The position numbers and the translations under genes were made by a program. 64,000 nucleotides of DNA from Pseudanabaena sp. lw0831 (lineage in GTDB: Bacteria; Cyanobacteriota; Cyanobacteriia; Pseudanabaenales; Pseudanabaenaceae). Positions 1 to 64,000 of this stretch are shown here, in pieces. Position 1 is the first letter of the stretch, and every line of letters starts with the position of its first letter. Location: NCBI RefSeq assembly GCF_016584665.1, contig NZ_BBJB01000115.1, positions 62,001-126,000 of the forward strand, read 5' to 3'. The notes under the pieces are model-generated. The model was given only the letters and a program-made list of their open reading frames with translations. It was not told the DNA's origin and made no database searches.

Positions 1-454
1 TCGCCTTGAGATCGCCATTGTAAATATCATCAAGAGAGATTTTTTCGCTCAGGGAACTTAGGGAAATCACTTCTACTGCTGTAAACTGTCGCCCTGCATT
101 TTTGGAGAGCAGTCTTGCGCCTGAATTGGTATAAACTTCGCGCCATTCCCCAGCACGTTTTACATAAAGCTGATACACCGCGTTTGCGTAGGTAGTCGAA
201 GGCTTATTGGCAACATCTAGTAAAATGCCAATGCTTGAAAGGTTGCCAGAGTTGTCTAGCAAACGCAATAGCTGTACGCCTGTTTGCCAGTCCTGTGGAA
301 CTTGAGCAACTATTTGGGGAACAGATGGAGCTGCGATCGCTTCTATAGTATTCAGAAAAGATGCTGTAGTAAGAGTTGCTGCGAGAAGACATAGAGATGT
401 CTTCTGAAATCTGTTGCCTATTTGGCTACGAAAATTTTTACTGACAATATTCAT
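1..454 (-). CDS. Secreted protein of unknown function, N-terminal part, cut by the window edge
   Basis: An open frame runs from an ATG at 454 to the window edge (151 codons) without a stop. A polar, basic start is followed by a hydrophobic stretch (TSLCLLAATLTTASFL) and an alanine-rich, cleavage-like site (EAIAAP), so it looks like a Sec signal peptide or a single N-terminal anchor. The next ~105 residues (for example VPQDWQTGVQLLRLLDNSG) match no family I can name. The C-terminus lies outside the window. A hairpin at 608-644 separates it from the gene upstream on the same strand. Function unknown. Confidence 0.7.
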   Translation of the reverse strand, partial: MNIVSKNFRSQIGNRFQKTSLCLLAATLTTASFLNTIEAIAAPSVPQIVAQVPQDWQTGVQLLRLLDNSGNLSSIGILLDVANKPSTTYANAVYQLYVKRAGEWREVYTNSGARLLSKNAGRQFTAVEVISLSSLSEKISLDDIYNGDLKA

Positions 455-607
455 CGTTATTTATTCCTAGCTCGATTTACTGCATGATTTGCTAGAGTCA
501 ACCTATAGTTGTTAACGCACGGCTATATAGGCGCACAATACGTCACGATATAGGCATATTAAGTCTTTAACAATCAGACGATCTCCTCGTTTTTTTTGTT
601 CCATTTC

Positions 608-644
608 AAAAATAAAAGCAGCCTGAAGGACTGCTTTTATTTTT
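608..644 (-). terminator. Hairpin terminator after the 672-1091 gene
   Basis: A 14-bp stem (arms AAAAATAAAAGCAG / CTGCTTTTATTTTT) with a 9-base loop. On the minus strand it is followed by a T run, and it sits just after the stop codon of the gene at 672-1091, so intrinsic termination on that strand is likely. Confidence 0.7.
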
Positions 645-671
645 TTTAGCGCAAAGCGCTATAAGAAAATT

Positions 672-1091
672 TTAGAGAAATCGCGATATTTGAATTTGCG
701 CCCAAAAATTTTGGCAACGATCGCTAAAACTCGCGATCGGAAATCTTGGTTGCGATCGCCATTTATCCAATAACAAATGCCCCATCGGGGTCAGCCGAAA
801 ACTATCAGTAATGCCTTGACCATCCACTTCGCGGCGCAATACCCCAACTTGGATCAGCCATAGCAAAGCATTTTCGGTAACGATCAAATTGGTGGGACTG
901 GTCAAATATTTATTTTTGATGCCATCATTACTGGCGATCGCCCTCAGATTTACGCCCTCTGTTGCCATGTCCGCGAACAACTTCACTGTGAAGGGCGCAC
1001 AGCGCAAAGCTATTTCGGCTCTTGCCAAGATTTGAGGTGGATATTCAGCAAAATCTTGGCGATCGCGATTACTCAGAATTTCGGTTGACAT
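672..1091 (-). CDS. Conserved cyanobacterial protein, Npun_F0494-like
   Basis: 139 residues, no signal peptide or membrane segment. The N-terminal part (QILARAEIALRCAPFTVKLF) is helical. The C-terminal half, with LLWLIQVGVLRREVDGQG followed by a TDSFRLTPMGHLLLDKW strand-helix pattern, resembles a winged-helix fold. The pattern matches my memory of a short cyanobacterial family named after Npun_F0494, for which no function is known; this is recall and was not checked. It stands alone between a hairpin terminator on its 3' side and a tiny lysine-rich ORF 13 bp upstream on the same strand, with which it may be co-transcribed. Confidence 0.7.
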   Translation of the reverse strand: MSTEILSNRDRQDFAEYPPQILARAEIALRCAPFTVKLFADMATEGVNLRAIASNDGIKNKYLTSPTNLIVTENALLWLIQVGVLRREVDGQGITDSFRLTPMGHLLLDKWRSQPRFPIASFSDRCQNFWAQIQISRFL

Positions 1092-1104
1092 GGCATTTTT
1101 GCAG

Positions 1105-1200
1105 TTAATTGTATTTTTTAGGTTCTTTCTTTTCTTTCTTTTCAGAAGCGTCTTTCTTGGGCTTTTTAGTCTCTTTATTGCTCTTTTGTTCTTTAGACAT
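1105..1200 (-). CDS. Small lysine-rich protein, 31 residues
   Basis: An ATG at 1200 opens a 31-codon frame beginning MSKEQKSNKETKKPKK and ending in KKYN. A GGAG sequence lies 6 bases before the ATG, a good Shine-Dalgarno spacing. About 45 percent of the residues are lysine, the rest mostly Glu, Asn and Ser, with no hydrophobic stretch, so it would be a disordered basic protein that could bind nucleic acid or ribosomes. It lies 13 bp upstream of the 672-1091 gene on the same strand. I recall similar short Lys-rich proteins in cyanobacteria but cannot name the family. The ribosome-binding site and position argue for a real gene; the low-complexity composition argues for caution. Confidence 0.5.
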   Translation of the reverse strand: MSKEQKSNKETKKPKKDASEKKEKKEPKKYN

Positions 1201-1408
1201 TATTGACTCCAGTGGTAGATAAAAATCGAGAAGTAAGCTTTGTTTAATAATGCTTATTATGGTTATTCTAACCCAATCCTAAATAATCTGTGAGCTTTAT
1301 CCCGAAAGCAATGCAATCCTATAGGGTGAAGTGCAATCAATCGCGATCGCCTTATATTTGAATCAATAGTTACAAGTAGCTAAATGTCTCAGCTAGAGAG
1401 CGATCGTC

Positions 1409-1996
1409 ATGATGTCCATTCAAGATTCTAAAACTCATCACTCTCCGACAACTAATGCCCTCGCTATGGGAATGGCTGTCAAAAAAATGTATGAGATGGG
1501 GCGTAAAGATTTTGATTCAGAAAATTTTTCGGGGCTAAAATTATCCTGCTGCAAGCTGTCATCTATTATCTTTACTAGATCAGATTTGCGAAATGCCGAT
1601 CTTGACCTGACTGATTTAAGTGATTCTGACCTGCGGGGCGCAAATTTGGAGCGATCGAGTCTTAACTTTACCAATCTGACTAATGCTGATTTGAGTAACG
1701 CCAATCTAAAAGAGGCAAATCTGGGGGGAGCAAATTTGAGTGGGGCAATTTTGAGGGGTATAAATCTGAGCAATGCAAATTTACGGGGTGCGAATCTAAG
1801 CAATGCTCATCTTGAATTTGCAAATTTACAAGGGGCGGACTTAACGGGGGCTAACTGTTTTGGTTGCAATCTAAGCTATGCCAATCTGCAACATGCAAAC
1901 TTAACTGAAGCATGTTTAGATAGTGCCAATTTATTAAAAAGCAATTTTGAATATGCTCTGCTAGACGGAACAACTCTCAACAACGCCAGCTACTAA
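1409..1996 (+). CDS. Pentapeptide-repeat protein (195 residues)
   Basis: After ~45 non-repeat residues, with a VKKMYEMGRKDFDSENF head, the protein is a nearly unbroken run of about 28 A(D/N)LXX pentapeptides (LRNADLDLTDLSDSDLRGAN and onward) up to the C-terminus. Such runs fold into a right-handed quadrilateral beta helix. No signal peptide is seen, so it is probably cytosolic. The GRKDF head resembles the GRRDF and GRRNF heads of the two other pentapeptide proteins in this window (5542-6534 and 38149-38880), which suggests one paralogous group. Function of the group is unknown. ATG 1412 is an alternative start one codon on. A perfect hairpin follows the stop. Confidence 0.9.
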   Translation: MMSIQDSKTHHSPTTNALAMGMAVKKMYEMGRKDFDSENFSGLKLSCCKLSSIIFTRSDLRNADLDLTDLSDSDLRGANLERSSLNFTNLTNADLSNANLKEANLGGANLSGAILRGINLSNANLRGANLSNAHLEFANLQGADLTGANCFGCNLSYANLQHANLTEACLDSANLLKSNFEYALLDGTTLNNASY

Positions 1997-2036
1997 AAAA
2001 GTGTGAGGCGGCGCGAAGCGCCGCCTCACACTTTTT
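1996..2036. terminator. Bidirectional hairpin between convergent genes
   Basis: A 19-bp perfect stem with a GAA loop. The arms are A-rich at the outside, so each strand ends in a T run, and the two flanking genes converge on it. Its central 31 bases are identical to those of the hairpin at 39699-39737. Confidence 0.85.
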
Positions 2037-2046
2037 CGGTTTTGAG

Positions 2047-3387
2047 TTATTCGATCCCGATCGCAAGTCTCGTATATACAGTTGCCAATGCATTCGCATC
2101 ACCAACATTGCCAGGGAATAAGACAACAGGCAAATCAGGGAAACGGGGATGATCTTCGGGAGTACGCACAACGGAACAACCAGCAAGAATTTGTCCTAGC
2201 AGTCTTGCCGTGGGCAAATTCAAACCTGTGCTCAAAACATCATTGGATGTAATGCCACCTTTACTAATTAGAAAACCAATATCTGCGGGTAATTCCTGCA
2301 CGATCGCCATCAAAAGCGCCGAGACTGACTGACCAAAAGCCAGACGGGTGGAGGTATCGGCAAATTCCAATTCTTTGCGACTGGTAAACACCACGGCGGT
2401 TTTGCCTGTTGCGTGGGTTTGCTGAACTTGGGCTAGTGCTTCTTGTTTAAGAATTGCCGATTGATCATCAGCATCATTTAATAGGCGAGAGACATCGATT
2501 TCTACAGGAACTGTATTGGGAGCCTTGAGCAAATTTTCTAACTGCTCGGTAGTTTTTTTAACATGGGAGCCAACGATCGCGACACCTGCTTTATGCGATC
2601 GCATATATTTCGACATATCCTCGGCAGCGATCGGCTGAGGTGGTAGCTTCGCAAGGGCCGTCAGCAAGCTGGCGGCGCTACGGAATAAAAACCTTTTACC
2701 AGTCGCCGCCACTGCCAAAATATCCGAGGCAAATTGATTCAGATCGGCTTGGTTTTCGGCATCGACCACACCGCATTGATTGTCATGCAATCGCCCTAAA
2801 CGCTGACGTACACCTGCACGAATTTCTCCCAATAAAAACCGCTGCACATCTGCGGCAAGAATTTTGCCCTTGGTTTTTTCTTCGACATAATCGGGCAGAT
2901 AGCTATGCGTATAGCCAAATACAGAATCCTTGGCAAATTCGGTTTCATGGACTGGAGTAGGTATGCCGTTAACTACTAAATAATGCACACTCGATTTGGT
3001 GAAACGTCCACCTTCAAAAAATGCTGGCACAAGGAAATGTGCGTCAAAATTACCTAGCTCTTCAGCGATCGCATCCGTCTCGATTGGATAATGTCCCCGC
3101 AGCGTCGAGTCAGAGCGACTAACGATCATAAATCCTTGGATGCCTTCAGCTTCAAGGGCTGGCTTCAGGTTACGACAAACTTCGCGCGTTACATTGGTGG
3201 CATCTTCTGGCGTTAGCGATCGCGTATTTGTCAGTACAAACATAATCGGAGATGCATCGGCTAGTCCGATCCGCAAAGTTTCCACATCCCATTTAGTTAG
3301 CAGTAGGCAGCTATGCACAGTTTGCGAACCCGTCGGATCGTCATCAAGAACAATAATCTTAGGCTGTCGAGAAGAAGTAGCTGCCAT
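2047..3387 (-). CDS. Four-carbon acid sugar kinase family protein (OtnK/DtnK-like)
   Basis: 446 residues, the usual family length, with both family domains. The N-terminal sugar-binding domain has the DDDPTGSQ motif (residues ~15-22) and SRSDSTLRGHYPIETD (~90-105). The C-terminal nucleotide-binding domain has ISKGGITSNDVLSTGL (~372-387) and FPGNVGDANALATVY (~425-440). Characterised members phosphorylate four-carbon sugar acids such as D-threonate or D-erythronate at the 4-position, using ATP, in the cytosol. The usual partners (a PdxA2-type dehydrogenase or a class II aldolase) are not next to it here, so the substrate cannot be predicted from context. It ends on a shared bidirectional hairpin. 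Confidence 0.9.
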   Translation of the reverse strand: MAATSSRQPKIIVLDDDPTGSQTVHSCLLLTKWDVETLRIGLADASPIMFVLTNTRSLTPEDATNVTREVCRNLKPALEAEGIQGFMIVSRSDSTLRGHYPIETDAIAEELGNFDAHFLVPAFFEGGRFTKSSVHYLVVNGIPTPVHETEFAKDSVFGYTHSYLPDYVEEKTKGKILAADVQRFLLGEIRAGVRQRLGRLHDNQCGVVDAENQADLNQFASDILAVAATGKRFLFRSAASLLTALAKLPPQPIAAEDMSKYMRSHKAGVAIVGSHVKKTTEQLENLLKAPNTVPVEIDVSRLLNDADDQSAILKQEALAQVQQTHATGKTAVVFTSRKELEFADTSTRLAFGQSVSALLMAIVQELPADIGFLISKGGITSNDVLSTGLNLPTARLLGQILAGCSVVRTPEDHPRFPDLPVVLFPGNVGDANALATVYTRLAIGIE

Positions 3388-3470
3388 TGCTTGTCTATAT
3401 GAAAACTAATGTTTGTAGAAGCTTATCTTGATTTACGTGACAATAGCCAATCTTTACAATAGTGAAGCGT

Positions 3471-3576
3471 AATACCAATTCACGAAAGTGTGACAACACT
3501 TTTGCGAATTAAAACCTAAACCCAGTAATGGTTTTAAAATCACAAAATGGCTATGCCATTTTGTGATTTTAAAACC
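3471..3576 (-). repeat. Family A double-hairpin repeat, copy 1 (inverted)
   Basis: Hairpin B is at 3477-3510 (AATTCACGAAAGTGT ... CTTTTGCGAATT) and hairpin A at 3530-3576 (arms GGTTTTAAAATCACAAAATG / CATTTTGTGATTTTAAAACC around GCTATGC). They are joined by a linker containing AAACCCAGTAATGG. Read on the minus strand it aligns end to end with the copies at 10087-10192 and 21964-22070. It lies between the sugar-acid kinase start and the transporter stop. Confidence 0.85.
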
Positions 3577-3611
3577 CTCATCTGAGGTTTTATATTTATA
3601 ATGCCGCACCA

Positions 3612-4502
3612 TTATTTACTAGATTTAAATTGAGCGCTTCTGCCTAAAGCTACACATACCAATACACCAGCAGCAAAACCCAATGTCATGAAAGTCATTG
3701 GCTCTCCTAGCAGGATCGTTGAGGCAAGGATGGTCAGAAATGGCTGAAAAAGTTGTAGCTGACCAATCTGAGCAATCCCTCCTAAAAACAAGCCTCGATA
3801 CCAAGCAAAAAAGCCCAAAAACATGCTGAAACAACTGATATACAAGAAACCAATCCAAGCACTACTAGAAATATTTGTAAAAGAAGATGGCAAATGTAGC
3901 AATACGATCGGAAACACGAGCGGAAATGAAAGTACCAACGCCCAACACACGACCTGCCACGAACCAAAAGTACGCGCTAAAACCGTTCCTTCTGCATAGC
4001 TTAAACTTGCGGTGAAAACTGCTCCTAGTAAAGCCAAATCTGCAAAACGAATATTCCCTGTCCCAGATATCAGCGCAAAGGTAATCACCAATCCACTACC
4101 CGCGATCGCAAAGATCCAAAATTTTATTGATGGTTGTTCTCCTGCTCGCAAAACCCCAAACAAAGCCGTAGCTAGTGGCAATAGACCAATAATCACAGCT
4201 CCATAGGACGCAGAAGCGTCGCGCATTGCTAGTGTTGAGAGTAATGGAAATCCCACAACAGCCCCAATTACGACAACAGCAAAGCTAGGCAGAAATCGCC
4301 AAGATGGGATCGGCTGTCTTGTGGTAATTAGTAAAATTAATGACAATCCCGTAGCGATTACTGCCCGACCCAGCCCCACAAATACTGGATCGAATTCAGT
4401 GAGAGCAATACGGGTTGCTGGCAAAGTGATGCTAAAAATTATGACACCGAGAAGCCCATAAACAAGTCCCATAGTCGCGTCTTTAGTTTGCGGACTAATC
4501 AT
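3612..4502 (-). CDS. DMT-family permease with two EamA domains
   Basis: 296 residues, almost all hydrophobic, with about ten membrane segments arranged as two EamA repeats (residues ~12-145 and ~155-288). Typical signs are the early LLGVIIFSITLPATRIAL segment, the RAVIATGLSLILL segment and the closing LQLFQPFLTILASTILLGEP motif, which is characteristic of drug/metabolite exporters. Members of this superfamily move amino acids, nucleotides or other small metabolites across the inner membrane; the substrate cannot be read from the sequence. ATG 4502 is preceded by a hairpin that probably ends the transcript of the gene upstream, so this gene likely has its own promoter. Confidence 0.88.
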   Translation of the reverse strand: MISPQTKDATMGLVYGLLGVIIFSITLPATRIALTEFDPVFVGLGRAVIATGLSLILLITTRQPIPSWRFLPSFAVVVIGAVVGFPLLSTLAMRDASASYGAVIIGLLPLATALFGVLRAGEQPSIKFWIFAIAGSGLVITFALISGTGNIRFADLALLGAVFTASLSYAEGTVLARTFGSWQVVCWALVLSFPLVFPIVLLHLPSSFTNISSSAWIGFLYISCFSMFLGFFAWYRGLFLGGIAQIGQLQLFQPFLTILASTILLGEPMTFMTLGFAAGVLVCVALGRSAQFKSSK

Positions 4503-4528
4503 TTTGCCTCGACGTTTAACTTGATCTT

Positions 4529-4571
4529 ATCCCAAAACATAAAATGGCGAAGCCATTTTATGTTTTGGGAT
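4529..4571 (-). terminator. Long perfect hairpin after the 4640 gene
   Basis: A 20-bp stem (arm ATCCCAAAACATAAAATGGC) closed by a GAA loop. The inner AAAATGGC/GCCATTTT core is the same as that of the family A repeats, but the outer arm differs and is matched by compensating changes on the other side. It lies 3' of the gene ending at 4640 and upstream of the transporter. Confidence 0.65.
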
Positions 4572-4639
4572 TAATTATGAAACTGATTTTTATAATGAGA
4601 TTTGCTGGGCAAGCCGCGAGGATCCTCCTTTTGAGCTTT

Positions 4640-5365
4640 TTAATAGAAAGGTCTTATGGCTTGTAAAATTACTGCGGAAGCGCGTTTAGCATCTTCAGGT
4701 TGATCTAGCGTTAGACTTACTTCAGCTAGTCTCGTTTCTAGCGCTTCAACAGTTTCATAGGTTTGAAAGATAAGCTGAATCAAATCATCAATATCGTAGG
4801 TATACAGTGCTGACCAATCCCGTTCTTGTGGACTGAAACGATAATTTAGGGCTGAAAAAAGCAGGATTTTGGCATGAAGCGGACTGACATTTCGAGAAAT
4901 GTCAGCTCGCAAATCAAATAGATTCGTTAAATATTTAAGATTGTGTTTGTGGGGAATCGTATCACTCTCAGTTTTCTCAGGAGCCTCATTTCTAGTTGGA
5001 AGAGATCCATTTTGAGAGCCTGAAGATATCTCTGGGTTTAAAAAACTATGGGGTAGTTTTCCTTCATCACGCAGAGTATAGAGAAACCCAAGACTATCGA
5101 TAATGTTGTCAGCAGCAAGCAGATAGTCTGACTGTTTGCTGAGTTGCTTAACTTGGCTGTTTAACTTGTGCTTGAGTTTATTGAGATCGGGAAACATGAT
5201 CATCAATTCTTGGACAAGCTGACGCACATGCAACGCTTTAACTTCGTTGACATCATTTGACCAAGAATCATGACAGGTAAAGAGGATAAGTCGTTTGATG
5301 CGAAGAACATTGCTGTCTTGCTCCAAGCTATCTATAACTTCCTCTAGAAGATTTAAATCTTCCAT
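4640..5365 (-). CDS. Hypothetical protein
   Basis: I place the start at ATG 5365 (MEDLNLLEEVIDSLEQ), giving about 241 residues. The frame is open up to another ATG at 5497, but that one lies inside the hairpin at 5477-5515, so those first codons are unlikely to be coding; an unusual start in between is possible. The protein is mostly alpha-helical and charged, with LKHKLNSQVKQLSKQ and a C-terminal LETRLAEVSLTLDQPEDAKR helix that may be coiled coil. No signal peptide, membrane segment or catalytic motif is visible and I do not recognise the family. Confidence 0.6.
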   Translation of the reverse strand: MEDLNLLEEVIDSLEQDSNVLRIKRLILFTCHDSWSNDVNEVKALHVRQLVQELMIMFPDLNKLKHKLNSQVKQLSKQSDYLLAADNIIDSLGFLYTLRDEGKLPHSFLNPEISSGSQNGSLPTRNEAPEKTESDTIPHKHNLKYLTNLFDLRADISRNVSPLHAKILLFSALNYRFSPQERDWSALYTYDIDDLIQLIFQTYETVEALETRLAEVSLTLDQPEDAKRASAVILQAIRPFY

Positions 5366-5476
5366 ATTTTTGTTGGGCGCTGCAATGCTCAGTTGACATA
5401 TTGATTGATTAAGGCATTCTACGTCAAGGTTAATAATCAACGTATTAAGTCTGTCGGCACAATAAAAAACAGAGTC

Positions 5477-5515
5477 AAAGCCTGCTCCGCCCGCCACGCG
5501 GGCGGAACAGGCTTT
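5477..5515 (-). terminator. GC-rich hairpin after the 5542 gene
   Basis: Arms of 18 bases (AAAGCCTGCTCCGCCCGC and its complement, one mismatch) around a CAC loop, followed on the minus strand by further A/T. It lies 27 bp past the stop of the pentapeptide gene and so probably ends that transcript. Confidence 0.7.
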
Positions 5516-5541
5516 TTGAGTTTAGATTGTTCGTGATTATT

Positions 5542-6534
5542 TTAAGAGTGAGATTTGCCATCGGGCATAGTTGCGCCACTAAAAATTGTACCAATAGTAC
5601 TGGCTCCACTCATCTCAGCTCTGGTCAGCACAGCATCACTAAAATCGGCTCCATCAAGATTAGCTCTGACTAAATAAGCATCAACTAGACTAGCTTGGCT
5701 AAGATTTGCTTTGTCTAACAGCGATCGCGATAGATCGCTACCATTAAGTATTGCCTGAATCAATCCTGCGTTACTTAATGTTGTCATGGTCATATTCGCT
5801 TTAGTGAGATTTGCTCCAAATAAGTTTGCGAGCCGCAGGTTTGCATTTTTGAGATCAGCCTTGGTCAGGTTTGCACCTTTAAGGTTTGTCTCTGTGAGGT
5901 TTGCATTACTCAGATTTGCTTCAGTAAAAATTGTACCGCTCGCGATCGCGCCACTCAGATTAGCTCCTTGCAAATTAACTCTTGAGAGCGTCGCTTCACT
6001 CAGATTTGCGCCAGACAGATCAACGCCCGTAAGATCGGCTCCACTTAGGTTTGACCCGCGCAAATCGGCTTTGCGTAAATTTGCGCCGCTCATACTTGTA
6101 GGCGGATAGCCCCGCTCCTCTCGCATAAGAGTGGCACTCAGGATTGCACAGCGTAAATTTGCGCCACGGAGGTTGGCGCTGCGTAAATCTGCCTCACTTA
6201 GGTTGGCATCCATCAAGTTGGCAAGGGACAGATTTGCCCCAAATAGATTCACCCGTTGCAACATTGCTCCATGTAAATCCGCCTCGGACAGATTGGTACT
6301 CATCATGATCGCTTGGTTAAGCGTTGCACCACCGAGTTTTGCACCCGATAAATTGGCATGATTAAAGGTAACCTTGTTAAGAAAAGCAAATACAAGATTC
6401 GCTCGCCTCATGTCGGCTTTGGTCAAGTTAACGCCGATTAAATCGCTATTAAACAAATTGGCATTAGCTAGATTTAAGCTGGCAAAGTCACGCCGACCAG
6501 AAGCATATTCTTTCAGAAGTTTTTCTGCGCTCAT
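5542..6534 (-). CDS. Pentapeptide-repeat protein (330 residues)
   Basis: A short head (MSAEKLLKEYASGRRDFASL) is followed by about 58 consecutive pentapeptides of the ANLXX type. A short break near residues 133-145 (LMREERGYPPTS) interrupts the beta helix, perhaps as a loop. There is no signal peptide. The start codon is 36 bp after the stop of the SphS-like kinase gene on the same strand, so the two are probably co-transcribed; whether the function is linked is unknown. The C-terminal AEMSGASTIGTIFSGATMP still follows the repeat pattern loosely. It is a paralogue of the proteins at 1409-1996 and 38149-38880. Confidence 0.9.
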   Translation of the reverse strand: MSAEKLLKEYASGRRDFASLNLANANLFNSDLIGVNLTKADMRRANLVFAFLNKVTFNHANLSGAKLGGATLNQAIMMSTNLSEADLHGAMLQRVNLFGANLSLANLMDANLSEADLRSANLRGANLRCAILSATLMREERGYPPTSMSGANLRKADLRGSNLSGADLTGVDLSGANLSEATLSRVNLQGANLSGAIASGTIFTEANLSNANLTETNLKGANLTKADLKNANLRLANLFGANLTKANMTMTTLSNAGLIQAILNGSDLSRSLLDKANLSQASLVDAYLVRANLDGADFSDAVLTRAEMSGASTIGTIFSGATMPDGKSHS

Positions 6535-6570
6535 GATTTAGTTATGAAAGTGCTCAGAGCTTTACAATTT

Positions 6571-7887
6571 TTATTTTGTAGGATTTTGATATGGTAGCGT
6601 GATCGTAATCCATACTCCACCAGTCTCAGGATGATTTTTGGCAGCGATCGATCCTTTATGTAATGTGACAATCTGACGAGAGATCGCCAGTCCTAATCCA
6701 CTACCCCCACGATCAGTTCCCGATCTTGTCCGCGATGGATCGACTTTATAAAAACGATCAAAAATATGGGGTAAAGATTCTTCAGGAAAACCTTCTCCCG
6801 CGTCGATTATTTCTATTTGTAAGTTCGAGTCTATCACGCTGGTTTTGATTGTAATCGACTGAAGCGCTGGACTGTGCTTAATACTGTTGTCTAATAAGTT
6901 CAGCAAAAGCCGATAAATGCGTGATTCATCAAGTTGCCAAAATAATTCGTTGCCAATATATTTGAGTTTGACTTGTTTACGATTGGCTAATGGCTCAAGG
7001 GTTACCCAGACCGATCGCACTATTGACGATAAATTTACCTCACTTAGGTGCAATACTGACTCAACTCCCACATCCATCTGCCCCAATTCCAGCAAGTCTT
7101 GGACAAGCTTGGTAATCCGATCTATTTCGCTAAGCAGACGTTCTACCCAAATTCTTGCCGCAGGATCAACACGGGGTTCGAGCGTCTCCGCCACCAGACG
7201 GATCGAAGTTAGGGGTGTTTTAAGTTCATGGGCTATGTCAGAAGTCCAGCGATCGCGTTGCTGAGTGATCGCTACCGATTCTTGGCGATCTATCAAAAAA
7301 ATGCCAACTTGCCCTTGTCCCAAATAAATACTACAAGCCCGAATCGGTCTCCCTATCTGTGGCACAGGATCGACAGGATCGGGAATTGCAGGATGAAATA
7401 CCCAATCAACTTGGGAGCCTTGTGCAAGTGATCGCGTTAGTTCGACTAAATGATCAAGTTCATAGGATCGAATTAGCTGCAACAAAAATGGCTTCCGAAT
7501 TAATCCTTTTTGATGGTTGGCGATCCCCATCATGGATGCAGCTTGTTGATTACATACAGTTAAGCGATTATCTTGATCAACTTGGATATAGCCAATGGGA
7601 GATAATTCGACAATTTTCCCCCACAATAAGCGATCGCCTCTATCCTCCTTATGTTCAATTAATTGAAATTGAGCATTAAATTGATTGTTATAGTTTTGCC
7701 GAATATTTTGCTGGATATTCTTTGCCCAAGACTTAAAACTACGAATCGATTTTGCTTTAAATACATGACGCGATCGCTTACGCAACTTACGATTTCGCCT
7801 CTGTTTGGCATAGTTCCAACTAAACCAGCAAGCGCTAGTTGCGATCGCGCCAAGGCAAATTCCGACAAGCAACCAGAGCAATTCCAC
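6571..7887 (-). CDS. sphS: Sensor histidine kinase, SphS-like (phosphate sensor)
   Basis: 438 residues starting at a GTG (7887). Order: one N-terminal membrane segment (WLLVGICLGAIATSACWF), a basic linker, a PAS domain (~90-200), a HisKA domain with DIAHELKTPLTSIRL (~220), then HATPase_c with an N box (LLNLLDNSIKHSP), DAGEGFPEE and GGSGLGLAISRQIV. The single-TM plus PAS layout and the H-box context LKTPLTSIRLVAETLEPRVD match my memory of cyanobacterial SphS, which controls the phosphate-starvation regulon with SphR. No response-regulator gene adjoins it, so the assignment rests on the protein alone. It is followed by a pentapeptide gene after 36 bp. Confidence 0.65.
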   Translation of the reverse strand: MELLWLLVGICLGAIATSACWFSWNYAKQRRNRKLRKRSRHVFKAKSIRSFKSWAKNIQQNIRQNYNNQFNAQFQLIEHKEDRGDRLLWGKIVELSPIGYIQVDQDNRLTVCNQQAASMMGIANHQKGLIRKPFLLQLIRSYELDHLVELTRSLAQGSQVDWVFHPAIPDPVDPVPQIGRPIRACSIYLGQGQVGIFLIDRQESVAITQQRDRWTSDIAHELKTPLTSIRLVAETLEPRVDPAARIWVERLLSEIDRITKLVQDLLELGQMDVGVESVLHLSEVNLSSIVRSVWVTLEPLANRKQVKLKYIGNELFWQLDESRIYRLLLNLLDNSIKHSPALQSITIKTSVIDSNLQIEIIDAGEGFPEESLPHIFDRFYKVDPSRTRSGTDRGGSGLGLAISRQIVTLHKGSIAAKNHPETGGVWITITLPYQNPTK

Positions 7888-8208
7888 TTTTATGCCCTCT
7901 AAAATAGCGATAATCCTTAAACAGTAGTATTACAAAGTTTTTTGAGCATTATGATTATTAATTAATCAATGCTCATCCATGAAGACCAATAATTTAATAT
8001 TTATGTATCTATTTTATCCATGTTAATATACCAGCGTTGCTAAACTCCAAAATGATTTACTAATAAGATTCTCATTCCTTGTATTTACACACAATACTTT
8101 GCCATTAAAAACTCTCTTAGTGTATTTCCAAAAGTGTTGTGAAATAAAACTTTTGGAAATATTTAGTAATTTATAATCTGCCTAATTTCAAACGTCTGTA
8201 AGATCGCA

Positions 8209-8323
8209 TTAAGTACCTTAGCATAGTTGAAAATTAGAACCCAGATCTGCACCATCCGCGCAGCGGGCGGTGCAGATCTGGGTAGGTATATTTAATTGTG
8301 CCTAGTTACTTAATTCAAACATC
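8209..8323. repeat. Family C element, copy 1, inside the 7888-8364 gap
   Basis: An inner hairpin at 8239-8283 (arm ACCCAGATCTGCACC, GC-rich centre) is enclosed by imperfect outer inverted repeats (TTAAGTACCTTAGCATAGTT on the left, AATTGTGCCTAGTTACTTAA on the right). It matches the elements at 32665-32773 and 37634-37742. The rest of the 477-bp gap between the divergent kinase and glycosyltransferase genes is A/T-rich with no convincing ORF; a weak palindrome (AAAAGTGTTG ... AAACTTTTGG) lies near 8128-8158. Confidence 0.75.
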
Positions 8324-8364
8324 GCTAATCTTTCTGTCTAAGTTGTGTTAGTCAATAAACTAAA

Positions 8365-9996
8365 ATGCTGAACTTTCAAATACATTCTTCAAATAGAATT
8401 TCACAAGTGTTACGCCTTTTTTTTGTTTTTATCCTAGTCGTTGGAATTTTTTTGAGATTCAATGGTTTAGATAAAAGGGTTTACTGGTTAGATGAAGTTG
8501 CTACTTCATTTAGGATTGCAGGTTTCACAATAGCAGAAGTGGATCAACAACTTTACGATGGCAAAGTTGTTGATATAAACGCTCTCCAAAAATACCAAAA
8601 GCCCAATCCAGAGAGGAGTTGGGGCGATACTATTAACTCTTTGGTAGTCGATGATGCTCAACATCCACCGCTATATTTTGTAATGGTCAGATTTTGGGCT
8701 GAATTCGTTGGCAGTTCGCCTGCCGTAATCAGAATTTTATCTGTATTAATTAGCTTATTGATTTTCCCTTGTTTTTATTGGTTATGTATTGAGTTATTTA
8801 ATTCGGCAGTTTTTGGATGGATTGCTATTGCCTTAACTTCAGTTTCATTACTTCACTTAACCTATGCTCAAGAAGCAAGAGAATACAGTTTATGGATAGT
8901 AACAATCCTATTCTCAAGCGCTGCTTTACTTCGATCTATAAGGCTTAAAACTAAACTCAGTTTTGGGATTTATGGAACAAGTATAATTGTGGGACTATAT
9001 ACATTTCCGCTAACGGGAATTGTTTTATTAGGTCATGGAATTTATCTAGCTATTATAGAAAAGTTCCGATTGACAAAATCTTTAATTTATTTTTTAATTT
9101 CTGCATCTACTGCACTCCTAGCTTATATTCCTTGGATATGGATTATATTAACGAATACATCTAGAGTTAAAAGCACTACATCTTGGATGTTTGTTGAACG
9201 ACCTCTCCAAGATTTAATATATTTTTGGTTGGTCAATATTACCCATGTTTTTGTTCATCATTCAAGGTTTAGAATAGTCTTTCTTATAATATTTTTGACT
9301 TCACTTTACTTCATGTACAGTAAAGTCTCTAAGCATATATGGCTATTTGTATTGACATTAACATTGCCAACTCTAATTATATTTACATTAGCAGATTTAG
9401 TTTCTAAATCAAGTTTTTCTTTTTTTCCCAGATATCTATGGCCATTTTTGTTGGGAACCCAGATTGCTTTGACTTGTGTAATTGGCTATATGATTACATC
9501 AGAGTCAAATAAAAATTGGTTGAAAAAGACGGGGATGGCAATTCTTATCATTACCCTAATAATTGGGTTTACTGGTTCTACAGCAAAGTTGATTCAAGAT
9601 AGCAAGGATGATCAATTGAAGTTGGTTGCAGATACTGTAAATAAAAGTGATTCTTCTCTACTAATTAACTTTATAAGCAACGAGGAAAATATTTCTATTG
9701 GTGATATTGGCGATATATTTAGCCTAAGTTATTTAATACAAAATAAAGCAAAACTCTTTTTGTTTAAACAGCCTAATACTCCAAAAATTCCTAATCAATT
9801 TAAAGATATTTTTGTTTTTTATCATATCCATAGATATGACAAAGCTAATGACAAAGAACCTGATTTATCAGGAATTATTAAGCAAGGTTATCAAGTACAG
9901 CCAATAGTATTAAAAGAGGGTGACAAAACAATCCTTTGGAAATTAAAGCTAGCCGATAAACAGGCTTTCAACACCGAAAACTATAGCAATCCGTAA
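8365..9996 (+). CDS. GT-C fold membrane glycosyltransferase (GT39/ArnT-like)
   Basis: 543 residues with about eleven membrane segments and a C-terminal soluble part (~420-543). The first periplasmic loop holds an acidic motif, VYWLDEVATSFRIAG (residues ~38-52), and a later DDAQHPPLYFVMVRFW, both typical of PMT/ArnT-type enzymes, which use polyprenyl-phosphate sugars. The donor and acceptor are unknown; lipid, protein or polysaccharide are all possible. The gene is more A/T-rich than its neighbours, has few HIP1 sites, and stands alone between two repeat-bearing gaps, which could mean acquisition by transfer (inference). Confidence 0.85.
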   Translation: MLNFQIHSSNRISQVLRLFFVFILVVGIFLRFNGLDKRVYWLDEVATSFRIAGFTIAEVDQQLYDGKVVDINALQKYQKPNPERSWGDTINSLVVDDAQHPPLYFVMVRFWAEFVGSSPAVIRILSVLISLLIFPCFYWLCIELFNSAVFGWIAIALTSVSLLHLTYAQEAREYSLWIVTILFSSAALLRSIRLKTKLSFGIYGTSIIVGLYTFPLTGIVLLGHGIYLAIIEKFRLTKSLIYFLISASTALLAYIPWIWIILTNTSRVKSTTSWMFVERPLQDLIYFWLVNITHVFVHHSRFRIVFLIIFLTSLYFMYSKVSKHIWLFVLTLTLPTLIIFTLADLVSKSSFSFFPRYLWPFLLGTQIALTCVIGYMITSESNKNWLKKTGMAILIITLIIGFTGSTAKLIQDSKDDQLKLVADTVNKSDSSLLINFISNEENISIGDIGDIFSLSYLIQNKAKLFLFKQPNTPKIPNQFKDIFVFYHIHRYDKANDKEPDLSGIIKQGYQVQPIVLKEGDKTILWKLKLADKQAFNTENYSNP

Positions 9997-10086
9997 ATGT
10001 TTTGTGGAATATTTCATCCGAACGGTTCGCTATTGTACAAAGATTTGTGAGAACTGAGGCAGCACAAAACATCACCTCAATCTAAT

Positions 10087-10192
10087 AATACCAAAACACA
10101 AAATGGCATAGCCATTTTGTGTTTTGAAAACCCTTACTGGGCTTGATTTTTAATTCACAAAAGTGTGACGACACTTTTGTGAATTGGGATTA
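10087..10192 (+). repeat. Family A double-hairpin repeat, copy 2
   Basis: Hairpin A at 10092-10126 (arm CAAAACACAAAATGGC, loop ATA) and hairpin B at 10152-10185 (AATTCACAAAAGTGT ... ACACTTTTGTGAATT) are joined by AAACCCTTACTGGGCTTG. It fills most of the gap between two convergent genes (glycosyltransferase and petH) and could act as a bidirectional terminator there. Confidence 0.85.
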
Positions 10193-10224
10193 GATAGTAG
10201 AAGAAAAAACCTCAACCTAAGTTT

Positions 10225-11513
<1,289 letters not shown>

Positions 11514-13334
11514 ATGCTTCAAAAAAAGTTTTTACTGGTATCGAGACCAAGATCAGTTATGAGTCTAGAGGAGGCTACTTTGCGAACAACGGGTGCATTT
11601 GCTCTCATCGACAGTGTGAGACGACAGGGTGTTAAGCATATTTTCGGCTACCCTGGTGGAGCAATCCTACCAGTGTACGATGAAATTTATAAGTTTGAGG
11701 CAAGAGGGGAGCTTAAGCATTACCTCGTGCGTCATGAGCAGGGAGCCGTCCATGCTGCGGATGGATATGCTCGCGCCACTGGAAATGTGGGTGTATGCGT
11801 TGCGACTTCAGGACCTGGAGCAACCAATTTGGTGACAGGTATTGCTACTGCGCAAATGGACTCGATTCCGATGGTGGTAATCACAGGGCAAGTTCCTTCC
11901 TATGCGATCGGTACTGATGCATTTCAAGAAACAGATATCTGGGGCATTACTCTTCCAATTGTTAAGCATTCCTATGTGATTCGTAGAGCTGAAGATATTG
12001 CGCGGATCGTTACTGAGGCTTTTCACATTGCAGGGACTGGTCGACCTGGACCAGTATTAATCGATATTCCTAAGGACATTGCTCAGAAATCATTTGAATA
12101 TAATCCTGATGTGAAGATTAACTTGCCTGGCTATCAGCCCAAGGTTAAGGGATATTTGCATCAAATTGCGGCAGCGATCGCGTTAATTCGTGAAGCCAAA
12201 AGACCATTACTTTATGCAGGTGGCGGTACGGTACTTGCCGATGCCCATGCTGAGCTTGCCGAATTCGCTAAACGCTTCCAGTTACCAGTGACCACAACCC
12301 TGATGGGGAAAGGTGCGTATGATGAAAATAATTACCTTTCCGTGGGCATGTTGGGAATGCATGGTACGGCCTATGCCAACTTTGCCGTACAGGGATGTGA
12401 TCTATTAATTGCGGTTGGTGCAAGATTTGACGATCGCGTTACGGGTCGTCTGGATAAATTTGCTCCCGAAGCCAAAGTTATTCATATTGACATTGATCCT
12501 GCGGAAGTTGGCAAAAATCGCAAACCCAATGTACCAATTGTTGGTGATGTAAAGGAAGTATTGCAGGCGATGCTTGAAGCTTCTAGTTATGAAGAAAATA
12601 TTCAAACTAAAGCGTGGTTGAGCAAGATTGATGAGTGGAAAGAAGACTATCCACTTGAAGTCCCTGCCTATGACAATGTGCTATCCCCACAACAAGTCAT
12701 CTATGAATTTGGCAGACAAGCTCCCAATGCTTATTTCACGACTGATGTTGGTCAGCACCAAATGTGGGCGGCTCAGTTAATTAAAACTGGACCTCGCAAG
12801 TGGATTTCGAGCGCAGGACTTGGCACGATGGGCTATGGAATGCCAGCGGCGATGGGTGCAAAAGTAGCTCTTCCCGACGATCAAGTCATCTGCATTAGCG
12901 GCGATGCCAGTATTCAGATGAATATTCAGGAGCTTGGCACATTGGCGCAGTATGGTATCAAGGTCAAAGTGATCATTATTAATAATGGTTGGCAAGGCAT
13001 GGTGCGTCAGTGGCAAGAAAGTTTCTATGATGAGCGCTACTCCTCTTCTAATATGGAAGTTGGTATGCCTGATTTTGTAAAGCTTGCTGAAGCCTTTGGC
13101 ATTAAAGGTATGAAGGTTATTGAGCCAAGTGATTTGCAATCTGCGGTTGCTGAGATTCTTGCCTATGATGGGCCAGTGTTTGCTGATTTCCGTGTTAAGC
13201 GCAATGAGAACTGTTATCCGATGGTTCCCCCAGGGGCAAGCAATGCGGAAATGGTGGGCTTGCAAACCCCAAAACTGCGGCTAAGCCAAGAAATGTCTGA
13301 GCCTGTGGCTCAGTTGGAAAGAGCTTTAGTTTAG
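11514..13334 (+). CDS. ilvB: Acetolactate synthase large subunit
   Basis: 606 residues. It catalyses the first common step of valine, leucine and isoleucine synthesis, joining two pyruvates, or pyruvate and 2-oxobutyrate, using ThDP, Mg and FAD. The N-terminal pyrimidine-binding domain has [18 protein letters not shown] (~39-56) and the catalytic glutamate in [16 protein letters not shown] (~71-86). The C-terminal ThDP domain has [14 protein letters not shown] (~463) through [15 protein letters not shown] (~487). MLQKK at 11514 is used here, but an inner ATG at 11559 ([16 protein letters not shown]) fits the family start better. No ilvN regulatory-subunit gene adjoins it. Confidence 0.96.
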
Positions 13335-13442
13335 CTTCAATTAGATATAAGAGTGGCGCATTGCGCCACTCTTATATCTAATTGAAGCAATAAATGTGTT
13401 AAAAGTGTTGCAAAGCAACACTTTTAACACATTTATTGCTTC
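13334..13442. repeat. Two chained palindromes after ilvB (second is family B, copy 1)
   Basis: The first hairpin (13334-13388, arm GCTTCAATTAGATATAAGAG, GC-rich tip) ends in GAAGC, and that same GAAGC starts the second (13384-13442, arm GAAGCAATAAATGTGTTAAA, inner core AAAAGTGTTGC AAA GCAACACTTTT). The two stems therefore share bases and can only form one at a time at the junction. The first begins at the ilvB stop codon and probably ends its transcript. Confidence 0.8.
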
Positions 13443-13464
13443 GGGATTGAGTGCAAAGCGCTGT

Positions 13465-13503
13465 AAAGAGAAATCCTCACGCCCAGCGCGAGGATTTCTC
13501 TTT
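13465..13503 (+). terminator. Third hairpin in the ilvB-rppH gap
   Basis: Arms AAAGAGAAATCCTC / GAGGATTTCTCTTT around a short GC-rich loop, followed by T residues. It is only 54 bp before the start of the Nudix gene, so that gene must be transcribed from a promoter very close to, or downstream of, this stem. Confidence 0.6.
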
Positions 13504-13556
13504 TTGATGATAATTGGCGACGGTGATATGCTTTTGCATTGTTTACGTGAAAATCA

Positions 13557-14042
13557 ATGACACCAGAAAAATCTTATCGCCCAAATGTGGGGATTATTGT
13601 TTTTAACCGCAAAGGTGAAGTGCTAGTCGGTGAACGTGTCGGTGTGCCTGATTCATGGCAATTTCCACAGGGTGGAATCGATGAGGGTGAAGATCCTCAA
13701 GCAGCAGCTTTGCGTGAACTGTATGAAGAAGTGGGCATAAACAATGCTGTATTAGCCTATGTACATCCTGAATGGTTATATTACGATTTCCCGTCAACCC
13801 TAAAGCTATCGGGGAAATGGGCAAACTATTGTGGACAAAGACAGCGATGGTTTGCTTTTTATTGGGATCATCCTGCATCTGACTGTAAGTTAGATATCCA
13901 CGATCGCGAGTTTCGGATAGTGCAATTTATGGCGATCGATAAAACCCTCGATTCGATTGTTCGATTTAAAAGAGAAGTTTATCAACAGGTCGTTAAAATT
14001 TTTACGCCCGTAATCCGTGATTACATAGGCAAATTGCCGTAG
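13557..14042 (+). CDS. rppH: Nudix hydrolase, RppH-type RNA pyrophosphohydrolase
   Basis: 161 residues. The Nudix box is complete: GGIDEGEDPQAAALRELYEE followed by VGI (residues ~38-60), which fits GX5EX7REUXEEXGU. The N-terminal YRPNVGIIVFNRKGEVLVGE, the QFPQGG entry and the RQRWFAFYW motif are typical of RppH and dinucleoside-polyphosphate hydrolases. RppH removes pyrophosphate from 5'-triphosphate RNA and starts decay; plant and cyanobacterial relatives may act mainly on Ap4A-type nucleotides, so the substrate remains open. Confidence 0.9.
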   Translation: MTPEKSYRPNVGIIVFNRKGEVLVGERVGVPDSWQFPQGGIDEGEDPQAAALRELYEEVGINNAVLAYVHPEWLYYDFPSTLKLSGKWANYCGQRQRWFAFYWDHPASDCKLDIHDREFRIVQFMAIDKTLDSIVRFKREVYQQVVKIFTPVIRDYIGKLP

Positions 14043-14160
14043 GGTTAATTCGATCAAGAATTAAGAAATTTGAAGTTCCTTAATACATTAGATAGATATT
14101 CCTATAGGCTTACTCTATGACCAGAAGCTCGATCTTGATCTGGTTTTAGGAGTATAAAAA

Positions 14161-14763
14161 GTGGATTTGTCTAAATACCTACGCTTTACTCATCTGGGTA
14201 TAGCTTGGCGCAGAATTTCTCTGTTTTTGATTACTTTGTTTGCTGTAGTTGGCTTACAGCATTTTTTTGTTGAGCCTAGTTTTTCTGCTTCTAATTCGTA
14301 GTCTAATGCGATCGCCTCATCTTCATTAATTACCCAAAATAATAGCGATCGGCTTATTGCTCAAGATAGTACTGCTGACTCACCTAGTCTTAGAACTTAC
14401 GAGTCTCTAAGTGATGAGCAGAAAGCCCTCGTTGACAAAATTATACTTTTTGCCAGTATCTTTGGCTTAGTGGTTTATGTTTTCACCAGTTTCTGTCTGA
14501 TGAAAATTGCTGACAAGCTCAACATTCCCAATAGTTGGCTTGCATGGATTCCGATCGCCCAAACTTGGGTAATGGTTCGCGCTGCTGGAAAATCAGGATG
14601 GTGGCTAATCCTACTATTTATTCCCTTCGTTAATATTGTCATTGCCTTTATTCTCTTATTTGCCATGCCAGTCAGCCTTGGTAAATCATCGCTCTATGGT
14701 CTGTTGCCCTTTGTGCCCATATTGGGAATATTTCTTTACTTTGGATTGCTTGCTTTTACGTAA
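14161..14763 (+). pseudogene. DUF5684-like membrane protein, interrupted by an in-frame TAG
   Basis: A GTG at 14161 has a good AGGAG site 8 bases before it and opens a frame encoding a membrane segment (ISLFLITLFAVVGLQHFF). At 14299-14301 this frame hits a TAG. Beyond it the same frame continues without further stops to 14763 and encodes about four more hydrophobic segments, including AQTWVMVRAAGKSGWWLILL, the hallmark of small DUF5684-type membrane proteins. No ATG occurs in this frame just after the TAG, and the first GTG is at 14470. So either the gene carries a nonsense mutation at codon 47, the TAG is read through, or it is a base error. Confidence 0.65.
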
Positions 14764-14774
14764 AAGCAAAAATA

Positions 14775-14817
14775 AAAGAAAGAGAGAGATGTGCGAAGCA
14801 CATCTCTCTCTTTCTTT
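14775..14817. terminator. Perfect hairpin between convergent genes
   Basis: A 20-bp stem (arm AAAGAAAGAGAGAGATGTGC) with a GAA loop, ending at the stop codon of the DJ-1 gene on the minus strand and 12 bp after the stop of the broken membrane gene on the plus strand. Confidence 0.75.
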
Positions 14818-15355
14818 AAACAATCATATCTGTGGCGAGTTGATTAGCGATCGCCTCACCTTGCAAAATTTCCGCTAACTTCAGCGCAAATGCCATAGCT
14901 GTGCCAGCACCACGACTGGTCACCACATTGCCATCAACGACCACAGGAATAGTCAAATAGTCCGCGACTTGCATCTGATCTTTAACCGATGGATAGGATG
15001 TGGCGCGTTTATCCTTGAGTAATCCTGCGGCGGACAGAACACTTGGAGCAGCACAGATGGCGGCGACGAGCTTATTAGCATCAGCATGGGCGATTAACAT
15101 TTTGGCAATGCGGGGATCTTCTCTGAGCCGAAAAGTACCCGCACCGCCAGCAAGTACGATCGCATCAAATTGACTTGCCTCGACTTGATCGAGAAGTGTA
15201 TCGGCAATAATGGCGATCGCATGAGCACCAATCACAGTTTGCGTAGCTAAACCTGCGGTAGTTACCTCAACCCCAGCTCGGCGCAACACATCGATAATCG
15301 TGATTGCTTCTATTTCTTCAAAACCTTCAAATAGAGGGACAAGTACGATAGGCAT
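14816..15355 (-). CDS. DJ-1/PfpI family protein (YajL-like)
   Basis: 179 residues, single class I glutamine-amidotransferase-like domain. The reactive cysteine is C101 in VAAICAAPSVLSAAGLL, and the conserved glutamate that lowers its pKa is in the N-terminal GFEEIEA motif. DAIVLAGGAG (~64-73) forms the nucleophile-elbow neighbour. Family members act as protein/nucleotide deglycases, glyoxalases or redox chaperones; which applies here cannot be decided from sequence. It lies 55 bp after the Zur-like regulator on the same strand, with a short hairpin between them at 15381-15417. Confidence 0.9.
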   Translation of the reverse strand: MPIVLVPLFEGFEEIEAITIIDVLRRAGVEVTTAGLATQTVIGAHAIAIIADTLLDQVEASQFDAIVLAGGAGTFRLREDPRIAKMLIAHADANKLVAAICAAPSVLSAAGLLKDKRATSYPSVKDQMQVADYLTIPVVVDGNVVTSRGAGTAMAFALKLAEILQGEAIANQLATDMIV

Positions 15356-15380
15356 ATTTCACCAATTAAATTAAAAACCA

Positions 15381-15417
15381 AAGTTAGATCGGCAAGCTTA
15401 GCTCGCCGATCTAACTT
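15381..15417 (-). terminator. Hairpin overlapping the end of the Fur-family gene
   Basis: Arms AAGTTAGATCGGC / GCCGATCTAACTT with a short AGCTTAGCT centre. It overlaps the last codons and stop of the gene at 15411-15803 and so may end or attenuate its transcript before the DJ-1 gene. Confidence 0.55.
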
Positions 15418-15803
15418 GGAGATTCCTGCTGACATTCACTACACAATCCAAAAAATTCTAGAGTGTGATAATAGATTTGAAAAGTATGTTTTTTTGCTAG
15501 TTGATTACCCAGATCATGGATGGGGCAAGAATCGATAGGTAAAGACTTACCGCAATTAAGGCAATTGAGATGATGTCTATCGGCAGGGGTGAGGCTATAG
15601 ACGGTTTCGCCATTGGGTAAGGTCAGCGCCTTGATTAAGCCTTGCAGCTTGAGAGTATCTAGCGATCGATAGACCGTGGCTAGACCCACGCTGTTTTCAC
15701 TACTGCGTAACTCCGAGTGAATATCTTGAGCTGATACAGCGCGATCGTGATGTTGGAGGAGATGGAGAACTCGTTCTTGACTGCGAGTGAGTTTTTCTTT
15801 CAT
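15411..15803 (-). CDS. zur: Fur-family transcription regulator, Zur/FurB-like
   Basis: 130 residues. The N-terminal winged helix contains SVGLATVYRSLDTLKLQGLI (residues ~38-57), the Fur-family recognition helix. The C-terminal metal and dimer domain has two CXXC pairs (C81/C84 and C121/C124) and the HHLNCLNCGK segment, as in zinc-type Fur proteins. The SCPIHDLG and HTLEFFGLCSECQ segments match my memory of cyanobacterial Zur (FurB), which represses zinc uptake genes when zinc is bound; PerR or FurA are less likely. No zinc transporter adjoins it. A perfect hairpin at 15816-15856 separates it from the acetyltransferase gene upstream. Confidence 0.78.
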   Translation of the reverse strand: MKEKLTRSQERVLHLLQHHDRAVSAQDIHSELRSSENSVGLATVYRSLDTLKLQGLIKALTLPNGETVYSLTPADRHHLNCLNCGKSLPIDSCPIHDLGNQLAKKHTFQIYYHTLEFFGLCSECQQESPS

Positions 15804-15815
15804 GCTTTTGCTATT

Positions 15816-15856
15816 TACCCAACAAGAAATATCCGCAGGATATTTCTTGTTGGGTA
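15816..15856 (-). terminator. Perfect hairpin after the acetyltransferase gene
   Basis: A 19-bp stem (arm TACCCAACAAGAAATATCC) with a GCA loop, starting 4 bp past the acetyltransferase stop codon and 13 bp before the ATG of the Fur-family gene. Probably ends the upstream transcript. Confidence 0.65.
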
Positions 15857-15859
15857 TGG

Positions 15860-17098
15860 TTAGAACTTAAAAGGATTATAAATCAGGCATGGCGTAAAGC
15901 ATTTTTCTAATCGATCGCAAGTTTCTAAAGTGATTTCCGTAATCCATTGCTTTTGCACCAATTCAGAAATCGCCTGAGTGCCATAAATCAAAGCCGACAT
16001 ACCTGCGATCGTGGCATGAAAGTCGATCGCTAAATTGCCAATATCGCCGTTACCATAGCGTTTGACTGTAAGCTGACTGCGATCGCCATGGAGATCGCCA
16101 CTAATACTAAATACGCCATCATTCCAATGACAATATGGATCGCTGAGAGCAAAGATAAAAGGATCACAGGCGATCGGTAAGCCATGCAAAGCACCGACAA
16201 TATCGATCGCTCTGACCATCCAAGGCTCAGTCATCGATGAATCTAAGCGTCCTGAATTGCTGAGCCATGAATGGACATTTGCTCCTAATGGGACGGGCAT
16301 TTTTAGACTATGAATTTGATCGCGATGACTAGCAAAGAAGTGCAATAGGCGATCGCGTGATTTGATATCTGTCCAAAATAATGATGAAATTTCAATCTGG
16401 CGATCGCGCATCGGCAAATTACCACTGCTATCGATCGTATAGATCGCGATGGCTACAGGTTGGCGATCGCGTTTGATCACTACACAGAGCTTTTGGCGAT
16501 GCAAATGCCACCATTGATCGTAGGTAAAACTAGTAATTGCGAGACCATGACGGTGAGGTTGCAGGGTCTGCGATCGCAAGTTTTCATAAAGGAAATTAGA
16601 CAAAATATCCTTTACTTCTGTCGCAGGAAGGCGATCACAGGTCAAATTAGCTGAATTTGGTAGTTTTAAATAATTTTCTAAGGACGAGACTGGAATATTG
16701 ATCTCGTTAGTAGCATTGGCGATCGCATAGCCCAAGTTTCCATAAAAACTTTCCTTAAATGGCGTAAGCATACTTACGCAAATCCCTTGCATCCGCATTT
16801 CTAAAAATGCACTTTTCATCAGGGCTTTCACACAGCCCTGATTACGATATTCGGGATATGTCCAGACACCACCGATGCCCCCCATCGTCTTAAGACTGCC
16901 ACGCAACGATTGCTGAAAACTAAAGCATTGCAACGCTGCCACAATCTTGCCATCTATTTCTGCCGCTAAGACCTCCTCAGGATTTATCGCTGTCAAATGC
17001 GATCGGGGCAAATCTTGATTAGTCCAACGCGAATAGGCATACAAATCCCCCTTGAGAATTTCAAGACGTTCACTATTATTAATTTTGCGAATTTTCAT
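15860..17098 (-). CDS. Eis-type GNAT N-acetyltransferase
   Basis: 412 residues. The N-terminal GNAT domain carries GGIGGVWTYPEYRNQGCVKA (~73-92), which holds the acetyl-CoA pyrophosphate-binding R/QxxGxA-like loop, then a second GNAT-like domain and a C-terminal sterol-carrier-like domain (~300-412). The protein ends in NPFKF, like other Eis proteins, in which the C-terminal carboxylate takes part in catalysis. Mycobacterial Eis acetylates lysines and aminoglycosides; the natural substrate in cyanobacteria is unknown. It is divergent from psbE. The gene is very rich in GCGATCGC sites. Confidence 0.88.
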   Translation of the reverse strand: MKIRKINNSERLEILKGDLYAYSRWTNQDLPRSHLTAINPEEVLAAEIDGKIVAALQCFSFQQSLRGSLKTMGGIGGVWTYPEYRNQGCVKALMKSAFLEMRMQGICVSMLTPFKESFYGNLGYAIANATNEINIPVSSLENYLKLPNSANLTCDRLPATEVKDILSNFLYENLRSQTLQPHRHGLAITSFTYDQWWHLHRQKLCVVIKRDRQPVAIAIYTIDSSGNLPMRDRQIEISSLFWTDIKSRDRLLHFFASHRDQIHSLKMPVPLGANVHSWLSNSGRLDSSMTEPWMVRAIDIVGALHGLPIACDPFIFALSDPYCHWNDGVFSISGDLHGDRSQLTVKRYGNGDIGNLAIDFHATIAGMSALIYGTQAISELVQKQWITEITLETCDRLEKCFTPCLIYNPFKF

Positions 17099-17241
17099 GA
17101 AACAGTTGCCTTTAGAGTGATGCGTCAGTGCAAAGCATGTTTACTTACTCTTTGGTTTTATGTTTGCGATGGCAAGTATGTACAATAGTAAATTATTATT
17201 TAAGATAAAGATTTTAAACATCACACATTTAGAGGACTGTT

Positions 17242-17484
17242 ATGGCAGGTACTACTGGAGAACGCCCATTTTCCGACATTATTACTAGCGTTCGTTATTG
17301 GCTAATTCACAGCCTTACCATCCCTGCGTTGTTTTTGGCAGGTTGGCTATTTGTAAGCACAGGCTTAGCTTATGACGTATTTGGCACACCACGACCCAAC
17401 GAGTATTACAGTCAAGATCGTCAGACCGCACCTCTTGTAACAGATCGCTACAATCCCGCCAAAGATATCCAAATGGGTAAATAG
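17242..17484 (+). CDS. psbE: Cytochrome b559 alpha subunit of photosystem II
   Basis: 80 residues, the normal length. The single membrane helix follows [20 protein letters not shown], with haem ligand H23. The C-terminal lumenal part has [10 protein letters not shown], as in all PsbE proteins. Together with PsbF it binds one haem between two histidines in the photosystem II core and is needed for assembly and photoprotection. A purine-rich AGAGGA element lies ~5 bases before the ATG. It is the first gene of the psbEFLJ operon; the promoter must lie in the 143 bp shared with the divergent acetyltransferase gene. Confidence 0.99.
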
Positions 17485-17589
17485 GGCTTGGCTCAAAACA
17501 TTTCGTTGATTTTGTAGCTATATACTTAAGCTCTAAATTAACGACTCCAAATTAACGACCAAAATCAACGCATCTACTAATTAATAATT

Positions 17590-17724
17590 ATGGCAAGCAA
17601 TAATCCTAATCAACCCGTCCAATATCCCGTATTCACTTTCCGTTGGCTAGCAGTTCACGGTCTAGGAGTTCCTACCGTGTTTTTTATCGGCGCGATCGCA
17701 GCTATGCAATTCATCAGTCGTTAA
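17590..17724 (+). CDS. psbF: Cytochrome b559 beta subunit of photosystem II
   Basis: 44 residues ([20 protein letters not shown] and onward), one membrane helix, haem ligand H23 in [11 protein letters not shown], and the usual C-terminal QFISR. It pairs with PsbE in the thylakoid membrane. The gap after psbE is 105 bp, longer than in many cyanobacteria, and no strong Shine-Dalgarno site precedes the ATG. Confidence 0.99.
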
Positions 17725-17803
17725 TTGAAACTCATTTCAGTTTTGCTTTTTTAAAACAAAACTTTTTACCTTTACCATTAACCTTTTACCTTTCCCCCTA
17801 CCT

Positions 17804-17920
17804 ATGGCTCCTAAAAATCCTAACAGCCAACCTGTAGAGTTGAACCGTACTTCTCTCTTCTTGGGACTACTGCTGATTTTCGTGACTGTGCTACTTTTTT
17901 CCAGTTATTTCTTTAACTAG
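17804..17920 (+). CDS. psbL: Photosystem II protein PsbL
   Basis: 38 residues, beginning [19 protein letters not shown] and ending SSYFFN, which are family hallmarks. One membrane helix. PsbL sits at the dimer interface of photosystem II and supports electron flow on the acceptor side. It is third in the operon; a pyrimidine-rich stretch with three near-repeats of ACCTTTTACC/ACTTTTTACC (17761-17790) fills the gap after psbF. Confidence 0.98.
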
Positions 17921-17968
17921 TTTTGCAATTCATTTCATAAAAATCATTTTTATCAGGAGGTTTAATTC

Positions 17969-18088
17969 ATGCTTCAAAATGGACGTATTCCGCTTTGGCT
18001 AGTTGCCACGGTTGCTGGTACTGGCGTACTGGTTGTTGTCGGTCTATTCTTTTATGGTTCCTACGTCGGGCTTGGCTCTGCTAGCTAA
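17969..18088 (+). CDS. psbJ: Photosystem II protein PsbJ
   Basis: 39 residues, [19 protein letters not shown] at the start, one membrane helix, ending in YVGLGSAS. PsbJ influences plastoquinone exchange at the acceptor side. AGGAGG at 17955-17960 is the only strong Shine-Dalgarno site of the operon, 8 bases before the ATG. The operon ends 10 bp later at a strong hairpin. Confidence 0.98.
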
Positions 18089-18097
18089 ATTTCCATA

Positions 18098-18134
18098 AAA
18101 AAAAGGGGGAGCGCATTGCGCTCCCCCTTTTTTT
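18098..18134. terminator. Terminator of the psbEFLJ operon
   Basis: Stem AAAAAAAGGGGGAGCGCA with its complement and a T7 tract, directly after psbJ. The GST gene converges from the other side, so it works in both directions. Confidence 0.9.
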
Positions 18135-18687
18135 ATTCAATACCTAAAATTGCTTTTTTGTAAGCAGGGCGATCGCTAATCCGTTTCATGTAAGCATCGA
18201 TCGCAGGATAGTCAGCGTAGGATATTTTGATGAACAAAATCGCATAACCGAGAATCGCAGCAACTGCCACATCTGAGACAGTGAAGTTGTCGCCTGTGAT
18301 ATAAGATTGACTTTCGAGAATCTTGTTGATGCCACCGAGCAATCTTGGTGTTTCTTTTTCGCGAGTTTCTTCGCCAAACAAGCCAGGTCCAAGCGTAGCA
18401 TTTGCAAACAAGACCCATTGAGATGCGATCGCTCTTTCTTCTAAAGTTTTTACCTCTGCATATTTATCAGCAAGGTACAACAAAATTGCGCCTGACTCCC
18501 ATAATTGAAAGTCACCATCTGCGATCGCGGGGACTTTGCCGAAGGGATTAATTGCAAGGAAGTCGGGCTGTAAATGTTCACCAACGTTCATGTCGAGTAA
18601 TTGAAACTTGTAGGGGGCTTGCAATTCTTCTAGATACCATTTGACGATTGAGGCGCGACTTCTTGCGCCACCATAGAGTTTAATCAT
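18133..18687 (-). CDS. Glutathione S-transferase family protein
   Basis: 184 residues, slightly short. The thioredoxin-like N-terminal domain starts MIKLYGGARSRASIVKWYLE, with a serine region where many bacterial GSTs hold their catalytic Ser/Cys. GKVPAIADGDFQLWESGAIL (~50-69) carries the cis-proline and the ES glutathione-binding motif. The helical C-terminal domain has the FTVSDVAVAAIL motif (~138-149), the conserved capping box. Likely cytosolic, acting in detoxification or as a peroxidase; the substrate is unknown. Confidence 0.88.
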   Translation of the reverse strand: MIKLYGGARSRASIVKWYLEELQAPYKFQLLDMNVGEHLQPDFLAINPFGKVPAIADGDFQLWESGAILLYLADKYAEVKTLEERAIASQWVLFANATLGPGLFGEETREKETPRLLGGINKILESQSYITGDNFTVSDVAVAAILGYAILFIKISYADYPAIDAYMKRISDRPAYKKAILGIE

Positions 18688-18812
18688 CGGTTTTTACCTG
18701 TTAGTTCTAGAAGATAGAGTTAGTGATTTGCGATACATCTATCTTCAGATAAGCAATCGCCAGTATATAAGATTGAGGGGACACAGCATGTCCCCCTGAT
18801 CGTATGAACCCT

Positions 18813-18851
18813 CAAAGAGAGAGGCAGAGCTTTGCTCTGCCTCTCTCTTTG
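18813..18851 (-). terminator. Perfect hairpin after the Rieske oxygenase gene
   Basis: An 18-bp stem (arm CAAAGAGAGAGGCAGAGC) with a TTT loop, about 20 bp past the stop of the gene at 18872-20302. It has no long T run, so termination may be incomplete. Confidence 0.6.
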
Positions 18852-18871
18852 GGGCGCTAAAGCGGAGATCG

Positions 18872-20302
18872 CTATAAATTGCGTAATGGAATTTCTTGAC
18901 CGTAAATAAACTTCTGTTCTAAGTTATTGCATATGAGCCATAATGTGATCGAGATCGCCATAGGAATAGAACTTAGCAAAATCACTAGCAAATTTGCGGG
19001 GGCAAACAAGAAGCTAATTAAGGGACTTATTGTCCATGCGATCGCGGCGACTATCTTACTGATCATTTTAATCATGCGAACATTTCGCAAAGCTTGACTG
19101 CAACTCGCACATTTAGACGTATGGGAGTGATAACGATCTAAGAGAACTGTTTTTGATAGAGGAGCTTTTAATCTTTCGCTGACAAAGAGATCGGCTTCAT
19201 AACGGGCTACCCATTTCCGCAGTTCAGAAACATAGGTGTCTGCTGGTGTTGCTAGATAGAAAGCCTTAGCATAATTGCCATCAACCTCTGGTTTCGCAAG
19301 TGCTTTCTCAAGATAGCGCTCTTGATAATGCAAAAAGATTTGATCGTCTTCGAGAATTCCATTCTGTCCAATATGGGAATACCAACGCGGCGTAATCCCA
19401 ATAAAAAATCTAGGAATTGCCGAATTAAATTGAAAAGGGAATCTCGCAAACATACGGCATTCCCCTTTGCGAGTTGGCGTGGCATATACAACAGTCATTG
19501 TACGCCCAAACTGTTTAGAAGTTAGATCGTGCCACATCAACGAAGGGGCAATGAAAGTTGTATCTTGCTGTCCTAATTTGCCTCGTCGAGGACCTTCTTC
19601 CCATTTACCTTGAAAGCCCTGCTTATCAGTTTTTAGAACCTCTAAAACCATCGGTGCAGCATTGGCACGGTTGCCAACGGATTTATGATGGGTAAAAGGC
19701 AGATGGCTTGCGTCAAGGACGTTTTCTAGCAGGGTGAGCGCATCGTAGGGGAGATCGCGAAATGTCCCAAAAAGAGTCCATTTCTCAGTATCAGTTTCGA
19801 GAGGTTCGACAATTGGAATCTTGACTTGAGATGCGTTTTCTGAATTGCCCGCGTAAATAAATAACATTCCTTGACGCTCGGCAGTGGGTAATGCTGCTAC
19901 ACAAGCGCGTTTAGAAGTATGCGCGGTTCCTCCTTCGGGTTGTTGGGGAATGCGATCGCAACTTCCATCACCTTTAAAAGCCCAGCCGTGATAGGGACAT
20001 TCTAATAAGCCATCTTCAGCAATTCTACCTTCCGATAGAGGCACGAGGCGATGGGGACAGCGATCGTCAAAGGCTTTCCATGCATTGGTATGACGATCCC
20101 ACCAAATTACCAAATCGCGTTCTAATAAGGTAAATTTTGATGGCTTAGCTTTGTCTAAGTCTTCGATATAAAAGACAGGATACCAGACCTCTTGCCAGTC
20201 AAAGAGATCGGGATTTAGTCCTCCCGCAGGTAAACTTTGCGCTTGGGAGTCGTTAGGGTGAAGATTTTCTCTCAGTAAAGTATTTGCAGTCATGGCAGCC
20301 AA
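18872..20302 (-). CDS. Rieske oxygenase of the pheophorbide a oxygenase/Tic55 group
   Basis: 476 residues. The Rieske [2Fe-2S] site is complete: CPHR (C82, H84) and CPYHGW (C102, H105). The mononuclear iron site lies in LLENVLDASHLPFTHHKSVG (~212-231). A CASC pair near residue 392 and two C-terminal membrane helices are typical of the PaO/Tic55/PTC52/CAO group. Plant members oxidise chlorophyll derivatives; cyanobacterial members are mostly uncharacterised, so a role in tetrapyrrole oxidation is an inference. It probably sits at the thylakoid or inner membrane and takes electrons from ferredoxin. Confidence 0.88.
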   Translation of the reverse strand: MAAMTANTLLRENLHPNDSQAQSLPAGGLNPDLFDWQEVWYPVFYIEDLDKAKPSKFTLLERDLVIWWDRHTNAWKAFDDRCPHRLVPLSEGRIAEDGLLECPYHGWAFKGDGSCDRIPQQPEGGTAHTSKRACVAALPTAERQGMLFIYAGNSENASQVKIPIVEPLETDTEKWTLFGTFRDLPYDALTLLENVLDASHLPFTHHKSVGNRANAAPMVLEVLKTDKQGFQGKWEEGPRRGKLGQQDTTFIAPSLMWHDLTSKQFGRTMTVVYATPTRKGECRMFARFPFQFNSAIPRFFIGITPRWYSHIGQNGILEDDQIFLHYQERYLEKALAKPEVDGNYAKAFYLATPADTYVSELRKWVARYEADLFVSERLKAPLSKTVLLDRYHSHTSKCASCSQALRNVRMIKMISKIVAAIAWTISPLISFLFAPANLLVILLSSIPMAISITLWLICNNLEQKFIYGQEIPLRNL

Positions 20303-20364
20303 AGCGATCGCATTGTAAAGTTATGTATAGTTTAGCCTGCGATCGCAATTTGCGTTCAAACCAA

Positions 20365-20421
20365 AACCAAGAAATTTTTTAAAAGTGTTGCAAAGCAACA
20401 CTTTTAAAAAATTTCTTGGTT
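20365..20421. repeat. Family B hairpin, copy 2
   Basis: A 27-bp perfect stem (outer arm AACCAAGAAATTTTTTAAAA, inner GTGTTGC) with an AAA loop. It lies between the start of the Rieske gene and the stop of the FAD-oxidase gene, both on the minus strand. It is nearly identical to the copy at 38905-38957, which has a TTC loop, and the shared sequence extends upstream (TTCAAACCAAAACC / CTCAAACCAGAACC). Confidence 0.85.
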
Positions 20422-20443
20422 CGTAGGGCGGGCATCGCCCACC

Positions 20444-21778
20444 CTACATCTGCCATGCTTTCATTTTTTCGGGGTTCATGAGTCCGTATGGATCGACCAT
20501 GCGCTTGAAGTTTAGTTGATCGTAATCAATTGTCTTCATGCCTCCATCTTCGAGAATATAGGTGTGAGGATTAGCGATAAATACACCCTGTGATTCGTGA
20601 TATTGAATAATCGCATTCAGGCGATCTCCATCAGTAAATCGCACCACTTGAATCGCGGCAGGAATCACACTTCCATTCACCTTAATAAACTCCAAATGCA
20701 TCATAACTTCATCGCCAAAATACTCGTACATCTGCTGTACAAGTTCTAGTTTCGGATCATTCAAAAATAGGCTCTGGAGATAGGTGAGGGTAGGATCGGC
20801 TGCACGGGCATGTAAGGTAGTGTGATTCCATGTGAACTCAACTAGACTGATACCTTTGCTAGCTTCTTGAGCACCTTTCTCATAGCAAATCTCACCATAA
20901 AATTCTTGGACAAGGCTTTGAAATGGCTCGAGATCGCTTTCGGCGACTAGAACTAAAGCACAATGGGCACCTGTCGGAATATAGCTTTGCAACGCCGCGA
21001 AATAGCTTGGAATCGGTGCAGCATGAACACTGACCATCTTTTTGATGATGCCGTCGCTATTGCCGAGGGCTTGTCCAAATCTGGCGGCAGTCATGAAATC
21101 GGTGAAGCTAACAATACATTCCATCCATGCATAGGCAGGTGCAAGGGGAACTTCCAATTCGGTAATAATGCCATTAGTTCCGTAGGCATGATTGACCTTT
21201 TGGACATCATCACCTCGCAATTCAATGATTCGCGGTTCATCTTCGAGGGTGATTACACGCACTGCTCTCAAGTTACCGCGATCGCGCAATTGCCCATACA
21301 AAACGGAGCCAATCCCACCACTTCCGCCAGAGATAAATCCACCAACTGTAGCAATTCTATAGGTGGATGGAACCATGCGCGATTCCCAACCAATTTCTTG
21401 CGCTTTTTTGTCGAGGGCAGCTAGTTTTACGCCTGTCTCTACGCGAGCTAATCCTGCTTTAATCCATTTGATTTCTTGTAGACGCGAAGTTTCTAAAATT
21501 ATGCCACCTTTGAGTGGCGTAGATTGTCCATAGTTCCCAGTTCCACTACCACGAATTGTGAGCGGTATTTTATATTTCACACTGGTTTTGGCAATTCTTA
21601 GTACCTCGCTTTCGTTTTTGAGCCGAACTACGATATCTCCAACTTTGCCAGCCAGTAATGGAACGAGCACTGGACTAAAGTGAGAATAATCCTCTGAAAG
21701 TTTAGCGACTTGGGTCGGATTTGCGATCGCTTCGATGCCAGATAGTTCTTCTAATAAATTTTCTAAAGATATTTGCAT
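20444..21778 (-). CDS. FAD-binding oxidoreductase (FAD_binding_4 / GlcD-like)
   Basis: 444 residues. The PCMH-type FAD-binding domain includes PLTIRGSGTGNYGQSTPLKG (~93-112) and TVGGFISGGSGGIGSVLYGQ (~158-177), which contact FAD. The C-terminal part has an FAD-linked-oxidase fold with HLEFIKVNGSVIP and ends MVDPYGLMNPEKMKAW, a typical GlcD-like end. The reaction is oxidation of a hydroxy-acid or alcohol, perhaps glycolate, D-lactate or a sugar; no partner subunit (GlcE/GlcF) is next to it, so the substrate is open. Confidence 0.87.
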   Translation of the reverse strand: MQISLENLLEELSGIEAIANPTQVAKLSEDYSHFSPVLVPLLAGKVGDIVVRLKNESEVLRIAKTSVKYKIPLTIRGSGTGNYGQSTPLKGGIILETSRLQEIKWIKAGLARVETGVKLAALDKKAQEIGWESRMVPSTYRIATVGGFISGGSGGIGSVLYGQLRDRGNLRAVRVITLEDEPRIIELRGDDVQKVNHAYGTNGIITELEVPLAPAYAWMECIVSFTDFMTAARFGQALGNSDGIIKKMVSVHAAPIPSYFAALQSYIPTGAHCALVLVAESDLEPFQSLVQEFYGEICYEKGAQEASKGISLVEFTWNHTTLHARAADPTLTYLQSLFLNDPKLELVQQMYEYFGDEVMMHLEFIKVNGSVIPAAIQVVRFTDGDRLNAIIQYHESQGVFIANPHTYILEDGGMKTIDYDQLNFKRMVDPYGLMNPEKMKAWQM

Positions 21779-21963
21779 ATTTACCGATTTTTGTTATCCC
21801 ACTATCCTAACGCCTGTAAGGAAAAGAGAGGTAAAACCCAAGTTATTTTCTTGTTGCAGATCGCATCCCAGTTCAAGTACAGCCCATGTAAATAGGCGAT
21901 CACACTAAATGTTCTCTACAAAAATCGATGAAACTTTTAATCTGTCTACTCCCTTACCAGTCA

Positions 21964-22070
21964 ATAATACCAAAACTCAAAATAGCGTAGCCATTTTGAG
22001 TTTTGAAAACCCTTACTGGGTTTGGTTTTTAATTCACAAAAGTGTTGTCACACTTTCGTGAATTGGTATA
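21964..22070 (+). repeat. Family A double-hairpin repeat, copy 3
   Basis: Hairpin A at 21971-22005 (arm CAAAACTCAAAATAGC, one mismatch to its partner) and hairpin B at 22031-22064 (AATTCACAAAAGTGT ... ACACTTTCGTGAATT), same linker AAACCCTTACTGGGTTTGG. It is followed at once by a separate 41-base palindrome (22068-22108, arm ATAATTAGTGATGCGGG). Both lie in the 408-bp gap between divergent genes; the rest of that gap shows nothing I recognise. Confidence 0.85.
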
Positions 22071-22186
22071 ATTAGTGATGCGGGGCTTTGACCCGCATCA
22101 CTAATTATTGATTTTATATGCCTATTTATTCTCTCATATCTCATTTAGGATTGCTATAGTCATATTTTCGAGAAATCGTAGTATAT

Positions 22187-23017
22187 ATGAAATTCCCTTT
22201 AGCCTTTAATGTTCTCTCGATTGCCACAGTTCCGCTATCATTTTTGCTCTTCCCAGCAGATGCAGTTCCAACTGACAATCAAAGCTTTGAGCAATGGTGT
22301 CTACAAAAAAACTTTCTCCCTAATGAAACTAGAAAGACAGTTGAAGTGCTGCTAAAGAAAGCCAATACGCAAGACTGCAAGTTAGCTGAGTCAAAGCTGA
22401 ACAGACCATCTACAGTACTCTACCTCGAAAACAATCAAATCAGTGACCTTAAGCCTCTAGCGGGCTTAACTAATTTGACTGAACTCTATCTTAGTATCAA
22501 TGAAATTAGTGACATTAAACCACTAAAGGGCTTAACGAACTTGACTAAACTCAGTCTTGCTCGCAACAAAGTCAGCGATATAAAACCTCTAGCGGGCTTG
22601 ACTAAATTGATCGTTCTCTACCTCGGAGACAATCAGATCAGAGATATTAAGCCATTAAAGGGGTTGAAAAACTTGACAGATCTTTTGCTCAACAACAATC
22701 AAATCAGTGACATTACTCCCCTTACAGGTTTGACTAATTTGATCGAACTCTACCTCTACAATAATCAAATCAATGATATTAAGCCTCTCGCAGGTTTGAC
22801 TAATTTGACAGATCTCGGTCTCGGATACAATAAAATTAATGATGTTCAGCCGCTAGCGAGTTTGACTAATTTGAGTAGAGTTGGTCTCGACAACAATAAA
22901 ATTAATGATGTTCAGCCCTTGGGAAGGTTGACTAAATTGACTGCACTTTGGCTCAGAGACAATCCAATCACTGAGAAGATTTGTCCCGTTAAACTAAGCA
23001 CTGTTTGTTTGTTTTAG
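22187..23017 (+). CDS. Secreted leucine-rich-repeat protein (internalin-like)
   Basis: 276 residues. A signal peptide (NVLSIATVPLSFLLFPADAV) is followed by a short cysteine-containing cap (C38 and C65) and about eight 22-residue repeats of the LYLENNQISDLKPLAGLTNL type. This SDS22/internalin class forms a curved solenoid for protein binding. The end (CPVKLSTVCLF) brings another cysteine pair that may cap the solenoid. It is probably periplasmic or exported. No anchoring motif is seen. The DNA repeats follow the protein repeats and are not a CRISPR array. The partner is unknown. Confidence 0.88.
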   Translation: MKFPLAFNVLSIATVPLSFLLFPADAVPTDNQSFEQWCLQKNFLPNETRKTVEVLLKKANTQDCKLAESKLNRPSTVLYLENNQISDLKPLAGLTNLTELYLSINEISDIKPLKGLTNLTKLSLARNKVSDIKPLAGLTKLIVLYLGDNQIRDIKPLKGLKNLTDLLLNNNQISDITPLTGLTNLIELYLYNNQINDIKPLAGLTNLTDLGLGYNKINDVQPLASLTNLSRVGLDNNKINDVQPLGRLTKLTALWLRDNPITEKICPVKLSTVCLF

Positions 23018-23036
23018 TTTTTTGTTAGATCGCCAA

Positions 23037-23089
23037 TAAACCCAAAAGGTAGTGGCGGCACTTTGCGCCGCCACTACCTTTTGGGTTTA
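23037..23089. terminator. Hairpin between convergent LRR and plsY genes
   Basis: A 22-bp, nearly perfect stem (arm TAAACCCAAAAGGTAGTGGC) whose outer part overlaps the last codon of plsY (stop at 23087). It can end both transcripts. Confidence 0.75.
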
Positions 23090-23740
23090 AGCTTTTGAGT
23101 CAGACTTAAAGCTGAACTCCGTGCCGTTAAGAATGCGCTCGATATTAGAACGATGTAACCAAATTACAAAGATGCAGCCCACCGTTACAAAACTTGAATA
23201 AACAATATTCCCTTGCAATGTCCACATCAAGACTGGGGCAGCGGCGGCGGCGGCAATTGAGCTAATCGAAACTATGCGCCAAATTGCCATTGTCGCTAAC
23301 CAAACGCTAAAAGCCGCGATCGCGACAATCCAATTCAACATACACAAAATCCCTACTCCTGTTGCCACTGACTTACCACCCTTAAAACCTAACCAAACGG
23401 GGCGACTGTGACCAATGAGGGCAAGCATCCCTGCCCCGATCACGAATAGCGATAAATTATCGGTAATTAGCGATTGAGTATATCCAAAAGTTGAAGCTGA
23501 GAACGCTTGTAGATAATTCGCCGATTGCATCATGTAAATTGCGATCGCGCCCTTGGCAAAATCGGTCGCAAATACAATAATTCCTGCAAACTTGCCGACA
23601 TTGCGCCATACATTTGTTGCTCCTGTCGAGCCTGAGCCAAGCTCACGAATATCAATACCCGCCATCCGTCCCAGCAAGTAACCCGTAGGGAAAGATCCTA
23701 AAATATAGGCGATCGCAAGCAAGAGATAGGGAAACCACAT
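23087..23740 (-). CDS. plsY: Glycerol-3-phosphate acyltransferase PlsY
   Basis: 217 residues with about five membrane segments. The three conserved cytosolic motifs are present: GSFPTGYLLGRM and ELGSGSTGATNVWRNVGK (~36-53, phosphate and acyl-phosphate binding), then GHSRPVWLGFKGGKSVATGVG (~110-130) with the GFKGGK motif. It transfers an acyl group from acyl-phosphate to glycerol-3-phosphate, the first step of membrane lipid synthesis, at the inner membrane. The PlsX partner is not in this window. Confidence 0.96.
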   Translation of the reverse strand: MWFPYLLLAIAYILGSFPTGYLLGRMAGIDIRELGSGSTGATNVWRNVGKFAGIIVFATDFAKGAIAIYMMQSANYLQAFSASTFGYTQSLITDNLSLFVIGAGMLALIGHSRPVWLGFKGGKSVATGVGILCMLNWIVAIAAFSVWLATMAIWRIVSISSIAAAAAAPVLMWTLQGNIVYSSFVTVGCIFVIWLHRSNIERILNGTEFSFKSDSKA

Positions 23741-23808
23741 AAGTTGTATTTCAGAAACAATAATAGGCTAGAGCAAGCGCTAACCCTATTCTCTAATATT
23801 GTGGTAAT

Positions 23809-23861
23809 CAAGAATCAATAAAAAAGGACATGCTTAGCATGTCCTTTTTTATTGATTCTTG
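23809..23861 (-). terminator. Long perfect hairpin after the 68-residue ORF
   Basis: A 25-bp perfect stem (outer arm CAAGAATCAATAAAAAAGGA, tip CATGC) with a TTA loop, 5 bp past the stop of the gene at 23866. Confidence 0.8.
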
Positions 23862-23865
23862 GATT

Positions 23866-24072
23866 TTAATCGATAGAAATAGATTGCGGTCCGTCATTTT
23901 TGCCATTATTGCTATTAGAAGCAACCGTGCTCGGTGTTGCTCCTTGCTTTTCTAGCCAACCCTTTAAAGGATCTTGCTGGAGATCGAGCTTGAGAAAGCC
24001 CGAAACGAGTCCACCAAAAAATGCAACGGGTTGCCCTAAGAACTCATTGAGAATCGGTTTTAGCTCGTCCAT
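23866..24072 (-). CDS. Small conserved cyanobacterial protein, 68 residues
   Basis: The N-terminal half (MDELKPILNEFLGQPVAFFG, then GLVSGFLKLDLQQDPLKGWL) is a conserved amphipathic or membrane-associated segment that I recall from short hypothetical proteins across cyanobacteria. The C-terminal third is a disordered Ser/Asn/Gly tail ending in ISID. No catalytic motif is visible and the function is unknown. It is followed by its own strong hairpin and is divergent from the 561-residue gene, so it is probably a single-gene transcript. Confidence 0.75.
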   Translation of the reverse strand: MDELKPILNEFLGQPVAFFGGLVSGFLKLDLQQDPLKGWLEKQGATPSTVASNSNNGKNDGPQSISID

Positions 24073-24131
24073 AAAATGCAGAAATATAATTGGAGTTATT
24101 TTTTACAGTCTTTTGCAAGCAAAAGGGATAT

Positions 24132-24180
24132 AAGGAAGTTTTTAAAAGTGTTGCAAAGCAGGACTTTTAAAAACTTCCTT
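24132..24180. repeat. Family B hairpin, copy 3, in a divergent gap
   Basis: Arms AAGGAAGTTTTTAAAAGT / ACTTTTAAAAACTTCCTT around TTGCAAAGCA. The inner GTGTTGC/GCAACAC core of the family is broken on one side (GCAGGAC). It sits 60 bp upstream of the 68-residue gene and 184 bp upstream of the 561-residue gene, which read away from it. Confidence 0.75.
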
Positions 24181-24363
24181 GGGTTTTATTGTATCGTTAA
24201 AACCTAGAAAATCGAGAGGATCGCATCTCTTTAGGTTAAGTTCTAACTAACGATTGCTACAATTTCTGATCAAATCTAGCAATTTCTACCCATATCGTAG
24301 TTAAATCGATCAATGCACTCTGATGAATTTCTTGAGGAGTGGCAAATCTAGAGAAAACTTTCG

Positions 24364-26049
24364 ATGACTACGCTAAACAGATCTACTCTTCGTCGCCTTA
24401 AAAAACTCAAGCAGTCATCTGCGGTTTGGGAAGGTGATCGTCGGGCTTTACCCGCTAAGATCCGCCAGCCGCAAGACTCTTCTAACATTATCCCTCTTCA
24501 TGGTCATGATGAAGAGTCTAAACCCCATTGCATTTTGTGGGTAGATGGTTCAATGGGAATGGTGCGTTCTATGGACGTAGTTGAATCGGCTGTGGGGCAA
24601 GAATCCTTTGTTCGCGCTTTGTTGCAAGCGATCGAACATCCCCAAAGCCCAGCCCAGCCATCCTTGCCCCAGAAGATTTTGGTATGCGATCGCGAACTCC
24701 AGTTTTATTTGCGTGGTGTGCTACAGGATTTAGGAATATCTGTTGAATATGTCGAGCGCTTGCCATTGATTGACGAGATCTTCTCGCATATTTTGGAAAG
24801 CTTTACGGCAAATCCACCTATTGTGCCAGAAAGGTTTGCGGCAGCTTTACATAAACAGTCCGAGCAGCTATGGCGAAATGCGCCTTGGAATATACTTTGG
24901 GATCATCAGGTAATTTCCATCAAGCTCGATTACTGGGATCTCGACACTCTTTATGCGATCGTCATGGGCAAAATGGGGTTAGAGCAGGGGGTGATTTTTT
25001 ATCGCTCCGAAGAGTCGTTGGTCAAATTTCGACAGCGTATTGTTGCAGGCAACTCTGAAGATGATATCGAAGAGACTTTTTTACATCAAGACTGTCTGTT
25101 TAATCTTTTTGAAACGCCTGAGTTGGAAATGGAAGATGACTTTCCCCCATTTCCATTTCGGGGCAAGGTTAGAGCCTTACCTACGGCAACTACACCGATG
25201 AAGCCGATCTACGGAGCTTTGCATCCCCTTGAAGGCGGTAGACCCTATCTCTACGATGAAGAAGCGATCGCTTTAACAGTTGCCCTAGAAGCCCTAAATA
25301 ACTTTTGGGAACAGTACTGTAAGCGCTTGAACTCCAATTTTGGTAAACTCTCAGGCACTTACACTGTTTATGCACCAAGCCCTGATAGCGACGTTGAAGA
25401 GACGATTAAGGTTGTCGTTAAAACCATGCCCGATCTGGCTGATGAGTTACATCAGTTAGTCGAAGAGGATGACGATGATGATGATGATTCACCACTAATC
25501 AATGAAGATCTTTGGCCAGATAATGCCCTGATCCATATGATGACGATCCCTTGGGAACAGGTAGATTTTTTACGTAATGCTGACATTCACCGTCAGTTTT
25601 CGGACGCAATTTCTGCGATCGCACCTACCAAAAAAGGTGAAGGTCTCCCTGGGCTGATGATCCAGACTTCACGCCCCAAAGCACTGGAATTAATCGAACA
25701 AATCAATAGTTTTGATGGTATCCAATCTTTGTGCTTCAATCCTGCCGAAGATATTTTCGGAAATGTTTGTCAACTTGGCTTGATGGTGATGGGAAATGAT
25801 GACTTACATCTATTCGGTGAATTTGATAAACCCACTCTTAATGCTGAACACCACAAGCGCTGGAAACAACGTGCCAAAAACACCAAAGGCAATATCTGCG
25901 TAATTATCGCGATGGGCATTACTGGAGCGTCGCGTGGCAATCCTGCCCCCCACCACATCTTGGGCTACTACGAAATCAAGCTCATCGACGACAAAGAACT
26001 TGGCTTAGGTAAGTTACGCGCTGAACCTGCCTTTGACTTTGAATTTTGA
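24364..26049 (+). CDS. Conserved cyanobacterial protein of unknown function (possibly DUF6930)
   Basis: 561 residues, no signal peptide or membrane helix. The N-terminus is basic (MTTLNRSTLRRLKKLKQSS). The middle has KILVCDRELQFYLRGVLQDL and a proline-rich part; a very acidic loop (VEEDDDDDDDSPL) lies near residue 370. The C-terminal ~190 residues include LCFNPAEDIFGNVCQLGLMV and end FDFEF. The general pattern fits my memory of the cyanobacterial DUF6930 group, but this was not checked. No catalytic residues stand out. The strongly charged surface suggests a soluble binding protein. Confidence 0.75.
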   Translation: MTTLNRSTLRRLKKLKQSSAVWEGDRRALPAKIRQPQDSSNIIPLHGHDEESKPHCILWVDGSMGMVRSMDVVESAVGQESFVRALLQAIEHPQSPAQPSLPQKILVCDRELQFYLRGVLQDLGISVEYVERLPLIDEIFSHILESFTANPPIVPERFAAALHKQSEQLWRNAPWNILWDHQVISIKLDYWDLDTLYAIVMGKMGLEQGVIFYRSEESLVKFRQRIVAGNSEDDIEETFLHQDCLFNLFETPELEMEDDFPPFPFRGKVRALPTATTPMKPIYGALHPLEGGRPYLYDEEAIALTVALEALNNFWEQYCKRLNSNFGKLSGTYTVYAPSPDSDVEETIKVVVKTMPDLADELHQLVEEDDDDDDDSPLINEDLWPDNALIHMMTIPWEQVDFLRNADIHRQFSDAISAIAPTKKGEGLPGLMIQTSRPKALELIEQINSFDGIQSLCFNPAEDIFGNVCQLGLMVMGNDDLHLFGEFDKPTLNAEHHKRWKQRAKNTKGNICVIIAMGITGASRGNPAPHHILGYYEIKLIDDKELGLGKLRAEPAFDFEF

Positions 26050-26063
26050 TCCCAAAATGAATA

Positions 26064-26100
26064 TATTAGAAGGAGCGTGCTTCGCTCGCCCCTTCTAATA
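26064..26100 (+). terminator. Hairpin after the 561-residue gene
   Basis: Arms TATTAGAAGG / CCTTCTAATA with an imperfect GC-rich centre around TTC. It is the first of two adjoining hairpins before thiE. Confidence 0.6.
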
Positions 26101-26154
26101 AAAAACCATATTAAAAGGTGGGTGCGAAGCACGCAACTTTTAATATGGTTTTTT
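26100..26154 (+). repeat. Hairpin directly abutting the thiE start codon
   Basis: An 18-bp outer stem (AAAAAACCATATTAAAAG and its complement) with a GC-rich inner part around GAA. The last base pairs with the first and the next base is the A of the thiE ATG. A transcript passing through would have its start codon pressed against this stem and no room for a Shine-Dalgarno site. Confidence 0.75.
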
Positions 26155-27210
26155 ATGTCCCAACAAATCATCTATCGCATTCTTGATGCCAACCTCGATC
26201 GCGCCCGTGAAGCTTTACGAACCATCGAAGAATGGTGTCGTTTTGGTTTGGAAGAGGTGACCTTATGCGATCGCTGCAAGCAAATGCGTCAAGAACTTGC
26301 ACAATGGCACAAGGCAGAATTTCGACGCGCCCGCAATACTCCCGAAGATCCTGCGACGGGGTTAAGCCATGCTAATGAAGTTCGTCGTGCAGATGTCCAA
26401 GCTGTGATCAGAGCAAATATGGGACGCTTGCAAGAGGCTCTAAGGGTTTTAGAAGAATATGGCAAAGTCGTCGATCCTAAATTAGGTGAGGCGATGAAAC
26501 AAATGCGCTATCGGGTCTATACCCTCGAAAGTCAATTACTTAGACATGAGGAGACTAATATTGGTGAAATTCGCCGCCAAAAGTTGCAAGCTGCGAGTTT
26601 ATATTTAGTAACCAGCCCTGTCGATCATATTGCGTCAGTTGTGGAGTCAGCTTTGCAAGGCGGTGTGCAGATCGTGCAGTATCGTCAAAAAGATGGTGAG
26701 GATGGAACTCGCTATACGATCGCCAAACAACTTTGCGAAATTTGCCATAAATACGATGCTTTATTTCTAGTTAACGATCGCGTTGATATTGCGATCGCAG
26801 TGGGAGCCGATGGTATTCATGTTGGGCAAACAGATTTGCCAGTTTCCTCAGTGCGCCAAGTTTTAAATGCTAATGGTGGCGATGCCTCGCAATACATCAT
26901 TGGACAGTCAACCACTAATCCTCAAGAACTAGAAATTGCTATGAATAATCAAGTGGATTATGTCGGTGTTGGCCCCGTCCATGCCACACCCACTAAACCG
27001 AACAAGGCTGCCTCTGGTCATGAATATGTCAACTATGCTGCTGAGAATCTCAGCATTCCTTGGTTCGCTATCGGTGGACTTGATGAACATAATTTAGAAG
27101 CGGCGATTGCAGCAGGTGCTAAACGTGTCGCGGTAGTAAGGGCTTTAATGCAAGCTGAACATCCCGATCGCGTAGCGAAACAAATGCGATCGCATTTGTT
27201 TCGCTACTAA
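26155..27210 (+). CDS. thiE: Thiamine phosphate synthase with cyanobacterial N-terminal domain
   Basis: 351 residues from ATG 26155 (MSQQIIYRILDANLDRAREA). The frame is open further upstream to 26077, but that part is hairpin sequence. Residues 1-~140 form the all-helical extra domain found in cyanobacterial ThiE. The C-terminal TIM barrel has VQYRQKD, NDRVDIAIAVGADGIHVGQT, GQSTTNPQE, VGVGPVHATPTKPN and WFAIGGL, all family hallmarks. It joins the pyrimidine and thiazole phosphates to give thiamine phosphate. thiG lies 8 kb away. No TPP riboswitch was seen upstream. Confidence 0.95.
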   Translation: MSQQIIYRILDANLDRAREALRTIEEWCRFGLEEVTLCDRCKQMRQELAQWHKAEFRRARNTPEDPATGLSHANEVRRADVQAVIRANMGRLQEALRVLEEYGKVVDPKLGEAMKQMRYRVYTLESQLLRHEETNIGEIRRQKLQAASLYLVTSPVDHIASVVESALQGGVQIVQYRQKDGEDGTRYTIAKQLCEICHKYDALFLVNDRVDIAIAVGADGIHVGQTDLPVSSVRQVLNANGGDASQYIIGQSTTNPQELEIAMNNQVDYVGVGPVHATPTKPNKAASGHEYVNYAAENLSIPWFAIGGLDEHNLEAAIAAGAKRVAVVRALMQAEHPDRVAKQMRSHLFRY

Positions 27211-27245
27211 AAAAGGGGCTGTGCTTTGCACAGCCCCTTTTTTAG
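27207..27245. terminator. Bidirectional terminator between thiE and a response regulator
   Basis: An 18-bp perfect stem (arm CTAAAAAAGGGGCTGTGC) with TTT loop and T runs on both strands. It includes both stop codons. Confidence 0.9.
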
Positions 27246-28072
27246 TTGTGTTGTTTCTTAGCAGAAATATCTCTAATCGTAATTGTAAAGCCATCGCCTA
27301 ACTTGATGACTATGAACTGATACCAACCAGCAGGTTCTGAAGAGTAGTATATTTCTTCATCTAGAGTCTCCCCAGTCTCTACTACATTAACTATCCGATC
27401 GAATAGGTGGCGGTTAAATTTTTCTAGAAATCGCCTTAGTACTAATTTACCAATTAAATCTTCACGGCAGCGATCGAACATTCTCGATATCATCGGATTT
27501 AAGATTAAGCAACGAAAATCCATAATATTGCCTGTAATCGGATCGCGAACAGCCTGCATCGCGGCAATACCATCGGATACACTATTTAAAACGCTAGTGA
27601 CTAAGGCCCTCGATTGATACAACATTTCTTCAGTTTCTTTGTGCCTAGCGATTTCGTCCTGCAATAACCGTTTCTGGCGCTGAATAGTCAATTGGTTTTC
27701 AAGACGAACTAATACCTCCTCGCTTTGAAAAGGTTTGCAAATATAATCAACGCCTCCAGACCAAAAAGCTTTTACTTTATCAAAGACATCATCTAAAGAG
27801 CTAATAAAAATCACAGGAATATCTCGTAAATCTGTATCTTCTTTGAGAGCTTGGCAGACCTGATATCCATCCATCTCTGGCATCTTGATATCTAAAAGAA
27901 TCAAATCTGGTCGTTTTACCTTCGCCGTTTTAAGAGCCATTCGTCCACTAGTGACGCTACGAACACTATAGCCAAGTGTAACTAGTAAGTCACTTAGTAG
28001 TTGTAAATTTTCTGGGAGATCATCTACTAAGAGAATATTGCCAGTTAGTTCGAGTGAATGGTTATAGCTCAT
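27242..28072 (-). CDS. Response regulator with C-terminal PAS-like domain
   Basis: 276 residues. The receiver domain (~11-130) has the acidic pocket LLVDD, the phospho-acceptor D61 in LILLDIKMPEMDGYQV and the conserved lysine in ICKPFQSEEV. A helical linker (~130-160) is followed by a PAS-like domain (~160-270) ending in ITIRDISAKK, with no output enzyme or DNA-binding domain. It follows the hybrid kinase gene by 36 bp on the same strand and is most likely its partner, perhaps a phosphorelay element working by protein contact. Confidence 0.87.
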   Translation of the reverse strand: MSYNHSLELTGNILLVDDLPENLQLLSDLLVTLGYSVRSVTSGRMALKTAKVKRPDLILLDIKMPEMDGYQVCQALKEDTDLRDIPVIFISSLDDVFDKVKAFWSGGVDYICKPFQSEEVLVRLENQLTIQRQKRLLQDEIARHKETEEMLYQSRALVTSVLNSVSDGIAAMQAVRDPITGNIMDFRCLILNPMISRMFDRCREDLIGKLVLRRFLEKFNRHLFDRIVNVVETGETLDEEIYYSSEPAGWYQFIVIKLGDGFTITIRDISAKKQHN

Positions 28073-28108
28073 GGATTAATGTTGCCAATGTAATCAGGGC
28101 GCAGAGCG

Positions 28109-30610
28109 CTATTCAATATGTGTTGAAAGTAAAGGTTCGGTGAGATCAATTAATTTCTCAAATTGGTAATTACGCGCCAATTTAGTTAGCGATCGCACTA
28201 AGAAAGTTTCGCTTTCTGGAATTTGCCCAATTAAGTTTATAACAATATTTTTATCAGCTTCAAGTGATGCTCTATATAATTGCATAATCCAGCTATCTGG
28301 CATAACTTTTAAGTTTTCGGAAGTTAGCAATATTTCTGAGGGAAAATCGATTTCATGTTTATGATGCTGAATATTTTCGTAAATATACTTCACGCCAAGA
28401 TGTTTGGCAAGAGCATCAAAAATTATTTGTTCTCTAAATGGCTTGCGGATGAAGTCGTCGCAGCCTACTGAAAGCACGATCGCTTTTTCTTCTTCTAACA
28501 CACTGGCGGTTAGAGCAATCACGGCGGTAGCATTGCCTTTAACCGTGGACTTAATGTACTTTGTCGCTTCGTAGCCATCCATTACAGGCATTCGCATATC
28601 CATCCAGATTAAGTGTGGCTCCCACCGATCCCAGATGGCGATCGCCTCTTGTCCGTTGCTTGCTTCTTGGACTTCAAAACCCATAGGTGTTAGTAACTTT
28701 ACTAATAATTGGCAATTAACGGGTTTATCATCAACGACGAGGATTTTGTAATTGGGTTGATCGGGCGCAAGGGCTAATGCGCGTCTTTTGTCTATAATGC
28801 CACTAACTAATTCTTTACCTAGTTGAGCGTGAATCTGAAACTGGAAAGTTGAGCCTTTACCAAGTTCGCTAGTGACTGAGATGTCACCACCCATCAACTG
28901 CACAAACCTACGGCTAATTGCTAAGCCTAAGCCTGTACCTTCTTGCTTTTCGCGTCCCGCCTGAGCCTGAGAAAAAGATACGAATAATTCAGATAATTCT
29001 TCAGCCGCAATACCAACTCCTGTATCACTAACACTGAAATTGAGAATGAGTTTTGGATTTGATGGATCTTCTATATATATGGATTCGTTAATTGGCGTAT
29101 TGATATTTGTTACATGGAGCAAAACCGATCCGTTTTTAGTGAATTTAATCGCATTACCAATCAAGTTGATGAGAACTTGACGCAATTTAATTTCATCAGT
29201 GTAAATATAATGCGGCACATTGGGATCGCGCTCGAAGACAAGATTTAGCCCCGCATTGATTGCGCGTAGCTGGAACATATCTTCAACATCATCCAACAAA
29301 TGCTCTAGATCGAAAGTTTGCAAATTTAAAGTTGTCTTGCCTGCTTCGATTTTTGATAAGTCAAGAATGTTGTTAATAAGCGTTAATAAGTAATCACCAC
29401 TTCGATTAATAATGCTGGCACTTTCAAGATGCTCTGTTGCTAAATTCTTCGCTCTCATCATCATCTGCGAAAAGCCAAGCACTGCATTTAGTGGCGATCG
29501 CAGTTCATGGCTCATATTGGCAATAAAAGTACTTTTAGCTTGATTAGCGGCTTCGGCCTTAGCCGCTAGTTCCAGCGCCATAGATTCACTTTGACGCAAA
29601 TCACTGGTGCGATCGAGAACCCTTTGCTCTAAGTCAGCATTAGCCCTTTGTAAGCCCATGTTTGCTTTACGATTTTCTTCCACAATTGCAAGAGTGATCA
29701 TAGTAGTCATGGCAATCACACTCATAAAAATCTGGAGCAATAATAGCGAATCTCCTTGAGTTATGGCTTTATAAAAAACTCCAAATCTATAGGCTGTCGC
29801 TACAGAAGCAGTCATACTGACGAGCATGATCAGTAAGGTCGTGAGCTTTGCCCCAAATCGAAAGGCTGACCATAGCAGTGGAGGTAGTAGCAGATATTCG
29901 AGCGGTTGGCTATCGTAAAGAGACAGATAGCCAACAAAAACTAGACTAGTTAAAGCTGTCAATACTTCCCAATTAATCCAAGATTTAATTGGGGTATGCT
30001 GATGCGATCGCAACCATGTCAAGACTAGGGGAGCGAAAATTAAAACTCCCACAGAATCGCCAATCCACCACGGCAAAAACAAACGGTTGAAAAAATTTTC
30101 CCAGACATACCGTTCAGTAACAATATAAGCCGTAATTCCAGCCACTGTTTGGAAGATAGTTCCACTAAATATAGAACAAAGAGCAAATATGACTACATGG
30201 TGAACCTGATTAAAAGGATATTTAGTGCGCGTAAATTGTAAAATCAGCGAGACGGTGATTAATGAGCCAATAGTCGAACCAGCACTTGCGGCTAAGGAAG
30301 GAGCTAGAACTTCTAACCAGTTGCGATGCAAATTTAAATACAGTGTGCCTAAAAAAATTCCTAACCATCGCGATCGCCCCCAAACCAAGAGGAATCCAAC
30401 ATTAAACCCAGCCCCTGGCCAAACGGGAGATGGAGCCTTAACATTGGAGACAATAATTTTAGCAACTAGCCAAGACACGGCAAAATATACTAACGCAATG
30501 CAGATGATCTCGAACCACCAGCGTGGATTGTTAACTTCTAGCCCAAATCGAGACAGGGGCCACTTTGATCTATTGGCTGCTGTTTCGGTAGGTAGTTGAT
30601 TAGTTTTCAT
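28109..30610 (-). CDS. Hybrid sensor histidine kinase with MASE1 membrane domain
   Basis: 833 residues. Residues ~35-320 form an eight-helix MASE1 sensor domain (for example KAPSPVWPGAGFNVGFLLVW and PWWIGDSVGVLIFAPLVL). A coiled-coil linker leads to HisKA with H~367 in ANMSHELRSPLNAVLG, then HATPase_c with [28 protein letters not shown] and [14 protein letters not shown] receiver domain has D~667 in LIWMDMRMPVMDGYEA. The last ~90 residues form a helical tail. The ligand of MASE1 domains is unknown. It is the first gene of a two-gene unit with the response regulator downstream. Confidence 0.92.
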   Translation of the reverse strand: MKTNQLPTETAANRSKWPLSRFGLEVNNPRWWFEIICIALVYFAVSWLVAKIIVSNVKAPSPVWPGAGFNVGFLLVWGRSRWLGIFLGTLYLNLHRNWLEVLAPSLAASAGSTIGSLITVSLILQFTRTKYPFNQVHHVVIFALCSIFSGTIFQTVAGITAYIVTERYVWENFFNRLFLPWWIGDSVGVLIFAPLVLTWLRSHQHTPIKSWINWEVLTALTSLVFVGYLSLYDSQPLEYLLLPPLLWSAFRFGAKLTTLLIMLVSMTASVATAYRFGVFYKAITQGDSLLLLQIFMSVIAMTTMITLAIVEENRKANMGLQRANADLEQRVLDRTSDLRQSESMALELAAKAEAANQAKSTFIANMSHELRSPLNAVLGFSQMMMRAKNLATEHLESASIINRSGDYLLTLINNILDLSKIEAGKTTLNLQTFDLEHLLDDVEDMFQLRAINAGLNLVFERDPNVPHYIYTDEIKLRQVLINLIGNAIKFTKNGSVLLHVTNINTPINESIYIEDPSNPKLILNFSVSDTGVGIAAEELSELFVSFSQAQAGREKQEGTGLGLAISRRFVQLMGGDISVTSELGKGSTFQFQIHAQLGKELVSGIIDKRRALALAPDQPNYKILVVDDKPVNCQLLVKLLTPMGFEVQEASNGQEAIAIWDRWEPHLIWMDMRMPVMDGYEATKYIKSTVKGNATAVIALTASVLEEEKAIVLSVGCDDFIRKPFREQIIFDALAKHLGVKYIYENIQHHKHEIDFPSEILLTSENLKVMPDSWIMQLYRASLEADKNIVINLIGQIPESETFLVRSLTKLARNYQFEKLIDLTEPLLSTHIE

Positions 30611-30638
30611 CTCTGCAATTTCTTTTGATTAACGCCCA

Positions 30639-30674
30639 AATAGCAAAGGCAGCGCAAATGCTGCCTTTGCTATT
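30639..30674 (-). terminator. Hairpin between hybrid-kinase start and ABC-F stop
   Basis: Arms AATAGCAAAGGCAGC / GCTGCCTTTGCTATT. It overlaps the region just past the ABC-F stop codon (30677) and probably ends that transcript. Confidence 0.7.
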
Positions 30675-30676
30675 AT

Positions 30677-32623
30677 CTAGATTCTTTCGGCTAGCTCTAA
30701 CCAACGCTCAGTAGATTTCTCGATCGCCTGATTTAGTTCAGCTAAGCGATCGGAAAGTTTTTTTAGTTCCGTATGACCAGTAGGTGGATTGTGATAGAGC
30801 TTCTTCTCAGTTTGGGTCTTTTCTGCCTCCAGTTTGGGGATTTTTGCTTCTAGTTCCTCATACTCGCGCTTCTCTTTGTAGGAAAGCTGTGAAGGCTTTT
30901 TGGACTCAGTTTTTGGTTTAACAGTTTCAGTCACGGATGGTGCAACGTTACTTGATTTCTGGTCTTTAGCAACTTTACTGGATTGTCCTTTTGCGCTACT
31001 AGATTCTTTCTCAGCTTCGTCTTTTTTGTATTCCAAATAGATAGAATAATTCCCAGGGTACAAGCGAACTTCACCTTCTGGCTCAAAGGAAAACACCATT
31101 TCGACAGTGCGATCGAGAAAATAGCGATCGTGGGATACCACAATTACACAACCATTAAAGTCTTCGAGATATTCTTCTAATACAGCGAGAGTCTGCACAT
31201 CGAGGTCATTAGTCGGTTCATCGAGGATTAGGACATTCGGAGCCGCCATCAAGACCTTGAGCAGGAATAAGCGCCGCTTTTCACCACCAGAAAGTTTATT
31301 GATCGGAGCATATTGCGTGTTACCAGGAAAGAGAAACCGCTCTAACATTTGCGAAGCCGTAATGATGCTCCCATCCGAGGTCTTGACTAGTTCTGATACG
31401 TCTTTGAGATAGTCAATCACGCGCTGATTGCCATGGTCAGCAAGATCGTCAGAATGTTGATCGAAATAACCAAAATGGATCGTCGTGCCAATTTCCACAG
31501 TGCCTGCATCGGGCTGCAACTGTCCGATGATCATATTCATCAGTGTGGATTTACCCGCGCCATTGCTGCCAATAATGCCAATGCGATCTTCGGGCGTGAA
31601 GTTATAGGAGAAGTCTTTGATCAATGTGCGATCGCCATAGGATTTGCAAATGCGATCTAGCTCGACAACCTTTTTGCCGATGCGCCGCCCTGCGGTAGTG
31701 ATATCGACTTTTGCATTGGCTTGTTTAAATTCCATCGCGTGCAAATCATGAGCGCGATCGATACGTGCTTTTTGCTTGGTACTCCGAGCCTTTGGCCCCT
31801 TTTTCAGCCATTCCAATTCCCGTCGCAATAGTCCCGCATGTTTGCGTTGTGTACTCTGTGCCGAGTCTTCAGCTTCGGCTTTTTTTTCTAAATAATAGGA
31901 ATAATTGCCCGAATAGGAATACAAATCACCGCGATCAATTTCGATGATGCGATTGGTAACTCGATCTAGAAAATAGCGATCGTGGGTAATCAGCAATAAT
32001 GCGCCACGATAGCGATTGAGGTAGCTTTGTAGCCATTCCACAGAGAGCGCATCAAGATGGTTTGTCGGCTCGTCCATCAGCAGCACATCAGGTGCAGAGA
32101 GCAAAGCTGAAGCGATCGCAATCCGTTTGCGATATCCACCCGAAAGGCTGCCAATTTTCGCTTCGAGATCGTCAATCCCTAATTTAGTTAAGACAATTTT
32201 GGCATTAGTTTCCAAATCCCAAGCGCCAGTCTGATCCATTCGCTCAGATACACGCGATAACTGCTCTAGTAAGCGATCTTGATCCCCATGTCCGTGGGTT
32301 AACTTATCAGAAATTTCTTCATATTCTTTGACTAGTGACATCTGTTCACCACTATCAGCAAACACTTGTTCTAAGACCGTATTTTCTTCGTTTAAGTCAG
32401 GTTGCTGTGGTAAATAGATAATTTTGGCGCTGGAATTTACCCAAAGTTCGCCGCCATCGCTATGCTCAAGCCCTGCAATCATTTTGAGTAATGTGGATTT
32501 CCCCGACCCATTTGTGCCAATTAACCCCACCTTGTCGCCTTCATCGAGGCTAAAACTAGCATCCTTGAGGATTTCCTTGATGCCAAAATCTTTGCGGAGC
32601 GATCGCAGTGTAAAAAGTGCCAT
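30677..32623 (-). CDS. uup: ABC-F family ATPase (Uup-like)
   Basis: 648 residues, no membrane part. Two ABC domains each have a Walker A (GTNGSGKST, residue ~37; GSNGAGKST, ~357), a signature (LSGGYRKR, ~159; LSGGEKRR, ~462) and a Walker B with the catalytic Glu (LLMDEPTNHLD; LILDEPTNDLD). A charged inter-domain linker (~240-310) and a C-terminal coiled coil (~550-648, with KEKREYEELEAKIPKLEAEK) match Uup. ABC-F proteins work on ribosomes or DNA rather than in transport; Uup affects transposon excision and ribosome rescue in E. coli. Confidence 0.9.
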   Translation of the reverse strand: MALFTLRSLRKDFGIKEILKDASFSLDEGDKVGLIGTNGSGKSTLLKMIAGLEHSDGGELWVNSSAKIIYLPQQPDLNEENTVLEQVFADSGEQMSLVKEYEEISDKLTHGHGDQDRLLEQLSRVSERMDQTGAWDLETNAKIVLTKLGIDDLEAKIGSLSGGYRKRIAIASALLSAPDVLLMDEPTNHLDALSVEWLQSYLNRYRGALLLITHDRYFLDRVTNRIIEIDRGDLYSYSGNYSYYLEKKAEAEDSAQSTQRKHAGLLRRELEWLKKGPKARSTKQKARIDRAHDLHAMEFKQANAKVDITTAGRRIGKKVVELDRICKSYGDRTLIKDFSYNFTPEDRIGIIGSNGAGKSTLMNMIIGQLQPDAGTVEIGTTIHFGYFDQHSDDLADHGNQRVIDYLKDVSELVKTSDGSIITASQMLERFLFPGNTQYAPINKLSGGEKRRLFLLKVLMAAPNVLILDEPTNDLDVQTLAVLEEYLEDFNGCVIVVSHDRYFLDRTVEMVFSFEPEGEVRLYPGNYSIYLEYKKDEAEKESSSAKGQSSKVAKDQKSSNVAPSVTETVKPKTESKKPSQLSYKEKREYEELEAKIPKLEAEKTQTEKKLYHNPPTGHTELKKLSDRLAELNQAIEKSTERWLELAERI

Positions 32624-32664
32624 GCCTGATCTATTTATGAGCTATTTATGAGCTGAGAATTGAA

Positions 32665-32773
32665 CTTAAGTCGCTAGGCAAAATTAAATATAAAATCCCA
32701 AAATCTATACCGCCCACTGCGCGGGCAGTATAGATTTTGGTTTTGAGTTTTTAATTTTGCTGAGGTACTTACA
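32665..32773. repeat. Family C element, copy 2
   Basis: Inner hairpin 32698-32740 (arm CCAAAATCTATACCGCCC, one mismatch) within outer inverted repeats (AAGTCGCTAGGCAAAATTAA on the left; TTAATTTTGCTGAGGTACTT on the right). It fills the gap between the membrane-protein stop and the ABC-F start, both on the minus strand. Confidence 0.8.
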
Positions 32774-32786
32774 GTCTAGTTTAGCT

Positions 32787-33365
32787 TTATTTTCTGCGAC
32801 TCCAGAAAAGAGCCAGTAAAACGCACCCCGTCAGCAATCCGTAAATCGCGCCAACAGCCAGCGTTAAAAAATCTCCCAATTTGGCAATCAATAAGCTACC
32901 TACCATTACACCTACATACCAACTCGCCGTAGTCCCAACAATCCACCAGCCTGACTGCCTAAAATACTGTTTAATCAGCATCCATTGCATAAATCCAGTT
33001 GATAATCCCCGTAAACAAGCATATATCACCAATAAATCAACTGCATCGCCATAGGTGACAGCCAATTGAAAACTCGCCCAAGAACTTAGCGAGCCGCCCA
33101 CAGCACCACCCACTAAAGTTGTCCACAGCCATCCTATACCCCGAATATATCGCCTGATCACTAACCACTGGGATACTGCGATCGCCATACTCATTACAGC
33201 AAAACTTAGAAACACCCCAAAACCGCCTGTTATAAAGTCAGGGACAAAGGCACTAATTTTGCCACCACCTGCGTAACTAAGTGATGTGGCGATAATCCAC
33301 AAGGGCAGAAAGCTCCAGTGAAGTTTTTTTATGGTTATCTCTTTTAACCTAAACTTGTTTAACAA
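32787..33365 (-). CDS. Membrane protein of unknown function
   Basis: 192 residues with about six membrane segments. Two related segments, SQWLVIRRYIRGIGWLWTTL (~65-84) and QWMLIKQYFRQSGWWIVGTT (~127-146), show an internal duplication. I recall this Q-W-(L/M)-(V/L)-(I)-(R/K)-x-Y motif from cyanobacterial membrane proteins with tandem repeats of unknown role. ATG 33365 is 30 bp from the divergent glycosyltransferase start, so their promoters must overlap. Confidence 0.75.
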   Translation of the reverse strand: MLNKFRLKEITIKKLHWSFLPLWIIATSLSYAGGGKISAFVPDFITGGFGVFLSFAVMSMAIAVSQWLVIRRYIRGIGWLWTTLVGGAVGGSLSSWASFQLAVTYGDAVDLLVIYACLRGLSTGFMQWMLIKQYFRQSGWWIVGTTASWYVGVMVGSLLIAKLGDFLTLAVGAIYGLLTGCVLLALFWSRRK

Positions 33366-33395
33366 GGATTTGAGCCTGATATTTGAACTTGATAA

Positions 33396-34415
33396 ATGAG
33401 AAGACTATACTTTTTGCTGCCAGGAACTACAAATAAATTTGCTTGCGGTGGATTGTGGGCTGAGCTAAAAACCTTGGAATTAGCCAAAAAATTTTGTGCT
33501 GCGGAAGTCGTCACCTATCGCCAGCGCGAAAAAGATTATCTCTGGTTGGATGATTTATTGGACTCAGATGATACTTTTCGAGCTTTAGATGATGCAATTT
33601 TTGTGATGAGTTGGGGATTTGATGTTGTCAAGCTCGCACCGAAATTAAAGCGTTTGAATGCGATTTATCATGCTCATAGCGCAGGCTACGGCTTTAATTT
33701 ACCTTCTAGCGTGCCAATTATTACGGTTAGTCGCAATACACTCGGCTATTGGGGACAGCGATCTCCACATTCGTTAATTTATTACTTACCAAACGAGATC
33801 TCCAATAAGTTTCAAAATCAAGAAAATAGTCATTGGAGCGATCGCGATATTGATGTGCTAGTGCAGGCGCGAAAATCCTCTAGTTATCTGATGAAGCAAT
33901 TAATTCCCGCTTTGCAAAAGCAATGTCGTGTGGAAATAGTTGATCGTTATGTCGAAGATTTAGAAGGATTATTTAATCGAACTAAGGTCTATCTCTACGA
34001 CTCAGCAGAATATTGGGCTGTGCAGAATGTAACGGAAGGATTTGGGTTGCAACCGATGGAAGCTCTCGCTTGTGGTTGTCAAGTTTTTTCTAGTGTCAAT
34101 CATGGCTTATCTGATTATCTCGATCCTGCTTTTAACTGTTACAAGATTGCTGGATACTCGCAAGAGTTTGATATGCAACGCATTCTTAGAGTAATTCAGA
34201 CCAATCAAAAATTATCTTTATCGCCAACTGTATTAGATGAATATCGTGCTGAAAATATCATTATGAGGCTACAGGTAATTCTGGAAGAACTCAATGAATT
34301 TTTTGATCACAAGCAGATATACCAAGGTAATATTTCCAGTTTGGGGTATTGGCAAGTGATGAAACTACGATCGCAAAGAATATGGACAAAGCTGCTCAAG
34401 CGTTTGAATCCATAA
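33396..34415 (+). CDS. Glycosyltransferase, GT-B fold (GT4-like)
   Basis: 339 residues. The N-terminus (MRRLYFLLPGTTNKFACGGL) has the glycine loop of GT-B acceptor domains. The C-terminal donor domain has VTEGFGLQPMEALACGCQVF (~205-224), the EX7E motif that binds the nucleotide-sugar diphosphate. No membrane helix, so probably cytosolic or peripheral. The C-terminal basic helix (SQRIWTKLLKRLNP) could contact the membrane. Acceptor and sugar are unknown. No other glycan genes adjoin it. Confidence 0.82.
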   Translation: MRRLYFLLPGTTNKFACGGLWAELKTLELAKKFCAAEVVTYRQREKDYLWLDDLLDSDDTFRALDDAIFVMSWGFDVVKLAPKLKRLNAIYHAHSAGYGFNLPSSVPIITVSRNTLGYWGQRSPHSLIYYLPNEISNKFQNQENSHWSDRDIDVLVQARKSSSYLMKQLIPALQKQCRVEIVDRYVEDLEGLFNRTKVYLYDSAEYWAVQNVTEGFGLQPMEALACGCQVFSSVNHGLSDYLDPAFNCYKIAGYSQEFDMQRILRVIQTNQKLSLSPTVLDEYRAENIIMRLQVILEELNEFFDHKQIYQGNISSLGYWQVMKLRSQRIWTKLLKRLNP

Positions 34416-34449
34416 AAGATAGGGTTGCATAGCAACCCTATCTTTTATG
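34411..34449. terminator. Bidirectional hairpin between glycosyltransferase and thiG
   Basis: An 18-bp perfect stem (CATAAAAGATAGGGTTGC) with ATA loop. It includes both stop codons. Confidence 0.85.
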
Positions 34450-35308
34450 AAACTAGTCCTGTCATAGGTGAACTGGCGCTCGCATAAGCTTTGACAGGAA
34501 TCCTTCCAGACAAATAGGCGGCGCGACCTGCCTCAGTTGCCATGCCCATCGCTCGCCCCATTGCGACAGGATTATTCGCACAGGCGATCGCGGTATTTAC
34601 CAACAACGCTGATGCACCCATTTCCATCGCTGCTGATGCTTCGCTAGGAACGCCGATACCTGCATCGACTACGACTGGGATCTTGGATTCTTCGATAATG
34701 ATCGCGATATTTGCAGCATTATTAATGCCTTGTCCTGAACCAATTGGCGAACCGAGAGGCATCACCGTGACACAACCAATTTCTTCGAGGGTTTTCGCCA
34801 AGCGGGGATCGGCATTGATATAGGGTAAAACGGCAAAACCTTCTTTAACTAATTGTTCGGCAGCTTTGCAAGTACCAAGGGGATCGGGGAGCAAATATTT
34901 TAGATCGGGAATTACTTCAAGCTTCACAAAATTGTTATCTTCCTGACCCAAAATCTTTGCCATCTCACGCCCCAGTCGCGCCACGCGCACTGCCTCTTCC
35001 GCAGTCTGACAGCCAGCAGTATTCGGCAAGAGCCAATATTTACTCCAATCTATCGCTTCAGCAAGTCCTTCGTGCCCCGCTGCGTTAGTTTGCACGCGCC
35101 GCACCGCCACAGTCACAATCTCGCAGCCACTTGCTGCGATCGCCTGACGCATTACCTCGAAGTTGGTATATTTGCCTGAGCCAGTCATTAAACGCGATCG
35201 GAACTTACGCCCCGCAATTTCGAGCAGATCACCCGATGAATCAGCAATATCAGAAATCTGGCTATTTAGCGTAAAAATTGGGTTGAAAGAAGGTGAAGAG
35301 GCGATCAT
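34445..35308 (-). CDS. thiG: Thiazole synthase ThiG
   Basis: 287 residues, with ~25 extra at the N-terminus compared with the core enzyme. The conserved barrel motifs are [20 protein letters not shown] (~28-47), [20 protein letters not shown] (~93-112), [15 protein letters not shown] with the Schiff-base lysine (~127), SPIGSGQGI and [20 protein letters not shown]. It builds the thiazole phosphate from deoxyxylulose phosphate, dehydroglycine and ThiS-thiocarboxylate. No thiS or thiO gene adjoins it. It is divergent from atpG. Confidence 0.97.
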
Positions 35309-35337
35309 ATCAAGGAATTAAAAGTTTGCTTCTAGAT

Positions 35338-35377
35338 TTGTAAGAGTAAATGAGCTAAAGCTCATTTACTCTTACAA
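35338..35377. repeat. Perfect palindrome in the thiG-atpG divergent gap
   Basis: An 18-bp stem (arm TTGTAAGAGTAAATGAGC) with TAAA loop, 30 bp upstream of the thiG start. The genes read away from it, so it is not their terminator. Confidence 0.75.
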
Positions 35378-35513
35378 TAATCAATTTCAAGGATATACAT
35401 TAGTTTGCGGTTTGAAGGCGCAATTTTTTATTAAGATACTTAGGATACTTAAGTGTCTTCTGTGATATTCCAAATTTTCCATAGTATTCAATAGCAAGTA
35501 GCAATTTAGTTTC

Positions 35514-36461
35514 ATGGCTAACCTCAAATCCATCCGCGATCGCATCGGCACTGTTAAGAATACTCGCAAGATAACTGAAGCAATGCGTCTCGTCGCAGCC
35601 GCAAAGGTTAGACGCGCTCAGCAGCAAGTTCTGTCAACTCGTCCTTTTGCCGATCGCCTCGCTCAAGTCCTATATCGTCTCCAGCAGCGCATCTCCTTTG
35701 AGGATGTCAGTCTGCCTTTACTCGAAAAACGTCCTGTTAAAACTGTTGGTCTTCTGGTGATTTCAGGCGATCGCGGGCTTTGTGGTGGCTATAACTCAAC
35801 CATTATCCGCCGCGCTGAAGCTCGTGCTAAAGAACTAAAAGAACAAGGTATTAATTACACCTTTATCTTGGTCGGTCGTAAGGCAGCGCAATACTTTGCC
35901 CGTCGAGATCAACCGATCGCCGCTAAGTTCGTTAGCTTAAACCAAATTCCTAATGCTGCCGAAGCTAATGCGATCGGCGATGAAATTACGTCGGCATTTT
36001 TGGGCGGTGTGATCGATCGCCTTGAGTTGATCTATACCCGTTTTGTATCTCTGATTAGCTCTCGTCCTGTCCTCCAAACTCTATTGCCCCTTGAGCCTCA
36101 AGGACTAGAGCCTCAAGATGATGAAATTTTCCGCCTAATTACTCGTGGTGGTAAGTTCCAAGTCGAGCGCGAAAAGCGTGAAATTACCGTCAAGGAATTG
36201 CCCAAAGAATTGCTCTTTGAACAAAATCCTGAACAAATCCTTGATGCTTTGTTACCTCTGTATCTGAGCAATCAAATCCTCCGTGCTTTACAAGAATCCG
36301 TAGCTAGCGAACTGGCTGCACGGATGACTGCAATGAACAACGCTACTGAAAATGCAGGCGACTTGATTAAGTCCCTGACTTTGCAATACAACAAAGCCCG
36401 TCAAGCCGCGATTACTCAAGAAATCTTGGAAGTAGTTGGTGGCGCAGCCGCACTGACTTAA
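35514..36461 (+). CDS. atpG: ATP synthase gamma subunit
   Basis: 315 residues. The N-terminal helix ([20 protein letters not shown], then [16 protein letters not shown]) and the C-terminal helix ([20 protein letters not shown]) form the rotating coiled-coil shaft. The middle includes the cyanobacterial insertion (~200-235) absent from most bacteria but without the two redox cysteines of the chloroplast protein. It stands alone here, with thiG on one side and pyrD on the other, rather than next to atpA. Confidence 0.98.
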
Positions 36462-36464
36462 TTC

Positions 36465-36497
36465 AAAAAAGGGCGGCGCGTAGCGCCGCCCTTTTTT
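36465..36497. terminator. Bidirectional terminator between atpG and pyrD
   Basis: A 15-bp perfect GC-rich stem (AAAAAAGGGCGGCGC) with GTA loop and T6 runs on both strands. Confidence 0.9.
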
Positions 36498-37608
36498 ATT
36501 TATGCGACAGCCCGATCGCTTGTTGAATATTATCTAAGCCATGCGCTTCTAATTTGGCAACCAAACCTTGCAAGATCTGCTTGACTATCATTGGTCCCTC
36601 ATAAATTAAGCCCGTATAAACCTGCACGATCGCAGCACCCGCCGTAATCTTTTGCCAAGCATCTTCCGCTGTGAAAATGCCGCCCACACCGATGATTGGT
36701 AAGCTTCCCTGCGTGGTTTTCCAGATTAGATTGATTACTTGTAAAGAGCGATCTCGTACAGGTTGACCACTAATTCCACCTGCTTCCTCGGTGACAGGTC
36801 TCCCAGTCATGGTTAAATGCGTAGTCGTTAAGTTTTGCCGTGAAATCGTCGTGTTTGTCGCGATAATTCCTGCTACGCCATAGGATTGACTCGCTTTGAC
36901 GACTTCCACAATGTCAGCATCATTTAAATCTGGCGCAATTTTTACTAAAATCGGCTTGTTAGCATTATTAATCGGATTTAACTCCGCGAGGATCGCGCAT
37001 AGCTGATCAGTGGCTTGCAGATCGCGCAAATTGGGCGTATTTGGGGAACTGACATTGACCACGAAATAATCGCCAAAATCGTACAGTGATCGCAAACTCT
37101 CGGCATAGTCTAGTTTTGCGTCGGCTATCTCCGTGATTTTGGATTTGCCAAGATTAAGCCCAAGGGGAATACTCAGCTTATGGGATTGCAAATAATTTTG
37201 GAGATCGATCGCCGTTGCTGCTGCACCACGATTATTAAACCCCATCCGATTTAAAACTGCGCGATCGCTAGGCAGGCGAAACAAACGCGGCTGTGGATTG
37301 CCCGACTGAGCATGGGCGGTAATCGTCCCCACTTCTGCAAATCCAAAGCCCAGATGTTCCCATGCGCCGATCGCTTCCGCATTTTTATCAAAACCTGCTG
37401 CTAATCCGACGGGATTCTCAAATTTGAGGTTCCAAAGGGTTTGCGATAGCCGCGAATCGCTATAGTAAAAGGTAGACTTAGCGATCGCTTGCAGGATTGG
37501 GGACTCACTAATTCGACGACAAGTCGCGATCGCGAAATGATGAGCAGCTTCAGGATCGAGTGAAAATAAAAGGGGGCGCACCCCATATTGATAGCCAACA
37601 CTTAACAT
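36496..37608 (-). CDS. pyrD: Quinone-dependent dihydroorotate dehydrogenase
   Basis: 370 residues, the class 2 length. The N-terminal helical part (~1-50) that reaches the membrane quinone is present. The barrel has NPVGLAAGFDKNAEAI (~66-81), FAEVGTITAHAQSGNPQPRL, NRMGFNNRGA (~121), VNVSSPNTPNLRDLQ with the catalytic serine (~183), NTTISR (~255) and GVGGIFTAEDAWQKITAGAA (~318). It oxidises dihydroorotate to orotate in pyrimidine synthesis and passes electrons to plastoquinone. Confidence 0.97.
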   Translation of the reverse strand: MLSVGYQYGVRPLLFSLDPEAAHHFAIATCRRISESPILQAIAKSTFYYSDSRLSQTLWNLKFENPVGLAAGFDKNAEAIGAWEHLGFGFAEVGTITAHAQSGNPQPRLFRLPSDRAVLNRMGFNNRGAAATAIDLQNYLQSHKLSIPLGLNLGKSKITEIADAKLDYAESLRSLYDFGDYFVVNVSSPNTPNLRDLQATDQLCAILAELNPINNANKPILVKIAPDLNDADIVEVVKASQSYGVAGIIATNTTISRQNLTTTHLTMTGRPVTEEAGGISGQPVRDRSLQVINLIWKTTQGSLPIIGVGGIFTAEDAWQKITAGAAIVQVYTGLIYEGPMIVKQILQGLVAKLEAHGLDNIQQAIGLSHK

Positions 37609-37633
37609 AGGTTTAGTTTATGAGGCTGTCGTG

Positions 37634-37742
37634 CTAAGTAGCTACGCAAAATTAAATACAAAACCCAAAGATCTGTACCGCCCGCTATGCGGGCGGTACA
37701 GATCTTTGGTTTGTTTTTTTAATTACGCTTCGTTACTTAAAG
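37634..37742. repeat. Family C element, copy 3, in the pyrD-gvpG divergent gap
   Basis: Inner hairpin 37665-37709 (arm CCAAAGATCTGTACCGCCCG) with TAT loop, enclosed by outer inverted repeats (AAGTAGCTACGCAAAATTAA on the left; TTAATTACGCTTCGTTACTT on the right). It ends 41 bp before the gvpG start. Confidence 0.82.
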
Positions 37743-37783
37743 CAAGACAGTCTGCAATCAGAAATTAAGGAGTACATTTCCCA

Positions 37784-38011
37784 ATGATATGGCAACTACT
37801 GACAGCACCCCTCGATGGACTGGTCTGGATCGCGGAACAAATTGAAGAAAGGGCGACTACTGAATTAGAAAAAACCGAAAATCTTCAAAAAAGGCTCACT
37901 ACTTTACAACTAAAGTTCGATCTTGGTGATATTAGTGAAGAAGATTTTGCAGCACAAGAACAAGAGATTTTAGAAGCAATGGAAGCAGAAATGGACGAAA
38001 ACAAGGAATAA
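37784..38011 (+). CDS. gvpG: Gas vesicle protein GvpG
   Basis: 75 residues, the full family length. The N-terminal LLTAPLDGLVWIAEQIEERA and the middle FDLGDISEEDFAAQEQEILE are the conserved GvpG blocks; the rest is charged coiled coil. GvpG is an accessory protein needed to build gas vesicles in the cytosol. An AGGAG site lies ~11 bases before the ATG. No other gvp gene is nearby, which is unusual, since gvpG normally lies in a gvp cluster. Confidence 0.88.
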   Translation: MIWQLLTAPLDGLVWIAEQIEERATTELEKTENLQKRLTTLQLKFDLGDISEEDFAAQEQEILEAMEAEMDENKE

Positions 38012-38085
38012 GATATAGCGCACAGCACTATATCTTATTCCAATAATTTAGTGGTGTGCAGCTTTGCCATGCACCACTAATTATT
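38005..38085 (+). terminator. Two adjoining hairpins after gvpG
   Basis: The first (38005-38041, arm GGAATAAGATATAGCGC, one mismatch) includes the gvpG stop codon. The second follows at once (38042-38085, arms AATAATTTAGTGGTG / CACCACTAATTATT with one bulged T). Confidence 0.7.
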
Positions 38086-38148
38086 CAACTTAGCAACGCC
38101 TATTCTTTTGGGGGAAGAGATTATTTATTAAAAAATGGTGAAAACTTA

Positions 38149-38880
38149 ATGGAAGTAAGTGAACTAATCAATAGCTACCATGCAGGTCGTCGCAACTTTG
38201 CGGGAGTAAATCTCAGCAGAACTGATATGAATGGTATTGACTTGAGTCATGCCGACCTCAGTGGCGCAAATCTGAGTGAATCTAGTCTCTATGGTGCAAA
38301 CTTAAGCAATGCCAAGCTAAATGGTGCAGACTTTAATGGTGCGAAACTCTATCGAGCTAATCTCGTCAGCGCCAATTTTAGTGGTGCTGACTTAGGAGAA
38401 GCAGATCTTAGCGAAGCGAATCTCAGTGATGCCAGACTTTATGGGGTGAATTTGTATGGAGCAATTCTGAACAAAGCAAAATTGCCTCGCGCTAAACTTA
38501 CAGGTGCAAATATGGGCAAAGCAAAGCTAAATCGCGCCGATCTTAGTGAGGCGATTCTCAGAGATGCAAGGTTATTTGGCGCGAGTCTCAATGAGGCGAT
38601 GTTGCAACGAGCCGATCTCAGTCGAGCAAGTCTCAATGGCGCAAATCTGAATAAAGCGATGCTCTCTGAGGTTGATCTGACCTTTGCGAGTTTGTATGGA
38701 GCCAGTCTCTGTGATGCTGATCTGAGCGAAGCTGATTTGACGAGTGCTAATCTTCAAGGCTCTGATTTAACTCGGGTGAATTTCTATAAGGCGAACTTAA
38801 GTAAATCAAAAATGGCAGATGCCTCCACTGAGGGAATGTTGACGCAAGAGGCAAATCTATCAGGAATTATCTGGTCTTAA
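38149..38880 (+). CDS. Pentapeptide-repeat protein (243 residues)
   Basis: I start it at ATG 38149 (MEVSELINSYHAGRRNFAGV), because the head then matches the heads of the two other pentapeptide proteins in this window. The frame is open upstream to 38056, but that part crosses a hairpin. The rest is about 40 pentapeptides (for example LSGANLSESSLYGANLSNAK), forming a right-handed beta helix, and a short non-repeat end (LSGIIWS). No signal peptide. The head is a possible docking or capping motif. Function unknown. Confidence 0.88.
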   Translation: MEVSELINSYHAGRRNFAGVNLSRTDMNGIDLSHADLSGANLSESSLYGANLSNAKLNGADFNGAKLYRANLVSANFSGADLGEADLSEANLSDARLYGVNLYGAILNKAKLPRAKLTGANMGKAKLNRADLSEAILRDARLFGASLNEAMLQRADLSRASLNGANLNKAMLSEVDLTFASLYGASLCDADLSEADLTSANLQGSDLTRVNFYKANLSKSKMADASTEGMLTQEANLSGIIWS

Positions 38881-38904
38881 TAGCGCTTTGCGCTCAAACC
38901 AGAA

Positions 38905-38957
38905 CCAAGAAATTTTTTAAAAGTGTTGCTTCGCAACACTTTTAAAAAATTTCTTGG
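38905..38957. repeat. Family B hairpin, copy 4
   Basis: A 25-bp perfect stem (outer arm CCAAGAAATTTTTTAAAAGT, inner GTTGC) with TTC loop, between the convergent pentapeptide and cobH genes. Nearly identical to the copy at 20365-20421. Confidence 0.85.
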
Positions 38958-38997
38958 GGTTCGTTAGCAGGGTTGGAGCAAAGCGCCGACTCTAGCA

Positions 38998-39612
38998 TTA
39001 TTTATTGCCGTAGGCTTGCCATGCCAAGCTGACTAGAGAATTAAATATAGCCGCCGCCGCGATCGCATTGCCTTTACGTCCATCGACGCGAATATGGGGA
39101 ATTAGCGAATCATTTAAGCGAGACTTGATGACATCAGTATCAATAAAACCAGCAGGAGTACCAATCACCAATGCAGGCTTGACATCCTCCATTTCGATCA
39201 AATCCACAAGAGTTGCTAATGCTGTTTGAGACTCGCCGATCACAAATATGGCTTCAGGATAGCGTTTTGCCAAGGTCTCAATCCCCCAAGCCGCTTGCGT
39301 TTTGCCTTTCTGGGGACGAGTGATTGCTTCTACACCGCAATAAATGGGATTCGCAAAAGTGTCGCAGATTTTCGGAAAGATTGCTGCTTGTACGGTTGGC
39401 ACATCAACGATAATGGTGGTGCGGGTGGCAAGGGCTGCGGCTCCAGCCTGTAAAGCTTGCTCAGAGAACCTGACAAGATTTTTATACTCAAAATCTGCGG
39501 TGGCATAAATTACTTGGCGCACAATTTCATATTCGGCTGGTGAAAGTGAGTGTTCACCGATCTCGTTGTCGATTATTGCTAAGCTTTGTGCGTCCGTAAT
39601 ATGCCATTCCAT
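38998..39612 (-). CDS. cobH: Precorrin-8X methylmutase
   Basis: 204 residues. The family motifs VPTVQAAIF, GIETLAKRYPEAIFVIGESQ and ALVIGTPAGFIDTDVIKSRL are present. It moves a methyl group from C-11 to C-12 to make hydrogenobyrinic (or cobyrinic) acid in cobalamin synthesis. The catalytic histidine of the characterised enzymes lies in a (V/I)HA(T/C) motif; here the aligned position is Y36 in RQVIYATADFEY. I recall the same tyrosine in other cyanobacterial CobH proteins, but that is not verified. No other cobalamin gene adjoins it. Confidence 0.92.
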   Translation of the reverse strand: MEWHITDAQSLAIIDNEIGEHSLSPAEYEIVRQVIYATADFEYKNLVRFSEQALQAGAAALATRTTIIVDVPTVQAAIFPKICDTFANPIYCGVEAITRPQKGKTQAAWGIETLAKRYPEAIFVIGESQTALATLVDLIEMEDVKPALVIGTPAGFIDTDVIKSRLNDSLIPHIRVDGRKGNAIAAAAIFNSLVSLAWQAYGNK

Positions 39613-39698
39613 AAAATTATGCGATTACCGTAGTTTAGTCATATAGCATTCAGGTATGACCGTACCATATTTTCGAGAACGCCGCGATTTTTGCCCCC

Positions 39699-39737
39699 AA
39701 TAGTGTGAGGCGGCGCGAAGCGCCGCCTCACACTATT
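39699..39737 (-). terminator. Hairpin after the GGDEF gene
   Basis: An 18-bp perfect stem (AATAGTGTGAGGCGGCGC) with GAA loop, overlapping the last codon and stop of the GGDEF gene at 39736. Its central 31 bases are identical to the hairpin at 1996-2036. Confidence 0.8.
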
Positions 39738-40776
39738 ACTCTGGGACGTATGCATTTTGCCTAACGCAATTTCGACCTTCGGCTTTGGCGAGATATAGAG
39801 CGCGATCAGCTGATTTGATTAAATGGATCGCTTCAAACCCATGAGATGGCAAAAGTGTCGCAACCCCACAGCTTATCGTCACATGATTGGCTGCTTTAGA
39901 GTAAGCATGTGGCAATTGTAGCGATCGCACAATTTCTGTAGCCCTAATCGCTACATTCAGCGCTCCTTCGGCATCGGTATTCGGCAAAATAATTGCAAAT
40001 TCTTCTCCCCCATACCGAGCAACCAAATCCGCAGGACGATTGGTGGATCTACTAATTGCTTGAGCGATTTCCTGTAAACAGCGATCGCCCTCTTGATGTC
40101 CGTAATTATCGTTGTAGTTTTTAAAAAAATCGATGTCGCATAACACCAATGAAAGCGGAATTTGTTCTCTTTGCGATCGCTTACATTCTTGTTCCAGATA
40201 TTCATCTAGACAGCGACGATTAGCGACTTGGGTCAAGCCATCAATAGAGACCAATCTTCTTAATTCTTGGACAACGATTGCTAATTGTTGATTGGCTGAT
40301 TCAAGCTGTTGGCGAAGATTAGCTTGATCGAGCAAACGGCGTACCCTTTGACGCAAGACAGCCCAGTGAATTGGCTTTGTTACATAGTCCGAAGCTCCCA
40401 CTGCATAGGCGCGATCTACCGACTCTCGATCTTCAAGGGCAGTAATAATTAATACGGGTGTGTGATCGCCGTGGGGAAGTTTTTGTAGACGTGAGCAACA
40501 TTCAAATCCATCTAAAACAGGCATCATTGCATCCAGTAAAATTATATCTGGGTGACATTCTTGATAAATTTTTAAAGCCTCCATGCCGTCAGTCGCCTCA
40601 ACCACACGATAATTTTCGCGTTCCAAATAACGTACCAAAATTTTTCGCATAAAAGAGTCATCATCTACAATTAAAATTAAAGGAGTCTTAGATGATGATG
40701 TCTCAAAAATATTCGTTTTTTGGCTTGTTGTTATGATTGGATGCTTATTGCGATCGCTACTATCATCGATTGTCAT
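39736..40776 (-). CDS. PleD-type response regulator, diguanylate cyclase
   Basis: 346 residues. The receiver domain (~30-150) has VDDDSF, the phospho-acceptor Asp in IILLDAMMPVLDGFE and YVTKPIHW. A coiled-coil helix leads to a GGDEF domain (~190-340) with LCDIDFFKNYNDNYGHQEGD and an intact active site RYGGEEF. The inhibitory site RxxD (RPAD) is present five residues before it, so product feedback is expected. It should make c-di-GMP when phosphorylated. It follows the LOV-domain kinase by 54 bp on the same strand and is most likely its partner. Confidence 0.93.
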   Translation of the reverse strand: MTIDDSSDRNKHPIITTSQKTNIFETSSSKTPLILIVDDDSFMRKILVRYLERENYRVVEATDGMEALKIYQECHPDIILLDAMMPVLDGFECCSRLQKLPHGDHTPVLIITALEDRESVDRAYAVGASDYVTKPIHWAVLRQRVRRLLDQANLRQQLESANQQLAIVVQELRRLVSIDGLTQVANRRCLDEYLEQECKRSQREQIPLSLVLCDIDFFKNYNDNYGHQEGDRCLQEIAQAISRSTNRPADLVARYGGEEFAIILPNTDAEGALNVAIRATEIVRSLQLPHAYSKAANHVTISCGVATLLPSHGFEAIHLIKSADRALYLAKAEGRNCVRQNAYVPE

Positions 40777-40830
40777 TACATGGTTAGACGGTGAAATTGA
40801 TATTAACAGATATGCGTCTACCTGAAGCTC

Positions 40831-43800
40831 TTAGTGATATTTTTCATGTTCTAATTCAGATTTAACATTTGCATATTCATCAGTAATTTTATTGATTTTG
40901 ATATCTAAGTCCTCATATTTTTGATTGCGCAGATTTGTTTCTAATCCACGGCATAGAGTTGCTAGATTTTCAGCGCCAATTACACTACTGCAAGATTTTA
41001 AGGTGTGTACAGTCAGCAACATCACCTCAAAATTTTTCTGTGCAAAACTAGTATATAACTCTTGGAGGAGTGATTGTGAATTATCTAGATAACTATCGAT
41101 TAGTTCCATCAAAAAATTTGGATCTTCGCCGCCGATGTCATTGACGGCTTCAAGAAGCGTAGACATGTTGATTGAAGCTATGGTCATAGGGCTAATTGGT
41201 TTAACTGAAGGACATTCTTCTAACACCCGCACGAGTTCCGAGTTATGGATTGGTTTGCTGAGATAGTCATCCATGCCAGCTGCTAGACAAATCTCCCGAT
41301 CTCCTTGCATAGCATTGGCGGTCATCGCCACAATCCTCGGCTTAGATATGATTTTACCATTTTGACAATTTTGTTCGATCGCTCGAGTAGTTTCAAGCCC
41401 ATCCATCTGTGGCATTTGCATATCCATAAACACCAAGTCATAGGGTTGCTGTGAAAGTGCAGATATTACCTCTAACCCATTAGCCGCCACATCCGCCTGA
41501 TAGCCCATACGTTGCAAAATATGTATGGCAACTTTTTGATTAACAACATTGTCCTCAGCTAGCAAAATCCGCAATGGATGATTCTTAGCCATTTGTGAAT
41601 CAAAGGCAAAACCTTTCTTGAGTGAGCCTAGAGAAATTCGCGCCGTATTTGTCTGATTTGCTAAGCCCTGAGCAATACTTTGACTGATTGTTTGGCTAAT
41701 TGATTGTGGCGATCGCGGCGAGGTCGGTGAAGTACTGATTGTCGCAGGCTGTCCCCAAACGTATACTGGAGCCGTAATTGTAAAGTAAAAGGTAGAACCT
41801 TCCTGAACACTGCTCTCCACCCACATTGTGCCGCCCATGATTTCACATAAACGCTTACTGATCGCAAGTCCTAGCCCAGTACCACCATATTGCCTTGTGG
41901 TGGAGGCATCAACTTGGCTAAAGGGTTGAAACAATCGATGTAAGCGATCGCTAGGAATACCAATTCCCGTATCCTTAACTGCAAATTGTAAGGTTCTTAA
42001 TAACTGAGTTTCTTCATGATGATCGCTGAGTTCACAGCGTAAATAATGTGAAATGAGTATTTGCGTGATCGAAATATTCACAGAACCGCGACTAGTAAAT
42101 TTGATTGCATTGCCAATCAGATTTGTCAAAATCTGTCTTAAACGACTCATATCACCAATTACAATCAAATCCACATCGGGATGAATCAAATAACCGAGTT
42201 CAATATCTTTCTCAAAGGCCTTAGCTGATAGCAATTCGATTGTATCTTCCAAGCAAGTTCGCAAATCAAAGGTTTGTTCTTCTAATTCTAGATGTCCTGA
42301 TTCAATTTTAGAAAAGTCTAAAATATCATTGATGATCGTCAGTAATGTACTACCCGCATTGCGAGCAATCTCCACAAATTCCCGTTGTTCTTTAGTTAAA
42401 TTTGTGTCGAGTAGGACTCCCGTCATCCCAATTACCGCATTCATGGGCGTACGGATCTCATGGCTCATTGTTGCCAAAAAATCACTTTTTGAGCGATTGG
42501 CAGCTTCTGCAATAATTCGGGCTTCTTCTAATTCTGCATTTTGTTTGAGTAGTTGTTCGCGTTGACGGGTTTCTTGAATGAGTAAATTTGCCTGTGATAG
42601 AGCTATACTGACTTGATTTGCCACGGATTCAAGCAACTCTTTTTCTTCAATTGTCCATTCGTGAAAGCTATTGCAATGGTGCAATAAAATAATGCCATTG
42701 GTCAATCCATGGGATGAAGTGCGGATGGCTAATAGCGATCGTAGTTGCATTCGATAGAATAATTCCCCAAATTCATCTAAAGCCTGCTCTGTATAAACAT
42801 TTGTAATCGCGATCGCCCGATCTTGATTAGAAACTCTTTGCCCAAAAGCACCATTTAATAAAGGTAATTCAATGTCTTTTACAGAAAAAATTTTGTCAGC
42901 TAATTGCTCTGACATGAGAGAAATATGAGGTTGTAAAACTGAGCTTTGACCTTCATAGTCTAGTTTGTAAATGAGGCATCGGCTTGCCCGAAAAGCTAGC
43001 TGGATTTGATGAGCAGCCGTTTGAAAAATGCTGTTTACATCAAGGCTTTGACGAATTTCATCAGTAATTCGATTAAGTAATACTGTGAGGCGCATTTGTC
43101 GTTTTAAATCTTTTTCTGCTTCTTTACGAGCCGTGATATCAGTTTGGATACCGATAAAGTGAGTCGGCTTACCATTGTCATCAAAGATTGGTGAAATATT
43201 TAACTCATTCCAAAACAAAGAGCCATCTTTGCGATAGTTCCTGATCACAACACTGCACGCTTCTCCTTTATTAATTGCATTTCTAAGAATATCTTTCTCA
43301 GGTTGGAATACATCGGTTCCTTGCACGAAGCGACAATTTTTGCCGATTACTTCACTAGCTTCATAGCCCGTGATTTGTTCAAAAGCAGGATTTACATAAA
43401 CAATTGCATTGTTAGGGAGCAGGCAGTCTGTGATCACGATGCCATTTTGGCTAGAAGCGATCGCCCGTTCTTGTAGTCGTAAAGTTTCTTCAAATTTTTT
43501 GCGATCGCTAATATCAAAGCGAATTGATAGATATTTTATGGGCTTACCATGATCATCTAATAAGGGCACGATCGTGCTATCAGTCCAGTAAAATACTCCA
43601 TCTTTAGTCTTATTACGGATTTCACCACGCCATACTTTTCCACTGGAGATGGTATCCCATAGCTCGGCAAAAAAATTAGGTGGATGATACGCTGAGTTGA
43701 TAATTCGATGATTGTTGCCTGATAGTTCGTCTTGACTATATCCAGAGATTTCGCAAAATTTACTATTTGCGTAAGTGATCTTCCCATCCAAATCAGTAAC

Positions 43801-43956
43801 GGCAACGATCGCAGCTTGATCAAGGGCAAATTTTTGAAATGCTAGCTCGTGCAATGTCTCTTGCAACTTGTTTCCAGCTTTTGCTGCCGCCCTATTTGAA
43901 GAATTGGTACGCTTTTTTTGGTAAGTTGATAAATCACCTTTAGTAGCTTTAGCCAT
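40831..43956 (-). CDS. Hybrid histidine kinase with a LOV (blue-light) domain
   Basis: 1041 residues, no membrane segment. PAS (~42-155); a LOV domain (~163-280) with the photoactive cysteine C208 in GKNCRFVQG, plus N240 (RNYRKDG), N250 (FWNELNISP) and Q271 (FIGIQ), all FMN contacts; GAF (~295-455) without a bilin cysteine motif; HisKA with H499 in [15 protein letters not shown]; HATPase_c with [12 protein letters not shown] and [13 protein letters not shown]; a receiver domain ([13 protein letters not shown]); and an HPt domain with HTLKSCS (~985). Blue light should form a cysteinyl-FMN adduct and change kinase activity. The GGDEF regulator gene follows after 54 bp. Confidence 0.92.
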
Positions 43957-44171
43957 AAGTTAAGAAGACTCGGATAAAAAATCAGCCTGAAAATAGATAA
44001 AAAGTTAATATATTAAAAACGGACTTGATACTTTCGAAAATTCCCCCTTGTCAGATATATCCCCCAACCACGCAAAATTGATTTTTAAATTTTATCTACA
44101 ATCATATCTTTTCTCACTCTATATCAATCATAAGTAATCATAAATCATTTATCAGTTTTTGAGGGTAATCA

Positions 44172-45647
44172 ATGAGTTTATCTGATACGATAGCGGCAAT
44201 TGCTACTGCTATTTCACCACAACAGGGCAGTGTGGGTATTGTGCGATTATCAGGAGATCGTGCAGTAGCGATCGCGCAGCAAATTTTTTATGCTGGTGGC
44301 AAGCAAGTTTGGGAAAGTCATCGCATTCTCTATGGCTTTGTGAAGCATCCATCCACGAAAACCATTGTCGATGAAAGTCTGTTGTTATTGATGAAAGCGC
44401 CACGTTCTTTTACCCGCGAAGATGTAGTGGAATTTCATTGTCATGGGGGGATTATGGCGGTGCAGCAGGTGTTAAATCTTTGCCTAGAGCAGGGGGCAAG
44501 ATTAGCGGAAGCGGGAGAGTTTAGTCTGAGAGCTTTTCTCAATGGTCGCATCGATCTCACCCAAGCTGAGAGTATTAATGATTTGGTCGGTGCGAAGTCT
44601 GCCCAAGCTGCTCAAGCCGCGATCGCTTCACTTCGTGGCAAACTTGCTCAGTCTTTAAAATATTTGCGTGGTAAATGCTTGAATGTCTTAACTGAAATCG
44701 AAGCCAGAATCGATTTTGAAGATGATTTACCACCCCTTGATGTGGAATGGGTCAAAACAGAAGTTACGGCAGTTTCTACAGAATCACAACAGATATTAGC
44801 AACTGCCGATCGCGGTGAACTATTGCGAACGGGGCTGAAAGTGGCGATTGTCGGTCGTCCCAATGTTGGTAAATCCAGTTTACTGAATGCATGGAGCCGT
44901 AGCGATCGGGCGATTGTCACGGATTTACCGGGGACAACTCGTGATGTTGTCGATTCACAATTAGTAGTTGGCGGGATTCCTATTCAAGTTCTCGATACCG
45001 CAGGGATTAGGGAAACTGAGGATGTGGTGGAGAAGATCGGGGTGGAGCGATCGCGCCAAGCTGCTCAGTCTGCGGATTTAGTATTGATGGTAATTGATGC
45101 TAGTGTGGGCTGGATTGAGAAGGATGCGGAAATCTATGCAACTGTACGCGATCGCCCTGTGATTTTGGTGGTTAACAAGATTGATCTTGCCCTCACCCCC
45201 AGCCCCTCTCCCATGGGGAGAGGAGAGCAAGAATCTCTCACCTCCAGCCCCTCTCCCGCAGGAGAGGGGGAGCAAGAGCAAATTCTTACTCCCCCTCTCC
45301 TGCGGGAGAGGGGGCTAGGGGGTGAGGGCATTCCTATGGTCAAAACCGCAGCTTCTCAGCAACAGGGAATCGAAGATCTTGAAGCAGCAATTTTGCAATG
45401 TATTCACCAAGAGTCGATCGCGGCGGCTAATCTCGAAGTTGCCATCAATCAGCGTCAGAAAGCTTGTTTATTGCGTGTCGTTCAATCTTTAGCTAATGTC
45501 CAAATTGCGATCGCTGATCAGTTGCCACTTGATTTCTGGACAATTGATTTACGAGATGCCATTAGTGCGATCGGTGAGATCACAGGTGAAGAAGTTACAG
45601 AATCAGTCTTAGATCAAATTTTTAGTAGATTTTGCATTGGCAAATAA
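44172..45647 (+). CDS. mnmE: tRNA modification GTPase MnmE, with an in-frame repeat insertion
   Basis: 491 residues, about 35 more than usual. The N-terminal folate-binding domain starts [20 protein letters not shown]. The G domain has GRPNVGKSS (~233), [12 protein letters not shown] and NKID. The C-terminal end is FCIGK, with the conserved cysteine. MnmE works with MnmG to modify U34 of certain tRNAs. Between NKID and the rest of the G domain, residues ~340-387 are a foreign Pro/Gly-rich stretch ([35 protein letters not shown]) encoded by three palindromic repeat units. The reading frame is kept. Confidence 0.95.
45189..45330 (+). repeat. Palindromic GC-rich repeat cluster inside mnmE
   Basis: Three related units, each of the form AGCCCCTCTCC-N-GGAGAGG: around 45197-45230, 45244-45272 and, inverted, 45288-45329 (CCCCCTCTCCTGCGGGAGAG). 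The same kind of unit occurs in priA at 57646-57734. Such units are common dispersed repeats in cyanobacterial genomes (from memory). Confidence 0.85.
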
Positions 45648-45674
45648 ACAGCCTGCGATCGCGTTATTCTTTTT

Positions 45675-45705
45675 AGGATGAGCAGCATTTCGCGCTGCTC
45701 ATCCT
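45675..45705 (+). terminator. Hairpin after mnmE
   Basis: Arms AGGATGAGCAGC / GCTGCTCATCCT around ATTTCGC, 27 bp past the mnmE stop and 20 bp before the next ATG. No T run follows. Confidence 0.55.
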
Positions 45706-45725
45706 GCACAACTCAATTTGAAATC

Positions 45726-46907
45726 ATGCTAATTCGACTATTCCAGAAACAAGACAGCGATCAGATCGCGCAGTTATTCCATGACACGATCCGCGAAGTG
45801 AATATTCGCGACTATTCACCTGCACAGGTTCAAGCTTGGGCCCCTGATGATTTATATTTCACCGACTGGACAGAAGATTGTACTAGCAACTTTACTTACA
45901 TTGCTGAAGAAGAAGGCAAAATCATTGGTTTTGCTCAACTAGAAACTAACGGTCATATTGATTGTTTCTTTTGCCATAAGGACTATCAGCGCTGCGGCGT
46001 TGGCACAAGGCTATATCGTGCGATCGAGGCTAAGGCTCTAGAATTGAAAATAGAACGTTTATTTGTGGAAGTAAGTATTACTGCGAGAGCCTTTTTTAAA
46101 AATCGAGGGTTTACTTTAGGCAAAGCACAACAAGTAACTTGTCGTGGCGAAAAGCTCACTAATTTTGTGATGGAAAAATCTCTTGCCAAGTATTTAGAGA
46201 AATCTGAGCCTTTTATTGTGGCTACATTCTATCATTTTGCTGATCTAGCTGATTACAAATCCATGCGTCCTACAATTATTGATTTGTGTAATAGTCATGA
46301 ACTCAAAGGGATGATTTTATTAGCACAAGAAGGCATTAACTCAACGATCGCAGGTCATCGTGAAGGTGTTGACGCTCTCTTAAGTTATTTGCGATCTGAC
46401 CTCCGTTTACAAAATTTGGAACATAAGGAAACTACTTCTGATGTCATGCCTTACAACAAGCTGAGGGTAAGGCTAAAAAAAGAACTTGTGAAGTTTGGGA
46501 TTTCCGATATTGATCCTAGTAAAGAAGTGGGAATCTATGTAGATCCTCAAGATTGGAATCAGCTAATTAGTGATCCTGATGTATTAGTCATTGATACGCG
46601 CAATATTTATGAAGTCGAATTTGGAACTTTTGAAGGTGCGGTCAATCCTAATTTAGATTTCTTCTACGAGTTTCCTAAATATGTGGAAGTTAATCTTAGT
46701 ACTAATAAGCAACAAAAAATCGCCATGTTCTGCACAGGTGGCATCCGTTGCGAGAAGGCAAGCGCCTATATGCTAGCTCAAGGTTTTGATGAGGTCTACC
46801 ATCTCAAAGGTGGCATTCTCAAATATCTAGCAGAAGTCCCTCCCGAAGAAAGTCTCTGGCAAGGTGAATGTTTTGTCTTTGACGATCGCATTGCGACTAA
46901 AGGGTAA
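45726..46907 (+). CDS. trhO: GNAT acetyltransferase fused to tRNA uridine hydroxylase TrhO
   Basis: 393 residues from ATG 45726 (MLIRLFQKQDSDQI); an earlier ATG at 45678 lies in the hairpin and is less likely. Residues 1-~150 form a GNAT domain with HKDYQRCGVGTRLYRAIEAK (~84-103, acetyl-CoA loop) and ARAFFKNRGF. Residues ~160-393 are TrhO (YceA): an acylphosphatase-like part, then a rhodanese domain with the active cysteine C336 in CTGGIRCEKA. TrhO hydroxylates U34 of certain tRNAs using oxygen. TrhO is normally a single ~300-residue enzyme. The substrate of the GNAT part is unknown. mnmE, also a U34 enzyme, lies directly upstream. Confidence 0.88.
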   Translation: MLIRLFQKQDSDQIAQLFHDTIREVNIRDYSPAQVQAWAPDDLYFTDWTEDCTSNFTYIAEEEGKIIGFAQLETNGHIDCFFCHKDYQRCGVGTRLYRAIEAKALELKIERLFVEVSITARAFFKNRGFTLGKAQQVTCRGEKLTNFVMEKSLAKYLEKSEPFIVATFYHFADLADYKSMRPTIIDLCNSHELKGMILLAQEGINSTIAGHREGVDALLSYLRSDLRLQNLEHKETTSDVMPYNKLRVRLKKELVKFGISDIDPSKEVGIYVDPQDWNQLISDPDVLVIDTRNIYEVEFGTFEGAVNPNLDFFYEFPKYVEVNLSTNKQQKIAMFCTGGIRCEKASAYMLAQGFDEVYHLKGGILKYLAEVPPEESLWQGECFVFDDRIATKG

Positions 46908-47709
46908 ATGGTTTTGTTACTTCTCGTGCCATTGGTAAAAGCTCAGCATGACTAACCACAAGAGTTGGGAAATTGTGCTGACTGTAATCTTTGCCCATCT
47001 CTAATGGAAAGATATCTGGTGATGCTTCTAAGGGAACCCAGATAGCACCGATCGCTTTCAGGATTACCCAAACAGCAGCAATATCCCAAATCTTGGGAGT
47101 AGCTTCCACTGCGCCAATAGTGGAGCCGATCGCAACGGTCAAAATGTTATAGCTAGCTACACCCAACATCCGCAGTTTAAAAGGGAACTTCGAGCGACCC
47201 ATTTTTTCGAGACTGCGAGAACAGGCGCTAAAGAAATAATTGCCAAGTGCATCAGGATCGGGCGAAACTTCAGGTAAATTAATCGGCTGGTCATTAAAAA
47301 ATGCCGCTGAACCATGCTCATTTGACCAGCCGTAAATATTTTGGCGTAATGGTGGAATTGCTACGTAACCAAAAACTGGTGTGCCGTGATGCAATAGCCC
47401 CAAAGATATGCCCCAAATCGGAATTCCCCTTGCAAAATTGGTAGTACCATCAAGGGGATCGACTACCCAAACCCATTCGCGATCGGGCAGAATTTGGGTT
47501 GATTCTTCAGTTAATACACCAAATTCAGGAAACTCTTGTTCGAGTGCTGCCTTGATATATGCATCTGCCCAGCGATCGCTTTTCGTCACAAGGCTGCCAT
47601 CGCCCTTAGCGATCGCAACTCGCGCCTGTTCAAAATCTGCAAGTAAGCGATCGCCCACTTGTTTGGTTAACTCTTGGATAAAGGGAAGAATTGATGGCAA
47701 GTTTTTCAT
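46897..47709 (-). CDS. Inositol monophosphatase family protein
   Basis: 270 residues. Metal-binding motifs are VLTEES (~64), WVVDPLDGTTNFARGIPIWG (~81-100) and the C-terminal WDIAAVWVILKAIGA (~188-202). It should remove phosphate from inositol phosphates or related substrates (histidinol phosphate and PAP are possible for relatives). Its stop codon overlaps the end of the convergent TrhO fusion gene by 11 bp, so there is no terminator between them and antisense transcripts may form. Confidence 0.9.
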   Translation of the reverse strand: MKNLPSILPFIQELTKQVGDRLLADFEQARVAIAKGDGSLVTKSDRWADAYIKAALEQEFPEFGVLTEESTQILPDREWVWVVDPLDGTTNFARGIPIWGISLGLLHHGTPVFGYVAIPPLRQNIYGWSNEHGSAAFFNDQPINLPEVSPDPDALGNYFFSACSRSLEKMGRSKFPFKLRMLGVASYNILTVAIGSTIGAVEATPKIWDIAAVWVILKAIGAIWVPLEASPDIFPLEMGKDYSQHNFPTLVVSHAELLPMAREVTKPFTL

Positions 47710-47721
47710 AGGTTGTTAGCA

Positions 47722-47765
47722 TACCGCACAATTAGAGGAGCCATAGCTCCTCTAATTGTGCGGTA
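47722..47765. repeat. Perfect palindrome in a divergent gap
   Basis: A 20-bp perfect stem (TACCGCACAATTAGAGGAGC) with CATA loop, filling almost half of the 97 bp between the divergent phosphatase and permease genes. It is likely to overlap one or both promoters or leaders. Confidence 0.75.
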
Positions 47766-47806
47766 AAATGCAATTATGTTAGGACTATTGAGGATTTTGA
47801 TGACCT

Positions 47807-48604
47807 ATGAACTTTAGCCTGAATATTAGTCTAAGTTTAGGTCGCATTTGGGCGATCGCTACCAATGTATTTCGCGAAACCGTGCGCGAACAGGTACTTT
47901 ACTTATCTTTGCTATATACCGTGATCGTGGTTTCAGCGATGCTGATGCTGCCAGAGTTTTCCTATGACTCATCGGCAAAGATGATCGTTGATGTTGGTAT
48001 CGCGGCGATCGAGGTGGTGAGTTTGATTGTGGCGGTGTTAGTTGGCACAAATCTCATTAATAAAGAGATCGACAAGCGCACAATTTTTGTTCTGATTGCC
48101 AAGCCATTGCACCGCACTGAATTTGTGTTAGGAAAGCATCTGGGCTTAACTGGCGTGGTTGGGGCGCTGGTGTCGATTATGACTGTCATTTTTATTGCTC
48201 TGATGGCAATCAAAAACATTGCGATCCCGATTCCTGCAATTCTCGCAGCTAACTTTTTTATCTTTTGGCAAATTATGTTGCTAGGGGCGATCGCAATTTT
48301 ATTTGGTTCCTTTTCAGGTTCGCTAATTGCCTCTTTGCTGACCCTAGCCGCCTATTTAATCGGAAATTTTAGTCGTGATTTGTTGTTACTAGGTGAGATT
48401 TCTAAAAATCCTAGTTTGCAGACAGTAACGCGAACTTTTTATATGATTTTGCCCGACTTATCCCGTTCTAACCTCAAAAACGAAGCGGTTTATAATATTC
48501 TGCCAAGCTTTTTAGATATGTTTAACAATGGGGTTTATATATTGAGTTATGCCTTGTTGACCTTGGCGATCGCTATTCTCATCTTCGGTCGTCGTCAGTT
48601 CTAA
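47807..48604 (+). CDS. ABC-2 type transporter permease
   Basis: 265 residues with six membrane segments. The ATNVFRETVREQVLYL start, the NKEIDKRTIFVLIAKPLHRT cytosolic motif (~86-105) and the EFVLGKHLGL segment that follows are typical of ABC-2 permeases, including NosY-like ones. The matching ATPase gene is not next to it. The substrate is unknown. A short hairpin follows the gene at 48608-48634. Confidence 0.88.
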   Translation: MNFSLNISLSLGRIWAIATNVFRETVREQVLYLSLLYTVIVVSAMLMLPEFSYDSSAKMIVDVGIAAIEVVSLIVAVLVGTNLINKEIDKRTIFVLIAKPLHRTEFVLGKHLGLTGVVGALVSIMTVIFIALMAIKNIAIPIPAILAANFFIFWQIMLLGAIAILFGSFSGSLIASLLTLAAYLIGNFSRDLLLLGEISKNPSLQTVTRTFYMILPDLSRSNLKNEAVYNILPSFLDMFNNGVYILSYALLTLAIAILIFGRRQF

Positions 48605-48607
48605 AAA

Positions 48608-48634
48608 AGAACGGCGGTGCATTACCGCCGTTCT
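48608..48634 (+). terminator. Short hairpin between permease and reductase genes
   Basis: Arms AGAACGGCGGT / ACCGCCGTTCT around GCATT, 22 bp before the reductase ATG. There is no T run, so read-through into the reductase gene is likely. Confidence 0.5.
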
Positions 48635-48655
48635 CAATACATCTAGGAATTAACT

Positions 48656-49783
48656 ATGCGCTACCGTCGTTTTGGCAAAACTGAGATGCTCCTATCAGTC
48701 TTTTCATTAGGAGCGATGCGCTATATGGAATCTGCGGAGAATGCCCATCAAACGATCGCACGAGCGCTAGAAGTTGGCATCAATCATATTGAAACTGCGC
48801 AAGGCTATGGCAAGAGCGAAGAATTTATCGGTAAGGCGATGCGAAATGGATTGAGTAAACAACGCGATCGCTTTTATCTGACTACCAAAATTTCACCCAC
48901 CAAAGATGCTGACTCGATGCGTCGCCAGATCGAGCAGTCCCTCAAAAAGCTGAATGTGGACTATATCGACAACTTTGATATTCATGGAATTAATTTGCAA
49001 GAGCATCTTGCTCTAGTCACTAATCCCCAAGGCTGTATGAAAGCAGTCAGAGAAGCTGTCGATCAAAAGATGATTGGTCATGTCGGATTTTCCACCCACG
49101 CTCCCCTTAATGTAATTCTTGACACGATCAACACCGATTTGTTTGAATCAATCAACTTACATTATTATTTCTTCAACCAGCGTAATGCCGCCGCCGTGCA
49201 GCTTGCCCATGAAAAAGACATGGGTGTATTTATCATCTCGCCATCGGATAAAGGCGGAATGCTGTACAACCCTTCGGAAGAATTAGCAGGCGTTAGTTAT
49301 CCATTTACGGCTCTCTATATGTGCGATCGCTTCCTGCTCAGCGATCCCCGTGTGCATACTCTCAGCCTCGGAGCAGCTAATCCCGCCGAAATCGACTCGC
49401 ATCAAGATGCATGGGACAACGATGAGCCAATGTCCGAGTTAGAGCAAGCAGTTCTTGATTGCATTAATCGCCGCTATACAGTTTTAGAAGGCGATCGCTG
49501 TTCTCAGTGTTACGAATGCTTGCCTTGCCCTGAAGATATCAATATTCCTGAAGTGTTACGCCTAAGAAATTTAGCCGTCAGTTTTGATATGGTGGAATTT
49601 GGCAAATATCGCTACAAAATGTTTGAAAATGCTGGGCATTGGTTCCCAGGAAGTAAAGCGATTCGCTGCACTGACTGTGGCGATTGTTTGCCACGCTGCC
49701 CAGAAAACTTAGATATCCCTAAGCTTTTGCGTGACACCCACGATCGCTTGCAAGGTGCAGAAGGCAAGCGCCTATGGGAATAA
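48656..49783 (+). CDS. Aldo/keto reductase with C-terminal 4Fe-4S clusters
   Basis: 375 residues. Residues 1-~275 form the AKR barrel (RYRRFGKTEMLLSVFSLGAM; GINHIETAQGYGKSEEFIGK; FDIHGINLQEH). The usual catalytic Asp of AKRs is a Glu in this motif (HIETAQGYG), which I recall as normal in this Fe-S subgroup. The C-terminus holds two cysteine clusters: CSQCYECLPCPEDINIP (~282-298) and CTDCGDCLPRCPENLDIP (~342-359). It is likely an electron-transfer reductase in the cytosol; the substrate is not known. Confidence 0.9.
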   Translation: MRYRRFGKTEMLLSVFSLGAMRYMESAENAHQTIARALEVGINHIETAQGYGKSEEFIGKAMRNGLSKQRDRFYLTTKISPTKDADSMRRQIEQSLKKLNVDYIDNFDIHGINLQEHLALVTNPQGCMKAVREAVDQKMIGHVGFSTHAPLNVILDTINTDLFESINLHYYFFNQRNAAAVQLAHEKDMGVFIISPSDKGGMLYNPSEELAGVSYPFTALYMCDRFLLSDPRVHTLSLGAANPAEIDSHQDAWDNDEPMSELEQAVLDCINRRYTVLEGDRCSQCYECLPCPEDINIPEVLRLRNLAVSFDMVEFGKYRYKMFENAGHWFPGSKAIRCTDCGDCLPRCPENLDIPKLLRDTHDRLQGAEGKRLWE

Positions 49784-49819
49784 CAAAAAGTTGGCGCTTT
49801 GCACCAACTTTCTGTTATT
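49779..49819 (+). terminator. Hairpin after the aldo/keto reductase
   Basis: Arms AATAACAAAAAGTTGG / CCAACTTTCTGTTATT (one mismatch) around CGCTTTGCA. It overlaps the stop codon. Confidence 0.65.
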
Positions 49820-49877
49820 AGTTTTTTGGTACGATGGGATACATTACGTAATAAAATCTAAAATCTAAAATAAATCT

Positions 49878-50369
49878 ATGGCTTCCAGTTATTCTTTCGA
49901 TGTGGTTAGCGATTTTGATCATCAAGAACTTGTAAATGCGATCGATCAAACTCGCCGTGAAATTGTCAGTCGCTATGACTTAAAAAGTACCAAAACAGAA
50001 GTCGAACTTGAAAAAGAATCGATAACGATTAACACTAATAGTGAAATGACGCTCACTGCCGTGGTCGATGTGATGCAATCTAAAGCGATCAAACGAGGCT
50101 TATCTCTAAAAATCTTTGACTACGGTGAAATTGAGTCTGCTAGCGGTAATCGGGTCGTGCAAATTATTAAGCTAAAAAAAGGTATTGAACAGGATCAAGC
50201 AAAAAAACTTTCTAAAATTATTCGTGATGCTTTTCCAAAAGCTCAAGCTTCTATCCAAGGAGATGCTTTACGGGTTACTTCCAAATCAAAAGATGAACTC
50301 CAAGAAATCATCCAACTCGTAAAAGCAGAAGACTTTCCACTAGCACTTCAATTTACAAACTATCGTTAA
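49878..50369 (+). CDS. YajQ family nucleotide-binding protein
   Basis: 163 residues, the full family length. [20 protein letters not shown] (~2-21), [14 protein letters not shown] (~34), [10 protein letters not shown] and the end [11 protein letters not shown] are family hallmarks. The fold is two ferredoxin-like domains. Some members bind c-di-GMP and act as co-regulators, others bind nucleic acid; the c-di-GMP role is interesting given the diguanylate cyclase gene at 39.7 kb, but any link is inference. Confidence 0.95.
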
Positions 50370-50396
50370 ACCAAAAGGCGCTTTGCGATATTACCT

Positions 50397-50434
50397 AAAA
50401 GAGAGTTGCGGCGCGATGCGCCGCAACTCTCTTT
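50397..50434. terminator. Bidirectional hairpin between YajQ and DUF4079 genes
   Basis: Stem AAAAGAGAGTTGCGGCGC with GAT loop, perfect. The two genes converge on it. Confidence 0.8.
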
Positions 50435-50447
50435 TGGGTTAGCGATA

Positions 50448-50930
50448 TTAGGCAGCTTTGAACATTTTTTCTAAAATTCTTTGTACGATTTGCCAACCTG
50501 TGAAGGTTTGCCATGCAAAAACACCAATCAAGGCAGTATTTACGGTGATATGAGTTACCCTCGCCCATTCTTTGCCCTGTTGCAATATTGGCGCAAAAGC
50601 AGCCGACAATGCTGCCAAAAATGCTAAACCTAGACCAGCTAACAAATGCGCACTCACAAATAACTTGCCATTATCGTTATAGGTTACAGCCATACCGCCG
50701 ACAGCGCCCGCCACCATCAACACCAAAAAGACCGATCCAAGCTTGTGATGAAGGATATTGTAACGTTTGGCAATCAGGGCTTTTTTCTCTTCCCCCTCAG
50801 TGCTGCGAATTTTGCGATATTGCCAGCCGATATAACCTGCATAAAGCGCCAAAAATAAAGTTGCGAGCATCAGCAGTGGGTGAGCAAAGGTCACCACAGT
50901 TTTAAATGGTTCAGGGATTGCGACAATCAT
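50448..50930 (-). CDS. DUF4079 membrane protein
   Basis: 160 residues with four membrane segments (for example LLMLATLFLALYAGYIGW and SVFLVLMVAGAVGGMAVTY). The HHKLGSVF histidine pair (~55) and HLLAGLGLAFLAALSAAF (~95) suggest possible haem binding, as in b-type cytochrome-like membrane proteins. The DUF4079 family is known mainly from cyanobacteria and plants, without a firm function; it was matched from memory. Confidence 0.85.
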   Translation of the reverse strand: MIVAIPEPFKTVVTFAHPLLMLATLFLALYAGYIGWQYRKIRSTEGEEKKALIAKRYNILHHKLGSVFLVLMVAGAVGGMAVTYNDNGKLFVSAHLLAGLGLAFLAALSAAFAPILQQGKEWARVTHITVNTALIGVFAWQTFTGWQIVQRILEKMFKAA

Positions 50931-51035
50931 AGTTCTGTTCTTAGGAATTTCGTAGGAATAGCTTTGTAATGATTTTGTATTGAATCTTATTCAATTGTAA
51001 ATAATTTTAATATAAAGCTGCCACTACGGGAGTTA

Positions 51036-51075
51036 TCAAAAAGAGAGATGGCGCAAAGTGCATCTCTCTTTTTGA
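51036..51075 (-). terminator. Hairpin after the first MEKHLA gene
   Basis: Arms TCAAAAAGAGAGATG / CATCTCTCTTTTTGA around GCGCAAAGTG, followed on the minus strand by A/T-rich DNA, directly past the stop at 51079. Confidence 0.65.
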
Positions 51076-51078
51076 GGT

Positions 51079-51561
51079 TTAAATTGCTTCCCAGTCCTGA
51101 AAAGTTGCGGCTTGTCCCCAAAGTTCCCCCTCTTGGTCTACTACATTCCAGATAATCGCTTGGTCGATATAGAAGCGATCGCCTGTACTTGCAATCCTGA
51201 TCCCGCGATAATTACTAATATATCCTTGAGATTTTGCCTGAGCTAAAAGCTGTTCTCTTTCACCGCGTTCCATTACCTCAGCCGTATATCGTGATGGTGT
51301 TGAAATAAAAGTGTGCCAATCCATCTTCCATAAATCAAGTGCTTTTTGATTGCCATAGTTGAGAATCGGATCGGCTTGAGTGCCATGAGAAACAACTACG
51401 AGATTTGCATTGAATAGTAAATTTGCAATTTCTAACGGTGATTTGAGATCGGTAGTTGGGATTAAAATATTTCCAGTCCAATGCTGAAAGCTATAGAGTA
51501 ATAATTGGATATGTTGTAATAGTTCTTTTTGTAACCAAGGTTCAGTGTTATTTGTATTCAT
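51079..51561 (-). CDS. MEKHLA-domain protein, intact copy
   Basis: 160 residues, one MEKHLA domain. Core motifs are SHGTQADPILNYGNQKALDL (~79-98), W in KMDWHTFISTPSRYTAEVME (~100-119), and GYISNYRGIRIASTGDRFYI followed by NVVDQEGELWGQAATFQDW. MEKHLA is related to PAS and may bind a small ligand; in plants it is attached to HD-Zip III proteins. Most of this protein is duplicated at 52595-53077, about 80 percent identical by eye. The 289-bp gap upstream has a short open stretch near 51640-51749 (LPVSSFAESFQLTMDELVER) that could be a gene relic. Confidence 0.87.
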   Translation of the reverse strand: MNTNNTEPWLQKELLQHIQLLLYSFQHWTGNILIPTTDLKSPLEIANLLFNANLVVVSHGTQADPILNYGNQKALDLWKMDWHTFISTPSRYTAEVMERGEREQLLAQAKSQGYISNYRGIRIASTGDRFYIDQAIIWNVVDQEGELWGQAATFQDWEAI

Positions 51562-51850
51562 ACTTTGTCTTCAGTGGGCTGAATCCAATATATGACAGCT
51601 TCTACTCAAATTCTTGTGATTTTAGCGATCGCACGATTTCTATGTTTGAAAATAAAGGCGATCGCTTGCCTGTGTCATCCTTTGCAGAATCATTTCAGCT
51701 TACAATGGATGAATTAGTTGAAAGATTAAGCTTGCTGTTCAAGGCATAAGCTAATGAGTAGGCTATATTACACTTACAGTATGTTTTTATTTCTCATTAC
51801 TAGTATCGATGCTGAGTGATATTCCTTTAGTGTTGTAACAATCTAAAGAT

Positions 51851-52762
51851 ATGACAATTGAAGTTACAGAAGATTATCGAAGTTTGTTAGTGGCGGTGAA
51901 GCATCGGATTCGTGCTGCTCAGTATGAGGCTTTAAAGGCGGTCAATCGAGAGTTAATGGCGCTTTATTGGGATATTGGTGAGTTAATTGTTACTCGTCAA
52001 GAGAGCGCTGGTTGGGGTAAGTCAGTGGTGGAACAATTAGCTCAGGATTTGCAGGTTGAGTTTCATGGTATGGCTGGGTTTTCGGCGCGGAATATTTGGA
52101 GAATGCGGGATTTCTACCTTACTTACCACGGCAATGAAAAACTGACACCATTGGTGGCAGAAATTGGCTGGACTCATAATTTGGTGATCTTGGAGAAGTG
52201 TAAAGACGACTTGCAGAGAGAGTTTTACATTCGCATGACACAAAAATTTGGCTGGACAAAGAATGTGTTAATTCACCAAATCGAGAACAAAACCTACGAA
52301 AAGACTTTGCTGAATCAAACAAATTTTGATCGCACTTTGTCAGAGGAGATGCGCGATCGCGCCAAGCTTGCTGTTAAGGATGCATACACATTTGATTTTC
52401 TGGAATTAGCGGATGAACATAGTGAACGCGAACTTGAGAAGGCGATTTTGACAAGAGTGGAACCATTTTTGCAAGAGATGGGTGGGATGTTTACTTTTGT
52501 GGGTAGTCAATATCGTCTAGAGATTAGTGATGAGGAGTATTTTATTGATTTGTTGCTGTATCACCGTGGGCTGAAGTGTTTGGTGGCGGTTGAGTTAAAG
52601 ATTGGGAAGTTTTTGCCTGAATATGTGGGGAAGATGCAGTTTTATTTGGCGGCTTTGGACGATCGCGTGAGATTGGAGGGTGAGAATGCGGCGATCGCCT
52701 GTACTCGCAATCCTGATCCCGCGATAATTACTAATATATCCTTGCGATTTTGCCTGTGCTAA
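51851..52762 (+). CDS. DUF1016 PD-(D/E)XK nuclease (YhcG-like), C-terminus replaced
   Basis: 303 residues. The N-terminal DUF1016_N domain (RIRAAQYEALKAVNRELMAL, YWDIGELIV, GFSARNIWRMRDFYL) and the nuclease core FIDLLLYHRGLKCLVAVELK (Asp and ExK) are intact. The family normally continues past VRLEGENxxIG with IILCK and more. Here, from the HIP1 site at 52691, the last ~22 residues (CTRNPDPAIITNISLRFCLC) are read from the antisense strand of a MEKHLA gene. So it is a truncated nuclease with a foreign tail. Relatives act in defence or in DNA repair; activity here is doubtful. Confidence 0.85.
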   Translation: MTIEVTEDYRSLLVAVKHRIRAAQYEALKAVNRELMALYWDIGELIVTRQESAGWGKSVVEQLAQDLQVEFHGMAGFSARNIWRMRDFYLTYHGNEKLTPLVAEIGWTHNLVILEKCKDDLQREFYIRMTQKFGWTKNVLIHQIENKTYEKTLLNQTNFDRTLSEEMRDRAKLAVKDAYTFDFLELADEHSERELEKAILTRVEPFLQEMGGMFTFVGSQYRLEISDEEYFIDLLLYHRGLKCLVAVELKIGKFLPEYVGKMQFYLAALDDRVRLEGENAAIACTRNPDPAIITNISLRFCLC

Positions 52763-53077
52763 AAGTTGTTCTCTCTCACTAAGTTCCATTACCTCGGCAG
52801 TATATCGTGATGGAGTTGAAATAAAAGTGTGCCAATCCATTTTCCATAGATCGAGTGCTTTTTGATTGCCATAGTTAAGAATTGGATCGGCTTGAGAGCC
52901 ATGAGAAACAACTACAAAATTTGCATTAAATAATGAATCTGCGATTTCTAAAGGTGATTGGTAATTGGGAATCGTTAGTAAAGTATCACCAGTCCAATGA
53001 TGAAAGCTATAAAGCAATAATTGGATATGCTCCAATAACTGAGTTTGCAAACAAGGTTGAGATTTTTCTAGATACAT
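52595..53077 (-). pseudogene. MEKHLA-domain protein, second copy, 3'-truncated
   Basis: Starting at ATG 53077 (MYLEKSQPCLQTQLLEHIQL), it follows the copy at 51079-51561 closely up to ASTGDR. There the frame enters the antisense of the DUF1016 gene and runs 32 foreign residues (ILTLQSHAIVQSRQIK and onward) to a stop. The last ~30 residues of the domain, including ELWGQAATF, are missing. It starts 54 bp after the stop of the 1152-residue kinase gene on the same strand, so it may still be co-transcribed with it. Probably non-functional. Confidence 0.8.
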
Positions 53078-53130
53078 AATTTTTACTGCCGCGATCGCCA
53101 TAATGCTTTTATGATTTAGGCATTAAAGCT

Positions 53131-56100
53131 TCACAAGTGCTTCTTAAAAGATTCCACTACCGCCACAAATTCTTCTGGTTCAACTGGTTTGGGGACGTGA
53201 GACTGAAATCCTGCCTCTAGTGCCCTGATCCGATCTTGAGTTCGGGCATAGGCGGTAAGCGCGATCGCGGGAATCCTGCCACCCTGTTCTGGTGCTAAAT
53301 TTCGAAGTTGACGAATAAACATGTAGCCATCGACTTCTGGCATACCGATATCACTGACTAATAGGTCAGGTAGTTGTTCAGCATTACATTGCATGATTAT
53401 ATTTAAAGCATCCATAGCAGATGTTGCTATCTGTACCTCTGCTCCATTTATATTTAGTAGTGAGGCTAGCATTTCGCGGGCATCTACTTCATCATCCACA
53501 ATTAAAACCTTCATGCTTTCCAATCTAATTGCGTCGCTTAAAGAGGTTGCCTCGCTACTTGTAGGATGTACTTGCTCACGATGTTCAGAGTCTGGACGAA
53601 AGATCATGATCGGTAGATTGATCGTGAAGGTGGCTCCTAATCCTTCTCCTGCACTGTCTGCATACACTTTACCGCCGTGTAGCTCGATTAAATGACGGAC
53701 AATTGCTAGCCCTAATCCCAAGCCACCATGTACTCTAGTAGTCTTACTATCAGCTTGTTGTAAGCGATCAAAAACATATGGTAGAAATTCAGGACTAATT
53801 CCCTGACCAGTATCACTTACGGTAACTTCAACATAAGAATCAACTCGTTGCAGTCGAATCTGAACTTGACCATTTTTGGGCGTAAACTTAACGGCATTGG
53901 TAAGTAAATTCCAAAGCACCTGTTGGAGGCGATCCAAATCGCCAGAAACAAGCCCAGCATCAGGGTCTAAAATACTTTGAATGCGAATATTTTTAGCTTC
54001 CGCAGCAGGACGAATGGAATCGAGCGCTGAGTTAATTAATGGAATAAGGGTATGTGGACGGACATCTAAGCGGAGTTTTCCAGTTATGATACGAGATACA
54101 TCTAATAAATCGTTAATCAACTGATTTTGAGCCCTAGCACTACGTTCAATTGTCTCTAGCGCTTGCTCTGTCTTGACTGCATCTAGCTTTCTAGTACGCA
54201 GCATTGTCGCATAGCCCAATATGGCATTGAGAGGAGTCCGTAACTCATGAGAAACCGTGGCCAGAAATTCATCTTTTACCTGATTTATTCTAGATAACTC
54301 CTCGGTTTGCTTACGTAACAAAGTCTCAGACTTTTTACTTTCAGTTAGATCTACAACATAGCACACCCAACCAAGTTGCCCCTTTTCGATCGGTGTCGCT
54401 CCAATCAGAATTGGTAAATGACTACCATCTTTGCAGATATATTCTTTCTCATGTGGTGTAGCGCTTCCAGAGGTGATTAGTTCATGTATAACTTTCATAT
54501 CTTGTTCAATGCACTCGGGGGGTGTCATTGCTTTCCAGTTCACTTCCCCATTTTCTAATTCTTCTCGTGTGTAACCAACCATTTTCAAAAAAGCATCGTT
54601 GGCTTCTGTGATCGTGCCATCACCTGCTGCCACAATTACCCCCATAAGGTTGTTGGCTTCAATTAGCCGATTAACATGAGCTTCACTTTTTTGCAAGGCA
54701 ATTTGTTGAGCTTTTAAGTCTTCTGATAAGGATTCGGCTTGCTGTCTGGCTACAACCTGTTTAGTGACGTCAAAGCCAAAGACTAAGACTCCTTCAATAA
54801 TATTATTACTATCGTAGAGAGCTTGGTAGATTAAATTGACGAATATTTTATCCAAGTTGCCATCACCACGTCGATTTAATAGAACTGGCATTTCTTCACC
54901 GAAGAACGTCACTCCAGTGTCAAATACCTGATCAAGCAGTTCAAAAAATCCCTGTCCTTCTAGTTCGGGGAAGGCTTCTCGCACAGTGCGACCGATTAGT
55001 TCGCGGTTGCCAGTTATCTCATAATAGGGAGCATTAGCAAACTCAAACTTAAGCTCGCGACCACGACCAATCGCAATAAAAGCGGGAGCTTGCAGCAGAA
55101 TTGAGTTAAGGCGACTTCGTTGAAACTCTGCCTCTGCACGAGCAGTTTGTTCTAGTTGAAGAAGGCGATCGCGTTCTATTTCTATTTCTTTACGCCCAGT
55201 AATATCAATCACAGAACCAACGTAACCCTCAAAATGTCCCTCTTCTGTAATTCGAGGGCTAGCTGCATCAATTGCCCAACGATACTCACCATCTTTACGT
55301 CGGAAGCGGTATTCTACACGAAATGCTGCATGGTTCTGATTAGCAGTAATAAATGAGTTTTCAGCATATTCACGATCTTCTGGGTGCGTCGCATCTAACC
55401 AGCCAAATCCTAAGCCTGTCTCTTCAGTTTGTCCTGTGAAGTCATACCAACTTTGGCTAAGAAATGTACAGTAGCCTGTAGAATCGGTAACCCAGATCAT
55501 AACTGGTGCATTATTAGCCATGTTACGGAAACGTCCTTCGCTTTCCTGTAGAGCTTCAGCACGTCTTTGTTCAGATTTATAGGTGTTTACATTGTCCAGC
55601 GCTATATCCATTTGAATATTAGCAAGTTCCAAAAATTCTTGATACTTTTCATTTAGGACTAAGCGAGGACTAATCCCGATGATCAGAAAACCAATAACTT
55701 GTTGGGTAGAACTACTAATTAGAGGCAGACTTAGAGCTGTATGCGGTGGTTCTGGATAAAGCCACTCTCCTGCTTCTGCAAATCCATCCCAAGCAGTGAG
55801 ATCTGTCACTACTTGCTTAGTAAGACTTTGCATAGGCTTAGACCACGGATAGATATCAGTCTGCTCATTTAGGGTCACTACATCAGGAGTAAAACTTGTA
55901 GCAGGTAATAATCCGCTAGCCCCTGCTAAGTTCGCTTTAACACCATTTTGGTCTAATAAATAAATTAGCGCAAATAGCACGTCCTCACGATTAGTGGTTA
56001 GCACTTCAGTACTAGTTTGACAAATCTGTTCGCTTAAGAGAACTTCATGAAGCTGCGCGGCTAAGTTTCGTAAAACTCTGACGCGGCGCTCCGCTAAAAC

Positions 56101-56589
56101 CTGCTTTGTTGTCTCAGTTACGGTTACTAAAATCCCATTAATGCTGCTGTCATCATCACGTAACGGGCTATAAGAGTAGATAAAATGTGTCTCCTCTATA
56201 AATCCCTCACGATTCATATAGAGGATAAAATCATCGGAACTAACCGCTATTCCAGTAGTGAGTACTTGTTCAAACATTGGGTTTATAACATCCCAAATCT
56301 CTCGCCAGCAGTCCCGAGCGCATTGCCCCATGGCATAAGGATGCTTCAGTGAACCAAGAATAGGTCGGTAGCCATCGTTGTACATCTGCACCAAATCTGG
56401 TCCCCAGAAAATCAACATGCCAAAGTCGTTGCTTAGCATCATACTTACTAAGGTACGGAGGCTATAAGGCCAGCTTTCGACTGCACCTAAGGGGGTACGC
56501 GACCAATCTAGCGATCGCATTAGCTCCCCCATTTCGCCGCCACCTGCAAACAACGTATCTACCGTTCTTGGTTTACCATCTTCAGCCAC
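53131..56589 (-). CDS. Multi-PAS hybrid histidine kinase (1152 residues)
   Basis: No membrane segment. The N-terminal part (residues ~25-165: SLDWSRTPLGAVESWPYSLR, IFWGPDLVQMYNDGYRPILG) is a PAS-like sensor common in proteobacterial and cyanobacterial kinases. It is followed by a GAF (~170-335) and three PAS domains (~345-465, ~490-610, ~630-755), none of them LOV. HisKA has its histidine in ATVSHELRTPLNAILGY (~790), then HATPase_c (LLTNAVKFTPKNG, VSDTGQGISPEFL, GLGLGLAIVRHL) and a receiver domain with LLVSDIGMPEVDGYMF (~1080). The signal is unknown. The MEKHLA copy follows after 54 bp. Confidence 0.9.
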   Translation of the reverse strand: MAEDGKPRTVDTLFAGGGEMGELMRSLDWSRTPLGAVESWPYSLRTLVSMMLSNDFGMLIFWGPDLVQMYNDGYRPILGSLKHPYAMGQCARDCWREIWDVINPMFEQVLTTGIAVSSDDFILYMNREGFIEETHFIYSYSPLRDDDSSINGILVTVTETTKQVLAERRVRVLRNLAAQLHEVLLSEQICQTSTEVLTTNREDVLFALIYLLDQNGVKANLAGASGLLPATSFTPDVVTLNEQTDIYPWSKPMQSLTKQVVTDLTAWDGFAEAGEWLYPEPPHTALSLPLISSSTQQVIGFLIIGISPRLVLNEKYQEFLELANIQMDIALDNVNTYKSEQRRAEALQESEGRFRNMANNAPVMIWVTDSTGYCTFLSQSWYDFTGQTEETGLGFGWLDATHPEDREYAENSFITANQNHAAFRVEYRFRRKDGEYRWAIDAASPRITEEGHFEGYVGSVIDITGRKEIEIERDRLLQLEQTARAEAEFQRSRLNSILLQAPAFIAIGRGRELKFEFANAPYYEITGNRELIGRTVREAFPELEGQGFFELLDQVFDTGVTFFGEEMPVLLNRRGDGNLDKIFVNLIYQALYDSNNIIEGVLVFGFDVTKQVVARQQAESLSEDLKAQQIALQKSEAHVNRLIEANNLMGVIVAAGDGTITEANDAFLKMVGYTREELENGEVNWKAMTPPECIEQDMKVIHELITSGSATPHEKEYICKDGSHLPILIGATPIEKGQLGWVCYVVDLTESKKSETLLRKQTEELSRINQVKDEFLATVSHELRTPLNAILGYATMLRTRKLDAVKTEQALETIERSARAQNQLINDLLDVSRIITGKLRLDVRPHTLIPLINSALDSIRPAAEAKNIRIQSILDPDAGLVSGDLDRLQQVLWNLLTNAVKFTPKNGQVQIRLQRVDSYVEVTVSDTGQGISPEFLPYVFDRLQQADSKTTRVHGGLGLGLAIVRHLIELHGGKVYADSAGEGLGATFTINLPIMIFRPDSEHREQVHPTSSEATSLSDAIRLESMKVLIVDDEVDAREMLASLLNINGAEVQIATSAMDALNIIMQCNAEQLPDLLVSDIGMPEVDGYMFIRQLRNLAPEQGGRIPAIALTAYARTQDRIRALEAGFQSHVPKPVEPEEFVAVVESFKKHL

Positions 56590-57259
56590 GATTCTTACTC
56601 CAGTCCTAATGAAAAATGTTAAAATAACAGACTTTATTTTTTGTTTTAAATTACTTCTAAATTAAAAGGAGTAAGGAGTCCTTGAAAGAAGAAGCAAACC
56701 TGCGTTAATGCTATGCTAAGAGACTAAATCATGTCCATTTTCTCAATTACTAAGGGCTTTTATAGAGTGTACTGCGTTTTATTTTTAGATTAGGTTAAAG
56801 AAATATAAATCTTTCTTTAGATATATAAGAAAACATTTAAGAATTGTCTAGATCCCCCCCAGCCCCCCTTAAAAAGCTACCGTGTACACACAAGTCGAAA
56901 GACTGTGCACACAAGTCCTAAAACCCTTGCTGTACAAGCTTTCCAAAAAAGATACATATTGTCAATAATTTAAGCTTATTGACAATATCGAACGAAAAAT
57001 AAAGGTTTCAAGAACCAAAATTTTTCTAAATCGGGTTTATACCGACTTGTGTGTACACGGTAGCTTAAAAAGAGGGGAGAATTTAATTCTTCCCTCTTTT
57101 TAAGGGGGATTGAGGAGGATCTCTTAGAGCTTTTGACCGTAGAAAGTAATTCTTAAATGGTTTCTAAAGTTTATACTCTTCATCATAAGTTTTGGTAGAA
57201 AATGGAGAAGCAGTAAAGAGAAATAGCCCCAAAGTATTGCAGTCTATAAATAGTAGGAT
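56590..57259. other. 670-bp gap between divergent kinase and priA genes
   Basis: No supported ORF. It holds a large imperfect palindrome built of GATCCCCCCCAGCCCCCCTT on the left (56851 on) and AAGGGGGATTGAGGAGGATC on the right (57102 on), with AGAGGGGAGAATTTAATTCT TCCCTCT in the middle. A separate 191-bp element (56875-57065) is inserted in it. The outer ~190 bp toward priA and ~230 bp toward the kinase are A/T-rich and should contain the promoters, but I see no confident -10/-35 pair. Confidence 0.7.
56875..57065. mobile_element. MITE-like element with 23-bp perfect terminal inverted repeats
   Basis: The ends AGCTACCGTGTACACACAAG and the exact inverse CTTGTGTGTACACGGTAGCT (23 bp with TCG/CGA inside) bound 191 bp without an ORF. 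TAAAA flanks each end and could be a target-site duplication. Inside are a second partial end (TGTGCACACAAGTCC) and a palindrome (TATTGTCAATAA ... TTATTGACAATA, 56957-56990). It interrupts the larger CCCCTT/AAGGGG palindrome, so it arrived later. No transposase is in the window that clearly matches these ends. Confidence 0.7.
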
Positions 57260-59803
57260 ATGGAACTATTTGATTTAATGAGCATTTCTAGCGATCGCTT
57301 TGTTAGCGTGCTAGTTGATTGTATTGGTATTGACGATTTGCTAACTTATCGTATTCCCGAAGATATTAATATTCAAATAGGGGATATTCTTAGCGTTCCC
57401 TTAGGTAATCGTCATGTAGGGGCGATCGCATTACAAATTTCTGACACTTCAGCGATCGCAAATTTAGATACAGAGATTAAATCAGTTAGTGCCGTAGTTA
57501 GCTCAGGTATTTTCCCAAAGACTTATTGGGAGATGTTGATTCGCACGGCGGATTATTATCGTACACCTGTTATGCAGACAGTAAAAACCGCTCTTCCGCC
57601 TAAGTTGCTAGATCAGTCTCATTACCGAATCAAAATAAAACAGCCACTCCCCCCCCAGCCCCTTCTCCCTCTGGGAGAAGGGGAGCAAGATTCTTTTTCC
57701 CCTCTCCCTCTGGGAGAGGGGTTAGGGGTGAGGACAATCTCAAAAGCAGCACAAATGGTTTGGGATTTTTTGCAAGAGCATAAGCATAATCCCAAGGGGA
57801 TTAGTCGTCGTTATATTCAACAAAAGCTTGGTAGATATACTAGTTCAGGCTTAAAGGAACTTCAAAAATTAGAATGGATTGATACAGTTTTAGAACTGCC
57901 AAATCGACCACAGCCTAAATATGAAGATGTAGTCATCATACTTAAAGCCCCAGATAGCGAAGTTACGTCAAGACAAGCAGAGATTCTCACGATTTTGCAG
58001 CATCAAGGTGGGGAATGTTTAAAAACACAATTATGTAAAACCGCGAAGACCTCAGTTTCGGTTATACAAACTCTGGCAAATAAAGGCTATGTCACGATCG
58101 CTAAACAAGAGTCGCTACGATTAGGTGGTAAAAGCCATACGGTCACACGCGATCGCCCTAAAGCTCTCACACCCGATCAAGAGGCAGCATTGCAACAAAT
58201 TTTGAAGGCGATCGCAGATCAAACCGCGCCGCATTTTCTCCTGCATGGAGTCACAGGCTCAGGTAAAACAGAAGTATATCTGCAAGCGATCGCCCCAGTC
58301 CTCGCAGCTGGAAAATCGGCATTAGTTCTCGTTCCTGAAATTGGCTTAACTCCCCAACTTACCGATCGCTTTCGAGCGAGATTTGGTGATGCGAAAGTAA
58401 ATGTTTATCATAGCCAATTATCAGAGGGTGAGCGCTTTGACACATGGCGCTTGATGCTCACGGGTGAAGCTCAAATTGTCATCGGTACGCGATCGGCAGT
58501 GTTTGCACCGCTTTCTAATTTGGGCTTAATCGTCATGGATGAGGAACATGACAATAGTTTTAAGCAAGATCAGCCCCAACCTTGTTACCATGCGCGGACG
58601 ATCGCAGAATGGCGATCGCAATTAGAAAATATCCCCCTTGTCCTCGGTTCGGCTACTCCTTCGGCAGAAGTAATCTATGCTCATCAAGAAGGTAAATCTA
58701 TCTATCTAGAACTTCCCCATCGCATTGGCAACAAAGACATGCCACCGATTGAAGTTGTGGATATGCGTGATGAATTTAAAGCTGGCAATTACTCGATTTT
58801 AAGTCGCAAGTTGCAAGGTGCGATCGCGGAGATGCTCGAAGCCAAACAGCAAGGGATTCTCTTTATCCATCGGCGCGGTTATAGTACTTTTGTGTCTTGT
58901 AGAGCATGTGGCTATGTAGCGGAATGTCCTAACTGTGATGTTTCACTCTCCTATCACGATCCCATCTCACCTACTGCCCATCAACCAAAATCTGCCCATT
59001 TACGCTGCCATTATTGTAACTACACCCTAATTCAGCCCAAGGCTTGTCCTGAATGCGGTTCACCCTATTTTAAGCATTTTGGCAGTGGTACGCAGAAAGT
59101 CGAACAGGAACTCGCAAAATTATTTCCAAATATTCGCTTGATTCGCTTTGACAGTGATACAACGCGCAATAAAGATCAGCATCGTTTATTAATCGATCAG
59201 TTTCGGGCTGGAGAAGCAGATTTATTAGTGGGAACTCAAATGCTAACTAAGGGTTTGGATATTCCTCAAGTAACTTTAGTGGGTGTAGTATCGGCAGATG
59301 GATTATTAAACTTCTCGGATTATCGCGCAGGAGAGAGAGCCGCCCAAACCTTGCTACAGGTGGCAGGTCGCGCAGGTCGTGGTGAAGAAGATGGCAAAGT
59401 AATCATGCAAACCTATACCCCAGAACATCCTGCCATGCAAGCGGTGCAAACCTATCAACTAGAAGCATTTATGCAGACTGAGTTAGAAATGCGTGAGGCT
59501 TTGCGTTATCCACCGATGGGACAGATGGTGTTGATTCATCTCAGTAGTGAGAGTGATACCGCCGTTGAGAAAGCAGCTAATGAATTAGCAGAATATTTGC
59601 GCCAATTAGAGAATGATTGGGATATTTTAGGAGCAACTCCCGCCACGATCGCTAAAGTCGCTAATCGTTATCGCTGGCAGATTTTACTCAAGTTTGCTCC
59701 TGAAGTCTTGCCCAACGTCCCTAGTCTAGAAGAGTTGCGAATGTTAGTTAATTCTAAGGCTGTGCGAGTTGCGATCGATGTCGATCCACTCACCATTTTG
59801 TAG
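57260..59803 (+). CDS. priA: Primosomal protein N' (PriA helicase), with in-frame repeat insertion
   Basis: 847 residues. The N-terminal 3'-end-binding domain (~15-110) is followed by a winged helix (~160-215). The helicase has LLHGVTGSGKTEVYL (Walker A, ~322), LIVMDEEHDNSF (DEEH, ~424), GSATPS and QVAGRAGRGEEDG. Eight cysteines form the zinc module (CRACGYVAECPNCDVSL; CHYCNYTLIQPKACPECG). PriA restarts stalled replication forks. Residues ~129-158 (QPLPPQPLLPLGEGEQ ... SPLPLGEGLGVR) are a repeat insertion in the linker between the first two domains, encoded at 57646-57734. Confidence 0.95.
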   Translation: MELFDLMSISSDRFVSVLVDCIGIDDLLTYRIPEDINIQIGDILSVPLGNRHVGAIALQISDTSAIANLDTEIKSVSAVVSSGIFPKTYWEMLIRTADYYRTPVMQTVKTALPPKLLDQSHYRIKIKQPLPPQPLLPLGEGEQDSFSPLPLGEGLGVRTISKAAQMVWDFLQEHKHNPKGISRRYIQQKLGRYTSSGLKELQKLEWIDTVLELPNRPQPKYEDVVIILKAPDSEVTSRQAEILTILQHQGGECLKTQLCKTAKTSVSVIQTLANKGYVTIAKQESLRLGGKSHTVTRDRPKALTPDQEAALQQILKAIADQTAPHFLLHGVTGSGKTEVYLQAIAPVLAAGKSALVLVPEIGLTPQLTDRFRARFGDAKVNVYHSQLSEGERFDTWRLMLTGEAQIVIGTRSAVFAPLSNLGLIVMDEEHDNSFKQDQPQPCYHARTIAEWRSQLENIPLVLGSATPSAEVIYAHQEGKSIYLELPHRIGNKDMPPIEVVDMRDEFKAGNYSILSRKLQGAIAEMLEAKQQGILFIHRRGYSTFVSCRACGYVAECPNCDVSLSYHDPISPTAHQPKSAHLRCHYCNYTLIQPKACPECGSPYFKHFGSGTQKVEQELAKLFPNIRLIRFDSDTTRNKDQHRLLIDQFRAGEADLLVGTQMLTKGLDIPQVTLVGVVSADGLLNFSDYRAGERAAQTLLQVAGRAGRGEEDGKVIMQTYTPEHPAMQAVQTYQLEAFMQTELEMREALRYPPMGQMVLIHLSSESDTAVEKAANELAEYLRQLENDWDILGATPATIAKVANRYRWQILLKFAPEVLPNVPSLEELRMLVNSKAVRVAIDVDPLTIL
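57646..57734 (+). repeat. Palindromic GC-rich repeat inside priA
   Basis: Two units, CCCCTTCTCCCTCTGGGAGA followed by AGGGG, and CCCCTCTCCCTCTGGGAGAG followed by GGG, separated by AGCAAGATTCTTTTT. Related to the repeat in mnmE. The length keeps the priA frame open. Confidence 0.82.
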
Positions 59804-59836
59804 CTAAAGTGAGCGGCGAAGCCGAGCACTTTGGCT
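59801..59836. terminator. Imperfect hairpin between convergent priA and Uma2 genes
   Basis: Arms TAGCTAAAGTG / CACTTTGGCTA around CGGCGAAGCCG, with a few mismatches. It includes the priA stop codon. Confidence 0.6.
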
Positions 59837-59843
59837 ACTCTTT

Positions 59844-60596
59844 TCATTCAGGCAGTTCGCCAAAGCGATCGCGATATTGCTTAAGCATCGCTTCCATCTC
59901 ATTCAGTTGTACTGAGGCTTGCTCAGCCCGCTGGCGTTCTTGCTCAGCCCGTTGATGTTCTTGCTCAGCCCGTAAAAACTCCTGCTCCGCCCTGAGACTC
60001 TCTTGATTTGCTCGTAAGCATTCCTGCTCCAGCATAGTATTGATTTCGATATAAGAATAAAACTTAGTTCCATCTGGACGATAAATTTGCAGCTCATCGG
60101 TGATATCAAAGCGAATACCTAATCGAGGGCTTACCCAATCATGAGATTCGGGAATGCGATCCAAATTGCCATCGTTTCTAATCAAAACTTCTAGATCGTT
60201 ATTGTCAGGATTGTAGATGTAATATTCTTCAACGCCGTAGCGATCATAAAAAAGTAGCTTTCTTGCCATGTCTACAGATTTATTGCTAGGCGAGAGAATC
60301 TCAAAGACAACTTGAGGAGCAATATTATTCTCTTCCCATTGTTTGTATGATCCGCGATCGCCTTTAGGACGACCAAATATCACCATCGTGTCAGGAGCCG
60401 CAGTAGTTTGGGTTTGTCCCTCAACAGGATACCAAAGTAAGTCGCCAGCAACGAATACTTGAGGATCATTACTGTATAGCCAGTCAATATTTTGCTGGAT
60501 AGTCAAAATCCATCGAAACTGCTTAGTATTGTCTGCCATAGGTTTCCCGTCACTTTCGGGATAGATGATGTCAGGCTTGCTCAGTTGGCTAACCAT
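59844..60596 (-). CDS. Uma2 family (DUF820) putative endonuclease
   Basis: 250 residues. The restriction-endonuclease-like core has DTMVIFGRPKGDRGSYKQWE (~88-107) and PQVVFEILSPSNKSVDMARK (~113-132, with the PD-(D/E)XK acidic residue), then LLFYDRYGVEEYYIYNPDNN. The C-terminal ~65 residues are a coiled coil made of seven-residue repeats (RAEQEHQ, RAEQERQ, RAEQASV). The family is greatly expanded in cyanobacteria, often beside mobile DNA, with no proven function. Confidence 0.92.
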   Translation of the reverse strand: MVSQLSKPDIIYPESDGKPMADNTKQFRWILTIQQNIDWLYSNDPQVFVAGDLLWYPVEGQTQTTAAPDTMVIFGRPKGDRGSYKQWEENNIAPQVVFEILSPSNKSVDMARKLLFYDRYGVEEYYIYNPDNNDLEVLIRNDGNLDRIPESHDWVSPRLGIRFDITDELQIYRPDGTKFYSYIEINTMLEQECLRANQESLRAEQEFLRAEQEHQRAEQERQRAEQASVQLNEMEAMLKQYRDRFGELPE

Positions 60597-60687
60597 CGGC
60601 TTTGGCTCCTGAACTTATGGGTTGTTTTGATTATACAGCGATTTTTATTGAGGTTAATTCTGTCTTGTCCCGTGGTTGGTTATGCGG

Positions 60688-60722
60688 TAATGATGTGCGG
60701 CGCTTCGCGCCGCACATCATTA
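60688..60722. repeat. Perfect palindrome in the Uma2-TPR divergent gap
   Basis: A 16-bp perfect stem (TAATGATGTGCGGCGC) with TTC loop, 92 bp upstream of the Uma2 gene and 73 bp upstream of the TPR gene, both reading away. Confidence 0.75.
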
Positions 60723-60794
60723 TCTATTTAGCACTACCCCGTGGTTTTATAGTTGGGTTACACTATGATGTATTTTTGATTTAGGGTAAATATC

Positions 60795-61649
60795 GTGACA
60801 CAACGTACAGCAAGGCAATGGATTATTAATGGTGTCTTAATCGTAGTTACGCTCTCGTTTTTGGGCGTATCGATCGCACCACTGCTCGGTGGGTTATTTG
60901 CCCCACCTGCTCAACAAGCAGCTAATAACGCCAACCAAAACACCTCAGAGCAAGATCGGATCAAGATTCAGATCGAGGGTTTTGAAGCAGTACTAAAGAG
61001 CGATCCTAAAAATCAAACGGCGCTGATTGGTCTTGTAAATCTCAGAAACCAACTTGGCAAAACTAAAGAAACCATCGAACCTTTACAAACTCTTGCTGAT
61101 ACCTTTCCTGATCAGCCCGAATATCGAATGACTTTAGCGCGTACTTACATCGAACTCAAAGATCCTAAAAATGCGTCAGCAGAGTATCGCAAGATCTTGA
61201 CCACCAAACCAGGGTTTATTCCTGCCATCCAAAGTATCGTTAGCATTGAGCTAACCGACAAGCGCCCTGAAGCCGCGATTGGTATTCTCCAAGATACGCT
61301 CAAGACTGCGGAAACAGCTAACAAAGTTCAAGCAAATGCTGTGGATACTGGTTCAGTTCGTTGGATTTTAGGTGAAGTCTATCGTCAACAAGATCGTATT
61401 GATGAGGCGATCGCTACTTACGATCAAATGATCAAAGAAAGCGCTAAAGACTTTCGTCCTTATGTTGGTAAAGCCCAATTGAGACAAATCCAAGGCAAGG
61501 AAGATGAAGCAAAGAAACTGTTTGATAAAGGTTTAGAGTTAGCTCCCGCTGAATTTAAAGATGAAGTAAAACGTCTCGCTTCTCTTTCTCCACAAAAGGC
61601 TCCATTCACTAATCCAGCACAAGCACCTAGTGATACTAAAAAACCATAA
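60795..61649 (+). CDS. Membrane-anchored TPR protein
   Basis: 284 residues from a GTG start. An N-terminal membrane anchor (GVLIVVTLSFLGVSIAPLLG) precedes a Gln/Asn-rich linker and about five TPR units (~55-260), for example NQTALIGLVNLRNQLGKTKE and VRWILGEVYRQQDRIDEAIA. The end (SPQKAPFTNPAQAPSDTKKP) is disordered. The TPR part probably faces the lumen or periplasm. Cyanobacterial TPR proteins of this kind often help assemble photosystems, but nothing here proves that role. Confidence 0.87.
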   Translation: MTQRTARQWIINGVLIVVTLSFLGVSIAPLLGGLFAPPAQQAANNANQNTSEQDRIKIQIEGFEAVLKSDPKNQTALIGLVNLRNQLGKTKETIEPLQTLADTFPDQPEYRMTLARTYIELKDPKNASAEYRKILTTKPGFIPAIQSIVSIELTDKRPEAAIGILQDTLKTAETANKVQANAVDTGSVRWILGEVYRQQDRIDEAIATYDQMIKESAKDFRPYVGKAQLRQIQGKEDEAKKLFDKGLELAPAEFKDEVKRLASLSPQKAPFTNPAQAPSDTKKP

Positions 61650-61685
61650 AAAAGAAGCGGCGCAGAGCGCCGCTTCTTTTTTATG
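61645..61685. terminator. Bidirectional hairpin between TPR and fmt genes
   Basis: A 19-bp perfect stem (CATAAAAAAGAAGCGGCGC) with AGA loop. It includes the stop of the TPR gene and lies 6 bp past the fmt stop. Confidence 0.88.
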
Positions 61686-61690
61686 AATTT

Positions 61691-62626
61691 TTATGAAATA
61701 GATTCACCGATCGCGATTCTTGCACCATTGACAAAATCCCAACCTGATTGCAGTTTCTTACCCGCAGGTTGCACTTCTTTAATTAGCAGCAAACCTTTTC
61801 CAGCCTGCACCACAAATCCTTTGCCTTTACGAATCTCTATCACTTTTCCCACAGAATCAAGACTCTCTCCTTCAGCAAGAACCTCTGTCTTGGTGATTTT
61901 CAATCTTTGTCCACGAAAATCTGTGTAGCAATTGGGATAGAAAGCGCGAATGCGATTATGCAATGCGATCGCATCTAGACTCCAGTCAAGTTCCCAATCT
62001 TCTCGCCCAATCATCGGCGAATAGCAAGATAAAGCATCATCTTGAGCTTCAGGCGTAATAGTATCTAATCGTCGCAGAGTATCAATTAACAAATTTGCGC
62101 CTAAATCAGCTAATTTCAAACTCAAAGTATCTGTATTGTCTTCAGGCAAGATTTCTAGTTCTGCTTTGAGTAACATCGCGCCTGTATCAATGCCCGCATC
62201 CATTTGCATGGTCGTAATGCCCGTAAACTCTTCGCCATTAGCGATCGCCCATTGAATCGGAGCTGCACCGCGATATTTTGGTAAAAGCGAACCATGCACG
62301 TTAATGCAGCCATACTTGGGCATATTCAAGATTTTTTGTGAAAGAATCTGTCCATAGGCTACAACTACAAACACATCGGCTTCAATCGCCTCAAGTTCGG
62401 CAAGAACAGTTTTATCTTTTTTAAGGCGATCGGGCTGCCAAATTTTGAGATTAGGATTATTTGCGATCGCGGCAGACTTAACTGGTGGTGGACTAACTTG
62501 GTTGCCTCGACCACGCCTTGTATCGGGTTGTGAAACCACCCCCACCACTTCAAAATCTGGCTCTGACAATAATTTTTCTAAGGTAGGAACTGCAAAATCA
62601 GGAGTCCCAAAAAAGACAACACGCAT
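61691..62626 (-). CDS. fmt: Methionyl-tRNA formyltransferase
   Basis: 311 residues from ATG 62626 (MRVVFFGTPDFAVPTLEKLL); a further upstream ATG at 62674 lies in hairpin sequence. Catalytic motifs are NVHGSLLPKYRGAAPIQWAI (~108-127, with the catalytic N-H-D set) and TTMQMDAGIDTGAMLL (~137-152). The C-terminal domain (~205-311) binds tRNA. It formylates initiator Met-tRNA. Confidence 0.96.
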   Translation of the reverse strand: MRVVFFGTPDFAVPTLEKLLSEPDFEVVGVVSQPDTRRGRGNQVSPPPVKSAAIANNPNLKIWQPDRLKKDKTVLAELEAIEADVFVVVAYGQILSQKILNMPKYGCINVHGSLLPKYRGAAPIQWAIANGEEFTGITTMQMDAGIDTGAMLLKAELEILPEDNTDTLSLKLADLGANLLIDTLRRLDTITPEAQDDALSCYSPMIGREDWELDWSLDAIALHNRIRAFYPNCYTDFRGQRLKITKTEVLAEGESLDSVGKVIEIRKGKGFVVQAGKGLLLIKEVQPAGKKLQSGWDFVNGARIAIGESIS

Positions 62627-62654
62627 ATTTTCAACTATTTTTGTTTTTATACCC

Positions 62655-62760
62655 AGAGGAGAGTTGCGCCGCAACTCTCCTCTAAAATTAGATCACTGTA
62701 GGGTGCTTTAGCGATAGCGTAACGCACCTTAGCACCTTAACCTTTGATGGTGCATTACGC
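62655..62760. repeat. Palindrome plus a dispersed cyanobacterial repeat before ftsH
   Basis: A hairpin at 62655-62683 (arm AGAGGAGAGTTGCG) is followed by TTAGCGATAGCGTAACGCAC and a second, partly inverted unit, GGTGCATTACGCTTTGCTAA, near 62739-62770. I recall units like this (GTAGGTTGGGTTAGCGAAGC type) as widespread repeats in cyanobacterial genomes. The gap lies between divergent fmt and ftsH starts. Confidence 0.6.
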
Positions 62761-62803
62761 TTTGCTAACACAACCTAACAACTATAATAATGGAGTCTTA
62801 GTA

Positions 62804-62965
62804 GTGAAAAGCAATAATAAAAAGTGGCACAAATTTGGTTTGTACGCACTGCTAGGTCTTCTCGTCATTACCTTATGCACAAATCCTGTAAAAAGTCAGC
62901 CAGTCGCACAAGGCGAATGGAGCTATAGCAAGCTACTCGAAGAAGTCAGAAAGAAACCTGCAGGT
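62804..62965 (+). pseudogene. ftsH: FtsH protease, N-terminal fragment cut by an IS element
   Basis: A GTG at 62804 with GGAG 8 bases before it starts a frame encoding KSNNKKWHKFGLYALLGLLV, a membrane anchor, then a lumenal segment ending GEWSYSKLLEEVRKKPA. That is the typical N-terminus of cyanobacterial FtsH (anchor, then W-(S/K)-YS-x-(L/F)-(L/I)). After about 54 codons the sequence changes into the end of an ISKra4-family element and hits a stop at 62989. AAA+ and zinc-protease domains are missing and may continue beyond the window. FtsH degrades damaged membrane proteins, including D1. Confidence 0.72.
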
Positions 62966-64000
62966 GGGAGCATCTCAGTTTGGCACTGAGTAATTATACT
63001 CACAAGAATCAAGCATATCATTGAGATAAGCACAGCGATGCTTCAAAACTTGAGAGACATTTTTTCGATTCCATTGAGCACCCGAAATCTTAATGCGCCG
63101 CCCAATTTGCTTAATCGAAGATTCGACTGAACCAGAGCCAATAGTCAGACCTAACTTATGGAAGTAACTATATTCAGGAATCCGCAGATAATGTTTGCGT
63201 AAATAGTCCACAAAATTCATCGCTCTTTTAAATTTGCAACCCTCAAATAAATCTATAGCAGACTCAACATCACCATTCCAGAGAAATTGTTCAGCATTTT
63301 CTAGTCGGCGCATAGAGCCACCAACGCCATGTAAATGCTCAACCAGATGATACCAATCAAGAATTTCAAAGCGTTGCTCTACGGGAGCAATTTGTGAGAA
63401 TAAATTCCAAATACCGTCATGTCCATCCCCCAGACAAGAGACAATCTCTGCTAATTCCTGTTGCTGTACCCTCTCAACTAAGGCTTGATTTTCCTGAAAA
63501 TATGCAATTACTGCTTTTCCTTGCAGGGTAACAGATTTGTAATCTTTCCATTCACTTTTTTCCCTTTGGCTGTTCTCAGTCTTACTTTGCCTCCGTCTAA
63601 GCTCATTTCTTCTACAGTCTCCGCTAACTCTACTTGCGGGAAATTGTATCGTTGTACCAGTCGCTGTTGAGTACTGTGGCTAACCACGATCCCTGTCAAC
63701 GCCTTAACGTTTTTCATTGCTCGTGCGTAGGACTCATTGCCACTGGTGAGCAAGCAGCATTTTTCCATGTGTGGACTAAGCTGGGTTCTTGCTCTTACGT
63801 TTAGTTGTTTTGCTTGCTTGCTGGTGATGGTCAGATCGCCAATACAACTCTTCAGATGCCTCTCTTTTCCTGCTTTTGTGCCACTACTTGTCTCGACAAA
63901 AAAACACCGATTTTTGGGCTAACATTTTCTAACATTTGCTCTCGCACAGCTAGTTCTATCCCTTCCAAGGTCTTTAACCGTTCGGCATTCTTTGCTTCTG
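62966..64000 (-). mobile_element. ISKra4-family insertion sequence, cut by the window edge
   Basis: The end near 62966 (GGGAGCATCTCAGTTTGGCA) looks like an ISKra4-type terminal repeat and marks the break in ftsH. A transposase on the minus strand fills the rest. The other end, the second terminal repeat and any target duplication lie beyond the window. Confidence 0.7.
62975..64000 (-). pseudogene. ISKra4-family transposase with two frame shifts
   Basis: Read from 64000 down, the protein is covered by three frames. Frame 1 gives ELAVREQMLENVSPKIGVF; at a T7 run near 63899 it moves to a second frame giving FVETSSGTKAGKERHLKSCI through SLDGGKVRLRTAKG (first catalytic Asp); at an A6 run near 63555 it moves to a third frame giving SEWKDYKSVTLQGKAV, SCLGDGHDGIWNLF (second Asp) and the end GSGSVESSIKQIGRRIKISG (near the catalytic Glu). 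Both shifts are at homopolymers, so decay, programmed slippage or sequencing error are all possible. Confidence 0.78.

What the first reader, a model, noticed from the sequence alone, without database searches (positions are those of the whole stretch)
52595..52762. Nuclease and MEKHLA genes fused tail-to-tail exactly at a HIP1 octamer
GCGATCGC at 52691-52698 is the junction. To the left the sequence is a normal DUF1016 nuclease; to the right it matches the antisense of the intact MEKHLA gene, starting from that gene's own GCGATCGC (51175-51182). Both genes lose their 3' ends and read into each other's antisense strand. HIP1 is the most common octamer in cyanobacteria, and this is a clear example that it can serve as a recombination point.
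Basis: seen in the sequence. Interest (0 to 1): 0.66.

Follow-up and report, generated by a model that had tools for sequence, protein, structure and literature searches.

The report
Two broken genes joined by microhomology
In a freshwater cyanobacterium a nuclease gene and a spare MEKHLA gene have both lost their ends and been joined tail to tail, but the famous palindrome at the joint came from only one of the two genes, so this is an ordinary small rearrangement scar and not evidence that the palindrome is a recombination site.

Summary
The joint is real. A DUF1016/YhcG nuclease gene (51851-52690) loses its last ~58 codons and runs into the antisense of a second, 3'-truncated MEKHLA gene (MEKHLA2). 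The two ORFs overlap tail to tail at 52595-52762, with GCGATCGC at 52691-52698. The window is Pseudanabaena, and the joint occurs in only one of 26 genus genomes. The mechanistic interpretation fails. Intact DUF1016 genes in six sister Pseudanabaena species read GCGATTGG at this point, and none of the roughly 75 aligned homologues carries HIP1 there (the next residue is a near-invariant Gly). HIP1 is ancestral on the MEKHLA side only (19 of 23 relatives). The two parents therefore shared just GCGAT, 5 bp. A genuine HIP1/HIP1 pair (8 bp) and a 9-bp AAGCGATCG pair were available between the same genes and were not used. In a survey of 76 synteny breakpoints on this contig HIP1 is not enriched (3 observed, 1.8 expected), and none of 11 clean larger indels has HIP1 in its repeat. 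Best reading: a recent illegitimate, microhomology-mediated deletion or rearrangement in this lineage, inside a variable cargo region between MEKHLA1 and priA, leaving two probable pseudogenes.

The parts
51851..52690 (+). Retained part of a DUF1016/YhcG (PD-DExK) nuclease gene, 280 of 338 codons
   Evidence: Pfam DUF1016_N + YhcG_C truncated at profile position 111/157; 92-97% DNA identity to intact genes in sister species; PADLOC PDC-S02 candidate model
52691..52695 (.). GCGAT, the 5-bp microhomology shared by both parents: the true joint
   Evidence: intact DUF1016 reads gcgGCGATTGG; MEKHLA relatives read aaGCGATCGCC; computed overlap 0+5 nt
52691..52698 (.). HIP1 octamer GCGATCGC at the joint, inherited from the MEKHLA side (its GDR codons)
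   Evidence: HIP1 present at this position in 19 of 23 genus MEKHLA genes, in none of the DUF1016 homologues
52699..53101 (-). Retained 5' part of MEKHLA2, 3' end lost
   Evidence: Pfam MEKHLA 2-113 of 143; direct repeat D1 with 51175-51474
52595..52762 (.). Tail-to-tail overlap of the two ORFs: DUF1016 tail CTRNPDPAIITNISLRFCLC (+), MEKHLA2 tail RILTLQSHAIVQSRQIKLHLPHIFRQKLPNL (-), each read from the antisense of the other
51079..51561 (-). Intact MEKHLA1, syntenic with DUF4079 in relatives (ancestral copy)
51619..51749 (+). C-terminal fragment of a Uma2-like gene; left edge 6 bp outside a HIP1 (51625-51632)
   Evidence: alignment to intact ~190-aa genes in sister genomes; the Uma2 name rests on my reading of the sequence, not on a profile search
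51804..51805 (.). Older deletion joint: ~252 bp holding a small antitoxin-like ORF lost from upstream of DUF1016; no HIP1; shared with G012
53131..56589 (-). Hybrid sensor histidine kinase directly upstream of MEKHLA2, no close orthologue in the genus at DNA level

Best explanation
The joint is a scar of illegitimate, microhomology-mediated recombination, most simply a deletion. An intact DUF1016 gene, and an intact MEKHLA2 lying further right on the opposite strand, each lost their 3' ends together with whatever lay between. The broken ends were joined over 5 shared bases, GCGAT. The HIP1 seen at the joint is the MEKHLA parent's ordinary GDR-codon HIP1, of which only the first five bases were matched in DUF1016. 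The event happened in the lineage of this strain, inside a variable cargo region between MEKHLA1 and priA. It left two probable pseudogenes. Shown: the joint, the parental sequences on both sides, the 5-bp homology, and absence of the joint from relatives. Inferred: that it was a deletion and not an insertion or inversion, that it is recent, and that the two products are non-functional.
For: Intact DUF1016 continues past the joint as GCGATTGG... in all six sister species, and no homologue has HIP1 there. MEKHLA relatives have HIP1 preceded by AA, so homology does not extend left. Among all possible joints of the two genes only 0.6% share 5 bp or more, so microhomology probably mattered. Longer HIP1-containing matches (8 and 9 bp) were available and not used. 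G012 keeps an intact DUF1016 with the same upstream DNA (130 of 131 bases identical over 51720-51850) before priA, so the intact state is ancestral here. The joint is absent from 25 other genus genomes, from plasmid records and from viral contigs. The retained DUF1016 shows strong purifying selection (G000 vs UBA1465: 31 synonymous, 2 non-synonymous; dN/dS 0.015) and no stop codons, as expected for a recent break. Clean indels between these genomes typically show 2-15 bp repeats without HIP1.
Against: The ancestral arrangement with DUF1016 intact next to intact MEKHLA2 was not found in any genome, so deletion is inferred, and an insertion or translocation of the MEKHLA2-kinase block is possible. 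The immediate ancestor of this strain could have carried a private C at the sixth base (giving 6-7 bp of homology). Purifying selection on the retained part would also fit a truncated but still useful protein. Only one genome per species is held, so the age within the species is unknown.
Confidence: 0.75

Rival explanations
1. HIP1 x HIP1 recombination: both genes carried the octamer and recombined through it.
For: The present joint reads a full HIP1, indeed GGCGATCGCC, the longer form reviewed in PMC4390886 together with site-specific plasmid recombination in Synechococcus PCC 7002. A random cut would touch HIP1 only ~1.5% of the time.
Against: No DUF1016 homologue has HIP1 there, and the codon after Ile is near-invariant Gly. 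The true HIP1 pair between the genes (DUF1016 position 503, window ~52353) was not used. No HIP1 enrichment at 76 breakpoints.
Confidence: 0.06
2. One-sided HIP1 event: a cut or fragile site in MEKHLA's (methylated) HIP1/CGATCG, repaired by joining to a GCGAT elsewhere.
For: The joint falls inside MEKHLA's HIP1, between GCGAT and CGC. Published insertions inside HIP1 and HIP1-linked recombination are reviewed in PMC4390886. A second fragment edge (51619) lies 6 bp from a HIP1.
Against: HIP1 is not enriched at breakpoints, and other clean indels use unrelated repeats. HIP1 is so common that chance explains one case.
Confidence: 0.07
3. Insertion or translocation of a MEKHLA2-kinase block into DUF1016, with the rest of DUF1016 lost at the other end (still a microhomology joint on this side).
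For: The kinase has no close orthologue in the genus at DNA level; the region is a cargo site.
Against: No DUF1016 3' remnant was seen on the far side of the block (no such repeat or in the comparison with intact G012 DNA); no integrase in the insert.
Confidence: 0.2
4. Assembly chimera.
For: Draft genome of 118 contigs; no reads available.
Against: The two MEKHLA copies differ by ~12% and share only 15 exact bases at the joint, too little for a normal k-mer assembler to misjoin. The joint lies well inside a 126-kb contig.
Confidence: 0.04

Closest known systems
Illegitimate (microhomology-mediated) deletion joints in bacterial genomes
   Same: Short (5-bp) shared sequence retained once at the joint; both genes truncated; unique to one lineage
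   Different: Nothing distinctive except that the shared five bases are the start of a HIP1 on one side
HIP1-associated recombination/excision (Akiyama 1998 in Synechococcus PCC 7002; Robinson 1997 in PCC 7942 and E. coli; both as reviewed in Elhai 2015, PMC4390886; the HIP1-bordered smt-locus deletion is from my own memory, not checked)
   Same: Joint now reads HIP1 / GGCGATCGCC
   Different: Only one parent carried HIP1; the other had GCGATTGG
DUF1016/YhcG PD-DExK nuclease family (Pfam PF17761 + PF06250; PADLOC candidate PDC-S02)
   Same: Domain order; the stretch FIDLLLYH...VAVELKIGKF, which I take for the PD-DExK motif, is retained
   Different: Last ~58 residues replaced by about 20 antisense residues

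Membership tests
HIP1-mediated (HIP1 x HIP1) recombination | Both parents carry GCGATCGC at the joint | tested here: not met
   MEKHLA yes (19 of 23); DUF1016 no (none of ~75 homologues; six sister species all GCGATTGG)
HIP1-mediated (HIP1 x HIP1) recombination | HIP1 over-represented at rearrangement breakpoints in the genome | tested here: not met
   76 breakpoints on one contig: 3 vs 1.8 expected at +/-3 bp, 4 vs 3.1 at +/-8 bp; low power against mild enrichment
Microhomology-mediated illegitimate recombination | Short homology shared by both parental sequences, one copy left at the joint | tested here: met
   GCGAT 5 bp, 0.6% of random joints reach this
Microhomology-mediated illegitimate recombination | RecA-independent end joining or replication slippage | not testable with these tools
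   needs genetics
DUF1016/YhcG nuclease (intact member) | Complete DUF1016_N plus YhcG_C domains | tested here: not met
   YhcG_C cut at position 111 of 157
MEKHLA domain protein (MEKHLA2, intact member) | Complete MEKHLA domain | tested here: not met
   113 of 143 positions

The most novel reading that the evidence does not exclude
A one-sided mechanism: cyanobacterial cells sometimes cut or stall inside (methylated) HIP1/CGATCG sites, and the ends are joined to any available GCGAT, so that joints recreate HIP1 without needing it in both parents.
Probability: 0.07. Interest if true: 0.55.

Novelty: new member of a known kind. Interest (0 to 1): 0.18.

Why it matters
A motif present once every ~590 bp will sit at some breakpoints by chance. 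Checking the intact parents shows that the octamer at a joint need not have been in both of them. Any survey of HIP1 at gene breaks must therefore score the parental sequences, not the finished joint.

Tried and rejected
G006 vs G007 gave only 136 kb of overlap, mostly at ~99% identity, and three clean indels. Recent tandem duplication of MEKHLA1 as the source of MEKHLA2 was rejected: 12% divergence, dS ~0.5, long separate branch. Source of the kinase-MEKHLA2 block: no match in 38 genomes of the order at DNA level beyond short conserved stretches and dispersed repeats. Joint searched in plasmids and viral contigs: none. The original HIP1 papers of Robinson 1995 and Delaye 2011 were not held.

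Full report
WHAT IS THERE. GCGATCGC stands at 52691-52698 and 51175-51182, and a 300-nt direct repeat of 87% identity begins exactly at these two octamers. The + strand ORF 51851-52762 is a DUF1016_N plus YhcG_C nuclease whose YhcG_C match stops at profile position 111 of 157. The - strand ORF 52595-53101 is a MEKHLA protein whose match stops at 113 of 143, while the neighbour 51079-51561 is complete. The two ORFs overlap tail to tail over 168 bp and each ends in residues read from the other's antisense strand.

WHERE IT IS. The window lies at G000:C115:62001-126000 in a genome of 5.26 Mb; its close relatives are Pseudanabaena. In G023 the order is DUF520, DUF4079, MEKHLA, then priA about 110 bp further on. 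In the window and in G004, G012 and G016 different cargo sits between the MEKHLA side and priA. In G012 an intact DUF1016 (338 aa), with almost the same upstream DNA (130 of 131 bases over 51720-51850), lies before priA and is followed by an NB-ARC/TPR-like gene. An intact DUF1016 at this site therefore precedes the broken one.

THE PARENTS OF THE JOINT. I aligned the joint with intact DUF1016 homologues. All six sister Pseudanabaena species (G002, G003, G005, G011, G012, G016) read gaatgcgGCGATTGG. None of the ~75 homologues from cyanobacteria and beyond has GCGATCGC there, and the codon after Ile is a near-invariant glycine, so the best any reaches is GCGATCGG. On the MEKHLA side 19 of 23 genus genes have HIP1 at this position, always preceded by AA. 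The sequence common to both parents is therefore GCGAT, 52691-52695, five bases. The rest of the octamer, CGC, comes from MEKHLA only.

IS FIVE BASES MEANINGFUL, AND IS HIP1? Over all possible joints between the two genes, 0.6% share five bases or more, so microhomology was probably used. There are 453 shared words of five or more bases, and 8 of them (1.8%) would give a joint that touches HIP1. These include a genuine 8-bp HIP1/HIP1 pair using the DUF1016 HIP1 at ~52353 and a 9-bp AAGCGATCG pair in the DUF1016 tail. Neither was used. A random cut in this window falls in or at the edge of a HIP1 1.5% of the time. That is an unremarkable figure for an observation picked after the fact from 64 kb.

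BREAKPOINT SURVEY. Contig C115 was compared with G016:C7, G012:C16/C9 and G020:C157. Of 76 distinct homology breakpoints, 3 lie within 3 bp of a HIP1 (1.8 expected) and 4 within 8 bp (3.1 expected), the joint itself included. Eleven clean larger indels (67 bp or more), eight on C115 and three between G006 and G007, carry 2-15 bp repeats at their ends, and none contains HIP1 (two of the eight are one event seen against two relatives). HSP ends are only accurate to a few bases and 76 events cannot exclude a mild excess, but there is no sign that HIP1 is the usual joint.

AGE AND FATE. No other genome of the genus has the joint, and it was not found in plasmid records or viral contigs. The retained DUF1016 part differs from that of UBA1465 by 31 synonymous and 2 non-synonymous changes. 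MEKHLA2 has dN/dS 0.16-0.21 against orthologues of its own species group, where those orthologues show 0.07-0.13 among themselves. Both fit a recent break. A still-useful truncated nuclease cannot be excluded. MEKHLA2 is not a recent copy of MEKHLA1: dS is ~0.5 and it forms a long branch inside the same species group.

RELATION TO WHAT IS KNOWN. HIP1 has been linked to site-specific plasmid recombination in PCC 7002 and to low-frequency excision in PCC 7942 and E. coli, as reviewed by Elhai 2015 (PMC4390886). The scar is an ordinary microhomology joint in a gene graveyard that also holds a Uma2-like fragment and an older antitoxin deletion.

VERDICT. Observation confirmed; the structural part of the interpretation (two truncated genes joined tail to tail) is correct; the mechanistic claim about HIP1 is not supported.

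Noticed in passing
L155 (G004) 8445-8559 and 14823-15208; L146 (G012) 5853-5892 and 11709-12001: The first 40-115 bp of priA are duplicated on the far side of the cargo between the MEKHLA side and priA in two species, as if elements integrate into the 5' end of priA and re-form it; the cargo includes large repeat proteins and DUF1016. No integrase was seen.
   Followed up: partly
51619-51749: C-terminal fragment of a Uma2-like gene fused behind MEKHLA1's upstream region, shared by G000, G016 and G020; in G012 the same fragment has a different left neighbour that begins at nearly the same base, 4-6 bp from a HIP1.
   Followed up: partly
51804-51805: About 252 bp with a small antitoxin-like ORF, present upstream of DUF1016 in L004 (UBA1465) and L006 (P. 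cinerea), is missing here and in G012; the joint has no HIP1.
   Followed up: partly
56816-57171: Dispersed ~100-bp repeat (MITE-like) upstream of priA, with many copies at ~90-97% identity across the genus.
   Followed up: no
53131-56589: Large hybrid histidine kinase with several PAS domains, immediately upstream of MEKHLA2, with no close DNA-level orthologue in 38 genomes of the order.
   Followed up: no
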